Shown: positions 1-43,614 of the stretch, piece after piece
Layout of the letters: each line of letters starts with the position of its first letter
Numbering within the stretch: the stretch's first letter is position 1
NCBI GenBank assembly: GCA_020832185.1
Contig: JAFIFE010000019.1
Span: 1 to 43,614, forward strand
Direction of reading: 5' to 3'
DNA: 43,614 nucleotides
Source of the DNA: Alkalibacterium sp.
GTDB lineage: Bacteria > Bacillota > Bacilli > Lactobacillales > Carnobacteriaceae_A
The notes under the pieces: model-generated
Databases searched by the model: none
What the model saw: only the letters and a program-made list of their open reading frames with translations
Told to the model about the DNA's origin: nothing
Position numbers and translations under genes: made by a program

Positions 1-1016
1 GTTACGTCAGTTGTACGGAAGAAGAATTGTGGGCGATAGTTAGTGAAGAATGGAGTGTGACGTCCACCCTCTTCTTTTGAAAGAACATATACTTCAGCAT
101 CAAATTTAGTATGCGGAGTAATTGAACCAGGTTTAGCTAATACTTGACCACGTTCAACGTCATCACGTGACATACCACGTAATAATGCTCCGATGTTGTC
201 TCCAGCTTCAGCGTAATCTAGTAATTTACGGAACATTTCAACACCAGTAACAGTTGTTTTAGCAGTGTCTTTGATTCCGATAACTTCGATTTCGTCTCCG
301 ACTTTAACTTCACCAGTCTCAACACGTCCAGTAGCAACCGTTCCACGTCCAGTAATTGAGAATACGTCCTCAACTGGCATCATGAATGGTTTAGCTGAAT
401 CACGTTCAGGAGCAGGAATGTAGTCATCTACAGCTTGCATTAATTCAAGAATTTTTTCTTCGTAAGCTTCGTCGCCTTCAAGAGCTTTCAAAGCAGAACC
501 AGAAACTACAGGAATATCGTCACCAGGGAAGTCATATTCAGACAATAAGTCACGAACTTCCATTTCAACTAATTCTAGTAATTCTTCATCGTCAACCATG
601 TCAACTTTGTTCAAGAATACTACGATATAAGGAACGCCAACTTGACGTGAAAGCAAGATGTGCTCACGAGTTTGAGGCATTGGTCCATCAGCAGCAGATA
701 CTACTAAGATAGCTCCATCCATTTGTGCAGCACCAGTGATCATGTTTTTAACGTAATCCGCGTGTCCTGGGCAGTCAACGTGTGCATAGTGACGAGTATC
801 AGTTTCATACTCAACGTGAGAAGTAGAGATCGTGATTCCACGTTCTTTTTCTTCTGCAGCTCCATCGATGCTGTCGTATGCTTGTGCTTCAGCATACCCT
901 TTTTTAGATAATACAGTAGTAATAGCAGCAGTCAACGTAGTTTTACCATGGTCGACGTGTCCGATAGTACCAATATTCATATGTTGTTTTGTACGGTCAA
1001 ATTTCTGTTTAGCCAT
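1..1016 (-). CDS. tuf: Elongation factor Tu (C-terminus cut off by the window edge)
   Basis: Delivers aminoacyl-tRNA to the ribosomal A site as a GTP complex. The visible 338 residues of the usual ~395 begin [20 protein letters not shown]. The G1 motif GHVDHGKT is at about residues 19-26, DCPGH at 81-85 and NKVD follows near 136. The beta-barrel domain 2 and the start of domain 3 ([14 protein letters not shown]) are present; about 57 C-terminal residues lie outside the window. The ATG at 1014-1016 is preceded by a strong Shine-Dalgarno, TAAGGAGGAA, at about 1025-1033. It follows fusA after a 182-base gap that carries its own promoter, so tuf can be transcribed both from the str operon and alone. 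Identity is certain. Confidence 0.98.
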
Positions 1017-1092
1017 TTAAATATTTCCTCCTTAGGAATGTTTTCTTTTTTAAAATAGAAAAGGATTTTTCTATTCCTATTTTCTCTTAATA

Positions 1093-1121
1093 ATTATACC
1101 GGTCAAACGGTATAAAATCAA
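1093..1121 (-). promoter_or_regulatory. tuf promoter with overlapping inverted repeat
   Basis: Reading minus, TTGATT (1116-1121) and TATAAT (1093-1098) are separated by exactly 17 bases, a near-consensus sigma-A promoter about 80 bases before the tuf start. An inverted repeat TTATACCG-N6-CGGTATAA (1094-1115) covers the spacer and -10. This could be an operator or a symmetric promoter; only the sequence dyad is seen. Confidence 0.75.
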
Positions 1122-1142
1122 TCAATTTGGTTAATCAGTGCA

Positions 1143-1176
1143 CTCACTCATCATCTATTACTAGCGGATGAATGAG
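1143..1176 (-). other. Stem-loop in the fusA-tuf spacer
   Basis: The arms CTCATTCATC and GATGAGTGAG (minus strand) pair over 10 bp with one G-U, around a 14-base loop, just downstream of the fusA stop. No T-run follows, so it is more likely a processing or mRNA-stability hairpin than a terminator. Confidence 0.5.
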
Positions 1177-1198
1177 CTCCTGATTACAGACCAGCTAA

Positions 1199-3286
1199 TT
1201 AAGCTGCTCCACCATTTTTCTTGATGATTTCTTCAGCAATGCTCTTAGGCACTTGCTCGTAGTGGTCAAATTGCATAGTGAATGTTCCACGACCTTGAGT
1301 TGCAGAACGTAATGCAGTTGCGTAACCGAACATCTCAGCTAAAGGAATGCTTCCTCTAACGATTGTTGCGTTTCCGCGTTGTTCTGATCCTTCAATATTT
1401 CCGCGACGTGCAGAAATGTGGCCCATGATGTCACCCATGTAATCTTCAGGAACAGTTACTTCAACAGCCATCATAGGCTCAAGAATAACAGCACCCGCTT
1501 GTTTAGCAGCGTTTTTCAGAGATAGAGAAGCAGCAACTTTAAATGCTGTCTCATTTGAATCGACATCGTGATAAGATCCATCATACAATTTAGCTTTAAC
1601 GTCAACTAATGGATAGCCGGCAAGAACACCGTTATCAAGTGACGCTTCTAATCCAGCTTTAACTGCAGGAATGTATTCACGTGGAACAACCCCACCAACG
1701 ATAGCATCTTCAAATTCGAAACCTGCTCCTTCTTCGTTTGGAGTAAATTCAATCCATACGTGACCGAATTGACCTTTACCACCAGACTGACGAACAAATT
1801 TACCTTCTGATTGTACTTGTTTAGTGAATGTTTCACGGTAAGATACTTGAGGTGCTCCAACGTTGGCTTCAACTTTGAATTCACGTTTCATACGGTCAAC
1901 GATGATATCCAAGTGTAATTCACCCATACCAGCAATGATTGTTTCTCCAGTTTCGTGATCAGTTTCAGCACGGAACGTAGGATCTTCTTCAGCTAGTTTT
2001 TGTAGAGCCACACCCATTTTATCCTGGTCGGCTTTTGATTTAGGTTCGATAGCTACTTGAATAACAGGTTCAGGGAATACCATTGATTCCAAGATTACCG
2101 GGTTTTCAAGTGAGCATAATGTGTCCCCTGTTGATGTATCTTTAAGTCCAACGGCTGCCGCAATATCTCCAGAAAATACTTCAGGAATCTCTTGACGAGA
2201 GTTCGCGTGCATTTGCAGGATACGTCCAACACGTTCACGACTGTCTTTAGTCGCGTTTAAGATATAAGATCCAGATTCCAATGTACCTGAGTACACACGG
2301 AAGAATGTCAGACGTCCAACGAATGGATCTGTCATAACTTTAAATGCTAAAGCAGAGAACGGTTGATCATCGCCTGCTCCAACTTTAACTTCAGCTTCTG
2401 GGTTTCTTTGCTCGTGACCAATAAGCTCACGAACATCTAAAGGAGATGGCAGGTAATCAACTACAGCATCAAGCAGTAATTGAACCCCTTTGTTTTTGAA
2501 AGCAGATCCAACAAGCACTGGGTAGAATTCTACGCTCAATGTTGCTGTACGGATACCTTCTTTAAGTTCAGCTTCAGAAATTTCTTCTCCCTCAAGATAT
2601 TTCATCATGAGTTCTTCGTCCATATCTGATACAGCTTCAACTAATTTAGTGCGCCATTCTTGAGCTAATTCCATGTGGTCTTCAGGAATGTCTTCTTCAG
2701 TGATTTCAGTTCCTAAATCATTACCGTACATGTAAGCTTTCATTTTAACTAAGTCGATGATACCTTTGAAGTCATCTTCAGCACCGATCGGTAATTGGAT
2801 TGGGTGAGCATTTGCCTGCAAACGGTCATGTAATGTTTCGTTTGCGTTCAAGAAGTCTGCACCTAATTTATCCATTTTGTTTACAAAAACAATACGTGGA
2901 ACGCCGTAAGTTGTTGCTTGACGCCATACTGTTTCTGTTTGTGGTTCAACACCTGATTGTGCATCTAATACAGCAACAGCTCCATCTAGTACACGTAATG
3001 AACGTTCTACCTCAACGGTAAAGTCCACGTGTCCAGGAGTGTCAATGATGTTTACACGGTGGTTGTTCCACTGAGCAGTTGTTGCAGCAGAAGTAATTGT
3101 AATTCCACGCTCTTGCTCTTGCTCCATCCAGTCCATTTGTGATGCACCTTCGTGCGTTTCACCAATTTTGTGAATTCGGCCAGTGTAATAAAGGATACGT
3201 TCAGTCGTTGTTGTTTTACCAGCATCGATGTGAGCCATGATCCCGATGTTACGTGTTTTGCTTAGAGGAAATTCTCTTTTTGCCAC
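1199..3286 (-). CDS. fusA: Elongation factor G (GTG start)
   Basis: Ribosomal translocase GTPase; 695 residues, the normal length. G1 AHIDAGKT is at residues 18-25, DTPGH at 82-86 and NKMD at 136-139. Domains II-V follow, including the domain-IV stretch with [14 protein letters not shown] and the C-terminal EF-G fold with SARRGNIEG. The reading frame begins with GTG (3284-3286), giving [13 protein letters not shown], the usual EF-G N-terminus; GAGAGGTG lies 11-12 bases upstream. An ATG eight bases before the GTG is out of frame. It lies between rpsG and tuf in a standard str operon. Certain. Confidence 0.98.
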
Positions 3287-3356
3287 TAATCATTACACCT
3301 CTCTTTAATTGAGTTAGTTCATGTTTCCATGAATTCGAATAGTCATTTATAAAAGG

Positions 3357-3407
3357 ATAGAACCACAGTCGCACAAATTAATTCTATGCGACTAATCGGT
3401 GTTCTAT
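3357..3407 (-). other. Stem-loop in the rpsG-fusA spacer
   Basis: Two nested inverted repeats occupy most of the 125-base spacer: AGTCGCA/TGCGACT (3367-3373 and 3387-3393), enclosed by ATAGAAC/GTTCTAT (3357-3363 and 3401-3407). No T-run follows in either direction. It is probably an mRNA structure that insulates or tunes fusA translation; the function is inference. Confidence 0.5.
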
Positions 3408-3411
3408 TATT

Positions 3412-3882
3412 TTACCAACGGTAGTGAGCAAACGCTTTGTTCGCTTCTGCCATACGGTGGATTTCTTCACGTTTACGAACAGCAGCACCAGTGTTGTTTG
3501 CTGCGTCCATGATTTCTTTAGCTAATCTGTCTTCCATAGTGTTTTCTCCACGAAGACGAGCATAGTTAACTAACCAACGTAATGCTAGTGTTGTACGACG
3601 ATCTGGACGTACTTCCACAGGCACTTGGTAGTTAGAACCTCCTACACGACGAGCTTTAACTTCTAATACAGGCATGATATTTTTAAGTGCTTGTTCAAAC
3701 ACTTCCATAGGATCATTTCCTGATGTTTCTTTAATTTGATCAAATGCATCATACAAAATCGTAGATGCTTTCCCGCGTTTACCATCAACCATCAAGCGGT
3801 TGATTAAACGAGAAACCAATTTAGAATTGTACATTGGATCTGGCAATACATCACGTTTTGCTACAGGACCTTTACGAGGCAT
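3412..3882 (-). CDS. rpsG: 30S ribosomal protein S7 (uS7)
   Basis: 156 residues, the standard length. It begins [20 protein letters not shown] and carries the S7 signature [17 protein letters not shown], then [19 protein letters not shown] and the C-terminus KAFAHYRW. S7 nucleates assembly of the 30S head on the 3' major domain of 16S rRNA, and in E. coli it represses its own operon by binding the rpsL-rpsG spacer. Here that spacer is unusually long and structured. The start has a strong Shine-Dalgarno (AAAGGAGGAA). It is followed by fusA after 129 bases. Confidence 0.98.
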
Positions 3883-3940
3883 TCAAATTCCTCCTTTCGG
3901 GAATAGTTTTCAGATTTTTGTTGGTGTGCAGCCGAGACGA

Positions 3941-4097
3941 CTTAACGCCTCACTACACTTTTAGTTTTATCCAGTTTCGTTCGGCAGCTCTCCGCTCCAT
4001 TCACATAAAAAATTCGCTGTGCAGCCTTTCGGCTTGCGCGCTGTAATTTTTATGTGGATGTCGGGTAGAGCTTAACGCCTCACTACACTTTTAGTTT
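3941..4097 (-). repeat. 27-bp direct repeat flanking a large stem-loop in the rpsL-rpsG spacer
   Basis: An identical 27-base sequence (starts CTTAACGCCTCACTACAC on plus) occurs at 3941-3967 and 4071-4097, 130 bases apart. The bases before each copy are also partly similar. Between them, 3998-4060 forms a long imperfect hairpin: CACATAAAAA pairs with TTTTTATGTG, and the tip on the minus strand is AGCC-GAAA-GGCT. The whole rpsL-rpsG gap (3883-4102, 220 bases) is occupied by this arrangement and holds no gene. In E. coli S7 binds this same spacer, so an S7-responsive element is one reading; a small mobile repeat is another. Confidence 0.7.
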
Positions 4098-4102
4098 AAA
4101 TA

Positions 4103-4513
4103 TTATTTAGCTCTTTTAGTTCCGTATTTAGAACGACCTTGTTTACGGTCAGCTACTCCAGCAGTATCAAGTGCTCCACGAACGATATGGTAACGTACTC
4201 CAGGTAAGTCTTTTACTCGACCTCCACGGATTAATACCACACTGTGTTCTTGCAGGTTATGACCTTCACCAGGGATGTATGCTGTAACTTCGATCATGTT
4301 AGATAAACGAACACGAGCATATTTACGTAAAGCTGAGTTAGGTTTTTTAGGAGTCATTGTTCCAACACGAGTACAAACACCACGTTTTTGTGGAGAGTAT
4401 ACTGTAGTCTGTTTACGTTTTTGAGTATTGTACCCTCTGTTTAACGCAGGTGACTCTGATTTACTTGTTTTAGATTTACGAGGCTTACGGATAAGTTGAT
4501 TCATTGTAGGCAT
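4103..4513 (-). CDS. rpsL: 30S ribosomal protein S12 (uS12)
   Basis: Decoding-centre ribosomal protein of 136 residues, beginning [15 protein letters not shown], with the S12 core [17 protein letters not shown], the [20 protein letters not shown] loop and the C-terminus [10 protein letters not shown]. Lys and Pro residues classically linked to streptomycin response are in wild-type-like context (TPKKPNS). The frame stays open for 36 codons upstream to an ATG at 4621, but the family N-terminus and the strong Shine-Dalgarno AAGGAGGAA (4521-4529) fix the start at 4513. It is the first gene of the str operon, preceded by its own promoter and a leader of about 200 bases. Confidence 0.97.
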
Positions 4514-4727
4514 ATTGTGTTTCCTCCTTCCATTTTTTCTATATAGTACGTGCTTTTCTAAGTCCACACATCCAGGCGGTTCCTTTTTGAACAAAAAAGA
4601 ATAATCGCTGACAGGCGACATCTGTTTCCTTCAGAACTTCTAAATATATGGCATTGATTTTGTCTCTTGCGTATCAGTCAAACTGACTGTTAACTCTGTC
4701 GAATCAGAACACAAAAGCACCTCTAGC

Positions 4728-4756
4728 ATAGTACCACGTAGATTTGACTATGTCAA
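4728..4756 (-). promoter_or_regulatory. rpsL (str operon) promoter
   Basis: On the minus strand a perfect -35 TTGACA (4751-4756) and a -10 TACTAT (4728-4733) are separated by exactly 17 bases. The -35 lies within a small dyad TTGAC-ATA-GTCAA (4744-4756). It sits immediately downstream of the rpoC terminator and about 215 bases before rpsL, so rpsL-rpsG-fusA(-tuf) form a unit separate from rpoBC. Confidence 0.85.
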
Positions 4757-4761
4757 CATTC

Positions 4762-4835
4762 TATCTAAAAATTAATTAAAACAAGTAAGAGGTCAGGGAC
4801 AGATTGAACTCTGCCCCGTTTTCTCTTTCTCTTGT
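4762..4835 (-). terminator. rpoBC operon terminator
   Basis: Seven bases after the rpoC stop, the minus strand carries an inner 8-bp stem GGGGCAGA/TCTGTCCC (4810-4817 with 4796-4803). It is extended by an outer ACAAGAG.../...CTCTT-ac-TTGT pairing and followed by TTTTAATTAATTTTT. This is a large rho-independent terminator. Confidence 0.85.
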
Positions 4836-4841
4836 CACGTT

Positions 4842-7800
4842 TTATTTCTGATCTGTCGCTTGAGCGTCTTCGCTGATGCTGTAGACGTTCTCGCTGACGA
4901 CTCCTACTTCTTTAGGTTTCATATCGTTATACACTTTCATACCTGTTCCGGCTGGAATAGATTTACCAATGATAACATTCTCTTTCAGTCCGATCAGTTT
5001 ATCGTTCTTCCCTCTGATTGCAGCATCTGTCAGGACACGCGTTGTTTCCTGGAATGATGCAGCAGATAAGAAACTGTTCGTTTCAAGTGAAGCTTTAGTG
5101 ATTCCTAGTAAGATCGGACGACCAGTTGCTGGTAATCCACCGGATAATAAAGTCGCTTTATTCGCTTCTTTAAAGTCAAACACATCCACTAGACTACCTG
5201 GCAGAATGCTTGTGTCACCTGGATCCATGACTCTAACTTTCTGCAGCATTTGTCTAACCATCACTTCGATATGCTTGTCTCCGATTTCTACCCCTTGACT
5301 GCGGTATGCGTACTGTACTTCCTGAAGCATGTAGTTCTGCAATTTGATTACATTACTGACAGCCAGGAGTTGTTTAGGTTCAATTGACCCTTCACTCAGT
5401 GCATCTCCACGTTCAACAAAGCTTCCGGCTTTTACACGCATACGGGCATTGATTGCCAATGTATACGTACGTGTATCGGTTGCTCCCTTAATCGTTACTT
5501 CTTTCGTACGTTCAGCAGGGATTTCTTCAATCGATACAACTTCCCCTGTTACTTCTGTAATAGTTGCCAGACCTTTAGGGTTTCTGGCTTCAAAAATCTC
5601 TTGTACACGAGGCAGACCTTGAGTGATATCATCTCCGGCAACCCCACCTGTATGGAATGTACGCATAGTCAACTGAGTACCAGGTTCTCCGATAGACTGA
5701 GCAGCGATGGTTCCGACTGCTTCTCCTACTTCGACTTCACGACCTGTAGCCAAGTTACGACCATAACATTTCTTACATACACCGTGGTTCGTGTTACATG
5801 TGAAGACTGAACGGATAGTTACTTGTTCAATGCCGGCGTCAATAATGACTTTAGCAAGATCTTCAGTAATCAGATCATTTTCTCTAACAATTACATCGCC
5901 AGTTTCAGGATGTTTAACAGTTTTACGTGCATGACGTCCGATGATACGTTCTTCAAGCGGTTCGATTTCTTCTGTCCCGTCACGAAGTGTTTCAGCTACT
6001 AGTCCACGTTTAGTTCCACAGTCTTCTTCACGGATGATAACGTCCTGAGCGACATCAACTAGTCGACGAGTCAGGTACCCTGAGTCAGCTGTTTTCAGCG
6101 CTGTATCGGTCATTCCTTTACGAGCTCCGTGGGTAGAGATAAACATCTCAAGGACGGATAGCCCTTCACGGAAGTTAGATGTGATCGGTAATTCCATGAT
6201 TCGACCACTCGGCGCTGCCATCAATCCACGCATACCTGCCAGCTGAGTAAAGTTGGAGATATTCCCACGTGCTCCTGAATCACTCATCATGAAGATGTTG
6301 TTGTGGTTATCAAGAGTGTTCATTAAGTGGTTCTGGATGATGTCTTTGGTTTTCGTCCAGACTTCGATAACTGCAGTGTAACGTTCTTCTTCAGTGATCA
6401 GTCCACGACGGTGTGACGCATTGATTCGGTCAACTTGATCATGCGCTTTAGTTAAGATTTCGCCTTTTTCTTCCAAGTGAGAAATATCAGCGATCCCAAC
6501 AGTAATTCCAGATTTAGTGGAATGCGTATACCCAAGGTTTTTCATTTTATCAAGCATTTTAGATGTTTCTGTTACCTGATAACGTTTGAAGACTTCAGCA
6601 ATGACGTTACTAAAGTTTTTCTTTTTAAACGGTGGAACGATTTCTGCTTCTTGAATGTGCTTGATAATATCTGTTCCGTAAGGGACAAAATATTTATCAG
6701 GTGTCTGTTTTTCCAAGTTGAATTGAGACGGTTCATTCAAGTAAGGGAATTCTTTAGGCATGATTTCATTGAAAATCATTTTCCCAACAGTTGTAATCAG
6801 GTATTTATCTTTCTGCCATTCAGTAAATGGTTTATTCGGCAATGAAGAGGCATGAATCGCTACTCTTGTATGCAGGTGAACGTACCCTGTCTGATAAGCC
6901 TGAAGTGCTTCAGCGTGACTTGAGAATCGAGTACCTTCTCCAATTTTACCGGCATCTTCCATAGTCAGATAGTAGTTACCTAAAACCATATCCTGAGATG
7001 GTGTAACAACTGGTTTACCATCTTTAGGGTTCAAGATGTTTTGAGCACCCAGCATTAAAATACGTGCTTCTGCTTGTGCTTCGTCACTTAGAGGAACGTG
7101 AACAGCCATTTGGTCTCCATCGAAATCGGCATTGTACGCCTCACATACTAACGGGTGTAAACGAATCGCTTTTCCTTCAACAAGGATAGGCTCAAACGCT
7201 TGGATACCCAGTCTGTGAAGAGTAGGTGCACGGTTTAGTAAAACCGGGTGTTCGCGAATAACGTCCTGAAGTACTGGCCAGACTTCGTCATCCATACGCT
7301 CAACTTTGCGTTTCGCATTTTTAATGTTGTTCGCAATTTCTCTGACAACTAATTCTCTCATAACGAAAGGTTTAAATAACTCGATCGCCATTTCCTTAGG
7401 CAATCCACACTGATACATTTTCAGACTTGGTCCTACAACGATAACTGAACGACCAGAATAGTCGACACGTTTACCCAGTAAGTTCTGACGGAAACGTCCT
7501 TGTTTCCCTTTCAGCATATGAGAAAGTGATTTAAGTGGACGGTTACCTGGTCCTGCAACAGCACGGCCACGGCGTCCATTATCAACTAATGCATCTACAG
7601 CTTCCTGCAGCATACGTTTTTCATTCTGAACGATGATGTGTGGTGCGTTTAAATCAAGCAAGCGTTTCAGACGGTTATTACGGTTGATCACTCGACGATA
7701 CAAGTCATTTAAATCACTTGTCGCAAAACGTCCGCCTTCTAACTGGACCATTGGACGCAGTTCAGGTGGAATAACAGGAACGACATTCATAACCATCCAT

Positions 7801-8471
7801 GCTGGATCATTACCAGAATGTCTGAATGCTTCCAGGATGTCCAGACGACGAATCGCACGTGTCCGTTTTTGACCTGTAGCTGATTGAAGCAATTCTTTTA
7901 ATTCTTCAACTTCTTCAACTAAGTTCACATCATTTAGCAGAGTTTTAATCGCATCCGCACCAATTTCAGCTTGGAATTTAGTGCCATATTGGGCACGACG
8001 TTCACGGTATTCTCTTTCAGTCATTAACTGTTTTTTCTCAAGCGGTGTGTCACCGGCATCCGTTACGACGTAAGAAGCAAAATAAATAATTTCTTCTAAT
8101 GCACGCGGGGACATGTCTAAAACTAATCCCATACGACTCGGAATCCCTTTGAAATACCAGATATGAGTGACAGGAGCAGCTAATTCTAAATGTCCCATAC
8201 GTTCTCTACGGACTTTAGATTTCGTTACTTCTACGCCACAGCGGTCACAAACGATCCCTTTATAGTGGACACGTTTGTATTTCCCACATGAACATTCATA
8301 GTCTTTAGATGGTCCGAATATTCTCTCACAAAACAGTCCATCTTTTTCAGGTTTCAGTGTTCGGTAATTAATTGTTTCTGGTTTCTTTACTTCTCCATAA
8401 GACCAGCTGCGGATTTTATCCGGTGAAGCTAAGCCTATCTGAATACTTTCAAATTTATTTACATCGATCAA
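4842..8471 (-). CDS. rpoC: RNA polymerase beta' subunit (TTG start)
   Basis: Catalytic subunit of RNA polymerase; 1209 residues, typical of Firmicutes. The N-terminal zinc site has C60, C62, C75 and C78. The clamp and lid regions follow, and the active-site loop NADFDGD with the three Mg-binding aspartates is at 447-453. The second zinc cluster (CGTKRG ... [11 protein letters not shown]) and a jaw/C-terminal region ending in a charged tail follow. Translation begins at TTG (8469-8471), giving [17 protein letters not shown] as in related lactic acid bacteria. GGGAGGT lies just upstream, and the nearby ATG inside GATCGATG is out of frame. Co-transcribed with rpoB, 113 bases upstream. Confidence 0.98.
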
Positions 8472-8584
8472 AGGGGCTACCTCCCTTTAGTAGATTATAG
8501 AGCTGCCCTATGCTCCTCTTTCCTGCGCAAAGATGAAAGAGAGGAAATGATATTCACTGACCTCTCTGTTCCTTCTTTGTATTT

Positions 8585-11500
8585 CTAGTCTTGCTCTTGT
8601 TCCTGTTCACGCGCTTCAAGTTCACTTTCAGCAAGTGCCTGTTCTTCTTTCACTCTTGCTTCTTCTGCACGTTTTTCATCTTGTTCTTTTTTCATTTTTT
8701 CAAGTGAATCGACATTTCCGAACTCATCGTCTTCATCTGAGTCTTCAAGATCGATCGGTTCATGGTTGATATCCAGCACTTTCAAGTCCAGTCCTAATGA
8801 CTGAAGCTCTTTAACTAATACTCGGAATGATTCAGGAACACCAGGTTTAGGAATCGTTTCTCCTTTAACAATGGCTTCGTACGTTTTCACACGTCCAACG
8901 ACGTCATCTGATTTATACGTCAGGATTTCCTGTAAGGTATAGGCTGCACCGTATGCTTCAAGTGCCCATACTTCCATCTCTCCGAAACGCTGTCCACCGA
9001 ACTGAGCTTTACCACCAAGTGGCTGCTGAGTTACTAGTGAGTAAGGGCCTGTTGAACGGGCATGGAGTTTATCGTCGACCATGTGCGCCAGTTTAACGAA
9101 GTACATGACACCTACTGACACTTTATTATCAAATGGTTCCCCTGTACGTCCGTCGATCAATACTGTTTTAGCATCGTCGTCCATACCGGCTTCTTTAATT
9201 GTTTCCCAAACTTCTTCTTCATTCGCTCCGTCAAATACCGGACTTGCAATGTGAATGCCCAATTTGCGTGCAGCCATTCCCATGTGAAGTTCGATGACCT
9301 GTCCAATATTCATACGTGATGGTACCCCAAGCGGGTTCAGCATGATATCGACAGGAGTTCCGTCTGGCATGAATGGCATATCTTCTTCAGGTAAAATAAG
9401 GGATACAACACCCTTGTTCCCGTGACGTCCAGCCATTTTATCTCCAACGTTGATTTTACGTTTTTGAACAATGAATACACGAACAAGATAGTTAACGCCT
9501 GGTGATAATTCGTCTCCCGCTTCACGCGTGAAGATTTTAACATCGTGAACGATTCCTCCGCCACCGTGTGGTACACGTAGTGAGGTATCTCTTACTTCAC
9601 GTGCTTTTTCACCAAAGATTGCATGCAGCAGTTTTTCTTCTGCAGATAATTCTGACACACCTTTTGGCGTTACTTTACCAACTAAGATGTCGCCGTCCTG
9701 TACTTCTGCACCAATTCTGATAATGCCTCGGTCGTCTAGATCTTTAAGTGCATCGTCCCCGACGTTCGGCAGTTCACGAGTGATTTCTTCAGGGCCAAGT
9801 TTAGTATCACGTGCTTCAGATTCAAATTCTTCAATATGAACAGAAGTGTACACGTCGTCTTTAACTAAACGTTCACTCATGATAACGGCATCCTCAAAGT
9901 TATAGCCATCGAAAGTTGTGAAGGCAATCAACGGGTTACGTCCCAATGCCATTTCACCATTTTCCATAGATGGGCCATCAGCTAAGATGTCGCCTTTATC
10001 CACTTTTTCACCGTGACGTACTAATGCACGCTGGTTATAAGAGGTTCCGGCATTCGAACGCTTGAACTTAGCAATAAGGTAACGGTCAAGTGCTCCGTCT
10101 TCACGTCTGACACGAACTTGTTTCGCATCCACATATTCCACTACTCCGGAATGTGTCGCGATGATCGCTGCTCCAGAATCTCGTGCAGCTGTGTGCTCGA
10201 TACCTGTTCCAACAAGCGGTGCTTCCGGCTGAATCAGCGGAACCGCCTGACGCTGCATGTTCGCACCCATCAAGGCACGGTTGGAGTCATCGTTTTCCAG
10301 GAATGGAATACTTGCTGTCGCTACAGATACAACCTGCTTAGGTGATACGTCCATGTAATCCATAAGTGAAGCGTCTAACTCTTCATTATTATTTTTAGTA
10401 CGGGCCAGTACTAAATCATTTTGGAAAGATCCATCTTCATTCAGTAGAGCATTTGCCTGAGCTACAACGAAAAGATCCTCTTCGTCAGCTGTCAGGTAAT
10501 CAATGTGCTCCGTTACTTTACCCGTTTCTTTATCTACTCGACGGTAAGGTGTTTCGATAAAGCCAAATTCATTGATTTTTGCATATGTGGACAAACTGTT
10601 GATCAGTCCAATGTTTGGTCCCTCAGGCGTTTCGATCGGACACATACGGCCATAGTGGGAATAGTGAACGTCTCGCACTTCATATCCAGCACGGTCACGT
10701 GTCAAACCACCGGGTCCAAGTGCAGAGAGACGACGTTTGTGTGTCAACTCACCCAATGGGTTAGTCTGGTCCATGAACTGAGATAACTGAGATGACCCGA
10801 AGAACTCTTTAATAGAGGCAACGACTGGTCTGATATTAACAAGCTGCTGTGGAGTTGTAGTCGTCGTGTCTTGAATAGACATACGCTCACGCACCACACG
10901 CTCCATACGGGATAACCCGATACGGAATTGATTCTGCAGTAATTCTCCAACTGAACGGATACGTCTGTTACCTAAGTGGTCGATATCATCTGTTTCTCCG
11001 ATACCTTCCTGCAGGTTAAAGAAGTAGTTCATTGAAGCTATCATGTCTGCTGGAATGATATATTTGATTTCACGGTCCGGATACGCATTACCGATGATGT
11101 TCACGACACGGTCGCTGTCCATTGGTGAGTACACTTTAACGATCTGTAAATCGATCGGCTCCGGTACAACCCCTTCATCAGAAGGATTTAACGTCACTGC
11201 ATTCAATCCGTTATCCAAATGCGGGCCTAATTCGTTCATGACTTCACGGTTGATCAATGTGCCTTCTTTAGCTAATAATTCTCCTGTTTCACTATCAACA
11301 AGCGATTCTGCTAAAGTCAGTCCCATCAAACGGATTTTAAGATCCAGTTTTTTATTCATCTTGTAACGTCCAACGCGTGCCAGATCGTAACGTTTTGGAT
11401 CAAAGAAACGCGTAGTCAGTAAACTTCTAGAAGAATCTGCTGTTTTAGGCTCTCCTGGACGAAGACGCTCGTAAACATCTTTCAGCGCTTCTTCAACACG

Positions 11501-12196
11501 TGAATCGGACATGTTTTTGTGTACATCTTTTTCAAGTGTCGCCATCAAGCTGTCATTCTGTCCGAAGATATCTAAAATCTCATCGTCAGATCCAAATCCT
11601 AATGCACGAACCAGAACACTTAAAGGAATTTTACGCGTACGGTCGATACGTACATTTGATAGTCCTTTAGAATCTGTTTCGTATTCAAGCCATGCGCCAC
11701 GGTTAGGAATGACTGTTGAACCGAACCCTTCCATGCCGTTCTTTTCAACTTTAGGGCTGAAGTAGACACCCGGTGAACGAACGAGCTGAGAAACGATAAC
11801 ACGTTCAGCACCATTGATGATAAAGGTCCCTTGGCGTGTCATTAATGGGAAGTCTCCGAAGAATACTTCCTGCTCTTTCACTTCGCCAGTTTCCTTGTTG
11901 ATCAAACGTAACTTTACATATAAAGGTGCAGAATAGTTTGAGTCATGCTGTCTTGCTTCATCAACTGAGTATTTAGGTTCCTGTAACTGATAGTCTGTAA
12001 ATTCCAGAGAAAGATTTCCTGTAAAGTCTTCAATAGGTGAGATGTCTTTGAACATATCTTTCAATCCATCTTTTAAAAACCAGTCATAAGAGTTTGTCTG
12101 AATTTCGATTAAGTTCGGTAATTCCAATACTTCTTTGATTCGTGAATAACTTCTACGTGTACGGTGCTTGCCGTATTTTACATCTTGGCCTGCCAA
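8585..12196 (-). CDS. rpoB: RNA polymerase beta subunit (TTG start)
   Basis: 1203 residues from the chosen start. The rifampicin-binding cluster [20 protein letters not shown]...LSALGPGG lies near residues 465-497 with wild-type-like S, Q, D, H, R and S. The hybrid-binding domain and switch region ([28 protein letters not shown]) are intact. The last ~50 residues form a Glu-rich tail (many E/Q/A, ending REQEQEQD). A longer frame starts at GTG 12203-12205, but GAGGGG touches that codon. It is correctly spaced (8 bases) from TTG at 12194-12196, and [12 protein letters not shown] aligns with the Bacillus N-terminus MTGQLVQYGRHR. A long leader precedes the gene. Confidence 0.97.
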
Positions 12197-12285
12197 CCTC
12201 TTCACCCCTCATAAATAATCACTAGTCGTCATAATCTGAAGCACTGTATCGATCTCTATCCATGCAGACTTTTTAAGCGAAAGTT

Positions 12286-12315
12286 ATATTACAATCGCGT
12301 TACAATTGTTAACAA
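12286..12315 (-). promoter_or_regulatory. Second candidate rpoB promoter with 12-bp palindrome
   Basis: Downstream of the leader terminator the minus strand shows TTGTTA (12310-12315), 18 bases, then TAATAT (12286-12291). The -35 lies within a perfect 12-base palindrome ATTGTTAACAAT (12305-12316). If it is active, rpoBC would not depend on read-through of the terminator. Moderate support only. Confidence 0.45.
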
Positions 12316-12351
12316 TCGATTAAAAAGCAAGGCTTTACCCTATTTTAGACC

Positions 12352-12419
12352 AAAAAAAATACAAAAGAGTCGTGAAAGATTCATCCTAGATCATCACACA
12401 TTCTTTTGTTTGGCTTCAA
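12352..12419 (-). terminator. Intrinsic terminator inside the rpoB leader
   Basis: On the minus strand the outer stem ACAAAAGA/TCTTTTGT (12412-12419 with 12361-12368) encloses inner GUGA...UCAC and GAU...AUC pairings. A run of T with a leading A (12352-12360) follows. It lies between the upstream rpoB promoter and rpoB, so it may be an attenuator. It could instead simply end the ybxB transcript. Confidence 0.75.
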
Positions 12420-12480
12420 AAACCGCGTACGGACAATATTTCGCACGGATTTCTTTTCATACTTTGTTTAGCGTCCATTA

Positions 12481-12509
12481 AGTTTACACAAAAAGCAAGT
12501 GAAAGTCAA
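12481..12509 (-). promoter_or_regulatory. Upstream rpoB promoter
   Basis: On the minus strand TTGACT (12504-12509), exactly 17 bases, then TAAACT (12481-12486). It lies about 285 bases before rpoB and just after the end of ybxB, giving a leader that contains the terminator at 12352-12419. Confidence 0.65.
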
Positions 12510-12528
12510 GGTTTCCTGAAAGCAGTAA

Positions 12529-12563
12529 AAGCTTACCTTCCATCCAGTGACAGAGATAAGCTT
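12529..12563 (-). terminator. Weak terminator-like hairpin after ybxB
   Basis: AAGCTTA (minus; 12557-12563) pairs with TAAGCTT (12529-12535) 19 bases downstream of the methyltransferase stop codon. Only a short TTTT follows, so termination is likely partial at best. Confidence 0.4.
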
Positions 12564-12581
12564 CTTCATTATATGGCTGAA

Positions 12582-13187
12582 TTATGCCTTGATAGACTGC
12601 AGAACCCAGTATCCTTTATCAAGCCCTATTCTAGCGACGTTTCCATAAGTCTCTTCCATCGCCTTCTTGGCACTCGGTGCTCCCTGTTTCCTTTGAATGA
12701 CAATAATCAGCACGCCACCTTCGACTAAATGGTCTTTGGCATCGATAATGATTTTATGGACCGTTTCTTTCCCTGCCCTGATCGGCGGGTTTGATATTAC
12801 GGCCCCATATGTCGTTCTCTTTACTTGTTCATATATGGATGATTCAAATATAGACACATTCTCTACATCATTCATGACCGCATTCGTTTTTGCCAGGTCT
12901 AAAGCACGCTCATTCACATCGATCATATCGATTTCAAGCGTCGGATTCGCTTTTGCCAGAGACAATCCAACCGGTCCGTATCCACACCCCACATCCAAAA
13001 CATGTTTGTTTGGAAAAATGGAATCATCTATGGCGTCGATCATGACCTGTGACCCAAAGTCCACTCGGTCTTTTGAAAAGACGCCTGCATCCGTTCTAAA
13101 CGTCATGGAATGACCAAGAAGTGTGGCATTGATTTCTTTTTCATTTTTTTCAGCATTTGGCTTCGATGTATAATAGTGATCAGTCAT
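12582..13187 (-). CDS. RsmC-family 16S rRNA guanine-N2 methyltransferase (YbxB)
   Basis: Class I SAM-dependent methyltransferase, probably modifying a guanine of 16S rRNA like the RsmC family. 201 residues from ATG 13185-13187 (MTDHYYTSKPNAEKN), the usual length for YbxB, which is a single-domain version of E. coli RsmC. Motif I is VLDVGCGYGPVG, the acidic motif II residue follows at IDMIDVN, and the catalytic motif IV is SNPPIRAGK. The frame is open 18 codons further upstream, but GAGGGTG with a 6-base gap and the family N-terminus select this start. In B. subtilis ybxB lies between rplL and rpoB; here it stays next to rpoB while rplL is about 10 kb away. Confidence 0.88.
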   Translation of the reverse strand: MTDHYYTSKPNAEKNEKEINATLLGHSMTFRTDAGVFSKDRVDFGSQVMIDAIDDSIFPNKHVLDVGCGYGPVGLSLAKANPTLEIDMIDVNERALDLAKTNAVMNDVENVSIFESSIYEQVKRTTYGAVISNPPIRAGKETVHKIIIDAKDHLVEGGVLIIVIQRKQGAPSAKKAMEETYGNVARIGLDKGYWVLQSIKA

Positions 13188-13227
13188 GGACAGCACCCTC
13201 TTTTTCTGTAAGTTGGTCATTACAGTT

Positions 13228-13256
13228 AGTATACTATGCATTCAGGAATGCTACAA
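13228..13256 (-). promoter_or_regulatory. Candidate ybxB promoter
   Basis: On the minus strand TTGTAG (13251-13256), 17 bases, then TATACT (13228-13233), about 40 bases upstream of the methyltransferase start. No terminator is visible between fumC and this point. The 137-base gap holds nothing else. Confidence 0.55.
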
Positions 13257-13324
13257 CAGTCATCTGGAGTTCGTTTGAGAGCCAGAATATTGAACACTCT
13301 TTTGCTCAGTGGATCGACCATAAA

Positions 13325-14686
13325 TCAGACCATTTGAGTCGGGTCGATATAGGCGTCGTACTCCTCTTCTGTCAATACCCCTAACTGAACAGCCGCTTCT
13401 TTCAGAGTCAGCTTATCTTCATGTGCTTTTTTTGCAATGAGACTGGCCTTGTCATACCCTATCCTCGGCGAGAGCGCAGTGACCAGCATCAGCGACTGAT
13501 CAACGAGCTGATTCATCTTCTCTTCTTCAACAGTGAGTCCTTTCAGACATTTTTCATTGAATAATGCCAGACTGTCACTAAGTAAGGCAATACTCTGAAG
13601 AACGTTATAGGCGATGACCGGCATATAGACATTCAGTTCAAAATTTCCCTGAGATGCTGCTACTCCCACTGTCGTGTCATTGCCCATGACCTGCACGCAG
13701 ACCATCGTCAGCGCTTCAGCCTGTGTGGGATTTACCTTTCCAGGCATGATCGAACTCCCCGGTTCATTAGCCGGAATAGAAATCTCCCCCAATCCACTCC
13801 GCGGCCCACTTGCCAGCCACCTGACATCGTTGGCACACTTCATAGCATTAGCAGCCAGCGCTTTTAAAGCACCGTGGGTAAAGACAAACGCATCTTTACT
13901 GGATAATCCGTGAAACTTGTTTGGATTTTCTTCAAAAGAATGAGCTGTGTACTGACTGATTTTGACAAGTGCTCTCGAAGCAAATTCCGGATGGGTGTTC
14001 ATGCCGGTTCCGACTGCCGTGCCTCCTAATGGAAGACGGCCTAACGGAACAAGCGTCTGTCGCAGCATGGCTTGAGTCTGATGAAACATCTCCCGCCAGC
14101 CGCTGACTTCTTGCCCGAATGTCAGAGGCGTGGCGTCTTGCAGATGCGTCCGTCCGATTTTGATCGTGTCTTTATATTTATTTTCCAGTTTCTTAAGCGT
14201 CTCTTGAAGATCATCCAATACAGGCATCAGCCTTTCTTCCAGCTGCAGGACAACGGCAATGTGCATCGCAGTCGGAAACGTATCATTCGTGCTCTGACCC
14301 ATGTTCACATCATCGTTCGGGTGAATGTTCAGCCCCGTTTTTTCATTTGCCAGATGAGCAATTACCTCATTGACATTCATGTTCGTCTGGGTTCCGCTAC
14401 CTGTCTGCCATATAGCCAGTGGAAATTCCGTGTCCCAGTTCCCTGCCAGAATATCGTCACATACCCGGGCAATAGCTTCAGACTTATTCTCTTCAAGCAG
14501 GCCAAGTTCTGCATTTGTCAGAGCAGCCGCCTTTTTTATCATGACATAGGCATAAATAAGCGCCATTGGCATGGTTTCACTGCCTATTGAAAAGTTCCCA
14601 AGACTCCTTTGCGTCTGGGCTCCCCATTTATGTTCCTGCGGCACCCCTATTTCTCCAAATGCATCTGTTTCCATTCTCTTTTCCAC
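13325..14686 (-). CDS. fumC: Class II fumarate hydratase (GTG start)
   Basis: Reversible hydration of fumarate to malate, cytosolic, oxygen-stable (no Fe-S cysteines). 453 residues; family length about 460. Conserved stretches are WGAQTQRS (21-28), QTGSGTQTNMN (94-104), GRTHLQDATPL with the catalytic His at 181, and the mobile-loop signature GSSIMPGKVNPTQ (310-322) with the catalytic Ser. Translation starts at GTG (14684-14686) with AGGCGG six bases upstream. It follows the malic-type enzyme after 53 bases with no terminator, so the pair is an operon interconverting fumarate, malate and lactate or pyruvate. Aspartase and argininosuccinate lyase are related, but this sequence is clearly fumarase. 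Confidence 0.95.
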   Translation of the reverse strand: MEKRMETDAFGEIGVPQEHKWGAQTQRSLGNFSIGSETMPMALIYAYVMIKKAAALTNAELGLLEENKSEAIARVCDDILAGNWDTEFPLAIWQTGSGTQTNMNVNEVIAHLANEKTGLNIHPNDDVNMGQSTNDTFPTAMHIAVVLQLEERLMPVLDDLQETLKKLENKYKDTIKIGRTHLQDATPLTFGQEVSGWREMFHQTQAMLRQTLVPLGRLPLGGTAVGTGMNTHPEFASRALVKISQYTAHSFEENPNKFHGLSSKDAFVFTHGALKALAANAMKCANDVRWLASGPRSGLGEISIPANEPGSSIMPGKVNPTQAEALTMVCVQVMGNDTTVGVAASQGNFELNVYMPVIAYNVLQSIALLSDSLALFNEKCLKGLTVEEEKMNQLVDQSLMLVTALSPRIGYDKASLIAKKAHEDKLTLKEAAVQLGVLTEEEYDAYIDPTQMV

Positions 14687-14739
14687 ATTACCCCGCCTTT
14701 TAAATCATTCTATCTAAACATTCATCTATCTGATAACTA

Positions 14740-16365
14740 TTAATCAAATTCCTTATACACTGGTTCCCAAGTATGTGCCTCAACGGCTTCAGCGGAATCA
14801 TTGATTGTGCTGCGGCTGATGTTTTCTTTTATCGCCTGATTGACTACTGCCGTTGCAACCAGCCTGGATACGTTTCTTAAATCTCCCACATCAGGAAGCA
14901 GCGCTTCTCCGGGTTCACTGAGGTCCTGAATCTCATTTACAGAGTGGGCTGCTGCCAGTAAAATCCCATCTGTAACATGATGTGCCTGTGTGATGATCAG
15001 TCCCTGACCCAGTCCTGGATAAAGGAGTGCGTTATTCGCCTGTCCAATATGGAAGGTACACCCCTCATAAACAATGGGATCTGTCGGACTGCCAGTCACG
15101 ACAAGCCCTTTCCCATCTGTCCACTTGATTACATCTTCTGCTCTAGCCTCAGCTAATTCTGAAGGATTGGATATAGGAAAAACAGCTGGACGATCAGTAT
15201 AGGTGTGCATCGTTTTGACGACTTCCTCGCTGAACGCGTGGGCTTGACCCGAGCAGCCAATCAGTACCGTGGGTTTGATTAGTTCGATGGTCTCTACTAA
15301 GTTTTCAGGCATTTCCGGCAAGCTGTCTTTGTCTAAAGCATATCTTTGCTGTCCAGACGTTAACCCCTTCTGTTCAGTATGGATAATTCCGTATCTGTCA
15401 TATAAGACAATGCGTTTTTTGGCCTCTGCTGCATCCATGCCTTTACTGACCAGTTCCGTGTGAATCATGTCCGCAATACCGATGCCAGCCGTACCCGCTC
15501 CAAATATGACTACCTTGTGATCGGACAGGGGCCTTCCGGTTACTTTAACAACTGAGTTCAAAGCCGCTACGATCATGATTCCGGTCCCCTGAATGTCATC
15601 GTTAAATGTGCACAAGGTACTACGGTAGTTGTTTAAAATGACTTCCGCGTGCTCTCTTCCAAAATCTTCCCAATGGAAAAGAACGTTAGAAAACAGGTCT
15701 GAGGCGGTCTGCACAAACCGGTCAATATAAGTAAGATACTCTTCCCCGTGCATTCGTTCTTTTTTCAACCCGAGATAACTTGAATCATGCAGCAACTCTT
15801 CGTTATTTGTCCCGGCATCAATGACAACCGGCAGGACCTCGCTTGGATTCAAGCCTGCAGCCACAGTGTATACTGCCAGCTTTCCTATCGATATGGCAGC
15901 CCCATTGATGCCCCAGTCCCCGATACCAAGTACGCCTTCTCCATCTGTTATAACCATCAGCTTCACGTCTGATAAATCAGCGGTTCCATTTTTCAGAACC
16001 TCTTCCATATTTTCCTGATCATCCACCGACAAGTAGACCGCATCTTTAGGGTTAAAGTAATCCTTGCTGAACGCCTTGACCGCTTCAGCTATAGTCGGCG
16101 TGTAGATGATTGGCAGTAACCCTTTAATATCTTGGCTGATCACATAAAAAAAGAGTGTGCGATTCGTCGAGTAAATCGACATCAGGAACCGGTGTTTATC
16201 ATACGCATGACTCATCTGATTGACCTTGGCCAATACTCTCTCCGCTTGCTCTTCAATCGACTCTACCTTGGAAGGCAGTAAGCCGTCCAGATTGTAGGCT
16301 TTCCGTTCTTCGCGAGTGAAAGCTGTTCCTTTGTTAATATAGGGATTGTGTAATGGTGAGTTCAT
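14740..16365 (-). CDS. Malolactic enzyme or NAD-dependent malic enzyme
   Basis: Decarboxylates L-malate with bound NAD and Mn/Mg, giving lactate (malolactic) or pyruvate (malic). 541 residues, the length of lactic-acid-bacterial malolactic enzyme; the lactic-acid-bacterial MaeE-type malic enzymes are much shorter. The N-terminal NPYINKGTAFTREERKAYNL and C-terminal WEPVYK resemble malolactic enzymes. Metal-site motifs are HWEDFGR (231-237) and FNDDIQGTG (254-262); the NAD fold is FGAGTAGIG (288-296). The two activities cannot be separated reliably by eye. No malate permease or LysR regulator is adjacent; the downstream partner is fumC, so malate may be produced internally from fumarate. Confidence 0.85.
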   Translation of the reverse strand: MNSPLHNPYINKGTAFTREERKAYNLDGLLPSKVESIEEQAERVLAKVNQMSHAYDKHRFLMSIYSTNRTLFFYVISQDIKGLLPIIYTPTIAEAVKAFSKDYFNPKDAVYLSVDDQENMEEVLKNGTADLSDVKLMVITDGEGVLGIGDWGINGAAISIGKLAVYTVAAGLNPSEVLPVVIDAGTNNEELLHDSSYLGLKKERMHGEEYLTYIDRFVQTASDLFSNVLFHWEDFGREHAEVILNNYRSTLCTFNDDIQGTGIMIVAALNSVVKVTGRPLSDHKVVIFGAGTAGIGIADMIHTELVSKGMDAAEAKKRIVLYDRYGIIHTEQKGLTSGQQRYALDKDSLPEMPENLVETIELIKPTVLIGCSGQAHAFSEEVVKTMHTYTDRPAVFPISNPSELAEARAEDVIKWTDGKGLVVTGSPTDPIVYEGCTFHIGQANNALLYPGLGQGLIITQAHHVTDGILLAAAHSVNEIQDLSEPGEALLPDVGDLRNVSRLVATAVVNQAIKENISRSTINDSAEAVEAHTWEPVYKEFD

Positions 16366-16467
16366 ATAATTATCATCCGTCCTTTTAGATAGATTTGTCT
16401 GACCATTCGTACCTGTAAATCACGTCGGTTTCTTTCCTTTACTATACCAAACTTCAATGAAAAAGAA

Positions 16468-16522
16468 TAAAAAATAAACACCTTCCTTTTAAGCTCATTA
16501 TACCGGCTTAGAAGAAAGGTGT
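16468..16522 (-). terminator. Uracil permease terminator
   Basis: On the minus strand ACACCTT (16516-16522) and its continuation TTCTAAGC pair with GCTTAA...AAGGTGT (ending 16478), followed by TTTATTTTTT. It lies 126 bases after the permease stop and before the malic enzyme. Just downstream a TGG-TATAGT extended -10 (about 16440-16446) may start the malic enzyme-fumC operon. Confidence 0.8.
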
Positions 16523-16647
16523 GGTCATTTTTAGTTGTTCAGCGATTTCTACTGGATCCCCATCAGAAGCAGAAACGGTGTAGTCAGATTATGGTATTCT
16601 CTAGGAAAGGCAGAAGAGGCTCCGCAGACGTCTCTTCACATATGCTA

Positions 16648-18027
16648 TTACCCTTCCGGAGTATATTCTGCCTTGTACCCGACTTTATGTTCTGAATCGG
16701 ATTTAGTTTTGTTTCCCATTTCATGTTCTGCATCTAATTCTGGTTCATATTCTGTTTCTTCTTTTGGAAGGATCAGGTTTAAGATAATGCCGGTAATGGC
16801 ACTCAACGCTGTTCCTGATAAAGTGACAAATCCTGCAATTTCGAAAACAGCTCCGCCTAGTCCGACTACAAGCATTGAGCTTGCAATAATCAGGTTACGT
16901 GAGTGGTTGAAGTCTACTTTGTCTTCAATCATCACTTTCAGTCCATTACTTGCAATGACACCGTAGAGCAGGATAGACATCCCACCTAATACTGGTGCAG
17001 GTATAGTTGAGATCAGTGCTGAAAATTTACCCATAAAACTCAGGAGAATAGCGATAAATGCTGCATTTCTGATAACTGATACGGAAGCAATACGTGTCAT
17101 CCCAATGACACCTGTATTTTCACCGTACGTCGTATTTGCAGGTCCTCCGAAGAAAGCTGAAACAGCTGTAGCTGCTCCGTCTCCGATCAGCGTGCGTTTA
17201 AGTCCGGGTTCTTTCAGGAAATCACGGTCACAGATTTTACCTAGAACCGAGTGGTCTCCGATATGCTCAGCTACTGTCACCAGGACAATAGGAAGCAGCG
17301 CCCATGTTTCTGGACCGAAGTAGAATGAGTAACTGTTAAACGTCGTTGTTTCAAACGGCAGGTACAGTTCAGGTAAAGCAAACCAGTTCGCATCCATCAC
17401 AGGTGAGAAGTCAACCATTCCCAGCATGACTGCGATGATATACCCTCCGACAATTCCTGTAAGGAAAGGAATGATTTTAAAGAAGCCTTTAGCTTTTGTA
17501 TTGATGAATGATGTGATCAGGAATGTCGAAACAGCTACCAGGATTGTGCGCCAGTCAGAATCTCTAACGAATCCTGCACTCGTTACTGCATTCCCTGCAA
17601 GGCCCAGTCCAATGACAATGATCATGGGGCCAATGACGATTGGGGGAAGGATTTTGTCCACCCAGTCTGTCCCAGCTAATCTTACAATTCCAGCAATAAC
17701 AATGTAGAGTAAGCCGACCATAATGACGCCTGTTTGAGCTGCACTGATGTCGCCGCCCATTTGTTCGATGGCTATCTGCATTGCTGCGATGTAGGCAAAT
17801 GATGAGCCAAGGTATACGGGTACTTTTGCTTTTGTTGCAATCTGATAAATGACCGTTCCTACTCCACTCGCTAAAAGTGCGACAGATACGGGCATGTTAA
17901 GTAAAATCGGTACTAAAATAGTTGCTCCAAACATTGCAAATACGTGTTGAAGACTTAGAAACAGGCCTTTCAGTGGAGCCGGTTTTGCCTCCACATCTAA
18001 AATCAATGGTCTCTGCTGTATTGCCAT
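16648..18027 (-). CDS. Uracil permease, NAT/NCS2 family
   Basis: Membrane symporter that imports uracil. 459 residues with about 14 hydrophobic segments. The N-terminus LKGLFLSLQHVFAMFGATILVPILL is typical of UraA/PyrP, and the NAT signature region contains PANTTYGENTGVIGMTR. The cytoplasmic C-terminal tail (last ~35 residues) is strongly charged and contains two similar stretches, AEHEMGNKTKS and SEHKVGYKAEY, unusual for the family. A PyrR-type hairpin and terminator sit in the leader, supporting a pyrimidine substrate over xanthine. It is a single-gene transcript with its own terminator. Confidence 0.9.
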   Translation of the reverse strand: MAIQQRPLILDVEAKPAPLKGLFLSLQHVFAMFGATILVPILLNMPVSVALLASGVGTVIYQIATKAKVPVYLGSSFAYIAAMQIAIEQMGGDISAAQTGVIMVGLLYIVIAGIVRLAGTDWVDKILPPIVIGPMIIVIGLGLAGNAVTSAGFVRDSDWRTILVAVSTFLITSFINTKAKGFFKIIPFLTGIVGGYIIAVMLGMVDFSPVMDANWFALPELYLPFETTTFNSYSFYFGPETWALLPIVLVTVAEHIGDHSVLGKICDRDFLKEPGLKRTLIGDGAATAVSAFFGGPANTTYGENTGVIGMTRIASVSVIRNAAFIAILLSFMGKFSALISTIPAPVLGGMSILLYGVIASNGLKVMIEDKVDFNHSRNLIIASSMLVVGLGGAVFEIAGFVTLSGTALSAITGIILNLILPKEETEYEPELDAEHEMGNKTKSDSEHKVGYKAEYTPEG

Positions 18028-18062
18028 AACTTATCGTCCCTCTCTTTTGTGTTTTTAGGCAT

Positions 18063-18225
18063 AAAAAAATGCCCTTTACATTATGCAAAAGGACCTTTAG
18101 GATAAGATGGAATCCACTTTTTCCCGGCGCGTTCATTCTTCTTCCTGAAGAAGAGATTCACCTGGAACAACTGGATATATAAAATTTTTCCATCCTTTTC
18201 TACCTCTCGGGATAGAATTAAAGGA
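18063..18225 (-). promoter_or_regulatory. PyrR-type attenuator upstream of the uracil permease
   Basis: The minus-strand leader has a hairpin in which TTCTA pairs with TAGAA around TCCCGAGAGG, with flanking CCTTT/AAAGG pairing (about 18191-18225). The conserved GAGAGG and following AAGGATG match the B. subtilis PyrR-binding loop. Downstream, GTCCTTT (18088-18094) pairs with AAAGGGC (18071-18077) and is followed by ATTTTTTT, a terminator ending 36 bases before the permease. By analogy UMP-bound PyrR should stabilise the first hairpin and favour termination. A TATAAT (18255-18260) upstream is the probable -10; its -35 is poor. Confidence 0.82.
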
Positions 18226-18304
18226 GCCTTGCTGTAGATAGTGTACCAATACACATTATAAAATGCAACTGAAATTTCTGTTTTTTTCCCCCATTTTTTC
18301 AGCT

Positions 18305-18333
18305 TTGCTTTAATCCTGCCCTGCTAGTATACT
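18305..18333 (+). promoter_or_regulatory. Promoter of the MFS gene
   Basis: TTGCTT (18305-18310), 17 bases, TATACT (18328-18333) on the plus strand, 40 bases before the MFS start. It is divergent from the uracil permease promoter. Confidence 0.6.
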
Positions 18334-18373
18334 AATTTTAACCTATCTTTTTTTGAAATGAGGAATACACTAA

Positions 18374-19600
18374 ATGGAAAACCCGTCTAAATCATTGAAA
18401 CACTGGCTTGTACTTGCCATCAGCTGCGGGATGTCCGCCAGCGCTATCGGGGTCAACCTGAATGTCATAGGTGTGTTCTATACTCCCGTGTCTGAAAGCT
18501 TGAATATCTACCGGGGAACATTCGCCATGCACGCGACAATCTCTTCTCTCGCCCTTGCGTTTGTTTCTCTTTATTTTGCGCCACTGCTCAACCGACTGGG
18601 ATGGAAACCTCTCCTCACCGGCGCTGTGCTCTTAGCTTCTGTTTCGACTATGCTGATGGCCTTTACAACGACGATGTGGATCTTCTATGTACTTGGAGCC
18701 TTAAGAGGCATTGGTGCAGGTCTCTACGCCATGGTCCCCTTGTCTTTGATCGTCAATAACTGGTTTGAAAAGAAGAAGGGGCTGGCAATGAGTTTGTCAT
18801 TCGGCTTCAGTGGAATTGCTGGTGCTATTTTCTCTCCTATTTTTACTGCACTGATTCAGCAGATTGGATGGGAGAACAGTTTTATAGCCATGGGCCTCGT
18901 CATGTTTCTCCTAGCTTTACCCGCAATTCTTTACCGGTATTCACTCGATCCAAAAGAGGATGGCTATCTGCCTTACGGTTATGACGAAAATGAAGAATCT
19001 AAGCGGAGAGTCATCAAGAAAGCAAACTGGACTAATTTTTCATTTACTCAAAAATCTTTTGTATTCATTGCACTGATTGGTCTGTTACATACATCTATTA
19101 CGGGCATTTCTCAGCATCTCCCAGGGTTTGCTGAATCGAATCAGCTTTCCTCACAAGTCGGCGGTGTCATGCTGTCTGCAGTCATGGTCGGAAATATCTC
19201 ATTTAAACTCATTATTGGATCGATCAGCGATGTGCTGGGCATTGTTAAATCGACTGTCCTCATGATTTTCATCAACATCATCGGGATCGCAATGCTTTTG
19301 ATTTTCAGCCATCCGTTGGTTCAGATAGCCGGCGCGTTTATATTCGGGTCCGTTTTCTCCGTCCCTGCAGTCGCCTTGCCGCTCTTGACCACCGAGTTTT
19401 TCGGGAGAGCATTGTATGTCCGCATCTACCCTATTTTATCCTTTGTTTCAGGAGTCGGAGGCGCCTTATCCATGGCGGTCGTCGGGTATGTGTACGACTT
19501 TACCGGAACGTATGCACTGGCCTTCTTTACAGCCCTTGCTTTCCATTTCATTAATTTATGTCTGTTATTCATGGCTAAACGGGAAACCATGAAAACATAA
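18374..19600 (+). CDS. MFS transporter, substrate unknown
   Basis: Major-facilitator permease of 408 residues with 12 predicted membrane segments and a central cytoplasmic loop (SLDPKEDGYLPYGYDENEESKRRVIKKANW). The first helix AISCGMSASAIGVNLNVIGVFYTPVSESLN and loop 2-3 resemble the oxalate/formate antiporter-like and monocarboxylate branch (CynX/OFA type), but the substrate cannot be assigned. The ATG at 18374 has GAGGAA about 9 bases upstream. It is one of few plus-strand genes here, monocistronic with its own promoter and a strong terminator that overlaps the stop codon. Carboxylate transport would fit the nearby fumC/malic-enzyme pair, but that is only context. Confidence 0.85.
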   Translation: MENPSKSLKHWLVLAISCGMSASAIGVNLNVIGVFYTPVSESLNIYRGTFAMHATISSLALAFVSLYFAPLLNRLGWKPLLTGAVLLASVSTMLMAFTTTMWIFYVLGALRGIGAGLYAMVPLSLIVNNWFEKKKGLAMSLSFGFSGIAGAIFSPIFTALIQQIGWENSFIAMGLVMFLLALPAILYRYSLDPKEDGYLPYGYDENEESKRRVIKKANWTNFSFTQKSFVFIALIGLLHTSITGISQHLPGFAESNQLSSQVGGVMLSAVMVGNISFKLIIGSISDVLGIVKSTVLMIFINIIGIAMLLIFSHPLVQIAGAFIFGSVFSVPAVALPLLTTEFFGRALYVRIYPILSFVSGVGGALSMAVVGYVYDFTGTYALAFFTALAFHFINLCLLFMAKRETMKT

Positions 19601-19647
19601 AAGAAGTCCGGTTCAAGTGAGTTAACACTTTGAACCGGACTTCTTTT
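19599..19647. terminator. Bidirectional terminator between MFS gene and LURP-one gene
   Basis: A perfect 18-bp stem (19599-19616 with 19630-19647; AAAAGAAGTCCGGTTCAA and its complement) with a 13-base loop separates convergent genes. The arms end in AAAA/TTTT so it can act on both strands. The MFS stop codon lies inside the left arm. Confidence 0.93.
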
Positions 19648-19654
19648 GATCTTA

Positions 19655-20137
19655 TTATGAGTTGTGTCCCCTGGATGCTGAAATGACACAGTCGATAACG
19701 ATCACTGTTCCCAGCAGAATGATAAGATTCTTTTCTTCATGAATGGTGATCTCATAGGAATCTCCCCATGAAATCCATTCTTTATTGATGTCTGCAATGA
19801 CTCTTCCCTGACTCTTTATCACATAGTCATGAGCCATGACGGATCCTTCAATATCCCAGTCCTGTCCATGGATCGTGTAATTTTTTTTGAACAATGCCCA
19901 CTCTTTTTTTATCGTGGCCACTTTTTCATCCCCAATAAATAAATCGAATTCAGGCAATAACTTCCAGAGCTTTTGTTCGATATAAAGCACTTCTTTGTTT
20001 TGCTGATCATACACTCTTAATTTTTTGGCGAACGTTAAAAACTCGCCTTCTACGGTATAACGGTCTGCCTCATTTTCATCTTTTACTGTAAAACGGTCCT
20101 TTAAAGAAAACACCTGCTGCTTAATAAATAGACGCAT
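19655..20137 (-). CDS. LURP-one-related (tubby-like fold) protein
   Basis: 160 residues. The pattern MRLFIKQQVFSLKDRFTVKD ... YTVEGEF ... LYIEQKLWKLLPEFDLF matches the LURP-one-related family (YxjI type), a 12-stranded barrel with a central C-terminal helix related to tubby and scramblase folds. The hydrophobic stretch LIILLGTVIVIDCVIS near the C-terminus would be that helix. The biochemical role in bacteria is not established. It begins 3 bases after the ftsW stop with its Shine-Dalgarno (GAGAGGA) inside ftsW, so it is translationally linked to rodA-ftsW and may act at the cell envelope; that is inference. Confidence 0.85.
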   Translation of the reverse strand: MRLFIKQQVFSLKDRFTVKDENEADRYTVEGEFLTFAKKLRVYDQQNKEVLYIEQKLWKLLPEFDLFIGDEKVATIKKEWALFKKNYTIHGQDWDIEGSVMAHDYVIKSQGRVIADINKEWISWGDSYEITIHEEKNLIILLGTVIVIDCVISASRGHNS

Positions 20138-20140
20138 GGT

Positions 20141-21313
20141 TTACTGTCCTCTCTCATTCAGTTTCATAGCTTTCTGATAATTGATGCGTGCTGATACATT
20201 GGCAACCAACCCTAAGGAAGCGGACAAAACAATCATACTCGATCCGCCAAAACTGATGAACGGAAACGTCAGTCCAGTAATCGGCATCACACCGATCACC
20301 CCACCCAAGTTGATAAAAGCCTGTACCATAAACATGGTCGCAATCCCAATACACAAGAGTGAATCAAATGAGTTCGTCGATCGAATCGAGGTCAGGAAGA
20401 GACGGGATGCCAACAACGTAAACGTCGACAGCAACACGAATATGCCAAACAATCCAAATTCTTCTCCAATAATCGAGACAATAAAATCGGTGTACGGAAA
20501 AGGCAAGAATCCAGTCTTTTGAACACTGTTCCCAAATCCGACCCCAAATAGTCCCCCACGACTCAACGCATAATAGGAATGAACCAGCTGCATGCCTGCT
20601 CCTTCAGCCAGAGTGAATGGATCCCAGAAACCTAAGAAACGGTTATATCGGTACTCATTCAGGAAAAACAAACGCGTGCCGAATGTTCTGATTAATTGAG
20701 ATAGACCAATCAGTCCGGTCATCCCAATCAGTCCAAAACTGAAGCCAAGTTTCGGGGACACCCCACTTGCAAAAATCATGATCGCCCCAATCAGTACGAT
20801 GATAAACGATGACCCCGTATCCGGTTGAATATAAATAAACAGAACGATAAAGGAAACGAGAATCAGCGGTGCACCTATGGCATTGAAAAAATTCTCTGCG
20901 ATTTTACGCTGTTTTTTAGACAGGATATACGCTAAATACCAGATGACCATAAATTTGGCGAATTCAGCGGGTTGTATATTAAAGAACGGTGTTTCGATCC
21001 ATCGTCTTGCTCCGTAAATTTCTCGTCCAAATATCAATAGGACTAGAAGCGAGAGCGCCGTAATGACAATACCCCATATCACCAGCTTTTTATTCTTCAG
21101 CAATTTTATAGGGAAGAAAAAAGCAAACAGGAACACAGCATACCCTATTACGACATACATCGACTGTCTCGGAAGATAATGATGCGGGTTCCCATAATCA
21201 TTCAGCGCACTGTAACTACTCGCACTATAAACCATAATGATACTAAAAAGTGTCATCGCAAGATAAGGCACAATAATTAGTTTGTCTACATATTTTATTC
21301 GTTCACGTATCAT
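20141..21313 (-). CDS. ftsW: FtsW/RodA/SpoVE (SEDS) family protein, FtsW-like
   Basis: Multipass peptidoglycan glycosyltransferase (SEDS). 390 residues with about 10 membrane segments. Key motifs are ARRWIETPFFNIQPAEFAKF, the large extracellular loop GFGNSVQKTGFLPFPYTDFI and SIIGEEFGLFG, and ITGLTFPFISFGGSS near the end. The TDFI/GEE loop and the GLTFPFIS form favour FtsW over RodA. The ATG at 21311-21313 has GAGAGGA upstream and lies 29 bases after rodA. No partner penicillin-binding protein is adjacent. Whether it is the main divisome FtsW or a second paralogue cannot be told from this window. Confidence 0.88.
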   Translation of the reverse strand: MIRERIKYVDKLIIVPYLAMTLFSIIMVYSASSYSALNDYGNPHHYLPRQSMYVVIGYAVFLFAFFFPIKLLKNKKLVIWGIVITALSLLVLLIFGREIYGARRWIETPFFNIQPAEFAKFMVIWYLAYILSKKQRKIAENFFNAIGAPLILVSFIVLFIYIQPDTGSSFIIVLIGAIMIFASGVSPKLGFSFGLIGMTGLIGLSQLIRTFGTRLFFLNEYRYNRFLGFWDPFTLAEGAGMQLVHSYYALSRGGLFGVGFGNSVQKTGFLPFPYTDFIVSIIGEEFGLFGIFVLLSTFTLLASRLFLTSIRSTNSFDSLLCIGIATMFMVQAFINLGGVIGVMPITGLTFPFISFGGSSMIVLSASLGLVANVSARINYQKAMKLNERGQ

Positions 21314-21342
21314 ACTGCCAGTCCTCTCTTACTCTTAACTTA

Positions 21343-22536
21343 CTATGAACCCGGGTGGAACTCTTCCCCTTCTCCAGAGAAGAAGTAGGATTTATGGTGG
21401 TATCTCATCGACATGATCAACCCAATGCCCATCATGTTCCCGAGCAGTGAGGATCCCCCCTGTGAAACGAACGGCAGCGGAATCCCTGTCATAGGAAGTA
21501 AACCGATGTTCATTCCTATATTTTCCAGTACGTGAAAGACGATCATCATAATAACGCCTGTTGCGATATATGCATAGAACTCATTTCGTGTATCGTACAC
21601 TACTTTGATCATTTGATACACCAGTACGAAGTAAATAAATATGAGGAACGCTCCTCCTGCAAACCCGAAGTTCTCACCTATAGTCGCAAATATCATATCG
21701 GATTCTCTAACCGGTACATACACTTCGCTGACTCCAAATCCTTTACCGAAGACCCCTCCGGATCCGATCGCTTTAAATGTCTGAACAATCTGGTAAGATG
21801 AACCACTGGTTCCCTGATGAGGATTCAGCCAGGTATCGATACGTGCAAACTGATACGGTCTGAACAGGCCGGTATTCAGCAATAATTCCCTATTGTAAAC
21901 AACTAAAATGATAAGTGTCAGTCCTATAGTCGTGACAACCATGAATACCGGAAGGAGAATCTGCCATTTGATGCCTGATAATAGGATAACACCTATCAGT
22001 ATGGCTGTGTATACAAGCGCAGTTCCTAAGTCCCGCTGCATAAATACAATAACCACAGGGATCAGTCCGACTAAAGACAGCTTCCCAATCAAAAGAAAAT
22101 CAGTCTGATATTCTCGCACTCGATACATGCTGTTATGTCTTGTAATTGTTTTAGCCAGCATGAGAATATAAGGGATTTTTACAAACTCGGACGGCTGAAC
22201 TGTCCCCAGTGGACCTAAGGTGACCCACCTGTTCCCTCCTGTTTTGGCTGCTATTTCTCTGTCATAAAATACAAGAGTCAGTAATAGAATGATGACACCG
22301 ATAATATAGAGATAGGTGGTCATTTTCCATAGCTGCTCTGAATCGAACTGCATAATGACCAGCACCGCAATCACTCCAATCCCATACCAGAGTATTTGCC
22401 TGATTGTCATGCCTATCGCATTGTCCTGTATCAAAACGGTGGTGGAGTAAATAGAGAGTATACTGATAATGGCTAACAACATGACGGATAAAACAATGCC
22501 GTAATCTATTCGTTGAGGATATTTTTCATTTTTCAT
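21343..22536 (-). CDS. rodA: Rod-shape SEDS glycosyltransferase RodA
   Basis: Elongasome peptidoglycan polymerase; 397 residues from the chosen start. Motifs are GGNRWVTLGPLGTVQPSEFVK, the loop GFGVSEVYVPVRESDMIFATIGENFGFAG and GIPLPFVSQGGSS, the last two being RodA-type. The frame is open 34 codons upstream to an ATG at 22638. AAAGG lies 9 bases before ATG 22534-22536 and only 3 bases before the alternative ATG 22540-22542, while the farther ATG has no Shine-Dalgarno. It is first in the rodA-ftsW-LURP operon, downstream of the rplL terminator; a convincing promoter was not found in the ~130-base gap. Confidence 0.9.
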   Translation of the reverse strand: MKNEKYPQRIDYGIVLSVMLLAIISILSIYSTTVLIQDNAIGMTIRQILWYGIGVIAVLVIMQFDSEQLWKMTTYLYIIGVIILLLTLVFYDREIAAKTGGNRWVTLGPLGTVQPSEFVKIPYILMLAKTITRHNSMYRVREYQTDFLLIGKLSLVGLIPVVIVFMQRDLGTALVYTAILIGVILLSGIKWQILLPVFMVVTTIGLTLIILVVYNRELLLNTGLFRPYQFARIDTWLNPHQGTSGSSYQIVQTFKAIGSGGVFGKGFGVSEVYVPVRESDMIFATIGENFGFAGGAFLIFIYFVLVYQMIKVVYDTRNEFYAYIATGVIMMIVFHVLENIGMNIGLLPMTGIPLPFVSQGGSSLLGNMMGIGLIMSMRYHHKSYFFSGEGEEFHPGS

Positions 22537-22668
22537 TTTCATCGGCCTTTCTTCTGTCGATTCATTTCTGGTAAACATTTTTATAGGGATACGTTCAAAG
22601 ACACATTTTATCAAATATGCAGCCTTATTCCTATACAATCTTTAAAATGACACAAAAAAGTAGAATGC

Positions 22669-22709
22669 AAAAACCCCCTTTGTCATAATTAGCTTACAAC
22701 AAAGGGGGG
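22669..22709 (-). terminator. rplJ-rplL operon terminator
   Basis: On the minus strand CCCCCTTTGT (22699-22708) pairs perfectly with ACAAAGGGGG (22674-22683), followed by TTTTT. It lies 32 bases after rplL. Confidence 0.92.
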
Positions 22710-22740
22710 TATTTAAAAGTTAAATTTTAGAAAACTAAAA

Positions 22741-23106
22741 TTATTTAACTTCTACAGAAGCTCCAGCTTCTTCTAATTTAGCTTTCAATTCTTCAGCGTC
22801 ATCTTTAGAAATGTCTTCTTTGATTGCTGAAGGTGCGCCGTCTACTAATGCTTTAGCTTCTTTCAAGCCAAGACCTGTAGCTTCACGAACTGCTTTGATT
22901 ACTTTGATTTTTGCTGATCCAGCAGATGTTAATTCTACTGTAAATTCAGTTTGTTCTGCTTCTGCTGCTGCTCCAGCTCCTGCTGCTGCTACTGGTGCTG
23001 CTGCTTCAACGCCAAATTCTTCTTCAATTGCGCTTACTAAATCATTTAATTCAACAACTGTTGACTCTTTCAAGTCAGCAATGATTTTTTCGATATCTAA
23101 TGCCAT
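22741..23106 (-). CDS. rplL: 50S ribosomal protein L7/L12 (bL12)
   Basis: Stalk protein that recruits GTPase translation factors. 121 residues: N-terminal dimerisation domain ([23 protein letters not shown]), Ala/Gly-rich hinge ([17 protein letters not shown], about 34-50) and the C-terminal domain with [27 protein letters not shown] strong GGAGGAAAAC lies before the ATG. It follows rplJ after 94 bases. Terminated by the hairpin at 22669-22709, so it is not co-transcribed with ybxB-rpoB as it can be in Bacillus. Confidence 0.98.
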
Positions 23107-23200
23107 TTTTGTTTTCCTCCGTTTAATTTAATAGTTTGTTTTTGTAATTCAGACGGCTGTACACATGTATAGCTGACTGTTAATCGACTCGACTGCTTGA

Positions 23201-23713
23201 TTAAGCAGCTTCCTCTTCTTCTGCTTTTTTCTCTGCAACGGCTTTGACAGCCAAAGCAGTGTTTCGCATAGGTGCTTGAAGTACAGATAATAGCATTGAA
23301 AGTAGGCCTTCGCGACTTGGAAGTGTTGCAATTTTGTTGATTTGCTCAACGCTGGCAACTTTACCTTCGATCACGCCACCTTTAATTTCAAGTGCAGCTG
23401 CATCTTTTGCAAATTCTGCGATGATTTTAGCAGGTGCTACGACTTCTTCGTTACTGAATGCTACAGCTGTAGGTCCTCTGAAGACATCTACTAATTCTGT
23501 TAATCCAGCAGCTTCTGAAGCACGACGCAACATAGAATTTTTTAGTACGCGCATTTCGATTCCTGCTTCACGTAATTGCTTACGTAACTCAGTTACCTCG
23601 CCTACTGAAAGTCCACGGTAATCTACTACGACTACTGCTTGTGCATCTTCAAATTTTTTCGTAAGATCTTTAACGATCTCCTCTTTTTTTGCAATGACAC
23701 TTGGTTTACTCAT
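23201..23713 (-). CDS. rplJ: 50S ribosomal protein L10 (uL10)
   Basis: Base of the ribosomal stalk; binds 23S rRNA and L12 dimers. 170 residues, typical for Firmicutes. The N-terminal globular part has [24 protein letters not shown] and [19 protein letters not shown] follows, and a C-terminal Ala/Lys/Glu-rich helix ([13 protein letters not shown]) serves as the L12-binding spine. Shine-Dalgarno CAGGAGGTG. It lies downstream of an L10 leader with terminator, by which L10 (with L12) is known to control the operon. Confidence 0.98.
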
Positions 23714-23788
23714 TGATGTTTCACCTCCTGATCGATTGAAATGAGGATTAAATTTTTACGTCATATCTCTAAACGAAATAATTGGTAT

Positions 23789-23983
23789 AAAAAAACCCCA
23801 TGTCACCGTAGACATAGAGAGAGTGTAAGTTGATTATTCATCACTTTATCCTCGGTATGATATTAAGGCTTTCGCCACATACTGTCTTCGGTATTATTAA
23901 GTTATTTAATGGCCTTGAAGATCCTTCAACACCGGTATAACTGTCATTCATCAATGTATTCAATTAAGGTTAATGCCTTAACC
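23789..23983 (-). promoter_or_regulatory. L10 (rplJL) leader RNA with attenuator terminator
   Basis: The roughly 270-base rplJ leader contains hairpins GGTTAA-GGCA-TTAACC (23968-23983) and TTGAAG-GAT-CTTCAA, and a region of paired ACCGAAGACAGTATG/CATACCGAGGATAAAG elements typical of the L10-binding kink-turn. It ends in a terminator in which CTCTATGTC pairs with GACATGGGG (23796-23819), followed by TTTTTTT (23789-23795). This matches the known L10-leader architecture; exact pairing was judged by eye. Confidence 0.85.
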
Positions 23984-23989
23984 TGCATA

Positions 23990-24018
23990 AGTATAGCAAG
24001 CTATACCCAGCAGGTCAA
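23990..24018 (-). promoter_or_regulatory. rplJ-rplL promoter
   Basis: On the minus strand TTGACC (24013-24018), 17 bases, then TATACT (23990-23995), starting in the gap after rplA. A palindrome GTATAGC-AA-GCTATAC (23991-24006) overlaps spacer and -10, like the dyad at the tuf promoter. Confidence 0.8.
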
Positions 24019-24033
24019 GAGAAATTAACATTT

Positions 24034-24729
24034 TTATTTAAGAACTGTTCCTGTGTCTACTTTAACTCCAGGACCAAACGTGCTGGCAACTGCCATGTTC
24101 TTGATGTAAACACCTTTAGAACTTGCAGGTTTAGCTTTTACGATTGTATCGTGTAGAGCTTGTAAGTTTTCTTGCAGTTTTTCAAGATCAAATGATACTT
24201 TACCAATTGGCACGTGTACATTTGACTGACGGTCAACACGATAAGTGACTTGACCAGCTTTAATATCGTTAACAGCTTTTGCAACATCAGGTGTTACAGT
24301 CCCTGTTTTAGGGTTAGGCATTAAACCTTTAGGTCCTAAGACACGTCCAAGTTTACCTACTTCAGCCATCATGTCTGGTGCAGCAACGACTACGTCGAAG
24401 TCTAACCATCCACCTTGTACTTTTTCAACAAGATCGCTTTCGCCAACGAAATCTGCGCCTGCTTCTTCAGCAGCTTTAGCAGCGTCACCTTTTGCGAATA
24501 CGATAACTGTTTGAGTTTTACCTGTACCATGTGGCAATACCATTGCTCCACGGATTTGCTGATCAGCTTGTTTAGGGTCTACACCTAGTCGGTATGCTAC
24601 TTCAATGGTAGCGTCGAATCCAGCGTAGTCGATTTCTTTAACTAATTCTAATGCTTCTTTTGCGTCATATTGTTTCTCGCGATCTACTTTTTCCAAAGCA
24701 GCTGCGAACTTTTTACTCTTTTTCGCCAT
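24034..24729 (-). CDS. rplA: 50S ribosomal protein L1 (uL1)
   Basis: Forms the mobile L1 stalk at the ribosomal E site. 231 residues, normal length. It begins [20 protein letters not shown]; conserved blocks are [20 protein letters not shown] and the RNA-binding region [19 protein letters not shown]. The start has a strong AAGGAGGAAATAAT. It follows rplK after 146 bases with an RNA structure in between. The rplJ promoter overlaps the gap after its stop; no terminator separates them. Confidence 0.98.
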
Positions 24730-24780
24730 TATTATTTCCTCCTTATTGTGGTATTAACGGTTTAACCTCCCACTTGATCT

Positions 24781-24849
24781 CCGCAAAAGCGCAGGGACTA
24801 TTCAGTCTCTACAGCTTAGTAGAAAAGGATCGCTTTTCTGTGGTTGCGG
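24781..24849 (-). other. Structured spacer between rplK and rplA
   Basis: Read on minus: CCGCAA...TTGCGG (24844-24849 with 24781-24786), AAAAGCG...CGCTTTT and an inner AGAGACT-GAAT-AGTCCCT hairpin. The right arm GCGCTTTTGCGG can pair with either of two left segments, so alternative folds compete. It lies in the 146-base gap before rplA, which holds no gene. Confidence 0.5.
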
Positions 24850-24875
24850 AGGCAGCAAGCAATGGGGTGAACTCA

Positions 24876-25301
24876 TTATCCTTCGACAGTGAATCCCATA
24901 CTACGTGCTGTACCTTCAACCATGCGCATTGCTGCTTCAACTGAAGCTGCGTTTAGGTCTTCCATTTTTGTTTCAGCGATTTCTCTTACTTGAGCGCTAG
25001 TTACAGATGCCACTTTTTTAGTGTTTGGTTCTCCAGAACCAGACTCAACGCCAGCTGCTTTTTTAAGCAAGATTGCTGCAGGTGGTGTTTTAGTGATGAA
25101 TGTAAATGAACGGTCTTCATATACTGAAATAACTACAGGAATGATCATTCCTGCCTGGTCTGCTGTACGAGCGTTAAACTCTTTACAGAATCCCATAATG
25201 TTTACTTGTGCTTGTCCTAATGCTGGTCCTACTGGGGGTGCTGGGTTAGCTTTCCCTGCAGGTATTTGCAGTTTCACAAGGTTTACTACTTTTTTTGCCA
25301 C
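24876..25301 (-). CDS. rplK: 50S ribosomal protein L11 (uL11), GTG start
   Basis: Binds the GTPase-associated centre of 23S rRNA. 141 residues beginning [18 protein letters not shown], with [24 protein letters not shown] and the C-terminal RNA-binding domain ending [17 protein letters not shown]. The open frame extends 21 codons upstream, but AAGGAGG spaced 8 bases before GTG 25299-25301 and the family N-terminus fix the start. It is the first of rplK-rplA. The preceding 149 bases contain a paired leader structure. Confidence 0.97.
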
Positions 25302-25324
25302 GAGACATACCTCCTTGATTTTTG

Positions 25325-25431
25325 TCCGCGAGTGGTTAAATGAGGTTAATATTTCCTCTCCCACCTATTTCCATGCACACTAAATACACATGCGTATACA
25401 GGGCGCACTGACATAGCTTACCACTCACGGA
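25325..25431 (-). other. Long-range stem in the rplK leader
   Basis: On the minus strand TCCGTGAGTGGT (25420-25431) pairs over 12 positions, one G-U, with ACCACTCGCGGA (25325-25336), closing an ~83-base loop just before the rplK ribosome-binding site. In E. coli L1 represses rplK-rplA by binding the rplK leader, so an autogenous site is plausible here. No L1-site consensus was verified. Confidence 0.5.
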
Positions 25432-25450
25432 TTAGTTTTGCAATACTTAA

Positions 25451-26005
25451 TTAGTCATCCAGCTTAGAGATCTGGTTGTAATCCAGTTCAGCGTTTGTTT
25501 CGCGTCCGAACATCTCAACTGATGCTTTGACTTTCCCTTTTTCGCTTTCAAGTTCTGTAACGGTTCCTTCCATTCCAGCAAATGCTCCGCCAACGATTTT
25601 GATGCGCTCGCCCACTTCAACATTCATCTCGATTTTACGCGGGTTGATTCCCATGCTGCGCAGAATCTGATCGATCTCTTCAGGTAGTAATGGTGACGGC
25701 TTGCTTCCGGCTCCATGTGACCCGACGAATCCCGTCACACCTGGTGTGTTTCTGACAATGTACCACGCGTCATCTGACATGATCATTTCGATCAATACAT
25801 ACCCGGGGAAAATCTTTTCTGTTCCAGTCGTCGTCTTTCCGTCCTTTTCTTCTGTTACTTCTTCTTCAGGAATGATCATCTGCAGGATGTGTTCTTCCAT
25901 TCCCATACTTTTAGCACGAGACTCCAAGTTTTGTTTCACTTTATTTTCGTATCCGGAATAGGTGTGCAGCACATACCAGGCTTTTGAGGTTTCTAATTCG
26001 TTCAT
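25451..26005 (-). CDS. nusG: Transcription termination/antitermination factor NusG
   Basis: Universal RNA-polymerase-associated elongation factor. 184 residues: NGN domain (KAWYVLHTYSGYENKVKQNL at ~9-28, FPGYVLIEM, NTPGVTGFVG) and a C-terminal KOW domain (VGERIKIVGGAFAGMEGTV). The ATG has GAAGGAG upstream. Unlike the usual tight secE-nusG pair, 138 bases separate it from secE, and those contain a candidate promoter and an intrinsic terminator. nusG expression may thus depend on read-through, and in Firmicutes NusG itself influences termination. Confidence 0.98.
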   Translation of the reverse strand: MNELETSKAWYVLHTYSGYENKVKQNLESRAKSMGMEEHILQMIIPEEEVTEEKDGKTTTGTEKIFPGYVLIEMIMSDDAWYIVRNTPGVTGFVGSHGAGSKPSPLLPEEIDQILRSMGINPRKIEMNVEVGERIKIVGGAFAGMEGTVTELESEKGKVKASVEMFGRETNAELDYNQISKLDD

Positions 26006-26042
26006 AATTAACTCCTTCTATTGGTCGTTTTATTTTTATACT

Positions 26043-26078
26043 AAAAAAACCTTCTCCATTTGATAGGAAGAAAGGTTT
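26043..26078 (-). terminator. Intrinsic terminator between secE and nusG
   Basis: On the minus strand AACCTT..CTTCC pairs with GGAG-AAGGTT, followed by TTTTTTT (26043-26049), ending about 37 bases before the nusG start codon. It could end the rpmG-secE transcript, attenuate nusG, or both. Confidence 0.82.
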
Positions 26079-26098
26079 TTCGTCAGCTCTCGTTACGT

Positions 26099-26128
26099 AG
26101 TATAGCACGCACCAAGGGAAATTGCCAC
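26099..26128 (-). promoter_or_regulatory. Candidate nusG promoter
   Basis: On the minus strand GTGGCA (26123-26128), 18 bases, then TATACT (26099-26104) preceded by TGC, an extended -10. The predicted start site is only about 15 bases before the terminator hairpin at 26043-26078. Confidence 0.55.
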
Positions 26129-26143
26129 TGGATTTAGGGTCTG

Positions 26144-26320
26144 TCAAATTATATTCAATAAAAAGGTGATCACTGTATCCGCTGCATAAAAGAAGACACC
26201 GAAGAATGCCATAACGCCAAATACTGTTGCTGTATTTTTCTTCATTGCGTCTTTTTTAGGCCAGGTTGTTTCTTTTAATTCATGTTTTACTTCACCAAGA
26301 AAAGTCTTTACTTTATTCAT
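26144..26320 (-). CDS. secE: Preprotein translocase subunit SecE
   Basis: Essential component of the SecYEG channel. 58 residues: MNKVKTFLGEVKHELKETTW, then P-KK, followed by a single membrane segment (VFGVMAFFGVFFYAADTVIT). The amphipathic helix with E-x-K-x-x-x-W-P is the SecE signature, and length and single-TM topology fit Gram-positive SecE. Shine-Dalgarno GGAG before ATG 26318-26320. It follows rpmG after 31 bases and belongs to the conserved rpmG-secE-nusG string. Confidence 0.95.
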   Translation of the reverse strand: MNKVKTFLGEVKHELKETTWPKKDAMKKNTATVFGVMAFFGVFFYAADTVITFLLNII

Positions 26321-26351
26321 GAAGAGCTCCTTTCACATCAGATCGATTCGT

Positions 26352-26501
26352 TTATTTCGTTTCTCTGTGTAATGTGTGTTGTTTACAATATCGGCAATAT
26401 TTTTTAATTTCCAGGCGTTCAGTACGGACTTTCTCGCCTACTTCTTTCGTGTAGTTCCTGGATCCGCATTCTGTACACGCTAATGCTAATTTCTTTTTCA
26501 T
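26352..26501 (-). CDS. rpmG: 50S ribosomal protein L33 (bL33), zinc-binding form
   Basis: 49 residues: [20 protein letters not shown] ... [20 protein letters not shown]. Two CxxC pairs (ACTEC, YCRYC) make this the zinc-containing paralogue. Most Firmicutes also have a zinc-free copy elsewhere. Shine-Dalgarno GTGAGGA lies before ATG 26499-26501. It is the first gene after a clear promoter, followed by secE. Confidence 0.95.
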
Positions 26502-26552
26502 GATTACATCCTCACTTCAACTGACTCTTAACCATATTTTATAGTCTTTTAT

Positions 26553-26581
26553 ACTTTACCATTTACTGAAAACACTGTCAA
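26553..26581 (-). promoter_or_regulatory. rpmG-secE promoter
   Basis: Perfect TTGACA (minus; 26576-26581), 17 bases, then TAAAGT (26553-26558). The -35 begins 7 bases after the apbE stop, and no apbE terminator is visible, so apbE transcripts may run into rpmG. Confidence 0.75.
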
Positions 26582-26587
26582 TTAGGC

Positions 26588-27646
26588 TTAGTTTATCTTC
26601 TCAAAGTCATTGTCGTTAATTTGAACACTTTCGTGAACGCCGTCTGACGCAAAGACTTCTTTTTCGTTCGTCACATAGATCACTTCAACGCCTTCGAGTC
26701 CATTAATATACTCGAGCCCTGCGTCTACGCCAAGAGAGAATGCAATGTTTGCCAGCGCATCTGCATCCATCGCATTATCTGCAATGATACTGATGCCTGA
26801 AATATTGTTATCGATTGGATATCCAGTATCCGGGTTCATCAAGTGGTGGTATTCATTATCTCCGTCACGGATAAGTCGTTCATATACACCAGATGTCACG
26901 ATTGCTTTGTCAGATACAGGAACCATGCCCAAGATTTCGCCACGCTCACCGTAAGGATTCTGAATCCCGACGTTCCACGGCTCATCTTCGCCACGCGTGC
27001 TATTCCCCACGACCACAATGTCTCCACCTAGATCGATGATTGCGGTATTAACGCCTTCTTCTACTAATACACGGGCTGCTTCATCAGTGATATACCCTTT
27101 AGCAATCGCCCCCAGGTCCAAGACCATGCCTTCTTCCTGTAAGTAAATCGTCTGGTTCTCTTCATCCAGTTCAACCATACGGTAATCCACTACGTTCAGA
27201 ACTTCTGCAAGTTCATCAGCATCTGGTACGGCAGCATAATCCTGCCCTATTCCCCATAAGCTGGTGACCGCTCCAATTGTTGGATCAAAGCTGCCATCTG
27301 ATTCCTCTGCATAGTATAACGCTCTTTCCATCACGTGAAAGACTTCTTCTGAAACTGCCACAGGCTCGATGCCTGCCTGGCGGTTCACTTCGGATATTTC
27401 TGATTCAGGGTTCTGCATCGCAAACCATTCATCCAGTTCCTGCACACGGTCAAATGCTTTGTCCAGTGCCTCTTCTTTTCCTTCATTATAGACACGAATA
27501 TTCGCGACGGTTCCAAGTAAAAATTCTGTACGGTCATAAGGTTCTTCTGCCAGCCCTCTAGGATCCTCTTCTTCGCACGCAAGGAGTCCCATTGAGAATA
27601 ATGGCACAAACAGTGTTAATAGCACTTTATTATTTCTGGTCAACAT
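26588..27646 (-). CDS. apbE: FAD:protein FMN transferase (ApbE), lipoprotein
   Basis: Attaches FMN covalently to Thr/Ser residues of extracytoplasmic redox proteins using FAD. 352 residues. The N-terminal signal ends in a lipobox, SMGLLAC, so it is anchored on the outer face of the membrane. ApbE landmarks are LGTVANIRVY, DPTIGAVTSLWGIG, VLDLGAIAKGYITDEAA, AIIDLGGDIVVVG and the metal-binding DADALANIAFSLG. ATG 27644-27646 has GGAAGG 9 bases upstream; ATGs at 27652 and 27664 are possible. It is divergent from a Gx-transporter gene. No obvious flavinylated target is encoded in this window. Confidence 0.9.
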   Translation of the reverse strand: MLTRNNKVLLTLFVPLFSMGLLACEEEDPRGLAEEPYDRTEFLLGTVANIRVYNEGKEEALDKAFDRVQELDEWFAMQNPESEISEVNRQAGIEPVAVSEEVFHVMERALYYAEESDGSFDPTIGAVTSLWGIGQDYAAVPDADELAEVLNVVDYRMVELDEENQTIYLQEEGMVLDLGAIAKGYITDEAARVLVEEGVNTAIIDLGGDIVVVGNSTRGEDEPWNVGIQNPYGERGEILGMVPVSDKAIVTSGVYERLIRDGDNEYHHLMNPDTGYPIDNNISGISIIADNAMDADALANIAFSLGVDAGLEYINGLEGVEVIYVTNEKEVFASDGVHESVQINDNDFEKIN

Positions 27647-27679
27647 CTTCATTTTCCTTCCCATTCATTTTCTCTGTAC

Positions 27680-27708
27680 ATCTTACAGTAAAAGTGTTAC
27701 TCTGTCTA
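27680..27708 (-). promoter_or_regulatory. Candidate apbE promoter
   Basis: On the minus strand TAGACA (27703-27708), 17 bases, then TAAGAT (27680-27685). A CTATAATA further upstream (about 27750) is an alternative -10. No convincing plus-strand promoter for the Gx gene was found in this 174-base gap. Confidence 0.45.
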
Positions 27709-27820
27709 TGTTTTCACAAGATTAGAATCAGAATAAAATTACTTTAATTATTATAGATAGAAAAGACGATTTGTGGCACAATGAAGCCAACCTTACTCAA
27801 CTTAGAAAAGAAGGATCAAT

Positions 27821-28396
27821 ATGACGCGAACCCAAAAAATGATATATATCTCCCTGCTTTCTGCTCAGGCAGTGATACTGGGAATAGTAGAACGCAGCAT
27901 TCCATTTCCGTTTGCTTTTGCGCCGGGTGCCAAGCTCGGAGTTGCAAACCTGATTATCATAATAGCTATTTACACCCTCCCATTTAAAGACAGTTTGAAA
28001 GTCGTCTGGATGCGCCTGTTGATGACCACCCTTCTCGGCGGGACGATTTCGACCTTTATGTACAGCTTTGCTGGTGCCATGCTAAGTTACACCGGTATGC
28101 TGATTGTTAAATTCATCGGTGGCAAGCGGGTCAGCATCATCGGCGTCAGTGCGACAGGTGGGATCCTCCACAACTTAGGCCAGCTGCTGGTCGCGAGCAC
28201 AATCGCTCAGACCTGGACGGTACTCTTATACTTACCAGTGCTTTCATTCATGGGGATTTTGTCGGGAATCGGTATTGGGATTGCGGCCAACTTCATGATG
28301 GACCACGTCACCACGATCCAGCGCTTCAAAAAGGCACATGAGGAAAAAAAAAGTGACAAACGAAGCAAACGACAAATGGCTGACACACTTGTCTAA
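27821..28396 (+). CDS. Gx transporter family membrane protein (annotated elsewhere as heptaprenyl diphosphate synthase component I)
   Basis: 191 residues with five or six membrane segments. ERSIPFPFAFAPGAKLGVANLIIIIA and the SFAGAMLSY segment are typical of the Gx-transporter/Hpre_diP_synt_I family, an S-component-like fold. The C-terminal tail is basic (FKKAHEEKKSDKRSKRQ). The older prenyl-synthase label is doubtful for a protein that is nearly all membrane. ATG 27821 has AAGAAGGA. In other Firmicutes this family neighbours apbE and quinone/flavin extracytoplasmic electron-transfer genes, so pairing with the divergent apbE is meaningful; the actual solute is unknown. Confidence 0.85.
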   Translation: MTRTQKMIYISLLSAQAVILGIVERSIPFPFAFAPGAKLGVANLIIIIAIYTLPFKDSLKVVWMRLLMTTLLGGTISTFMYSFAGAMLSYTGMLIVKFIGGKRVSIIGVSATGGILHNLGQLLVASTIAQTWTVLLYLPVLSFMGILSGIGIGIAANFMMDHVTTIQRFKKAHEEKKSDKRSKRQMADTLV

Positions 28397-28406
28397 TAGA
28401 AAAAAT

Positions 28407-28457
28407 GAAGGCTGCGACATCTCACTTTGTGTGTGGGGACGCAGCCTTCGTTTTATT
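28407..28457 (+). terminator. Terminator of the Gx-transporter gene
   Basis: GAAGGCTGCG (28407-28416) pairs perfectly with CGCAGCCTTC (28440-28449), followed by GTTTTATTT, 10 bases after the stop codon. Confidence 0.9.
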
Positions 28458-28501
28458 TCGCTATTATAGTTTTAATGCAGACTCGAACTCGCATTTCTGC
28501 A

Positions 28502-28690
28502 CGAGTTCGACCTATATCCTCTTATAGCGCCCACTCAGTCATTTTCCCTTTTTGAGTCTGACTTATATCCCACTATAGCGCCCACTCGGTCTTTTTCCCT
28601 TCTTTAGTTTGACTTATATCCTGCTATAGCTCCCACTCAGTTATATTTCCTTCTTGAGTTTGACTTATATCCTGCTATAACGCCCACTCG
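28502..28690 (-). repeat. Tandem array 1: four 36-nt units with 15-nt spacers (51-nt period)
   Basis: Units at 28502-28537, 28553-28588, 28604-28639 and 28655-28690 are 36 bases each. On the minus strand they begin [C/T]GAGTGGG[C/A]G, then [C/T]TATA, GGATATA[A/G]GTC and end ACT[C/A][A/G]. The 15-base spacers between them are purine-rich on minus (AGAAGGGAAAAAGAC type) and similar but not identical. A degenerate fifth unit may lie at 28706-28748. Unit ends form GAGT...ACTC inverted repeats. All frames are interrupted, so it is not coding. It occupies the gap after the Gx terminator; 28749-28946 is AT-rich and holds nothing I recognise. Confidence 0.85.
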
Positions 28691-28946
28691 CTTCCTTCTG
28701 CTAGTGTAGTCAGCTTAGCGTACTTATACCTAGCTAAATCAGCACTCACTTTCAACCCGTTTAATCCTCCTCTGATCTTTATTGATTTTCATTACACCAA
28801 AAAACCTTTCCAGTAATCAATCGCTAAGTATATACCTACTTAACTAACGAACTGAAAAGATTTTTAAAAAAATGATTAACCCTTCGCTCTCGAAACAATC
28901 TCAATGAACATTCTAGTACATAAACGCTTGCCCTATTTAGGTTTAT

Positions 28947-29570
28947 TTATAGGAAAAATTTTCTAAACTTTTCGGTACAGCGATGTTTTGCATTGACGAC
29001 TTTATTACGACTACACTTTAACAATTCAGCTATATCATCATAAGAATACCCTAGATAGCAGTTTAAACAGACATCTTTTTCGAAAGGAGAGAGGCAAGTG
29101 AGGTAATCATTTATCGTTTCTTCGATTATCGGTCGATCTTCAGGCTGGACAGTATGGGATGGTCCAACTAACTGATAACCGTTATCCTCCATTACCCCTT
29201 CAAGTGAAAGAGAATCCCTAATCGATTGCCTCTTTACTGCATTATTCCATCTGATCAAGCGATGAAAATGATTATCAATGCATAGACAGGCATATTGATT
29301 AAAACTCATTCCTTTGTTGAATTCATATTTTTGAGAAGATTCAACAATTACTACACAAGCTTCCTGATAAAGATCATCTCGTTCATACCCTTTTATGTAT
29401 CGTCTAAAAATAGCTCGTTTAATTAATGGCTGACACCTTTCGAGTAAAACTGGAAATACGGTCTCATCACCTGACTGGATTTGAAAAATTAAAGAGTCGT
29501 TGATTGGATCACTAATATCTCTATACGATTTAGTTTCTGTTTTTTTAATTTCTTCTGTCTTAATCTGCAT
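28947..29570 (-). CDS. sigH: Sigma-70 family factor, SigH/ComX-like
   Basis: 207 residues from ATG 29568-29570. The region 2 core is VFPVLLERCQPLIKRAIFRR followed by RDDLYQEACVVIVESSQKY, then FNQYACLCIDNHFHRLIRWNNAVKRQ (regions 2.3-2.4). Region 4 is LSPFEKDVCLNCYLGYSYDDIAELLKCSRNKVVNAKHR with a helix-turn-helix. It sits exactly where sigH lies in Bacillus (rae1-sigH-rpmG), so it is the orthologue, which controls competence in many lactic acid bacteria. AAGGAG spaced 8 bases supports this start over a TTG 11 codons upstream. A candidate promoter and a cre-like dyad precede it. Confidence 0.87.
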   Translation of the reverse strand: MQIKTEEIKKTETKSYRDISDPINDSLIFQIQSGDETVFPVLLERCQPLIKRAIFRRYIKGYERDDLYQEACVVIVESSQKYEFNKGMSFNQYACLCIDNHFHRLIRWNNAVKRQSIRDSLSLEGVMEDNGYQLVGPSHTVQPEDRPIIEETINDYLTCLSPFEKDVCLNCYLGYSYDDIAELLKCSRNKVVNAKHRCTEKFRKFFL

Positions 29571-29645
29571 CCTTTCTTCTCCTTCTGTATATTGTATGAT
29601 CAATTACAGAACAGAGCATTTATAAGAGTAGTAGTCTGTTTCATT

Positions 29646-29691
29646 TGAAAGCGTTTCATTAATTATACTATCTAATTGTTAAAATAGTCAT
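29646..29691 (-). promoter_or_regulatory. sigH promoter with cre-like dyad just downstream
   Basis: On the minus strand ATGACT (29686-29691), 18 bases, then TATAAT (29662-29667). Immediately after the -10 is TGAAACGCTTTCA (29646-29658), an exact dyad that is one base shorter than the CcpA-box form TGAAAGCGCTTTCA. It covers the predicted start site, a repressing position if bound. Confidence 0.55.
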
Positions 29692-29734
29692 TAAACATTT
29701 TTAGTTTGTGAGATATTTCTCATGAAAATTATAT

Positions 29735-29792
29735 GAAAAAAATAAGCCCCTGCTCCTATAAACGTGTTGAAACGCTTAAGGTAAAGGACTTA
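29735..29792 (-). terminator. Probable terminator after rae1
   Basis: On the minus strand TAAGTCC pairs with GGGCTTA (29786-29792 with 29743-29749, one G-U) around a long internal region, followed by TTTTTTT. It lies just after rae1 and separates it from sigH. Confidence 0.6.
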
Positions 29793-29804
29793 CCGAAATA
29801 CTTT

Positions 29805-30341
29805 TTATTTATCTAACTTACGGTCAATCATTTGGAAATACAACTCTTCTAGTTGTTTCTTATCTTTATCAGTCAGAGGGGAGTTGCGAGTTTTTGTCTG
29901 CATTCGGTAGAGGGCACTGTCGATGGCGATCTTTTTTTTAGCCGTCTTGATGTCTTTATACAACTCATTGGCAGATTTTCGTGTGGCCCCTTTTTGAAAG
30001 ATGATCCACTGCTCGGCCAAGTCAGAGGTCGCTACCTGGACATGTGTGATCAGCAAATTTTCTTCTCCGACTGCTTTTTCAATGTAGCTGTCGGCAGTTT
30101 CCCCTTCGCTTGTAAAAATAACGGCGACTTCGTACTTATCGTAGCGCTTGGATACACCCGGAACAAGCTGCGCATCGAACACAATTCGGACTTCGATCCC
30201 TTCATACTTGGCATAGTTGCTCAACTCATGCAGCAGAAGATCACGTGCATCTGCCATCTTGTCCTGTTTCTTTAATTTAGCCAGCTCAGGCCACGCACCG
30301 ATCATGTTGTATCCATCGACATACAGTAGTTCTTTCTTCAC
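29805..30341 (-). CDS. rae1: Ribosome-associated endoribonuclease Rae1 (YacP, NYN/PIN domain), GTG start
   Basis: 178 residues. The NYN/PIN fold nuclease has its acidic metal-site residues in YVDGYNMIGAWPEL (D9), VRIVFDAQLVPG, ETADSYIEK and ATSDLAEQ. In B. subtilis YacP/Rae1 enters the ribosomal A site and cleaves mRNA during translation. The family length is about 170. The start is GTG (30339-30341) with AAAGGAGGGG upstream. It is next to rlmB in the conserved order, but 560 bases of repeats separate the two instead of the usual tight linkage. Confidence 0.9.
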   Translation of the reverse strand: MKKELLYVDGYNMIGAWPELAKLKKQDKMADARDLLLHELSNYAKYEGIEVRIVFDAQLVPGVSKRYDKYEVAVIFTSEGETADSYIEKAVGEENLLITHVQVATSDLAEQWIIFQKGATRKSANELYKDIKTAKKKIAIDSALYRMQTKTRNSPLTDKDKKQLEELYFQMIDRKLDK

Positions 30342-30416
30342 TAGACTCCCCTCCTTTCATCATTTTAATGGGTATTAACTTCACTCACTCCCCTTAGCTG
30401 AATACTAATGGAGAGT

Positions 30417-30439
30417 AGGCGTTCATTTGATGAACGCCT
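30417..30439. other. Perfect hairpin upstream of rae1
   Basis: AGGCGTTCAT-TTG-ATGAACGCCT, 10-bp arms with a 3-base loop and no T-run on either strand. It borders the repeat array on its left side and could mark an array boundary or an RNA processing site. Confidence 0.6.
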
Positions 30440-30453
30440 TCGTTATATGCTCT

Positions 30454-30897
30454 TGAGTTTTTTCCGATAGTTTATCATTCTCAAAACTCGGCTGGGCTTC
30501 CCTTTTGAGTTTATAAAATAAAGACACCATTCTCAAAACTCAATTGATTATAGGGCCTCAGTTCTTAAAATAGGGCTATTATTTTCTAAACTCCTCATAA
30601 TTCTATGATTCAGTTCACTAAATAATGCCTAATTTAGAATACTCAGTTTCATAAACCTTTTGAGTTTATAAAATAAGACGGTTATTGTATAAACTCATTT
30701 CAATTCTGTGCATCAGTATTAAAAATAACTGCCTTATTTATAGTGCTCAAAAGGAAAAACAACCCAGTTTAAACAATGAACCCCATATTCTTAATACTCA
30801 TTCGACTAAATCTTGCCAGTTCTCTAAATATTGCTCCATTCAGCAAACACAGTCACCACTCACTTGTCAGTTTAAATAATCAAACTCTAATCACTCA
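30454..30897 (-). repeat. Tandem array 2: nine AT-rich inverted-repeat units with 15-nt spacers (51-52-nt period)
   Basis: Units (plus coordinates) are 30454-30490, 30506-30542, 30558-30594, 30610-30645, 30661-30697, 30713-30749, 30764-30800, 30816-30851 and a shorter 30867-30897. Most are 36-37 bases, bounded by T[G/C]AGT...ACTCA, with AAATA/TATTT blocks inside; the unit at 30661 has perfect 10-bp arms TGAGTTTATA/TATAAACTCA. Spacers are 15 (once 14) bases and mostly unrelated in sequence. The array begins 4 bases after the rlmB stop and fills the 560-base gap before rae1; no gene is present. Same geometry as array 1, different core sequence. Confidence 0.85.
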
Positions 30898-30901
30898 TTG
30901 T

Positions 30902-31753
30902 TTAAAGAGCGTGACGTTTACGGTAGACTTCGTACATCAATAGACCTGACGCCACGCTCGCGTTCAGACTCTGAGTGTCACCGATCATAGGAATCGACAA
31001 GGTTTCATCCACTTTGTCTTTGACTAGTCTCGACATTCCTTTGCCTTCACTCCCGATAACTAAACCAACTGGAGAAGATACATCCCAGTGACGGTAATCT
31101 TTGCCTTTCATGTCTGTTCCGAAAATCCATAAGCCGCGTTCTTTCAACTCATCAATCGTCATCGCCATATTCGTAACGCGTGCGACTAATACGTGTTCGA
31201 TTGCTCCAGCTGAAGATTTAGCAACAGTAGAGGTTAAGCCGACTGCGCGTCTTTTCGGAATGATCACACCGTGTGCCCCACTGGCATCAGCTGTTCGTAT
31301 GATCGACCCTAAGTTATGCGGATCTTCAATCCCGTCCAATAGGAGGAAGAAAGGTTGTTCACCTTTCTCTTCAGCTTTTGCAAATAAGTCATCGATCGAG
31401 GCATAATTCACTGGACTAGCCGCTAAAACGACCCCCTGGTGATTCCCTCCATCTGATAAGTTATCCAGTTTTGTTTTAGGTACAAAGGATAGTTGTACTT
31501 TTCGTTTCTTCGCTTCTTTTAAGACTGAGTTGATTTTATCTCCAGACAATCCATCCTGGACAAACAACTTGTTTACATCACGGGTAGATTTCAGGGTTTC
31601 CATGACAGGGTTACGTCCGTATACCATTTCATCTGACTCTGCATCGGATACGTCTTCTTCCAGTTCGGGATCTGCATCCCTATGTCTTGAGTCTTTTTTT
31701 CTAGCTTTGAATTCATCTTTTTTAAGGTGTTTCTGATATGGTTTTTTAGCCAT
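30902..31753 (-). CDS. rlmB: 23S rRNA (guanosine-2'-O-)-methyltransferase RlmB
   Basis: SPOUT-fold SAM methyltransferase modifying G2251 in the 23S P-loop. 283 residues. A charged, presumably disordered N-terminal ~40 residues (KKDEFKARKKDSRHRDADPE) precedes an L30e-like RNA-binding domain (MVYGRNPVMETLKS...) and the trefoil-knot catalytic domain: motif 1 GIEDPHNLGSIIRTA, motif 2 GLVIGSEGKGMS, motif 3 IPMIGDTQSLNASVASGLLMYE. Shine-Dalgarno AAAGGAGAA. It starts 15 bases after mrnC, in the cysS-mrnC-rlmB operon. Confidence 0.95.
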   Translation of the reverse strand: MAKKPYQKHLKKDEFKARKKDSRHRDADPELEEDVSDAESDEMVYGRNPVMETLKSTRDVNKLFVQDGLSGDKINSVLKEAKKRKVQLSFVPKTKLDNLSDGGNHQGVVLAASPVNYASIDDLFAKAEEKGEQPFFLLLDGIEDPHNLGSIIRTADASGAHGVIIPKRRAVGLTSTVAKSSAGAIEHVLVARVTNMAMTIDELKERGLWIFGTDMKGKDYRHWDVSSPVGLVIGSEGKGMSRLVKDKVDETLSIPMIGDTQSLNASVASGLLMYEVYRKRHAL

Positions 31754-31768
31754 TTTAAATTCTCCTTT

Positions 31769-32173
31769 CTATTCCTTCTGTGATTCGATTTGTTGGATAC
31801 ACCAGTTAGTCAGTTCATCTAATCGGTCGCTTTGTTTTGTCAAATGCAGATACCCCATAACGGCTTCAAACCCTGTTGAAAAACTGTAGGTTTGTGCGTC
31901 TGTATTTTTTGCTTTGGAGTAACTCTTCGCATTGCGTCCACGCTTGAAGAAATCCATCTCTTCTTCAGTCAGTTTGTCTGCATCGATCAGCTGATCCACA
32001 AGAAACGCCTGGGCTTTCGCTGATACATAAGTTGTCGCCTGTGAATGCAGGACATTTGGTTTCGTCTGTCCTTGACCAATCAGATACTCTCTGATTCGCA
32101 GCTCATAAATGGCATCACCGACATAGGCCAAGGCTAACCCATTGATCAGGCGAGGGTCGACCTCTTTACTCAT
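31769..32173 (-). CDS. mrnC: Mini-ribonuclease 3 (MrnC)
   Basis: Dimeric RNase III-like enzyme without a dsRNA-binding domain; matures 23S rRNA ends. 134 residues, the usual size. [19 protein letters not shown] carries the RNase III signature with its acidic residues, followed by [14 protein letters not shown] and [15 protein letters not shown], the second acidic site. ATG 32171-32173 overlaps the cysS stop by 8 bases (ATGAGTAA), implying coupled translation. The open frame continues 15 codons upstream inside cysS, but the overlap start fits the family. Confidence 0.94.
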
Positions 32174-33584
32174 TAGCCTGTCCCCGTTTCCATCTGATTC
32201 CTTGCGCTGTATCCTCAAGTATAATGTTCTGCTCTTTCAGCTGATCCCTGATGGCATCTGCTCGCTGGAAGTTTCTGTCTTTGCGTGCCTGTTCTCGCTC
32301 TTCGATCAGCGCTTCGATTTCTTCGTCCAGTAAGTCTGTTTCAGCTGCAAGCGTGATTCCAAAGACATATAGTAATTCTTCAAGTAAAGCGAGAGCTGAC
32401 TTGATGACTTGTTTAGATACCTCTGCTTCTTCAACGTAACGGTTCATAAAGCGGACGAGATCGTAGACAACAGTAATGCCATTTTGTGTCTGGAAGTCAT
32501 CATCCATTTGAGTGATGAACTGCTCTCTAAATGAATTGATTTCATCCAGCAGCTTCTCGTCTTTCGTTAATGAATCGACGGCCTGCGTTAAACGGTGGTT
32601 GGCATTGAAGTATGCTGTTTCGATACGCCCTAAATTCGTCTTCGCTTCTTCGATAGCATCCAGTGAGTAATTGATCGGGCGTCTGTAGTGAGCCGTCGAC
32701 ATAAAGAAACGCAGAGCGCGTGGGTCATGCTGTTCTCTCAGGTCTTTGACCAGCACAAAGTTCCCAATCGATTTACTCATTTTTTCATCGTTCATTGTCA
32801 CAAATCCATTGTGGATCCAGTAGTTCGCAAAGGGCTTATGTGTTTTCGCTTCTGTCTGAGCAATCTCGTTCTCGTGATGAGGGAACGTCAAATCTTGCCC
32901 ACCTGCGTGAATATCGATAGTATCTCCCAGGTACTTAGTTGCCATGACAGAACATTCGATATGCCAGCCCGGACGTCCTTTACCCCATGGCGAATCCCAG
33001 CTGATTTCGCCTTCTTTAGCTGCTTTCCACAAAGCAAAATCCAAAGGGTCTTCTTTTTTCGCTGTTTCATTGCCTAAACGGTTACTGGCACCCGATTCGA
33101 GTTCATCTAGTGAGACCCGACTCAATTTTCCATAATTTTTGAATTTACGCGTACGGTAGTAAACATCTCCGTCACTCTCATACCCATACCCATTATCAAT
33201 CAGCGCCTCAATAAAGCTGATAATATCCGGGATGGAATCCATTACTCGAGGTGAATGGTCCGGTTTCTGGACTTCCAATGCTTCTGTGTCTTCGTAAAAA
33301 GCTTTGATGAACGTATCGGCCACTTCGGGAGCTGTTTTTCCCAGCTCTTTAGCTGCGCGAATGATTTTGTCATCTACATCGGTAAAATTGGATACATAAT
33401 CGACGTCATACCCCCTATAGGTAAAATAGCGGCGGATCGTGTCAAATGCGACTGTACTTCTGGCATTTCCGATATGAATAAAATTATAGACCGTCGGACC
33501 GCAGACATACATTTTTACTTTCCCTTTTTCTAAAGGGACAAAGGTTTCTTTTTGGCGAGTCAGTGTATTATACAGTTGGATCAT
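32166..33584 (-). CDS. cysS: Cysteinyl-tRNA synthetase
   Basis: Class Ia aminoacyl-tRNA synthetase; 472 residues. [15 protein letters not shown], the zinc-binding C28 in [12 protein letters not shown] at 37-40, WHIECSVM and HHENEIAQ zinc ligands, and KMSKS in the second half are all intact. AAAGGAG spaced 9 bases selects ATG 33582-33584 over an in-frame ATG 12 codons upstream. In Bacillus cysE lies between gltX and cysS; it is absent here. No T-box leader is visible in the 164-base gap, which holds mainly the gltX terminator. Confidence 0.97.
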
Positions 33585-33670
33585 ATAAGGAGACTCCTTT
33601 CTGTTCGTGTGTGAATTCATGATAAGTGAAACTGCTTAAGTGGTTACAATACTCGTGAGTTGATTTTAAA

Positions 33671-33717
33671 CGGAAAAGCCATACAACCCGCTTAAAGAAA
33701 GTCCCGGTTGCATGGCT
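33671..33717 (-). terminator. gltX terminator
   Basis: AGCCATGCAACC (minus; 33706-33717) pairs with GGTTGTATGGCT (33677-33688, one G-U), followed by TTTTCCGTTT. The short, interrupted T-run suggests partial read-through into cysS. Confidence 0.72.
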
Positions 33718-33748
33718 ATATCTTACCTTTCCTATATGCAATCAGTTT

Positions 33749-35224
33749 TTAAGCATTGATTGCCTGTTTTGCTTTTTCAAGATTAGCTAAGACTTTTTCT
33801 CTGCCTAATAATTCAATGGCATCATTAAGTTGCGGCCCATGTAACTGACCCGTAACGGCTGCACGAATCGGCATGAATAAGTTCTTACCTTTAACTCCTG
33901 TTTCTTTCTGGACAGCTTTGATTGTTTTTTTGATTTCATCTGCTTCAAAAGGAGTCACTTCTTTTATCTGAGCAGTGAATGCTTCTAAAACAACAGGGAC
34001 TGATTCACCTTTCAGTACAGCTAATTCCTCTTCAGAGAACTCGAGTGAATCTTCAAAGAACAGAGTAGCCAGCGATGTGATTTCAGCTGCATAACTCATT
34101 TGTTCCTGGTACAATCCAACCAGTCTCTTGATCCATTCCCCTTTTTCTTCTGAAGGATTTTCTTCGACATATCCAGCTTTTACCAAATGCGGGATAGCTT
34201 TCAGTGTCAATTCACCTAAGTCCATTTCTTTAAGGTACTGATTGCTGATCCATTCCAGTTTCTTCGGATCAAATGCAGCAGGTGAAGTCCCTAGACGTTT
34301 GTGATCAAACATGTCAACGAACTGGTCTTTTGTGAATAATTCGTCTTCTCCCACAGGTGACCATCCAAGCAGTGTAATAAAGTTGAATAAGGCTTCCGGC
34401 TGATAGCCTAGCTCACGATACTGTTCAATAAACTGAAGGATCGTTTCATCACGTTTACTTAGTTTCTTACCTGTTTCACTGTTGATGATCAACGTCATGT
34501 GCCCGAAATGAGGCATCTTCCATTCAAACGCTTCATATACCATCATCTGTTTAGGTGTATTCGCAATATGATCGTCCCCACGCAAGACGTGTGAAATTTT
34601 CATATAGTGGTCGTCTACAGCTACAGCAAAGTTATATGTCGGCATCCCGTCACGTTTACGGATGATCCAGTCGCCACCGATCGAATCAGATTCAAATGTG
34701 ATCTGACCTTTGACCATATCTTCAAAAGTGTACGTGCTGCCTTTAGGAATGCGCAGTCGAATAACCGGTGTGATGCCTTCATCTTCTTTTGCTCTCTGTT
34801 CAGAAGCACTTAAGTTCGCACATTTTCCGCTGTAATGAGGCATTTCTCCTCTAGCACGCTGCGCTTCACGTTCAGCTTCCAGCTCTTCAGTCGTACAGTA
34901 GCACTTATACGCACGATTACTTGCAAGTAACTGGTCAACTAATGGATCATAATAATCCAGACGTTCAGACTGACGGTAAGGTCCATATGATCCGCCTATA
35001 TCAGCACTTTCGTCCCAGTCGATACCTAGCCATTTCAAGTTGTCCAGCTGACTTTGTTCACCTGTTTCAACATGACGCTTCTGGTCTGTATCTTCGATTC
35101 GAATAATGAAGTCTCCCCCATGATGGCGGGCATATAAGTAATTAAATAGCGCTGTTCGTGCATTTCCGATGTGTAAATTTCCTGTTGGACTTGGTGCATA
35201 ACGAACACGGACTTTTTCTGTCAT
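33749..35224 (-). CDS. gltX: Glutamyl-tRNA synthetase
   Basis: Class Ib synthetase; 491 residues. [19 protein letters not shown] contains the HIGH equivalent (18-21), KLSKRD is the KMSKS equivalent, and the C-terminal helical anticodon-binding domain follows. In lactic acid bacteria this enzyme usually also charges tRNA-Gln for amidation by GatCAB (family knowledge). The ATG at 35222-35224 has AAAGGAGAG upstream. ispD lies 75 bases upstream; ispF, which sits between ispD and gltX in Bacillus, is missing. Confidence 0.97.
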
Positions 35225-35299
35225 CGATAAACTCTCCTTTTGTGGTTACATTAGTATAAACTTACCATTTATTTCACTTTTCTTCCACACGAGCGGGTT

Positions 35300-36019
35300 T
35301 TAATTTACCCCGTCGAGCTGATTCTCTTCGACGAGAAATCTGGCAAACACATAATCTAACGCAGTAGTGATTTTTATATTCTGTTCTAAACCATCAATCA
35401 CGTGTACTTTCATGCCGAGCCTTTCGATCAACTCGCCCTCTTCATTTCCATAGAAGCGGCTCTCTTCAGCAGCTTTCACAGCTTTAATAAGGCAATCGGT
35501 CCGAAACGCCTGAGGGGTCTGTATATGTCTGACAGTCGATCGATCCAATGATTGGTCGACCATAGACTCACTCACGAGCTTCATTGTATCTTTAGCTTTC
35601 ACTCCTGGAATCACTGCGCGGTAGTCCGTTAATCCATCTAACAGACGCTGAACTAACTCTTGGTTGATGAACGGCCTTGCTGCATCATGAACCAGTATCA
35701 CTTCAGGTTGACGCTCAGGCAGCTGTTTTAAGGCGCGGCTGACACTGTCCTGTCTCTCGTCTCCGCCTGTCACCCACCTTATTTTATCCGGCACTTCTTT
35801 ATAAAGCGTTCGACATTTTTCTTCAAATAACGAACGTTCAGCTTCTCTGACCACAACCCACACCGTCTGACACTCTGCATCAGTCAAGAACTGACGCAGT
35901 GAATAATCAAACACTGGACGGTCATTCAATTGCATCAGGACTTTGTTCATATTCGCCTGATGATTAAACCGTGTCGCTGATCCTGCAGCTAGGAGAATCA
36001 CATCATAGGGTCCACTCAT
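35300..36019 (-). CDS. ispD: 2-C-methyl-D-erythritol 4-phosphate cytidylyltransferase (IspD)
   Basis: Nucleotidyltransferase of the MEP isoprenoid pathway, CTP + MEP to CDP-ME. 239 residues. The N-terminal P-loop LLAAGSATRF (9-18), NKVLMQLNDRPVFDYSL, the signature ILVHDAARPFI, and TPQAFR in the second half are IspD-like. A TarI-type ribitol-phosphate cytidylyltransferase is related but usually has a different first loop. The start overlaps the yacL stop by 4 bases (ATGA). IspF, the usual next gene, is absent, so either the pathway genes are dispersed or this enzyme has another substrate. Confidence 0.85.
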   Translation of the reverse strand: MSGPYDVILLAAGSATRFNHQANMNKVLMQLNDRPVFDYSLRQFLTDAECQTVWVVVREAERSLFEEKCRTLYKEVPDKIRWVTGGDERQDSVSRALKQLPERQPEVILVHDAARPFINQELVQRLLDGLTDYRAVIPGVKAKDTMKLVSESMVDQSLDRSTVRHIQTPQAFRTDCLIKAVKAAEESRFYGNEEGELIERLGMKVHVIDGLEQNIKITTALDYVFARFLVEENQLDGVN

Positions 36020-37128
36020 GCCTTATCTTTCCGATCATCAAGCGATTTCTGACCATTCGCTAGTTTTGCAAAAATCATTCGCCCGGCATTCGTCTGCAGG
36101 GAGCTGGTGACGACTACGTCGATCCGTTCATTCAAGTGGTGTTTTCCTTCTTCGACAACTACCATCGTTCCATCATCAAGATAGGCAACACCCTGTGCCC
36201 GCTCTGTCCCATTTTTGACGACCATGACTCGCATTTCTTCACCCGGAATAACAACAGGTTTCACCGCATTGGCTAACTGGTTGATATTTAACACAGGCAC
36301 ATTTTGGAACTCTGCCACTTTATTAAGATTGTAATCATTGGTGACAATCATGCCATCTAATTTCTTGGTCAAATGGACCAGCTTTAAATCGACTTCTTCT
36401 GATTCCGGAATATCACTGTCATCCATTTCAAGCGAAATGCCGTCCTCTTTTTGAAGGGCATTTAAGATATCCAGTCCTCTTCTTCCTCGCACGCGTTTTA
36501 AGCTGTCAGAAGAGTCTGCAATGTACTGCAACTCTTTCAAGACATAATGCGAAACGACGAACGTCCCTTCAAGAAAACCGGTTTTGACCACATCAAGTAT
36601 GCGTCCATCAATAATGGCGCTGGTGTCGAGCACTTTGTACTTCCGGAAAGAATCGCCATCTTTTCGTTCCAGTACATCATCATTTTCTGTTTTTTCCGTC
36701 TTGGGCGTAAACAAGCGCCTTATTTCTTCTCTTCTGGATGTTCCCAGCTGAAAACCGATATAAGCTAGTCCAACTGTAATGATGAGAGGAACAACGTCCT
36801 CAATAATAATCATGTTTAAAGCACTTAAAGGTATACTAATCAATACTGCAAGAATAAGTCCAATAATCGCACCAAGGCTTCCAAACATGAGATAAGAAAT
36901 ACTTAGTTCTGAAAATGCTTTTTCAACTCTGGCCGCCGCTTTTTCGATGGGTTTGATTGCCTGGAATGACAATAAGTAAAATATCGCCACACCCAGAAGC
37001 ATTCCAATAATTGGATGTGCCAGCCAGTTCGGTAATGCTCCCCAGTTACTGATTAAATCAGGGAAAAAATTATATCCTAAACTTCCGCCTACTAAGACAA
37101 AAGTTAGAATGATCAACTTTGCTACCAT
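36016..37128 (-). CDS. Membrane PIN/TRAM-domain protein (YacL family)
   Basis: 370 residues: four N-terminal membrane helices (about 3-20, 33-55, 80-103, 107-127), a linker, a PIN domain (KYKVLDTSAIIDGRILDVVKTGFL, with acidic residues at VTNDYNLNKVA) and a C-terminal TRAM domain (VIPGEEMRVMVVKNGTERAQGVAYLDDG). It is a predicted membrane-anchored RNA-binding nuclease; the precise role of YacL is unknown. The start has AAAAGGAGG. It lies 84 bases after radA, with disA missing between the two compared with Bacillus. Confidence 0.92.
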   Translation of the reverse strand: MVAKLIILTFVLVGGSLGYNFFPDLISNWGALPNWLAHPIIGMLLGVAIFYLLSFQAIKPIEKAAARVEKAFSELSISYLMFGSLGAIIGLILAVLISIPLSALNMIIIEDVVPLIITVGLAYIGFQLGTSRREEIRRLFTPKTEKTENDDVLERKDGDSFRKYKVLDTSAIIDGRILDVVKTGFLEGTFVVSHYVLKELQYIADSSDSLKRVRGRRGLDILNALQKEDGISLEMDDSDIPESEEVDLKLVHLTKKLDGMIVTNDYNLNKVAEFQNVPVLNINQLANAVKPVVIPGEEMRVMVVKNGTERAQGVAYLDDGTMVVVEEGKHHLNERIDVVVTSSLQTNAGRMIFAKLANGQKSLDDRKDKA

Positions 37129-37212
37129 TTCATGCCTCCTTTTCTAACGTTTTATCTTTCTTATTTAGTATAACAGGTTGAGCGTATAAATTATTCGACA
37201 GGCGCTTATTCA

Positions 37213-38583
37213 TCAGGAAAAAGCGCGTCGAATGCCGTCAGCTAACGTGGTGCAGCCGACTATCTCGATATTTTTAGGGAAATCCCAACCGTCCATATTG
37301 TTTTTCGGGATGAATACTCGCTTGAATCCCAGTTTTGAGGCTTCATTTACGCGCTGGTCTATCTTGGATACCCGGCGTATCTCCCCCGTCAATCCGATTT
37401 CACCTATAAAACAATCTGTCGGTCGTGTTTCTTTCTCTTTGTAACTCGAGGCAATGCTGATGGCGATCGATAAATCGATTGCCGGTTCATCCAGTTTCAC
37501 TCCGCCAGCTGCTTTTAAATAGGCATCCTGATTCTGGAGCAATAGCCCTGCCCGTTTTTCTAACACAGCCATGATCAGAGAGACTCTTGAATAATCCAGT
37601 CCGCTAGCCGTGCGTTTGGCATTTCCGAAAGCAGTGGGGGTAATCAGTGACTGTATCTCTACCAGGATCGGACGCGTGCCTTCCATTGCCGCCACTACTG
37701 CCGAACCAGTTGCTCCAGATAGCCTCTCCTCTAAAAACAGCTGAGAGGGGTTCAATACTTCTTCCAGTCCCCCATTTTTCATTTCGAAAATGCCTATTTC
37801 ATTCGTTGAACCGAATCTGTTTTTTACCGCTCTCAAAATACGAAACGTATGGTGCCGCTCACCTTCAAAATAGAGGACAGTGTCCACCATATGTTCCAGC
37901 ATACGTGGTCCGGCAATATTTCCTTCTTTGGTCACGTGGCCGACCAGGAATATCGCAATATCATTTGTTTTTGCAATCTGCATGAGAGTCGATGTCGATT
38001 CTCTTACTTGAGAAACACTCCCTGCAGCACTGTCGATACCGGCATGATGCATCGTCTGAATCGAATCAATAATGACATAATCCGGCTTGATCTCTTCAAT
38101 CGTTTCCTGAATCGCAGTTAATTCTGTTTCGGCATACAGGTAAAAGTCGGCGCCTCGAAGCTCAAGTCGTTCCGCTCTCATTTTGATTTGAGACGTACTT
38201 TCTTCCCCGGAAACGTATAGCACTCTGCCTCCATTATTATTTAGCTGAGCTGAAACTTGCAGAAGAAGGGTCGATTTCCCAATTCCCGGATCCCCACCAA
38301 TCAAGACGAGTGACCCTGGAACAACTCCGCCACCCAGTACCCGGTTAAATTCAACGAGATCAGTTTTGACTCGTTCTTCTTTTTCAATCGTGATATCTGT
38401 AATCTGTTCTGCTTTAGATGCTTTACCGCTCATCGAGATTCGGCTACGGCTATCTGTTTTATCGGGGATTTTTTCTTCCACCATCTGGTTCCATGAGCCA
38501 CAGCTTGGACATTTCCCTAAATACTTAGGTGATTCTGTTCCGCAATTTTGACATACAAACACTGTTGCTTTCTTCTTTGCCAA
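37213..38583 (-). CDS. radA: DNA repair protein RadA (TTG start)
   Basis: RecA-related branch-migration ATPase. 456 residues: zinc finger CQNC...CPSC (11-28), Walker [10 protein letters not shown] (96-104), Walker B YVIIDSIQ, the RadA-specific KNRFG (254-258), and a C-terminal Lon-protease-like domain ([20 protein letters not shown]) lacking peptidase function in the family. TTG at 38581-38583 with GAAGGAG spaced 8 bases gives the usual [15 protein letters not shown]. An ATG upstream is out of frame. It starts 27 bases after dut, so the two form an operon with yacL-ispD. Confidence 0.96.
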
Positions 38584-38610
38584 TCTCGTAACTCCTTCAT
38601 GTAAGGTATA

Positions 38611-39105
38611 TTATCTTCCGCTTGATCCAAATCCGCCTGTTCTCACAGTGAATTTATCTGTTTCTTCATCAACTGTTTCATACCGCGTAAAGATGCCTTG
38701 AGCAATGCGCTCCCCTTTTTTGATTACAACATCTTCCAGTCCGTAATTTATGACCTGAACAAAGATTTCCCCTTCATTTCCGTCATTATTATAGTAATCG
38801 GAATCAATGACTCCGATGCCGTTAGGGACTGCCAATTGTCTTTTCATCGGATTGCTTGAGCGATTGGCTAACAGTAAATACTCGTTCTCCGGCATGTAAG
38901 CTTTCACTCCGGTTGGAACCAGTGACGAACCTACAGGGTTTCCTTCAAAATCAGCCGTTTTAAGGGCTTTGAATACGGAAGGGATCACCAGATCAACTGC
39001 CGCTGTCAAGTCGTAGCCTGCTGATCCTTTTGTGGCACGTTTAGGTAAAGACACGTCGTCCTCTTTATATTTTGAAACTTTTTCAAATCCTCTAAGTTTA
39101 CTCAT
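38611..39105 (-). CDS. dut: dUTP diphosphatase (trimeric)
   Basis: Hydrolyses dUTP to dUMP, protecting DNA from uracil. 164 residues with all five motifs: AGYDL (1), ANRSSN (2), GIGVIDSDYYNNDGNEGEI (3), RIAQGIF (4) and the C-terminal P-loop-like GGFGSSGR (5). There is an insert of about 15 residues (KTADFEGNPVGSS) between motifs 1 and 2, seen in several lactic acid bacterial Dut proteins. The start lacks a strong Shine-Dalgarno (only AGGTCA). Upstream dyads may regulate it. Confidence 0.93.
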   Translation of the reverse strand: MSKLRGFEKVSKYKEDDVSLPKRATKGSAGYDLTAAVDLVIPSVFKALKTADFEGNPVGSSLVPTGVKAYMPENEYLLLANRSSNPMKRQLAVPNGIGVIDSDYYNNDGNEGEIFVQVINYGLEDVVIKKGERIAQGIFTRYETVDEETDKFTVRTGGFGSSGR

Positions 39106-39168
39106 ATGAATGACCTGTTTTATTGCTAAAACAAAACAGATTTAATGCCCCTTTCCAGTGAATCGTGG

Positions 39169-39196
39169 TTAGTGTAATAACTCTATTTTACACTAA
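39169..39196 (-). promoter_or_regulatory. Inverted repeat at the probable dut promoter
   Basis: TTAGTGTAA-N10-TTACACTAA, perfect 9-bp arms. On the minus strand it overlaps a -10 TAAAAT that follows TTTATA at 17 bases. Operator-like. It does not match the Gram-positive LexA box GAACN4GTTC. Confidence 0.5.
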
Positions 39197-39230
39197 ATCC
39201 CTCTCTTTATAAACGACCATTTTTATATAG

Positions 39231-39270
39231 AAAAAAACCTCTCTGATTATACATATGTATACCAGAGAGG
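39231..39270 (-). terminator. msmX terminator
   Basis: CCTCTCTG (minus, 39263-39270) pairs with CAGAGAGG (39238-39245), with a self-complementary ATACATATGTAT in between, followed by TTTTTTT, 41 bases after the stop. Confidence 0.9.
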
Positions 39271-39310
39271 AAAAAAGGGGGCATATTTAATTGACTAACC
39301 TTATCTCAAA

Positions 39311-40417
<1,107 letters not shown>

Positions 40418-40501
40418 AAGTAATCACCACTCCTATTAATATTTATTGATTCTCAGTATTGCTGAATCAAATTCATTGTTTAGTTGACAAGACCAATTGT
40501 A

Positions 40502-40560
40502 ATGGAAACGTTTTTCTTACGCTATGTAAACGTGCACAAATATAGTGTAAGCGTTTTGTG
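40502..40560 (-). promoter_or_regulatory. Cluster of cre-like sites upstream of msmX
   Basis: Three sequences resemble the CcpA box WTGNAANCGNWNNCWW: ATGGAAACGTTTTTCT (40502-40517, one mismatch), ATGTAAACGTGCACAA (40524-40539, one mismatch) and TGTAAGCG in 40545-40560 (half site only). They sit 85-145 bases before msmX and about 200 before the SDR gene. Catabolite control is plausible for a sugar-transport ATPase. No good -35/-10 pair was found for msmX. Confidence 0.5.
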
Positions 40561-40679
40561 CATAGTGACTAATCAATTGAATCCATAAAATAAAAAGAGC
40601 CCCATCCCCTCTTAAAACAACTATTATTCACATACTATTAAACAGATCTTTAAATTATATTTACCCTTATTTGTCAACG

Positions 40680-40732
40680 ATGTAAGCATTTACACTTGTA
40701 TAACTGAAAGAGTGTAGTATAATGAAATTGTG
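40680..40732 (+). promoter_or_regulatory. SDR gene promoter with upstream cre-like dyad
   Basis: TATAAT lies in GTAGTATAATGAA about 40 bases before the gene, with TTGTAT 16 bases upstream as a weak -35. Just upstream, TGTAA-GCAT-TTACA (40681-40694) is a dyad differing at one key base from a CcpA box. Confidence 0.5.
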
Positions 40733-40760
40733 AAATAAAATACGAACAGGAGTGTGTTGA

Positions 40761-41501
40761 ATGAACGATTTAAAAGGTAAAGTTGCAGTCATTACAGGTG
40801 GCGCTTCCGGAATCGGGCTCGCTACTGTTGAAGCTTTCTTGGATAAAGGGGCTAAAGTAGTCTTAAGTGACTACAATGCAGAAGATGGTCAAAAACATGC
40901 CGATCGTTTAAGTGACAAAGGTGAAGTCGTATTTATTAAGGCAGACGTATCCAAAGAAGACGAGGTCAAAGCATTAGTTGAACAAACCGTTGAGAAATTC
41001 GGATCGTTAGATGTCATTTTCAACAATGCCGGTATCGGGGCTCAAGGAGAAACACACAATTTAACCTATGAAGATTATCGCAAAGTTATAAGTATCAATC
41101 AGGATGGGGTATTTTTCGGAAATAAATACGCTGTTCAGCAAATGAAGAAAAATGGTGGAGGCGTGGTTGTCAACTGTGCATCCATTCTGGGGATTGTCGG
41201 CGAACCTTCAGCTTATGCTTACAATGCATCAAAAGGTGCGGTTGTACTTATGACTAAATCTCTAGCATTACAATATGCCAAAGATAATATTCGATGTGCA
41301 GCAGTAGCACCAGGGTATGTGGAATCAGGAATGGTGAACAAAGAAGCTCTTGGTGAATACTATGATAAATTGGTAGATAAACACCCGATCGGCAGACTGG
41401 GAGTGCCTGAAGAGATTGCACATACAGTCGTGTTCATCGCGGAGAATGAATTCCTTACAGGGATCACAATTCCTGTAGACGGCGGATATACCTCTCAATA
41501 A
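40761..41501 (+). CDS. Short-chain dehydrogenase/reductase
   Basis: NAD(P)-dependent oxidoreductase with classical SDR fold, 246 residues. Cofactor motif TGGASGIG (12-19) with D38 after the second strand (VVLSDYN), which favours NAD(H); NNAG follows, then the catalytic Ser in NCASILG, Y-x-x-x-K as YNASK, and the C-terminal DGGYTSQ. The substrate is unknown; glucose-1-dehydrogenase-like and diacetyl/alcohol dehydrogenases share this pattern. AGGAG spaced 8 bases. Monocistronic, with a promoter and a shared bidirectional terminator. Confidence 0.9.
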   Translation: MNDLKGKVAVITGGASGIGLATVEAFLDKGAKVVLSDYNAEDGQKHADRLSDKGEVVFIKADVSKEDEVKALVEQTVEKFGSLDVIFNNAGIGAQGETHNLTYEDYRKVISINQDGVFFGNKYAVQQMKKNGGGVVVNCASILGIVGEPSAYAYNASKGAVVLMTKSLALQYAKDNIRCAAVAPGYVESGMVNKEALGEYYDKLVDKHPIGRLGVPEEIAHTVVFIAENEFLTGITIPVDGGYTSQ

Positions 41502-41508
41502 ACAGTCT

Positions 41509-41548
41509 AAAAGGATCAGACGGCAGCTCGCCGATCTGATCCTTTTTT
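41509..41548. terminator. Bidirectional terminator between SDR and acetyltransferase genes
   Basis: AAAAGGATCAGA pairs with TCTGATCCTTTT (41509-41520 with 41535-41546), extended by GGC/GCC around AGCT, with T-runs on both strands. It lies between convergent genes. Confidence 0.92.
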
Positions 41549-41551
41549 CGT

Positions 41552-42103
41552 TCATGGAATTGTTTTAGTCACTCTTGCCGGCACTCCAGCTAATACGACA
41601 TTATCCCCGAATGATTTTGTAACGACTGCCCCTGCACCTATCACTACATTATCCCCTAAAGTCACTCCGCCTATGATTGTTGCGCCAGCCCCGATCCAGC
41701 AATTGTCCCCAATAGTAATCGGTTTGGCGAACTCCAGCCCATTATACCGTTGCGTCGAATCCAGTGGATGATCAGGTGTGACGATCAGCACTCCCGGGCC
41801 CAGTAATGCATTTTCCCCGATATGAATAGGGCCGGCATCCAGTAACACGCAATGAAAGTTAGCATAAAAATTACTTCCAACATGAATATTGTACCCGTAA
41901 TCGACACGCAGCCCCGGTTCAACTTTTATACGTCCGTCAGTTGCTTCAAAAATCTCTCTGATAAGTTTTTCTCTGGCATACTCGTCTTCCAGCTGATTGT
42001 ACATATGAGTCAGTCTATGTGCCCGTTCCCTCTCCTTCACTAACTCCCCATCCGTAGGATTATACAGTTCTCCACTACACATTTTTTCTTTTTCAGATTG
42101 CAT
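41552..42103 (-). CDS. Maltose/galactoside O-acetyltransferase family protein
   Basis: Left-handed beta-helix acetyl-CoA-dependent acetyltransferase, 183 residues. The N-terminal Mac domain is CSGELYNPTDGELVKERERAHRLTHMYN, followed by hexapeptide repeats (IHIGENALLGPGV, ITIGDNCWIGAGATIIGGVTLGDNVVIGAGAVV). The catalytic His is in TPDHPLD, and the C-terminus is AGVPARVTKTIP. Similar to Maa/LacA; the physiological acceptor is uncertain. GGGAGG precedes the ATG. It stands alone, convergent with the SDR gene. Confidence 0.9.
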   Translation of the reverse strand: MQSEKEKMCSGELYNPTDGELVKERERAHRLTHMYNQLEDEYAREKLIREIFEATDGRIKVEPGLRVDYGYNIHVGSNFYANFHCVLLDAGPIHIGENALLGPGVLIVTPDHPLDSTQRYNGLEFAKPITIGDNCWIGAGATIIGGVTLGDNVVIGAGAVVTKSFGDNVVLAGVPARVTKTIP

Positions 42104-42183
42104 GCAGATCCCTCCCTAGTGACTACTCGATTTCTTATTGATAGTTTACCACATAGAGAGGAATATCCCCCATTTAATGCTAA

Positions 42184-42212
42184 TTGACATCCCTGCACAT
42201 TCACTTTAAAAT
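42184..42212 (+). promoter_or_regulatory. Promoter of the flavin oxidoreductase gene
   Basis: Perfect TTGACA (42184-42189), 17 bases, TAAAAT (42207-42212), about 80 bases before the start codon. The remaining gap (42104-42293) shows nothing else. Confidence 0.8.
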
Positions 42213-42293
42213 GAAGAAGAACTTACTTTTTTACAGTAAACGCACCGAAAGTAACCCTTTCAAATATATGCAAAAAGTAGTGGAGAGAATATA

Positions 42294-43412
42294 ATGACCT
42301 ACACATTTTTACAGCCATTCACATTTAAGAATGGATCAACACTTAAAAATCGCATACTAATGGCCCCCATGACGACAAGTTCAAGCACTCCTGAAGGCGA
42401 TGTTACTGAGGAAGAGCTTATCTATTACCTTGTCAGATCAAGCGGACCAGGAGCTGTTATTACAGCGTGTGCGTATATTGCTTCTGAAGGACAGGCATTT
42501 CCTAATGGCATGAGTGTGGCTAAAGATACCCACATTGATGGCCTGAAGAAGCTGGCGCAGACTATCAAGATGCAGGGAGCCAAGGCTATCCTTCAGATCT
42601 ATCATGGGGGACGGATGAGTCAGAGAGAATATAATGGCGGGAGACAACCCATTTCCCCCTCTTCTATACGTGCGGAACGCAAATGGGCCGACACGCCAAA
42701 AGAGCTGACTGAAGCGGGAATTCACATCCTGATCAGCCAGTTTGGATCAGCCGTCAAACGAGCAATAGACGCTGGATTTGATGGGGTTGAATTGCATGGA
42801 GCCAATACCTATTTACTTCAGCAGTTCGTCTCTCCTCATTCAAACCAGCGTCAGGATGACTGGGGTGGAACGCTGTACAATCGTCTCAGGTTTCCGGTAG
42901 AGGTCGTTAAACAGTGTCAGTCAATAATTAAAGAACATGCCTCAGATGACTTCCTGCTCGGTTACCGATTCTCTCCAGAAGAAATAGAAACTCCCGGTAT
43001 TCGTTTAGAAGATACGTACGCATTGATCGATGCCTTGATAGCAGAACATATAGACTATCTACACTTATCTGTCAGTTACTATTACCAGCCCTCATTAGTG
43101 GGATTCAGAGAGTACAAAATTCAGATTCCGCAGCAAATCAGTCAGCATATAGCAGGACGCGTCACTTTAGTAGGGGTCGGTGCAATAAAAACATCCAAAG
43201 ATGCTGAAAAGGCCTTACTCTATTCAGACTTAGTCTCTGTGGGTAAGCAACTTATAATTGAACCAAAATGGGTACAAAAAATTGAAGATAATAAAGAAAA
43301 CACGTTAAACACGGTACTAAATATATCGAAACCATTTGACTATTATCTTCCTGAGAATTTATGGAAGACAATTAAGCACGTTCCAAACTGGTTCCCCATT
43401 AAAGAAGAGTAG
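42294..43412 (+). CDS. NADH-dependent flavin oxidoreductase (Old Yellow Enzyme family)
   Basis: FMN-binding TIM-barrel ene-reductase-like protein of 372 residues. The N-terminus LKNRILMAPMTTSSSTPEGDVTEEELIYY, ILQIYHGGRMS (OYE active-site lead), H-x-x-N as HGANTYLLQQFVSPHSNQRQD with DDWGGTLYNRLRFPVEV, and the FMN phosphate region VGVGAIKTSKDAEKAL with VSVGKQLIIEPKW are typical of the bacterial NADH:flavin oxidoreductase/YqjM-NamA-like branch. There is no second (dienoyl-CoA reductase) domain. GGAGAG lies 6 bases before the ATG. The substrate is unknown. Confidence 0.92.
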   Translation: MTYTFLQPFTFKNGSTLKNRILMAPMTTSSSTPEGDVTEEELIYYLVRSSGPGAVITACAYIASEGQAFPNGMSVAKDTHIDGLKKLAQTIKMQGAKAILQIYHGGRMSQREYNGGRQPISPSSIRAERKWADTPKELTEAGIHILISQFGSAVKRAIDAGFDGVELHGANTYLLQQFVSPHSNQRQDDWGGTLYNRLRFPVEVVKQCQSIIKEHASDDFLLGYRFSPEEIETPGIRLEDTYALIDALIAEHIDYLHLSVSYYYQPSLVGFREYKIQIPQQISQHIAGRVTLVGVGAIKTSKDAEKALLYSDLVSVGKQLIIEPKWVQKIEDNKENTLNTVLNISKPFDYYLPENLWKTIKHVPNWFPIKEE

Positions 43413-43614
43413 CATAATTATAAAAGTTTCTGCTTTGCAATTAATATGGTAAGGTAGAGGAATGAGATGTATAAGAAAGACTAACTATATAAAGTCAAAC
43501 AATAAAATCTGAAATATCTATAATTGATTTTGGGAAATAAGGGTGCACTAAATAAACTTAAGCAAGCGTCATTTTTTTAAATTACCGTAAACCGACTTTG
43601 TAAGGTTCATTCTT
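43413..43614. other. Right-end intergenic sequence, no recognised gene
   Basis: AT-rich. No Shine-Dalgarno/start pair leads a convincing frame; the best short frame starts near 43461 and is only 16 codons. No clear terminator follows the flavin oxidoreductase. The window ends before any further feature can be judged. Confidence 0.6.

Follow-up and report, generated by a model that had tools for sequence, protein, structure and literature searches.

The nearest described counterparts of the arrays reported here are BIME/REP repeats and BOX elements, and both depart from them in features that we tested. IHF and gyrase are described as proteins that bind BIMEs, and REP palindromes as being maintained by complementary mutations (PMC2817692). 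REP ends are described as tagged by GTAG, with CGTC in related repeats (PMC3733652). The arrays studied here resemble this class in being intergenic and dispersed, with several subtypes per genome and inverted elements that alternate at regular spacing. However, the GTAG/CGTC tag is absent, all subtypes seen having TGAGT/ACTCA or close variants of it at their unit ends, the arms hardly covary by unit apart from a small excess in one subtype (AAAGA core), and the period is fixed at 51-52 nt. BOX elements of Streptococcus pneumoniae are described as boxA-boxB(n)-boxC composites that are over-represented between convergent genes (PMC3049150). The likeness to BOX lies in the intergenic position, in tandem internal modules of variable number, and in end sequences shared by some arrays of one genome (G021). 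BOX modules, however, are conserved sequences predicted to fold, whereas here only a frame is conserved, the core is interchangeable, and 21 units of one subtype (AATAA-like) gave no fold; terminal modules were not seen at the first array described below, and shared ends were found in part of the G021 arrays.

Two further systems share the regular layout. CRISPR loci are also repeat-spacer arrays, with near-identical repeats and unrelated spacers, whereas here the repeats vary, the spacers of 13-16 nt have a common A/T tract, and one genome carries many arrays with differing cores. Iterons and centromere-like arrays (Rep iterons, parS-type sites) are phased protein sites in tandem; in contrast, many arrays with many cores lie on one chromosome here, and inspection of the listed neighbors by eye revealed no rep or par gene. 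A literature search, with most subscription journals outside its reach, returned no description of these arrays.

Results

Two arrays in the window

We analyzed a 43,614-nt stretch of DNA from Alkalibacterium sp., called the window throughout. Array 1, at 30454-30897, consists of eight dyad units of 36-37 nt and a degenerate ninth of 31 nt, and has a period of 51-52 nt. The first-pass annotation had counted nine units of 36-37 nt, which is correct for eight of them, and had rightly described the spacers of this array as near-constant in length (15 nt, once 14 nt). Units 1 (30454-30490), 2 (30506-30542), 3 (30558-30594), 4 (30610-30645, 36 nt) and 6 (30713-30749) were delineated both by a half-site model and by a strict frame detector, which recovered units 1-6 in the window and none in the reversed window. 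Unit 5 (30661-30697) is the most symmetric and gave the top match in its own genome to the unit model R1 described below. Unit 7 (30764-30800) was placed by the half-site model, unit 8 (30816-30851) has a decayed right edge with ACACA instead of ACTCA, and unit 9 (30867-30897) was placed by eye. The half-site model, trained on four arrays, gives the half-site of array 1 as T[GC]AGTTnnnAnAATAA, mirrored about a 4-5-nt center, with an AATAA core. Neither the arrays nor their units are assigned a strand.

Array 1 lies between two minus-strand ORFs, for which we use the names given by the first-pass annotation. It begins a few nucleotides past the stop codon of the ORF named rlmB (30902-31753), the product of which shows 81-82% identity to two Alkalibacterium loci; the ORF named rae1 (29805-30341) lies downstream of the array in the direction of the operon. 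From this identity we take the genome to be that of an Alkalibacterium-like bacterium in the family Carnobacteriaceae, and the order searched below to be Lactobacillales. Steps of 51 and 52 nt are intermixed within the array, so that the period is not consistently a multiple of three as in a coding repeat, and only one ORF of at least 60 amino acids overlaps it (64 amino acids, TTG start). A second array in the window escaped the first-pass annotation, which had reported array 1 only. This array 2 (28502-28690) comprises four 36-nt units separated by 15-nt gaps at a period of 51 nt, as located by the frame detector. Its core is of another subtype, with halves near TTTGACTTATAT and GGGCGCTATAG, and it sits in a convergent gap between ORFs at 27821-28396 (plus strand) and 28947-29603 (minus strand). 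Rfam at its gathering threshold produced no match over either window array.

Arrays in the same genome and in relatives

Array 1 is not an isolated expansion but one of many arrays in its genome and in related genomes. We built a unit model, R1, from sequence only, using 21 units, with three of the nine arrays of the own genome (G000) among its sources. In G000, R1 gave 102 matches at E<=10, and all except C16:211639 fall into nine arrays whose unit centers are 50-52 nt apart. A 300-kb stretch of the own-genome contig C22 carries six arrays with, by eye, at least four core types. Samples of 400 kb contained seven arrays in G000 and four in G001; since the sampled contigs were picked among those with known matches, these counts are not an unbiased density. 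Reversed stretches of C22, C16 and G001 contained no arrays, nor did one shuffled copy of C22.

The first-pass annotation had proposed a search of related genomes for the unit profile, and in this search arrays recurred across species and in two families. The gap that holds array 1 also holds an array in Alkalibacterium sp. LCM1 (L009). The rlmB-rae1 gaps of A. subtropicum (L010) and Lacticigenium (L011) have none, so the array is dispensable there, and among the best 80 of 585 relative loci (818 kb) the LCM1 locus was the only one with an array. A two-unit model, R2, made from 57 of 67 picked pairs, matched 13 of 27 family genomes at E<=0.01; the matches in G015 and G022 were single and marginal, and their best places were array-free. 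At E<=1e-4, R2 matched 13 of 395 genomes of the order. Nine of these belong to the family and three to genus g30, which is part of a second family; the thirteenth is G129, where the matching place held no array. In the class search 2 of 398 genomes matched, the own genome and G616, the latter again at a place without an array. Of the places fetched in three batches, no array was detected in 3 of 43 (L168, L170, L171), 5 of 20 (L182, L190, L196, L197, L199) and 1 of 5 (L205); L197 nevertheless shows units by eye.

Because the weak matches showed species-specific inner cores, we undertook a search for the bare frame. The core-agnostic pattern TGAGT-N26-28-ACTCA-N13-16-TGAGT was run on the 395 order genomes, and the same pattern read backwards, TGAGT-N13-16-ACTCA-N26-28-TGAGT, served as control. 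The frame matched in 32 of the 395. It was present in all 12 examined genomes of the own genus, among them five not found with R2 (G001, G006, G007, G008 and G010), with one place only in G006 and four scattered places in G003. Three further genomes of the family (G013, G021, G042) and seven of the second family contained it, the seven being G025 (69+75 matches) and all six genomes of genus g30. In each of the remaining ten frame-positive genomes the frame matched once or twice, a number like that of the control. The own genome gave 8+14 frame matches against 0+0 for the control, which was mostly 0 and at most 1 per strand in the listed genomes except G002. Arrays that escape the exact frame are borne by G019 and, by eye, G041.

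The control pattern itself had 5+4 matches in G002, perhaps an array with swapped geometry. Viral contigs yielded three exact single-unit matches, none within an array and two of them resembling terminators. With blastn, which is weak for units this variable, three array queries found no match in plasmids and one array query none in phages.

A constant frame with exchangeable cores

The frame is constant, and the core varies both among species and among arrays of one genome. The inner core is AATAA in G000, AAAGA in G002 and G004 and CCAATGA in part of G005, and there are others. In two species a CCAATGA-like array occupies the same gene gap (L178 in G002 and L191 in G005), and in three species another shared gap is occupied by AAAGA-core arrays (L187, L200 and L198). 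Two core subtypes have therefore coexisted through speciation.

Spacing rules were derived from 87 arrays with 509 units, pooled from two sets, the first without its units of unusual center. Units measured 37 nt (359), 36 nt (149) or 35 nt (1), and the spacers of the 420 steps measured 15 nt (279), 14 nt (80), 16 nt (59) or 13 nt (2). The resulting period was 52 nt (242), 51 nt (157), 53 nt (19) or 50 nt (2), that is, 51-52 nt in 399 of 420 steps. In the 73 frame arrays, the modal combinations of unit and spacer were 36+15 (17), 36+16 (27), 37+14 (10) and 37+15 (19); 36+14 and 37+16 did not occur at the level of arrays, and 37+16 did occur as a single step (19 of 420). This compensation between unit and spacer length had a p of 3e-9, with the 73 arrays not independent of one another. 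Since unit and spacer trade a base, the period is the conserved quantity. Outer boxes are about 20 bp apart over the spacer and 31-32 bp over the unit, corresponding to two and three helical turns, and so all lie on one side of the helix. The first-pass proposal that successive dyads lie about five turns apart on one helical face, as expected of a cooperatively bound protein, is thus supported by a period and a frame that are conserved across species and in two families.

The spacers, which had been thought unrelated, are so only in part, since a central A/T tract appears when they are pooled across many arrays. At positions 6-9 the A/T content is 86-97% in 14-nt spacers (77 distinct) and 77-89% in 15-nt spacers (244 distinct), compared with 43-71% elsewhere in both. 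The tract is weaker in 16-nt spacers (53 distinct), at 62-79% for positions 6-9.

Within one subtype there is often a consistent difference between the two half-sites, as between GACATTTT and GCACTTTT in G008. Such a difference within a subtype is seen at L312-L315 (G008) and at L304-L311 (G025). Units with consistently different half-sites have an orientation, and their reader may be heteromeric or asymmetric.

Conservation in orthologous arrays and agreement between arms

We used shared neighbors to identify four pairs of orthologous arrays: the window array with L167, L144 with L166, L200 with L187, and L188 with L180. From the window array seven units were aligned, and from L188 five of its six. 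In these pairs the contact columns are preserved, and the arms and spacers diverge. The contact columns agreed in 323 of 400 cells, whereas the arm, center and spacer columns together agreed in 328 of 681 (p 3e-27; cells are not independent, and taking the columns from the family consensus somewhat favors the contact columns). Identity was 152/196 for outer and 171/204 for inner contacts, and 123/251 for arms, 60/124 for centers and 145/306 for spacers, with gapped cells and 150 edge cells (95 identical) excluded. In the pair of the window array and L167, inner contact columns kept only 37 of 56 cells, compared with 17 of 67 for the arms, and the L200/L187 pair is so close that the spacers alone lag. 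An isolated expansion or random drift in relatives, which the first-pass annotation had set against selection, is not what we found: arrays are dispersed, and orthologues retain the contact columns.

The first-pass annotation had also described arms kept complementary as the sequence drifts, and had seen in this a sign of selection for a fold. Complementary arms are found in some units, but across many units the agreement is about that which follows from a shared half-site consensus. For 21 units of the AATAA-like subtype, RNAalifold predicted no pair, arms paired in 69.6% of cells against 68.1% after shuffling, and 22 of 500 shuffles reached the observed number of double changes. Among 337 distinct units the arm columns matched at 0.385, compared with 0.363 when right halves were shuffled within the genome (p 0.017) and 0.380 when they were shuffled within the array (p 0.26). 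For the AAAGA subtype the match was 0.547, compared with 0.509 after shuffling within arrays (p 0.013) and 0.478 after shuffling within genomes, so that the test for compensatory changes, also proposed in the first-pass annotation, gave a small excess in this subtype and little or none otherwise. In the 73 frame arrays with 385 distinct units, half-to-half match was 0.553 as observed, 0.544 after shuffling inside arrays (p 0.008) and 0.343 after shuffling across arrays. The dyad chiefly belongs to the subtype of the array, as with a symmetric reader, and not to the single unit, as with base pairs, which speaks against selection for a fold; a weak unit-level excess of arm matching remains, mainly in the AAAGA-core subtype. 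Since the arms hardly covary within units, RNA hairpins are unlikely.

Genomic position and neighboring genes

Arrays prefer gene ends over divergent promoters. A set of 55 arrays was found with R1 and R2, and 53 of them were classified with a purpose-written codon-usage gene caller. The array gaps comprised 17 convergent, 32 codirectional and 4 divergent ones, against 14, 60 and 27 among 101 other gaps of 100-1500 bp at the same loci (p 0.0024; orthologous arrays are not independent). A simple script run without shuffled control found terminator-like sequence separating the stop codon from the array in 31 of the 51 arrays that have a gene pointing at them. Neighboring genes were diverse, with 208 at 106 arrays after removal of sequence duplicates, and the top recurring families are common ones such as ABC transporter-like proteins. 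Among families recurring at no fewer than three of the 106 arrays, none appeared transposase- or recombinase-like by eye, the neighbors having been compared mutually.

We considered a NERD-domain protein as the reader of the arrays and set it aside, because ABC transporter-like, LacI-type and aldo-keto reductase-like clusters recur about equally; it remains a candidate lead. NERD-type homologues adjoin arrays at L304:8035-8997, L304:11340-12278, L163:3372-4283 and L257:2001-2918, spread over G019, G025 and a third genome. Pfam confirmed NERD in the two L304 proteins, and the homologues have a cysteine cluster near the C-terminus. A homologue in L293 has no detected array alongside, with the contig starting 91 bp away, and the NERD-type protein had no plasmid match.

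Spread of array families

In G021, the arrays L149, L150, L154, L157 and L160 share spacers far above the shuffled level, with identity between loci reaching 1.0 where the 99th percentile of shuffled spacers is 0.73, and L149, L154, L155, L157 and L160 have parts of their ends in common. No locus pair in G000 or G019 exceeded the shuffled 99th percentile, and one did in G002 (0.80 against 0.67). In recently expanded arrays the spacers repeat along with the units, and unit number differs between orthologous arrays.

Four of the G021 arrays (L149, L155, L157, L160) and L201 of G002 have a flanking sequence in common. In L155, L157 and L201, at L155:3531, L157:3449 and L201:2472, it begins directly after a terminator-like hairpin with a sequence that resembles a group II intron at its 5' end, and this sequence lies 102-218 nt from the arrays. 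Rfam RF02001 matched L157:3224-3383 with 35.3 bits (cut-off 32), and in a scan of 40 array loci this group II intron match at the edge of L157 was the only one to touch an array. Class C introns are described as inserting after terminators (PMC4424553), and in view of this habit and of the shared flank, one array family may have traveled with an intron-like element. As a general origin of arrays a group II intron was rejected, since only L157 of the 40 loci reached the Rfam cut-off.

Discussion

We think it reasonably probable that these arrays are docking sites on double-stranded DNA for a symmetric reader protein, with what is probably an architectural or boundary role. Each 36-37-bp unit would be read by a putative dimer or tetramer that makes two kinds of contact, one with the constant TGAGT/ACTCA outer box and one, about a helical turn further inward, with an inner core specific to the subtype (AATAA in array 1). 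With outer boxes about two turns apart over the spacer and about three over the unit, bound proteins would share one helical side. The A/T tract of the spacer lies about one turn from both flanking boxes, and a bend or minor-groove contact there would aid wrapping of the DNA. Cooperative stacking of occupied units may then produce a compact nucleoprotein structure where a transcription unit ends. Such a structure would most likely have an architectural use and act between genes as a boundary or as a topological element; BIMEs are similar in position and arrangement. A more speculative extension, which we regard as possible though on the unlikely side, is chromosomal addressing: paralogous proteins with a common TGAGT contact and five-turn ruler would carry swappable core-reading surfaces, each marking its own gene ends, so that species and subtypes differ by core and the frame stays. 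A dispersed repeat with a constant frame and exchangeable cores in two families, most likely of lactic acid bacteria, would represent a chromosome element of a new class. If the arrays are read by a family of proteins, the relation of core to paralogue would offer a code for studying how DNA-binding specificity changes, and the arrays would give a way into the study of chromosome boundaries in this group.

Much of the same evidence can be read in terms of a non-autonomous repeat of the BIME/BOX kind, whose units are sites for a mobilizing enzyme (transposase or recombinase), and which spreads between loci, grows by tandem duplication and has little or no use to the host. Some array families have plainly been copied between loci, as in G021 with its near-identical units, spacers and part of the ends, and genomes hold many subtypes. 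The consistent difference between half-sites would suit it as well, since the two ends of a transposon can differ. Moreover, the bias toward convergent gaps is like that of BOX, and placement at gene ends is also expected of a tolerated insertion, as has been said of BOX (PMC3049150). We judge such a repeat to be rather unlikely nonetheless, because orthologous arrays of different species retain their contact columns as the remaining positions change, length compensation maintains the period, no transposase-like family was seen by eye to recur at three or more of 106 arrays, and spacer sharing above threshold is absent in G000 and G019 and limited to one pair in G002.

An element acting as RNA, in which transcribed arrays form repeated hairpins for processing, mRNA stability or small RNAs, would accord with the near-perfect palindromes of some units (30661-30697), with the small but significant arm-match excess of the AAAGA subtype, and with the place of array 1 between two codirectional ORFs a few nucleotides past the upstream stop. 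It is very unlikely in our assessment, and so is the processed small-RNA array raised in the first-pass annotation: the 21 units gave no consensus fold, covariation at the level of units is absent or weak, terminator-like sequences precede many of the arrays, and the window arrays lack Rfam matches at the gathering threshold. We give still less credence to tandem sites for a tyrosine or serine recombinase whose activity sets copy number. The AATAA-N5-TTATT arrangement within longer inverted arms does resemble recombinase core sites, and orthologous arrays do differ in unit number; however, no center sequence is shared across 12 arrays by eye, no recombinase-like neighbor family was noticed by eye at three or more arrays, and the spacers keep a length and phase that such sites would presumably not need. 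The symmetric reader on DNA is the reading that we prefer.

Rfam also matched two known RNAs near arrays or elsewhere in the window. At L145:3625-3711 in the own genome, a match to the BsrC small RNA lies about 150 nt from an array. In the window, a ribosomal protein L10 leader was found on the minus strand at 23780-23909, with 77.8 bits.
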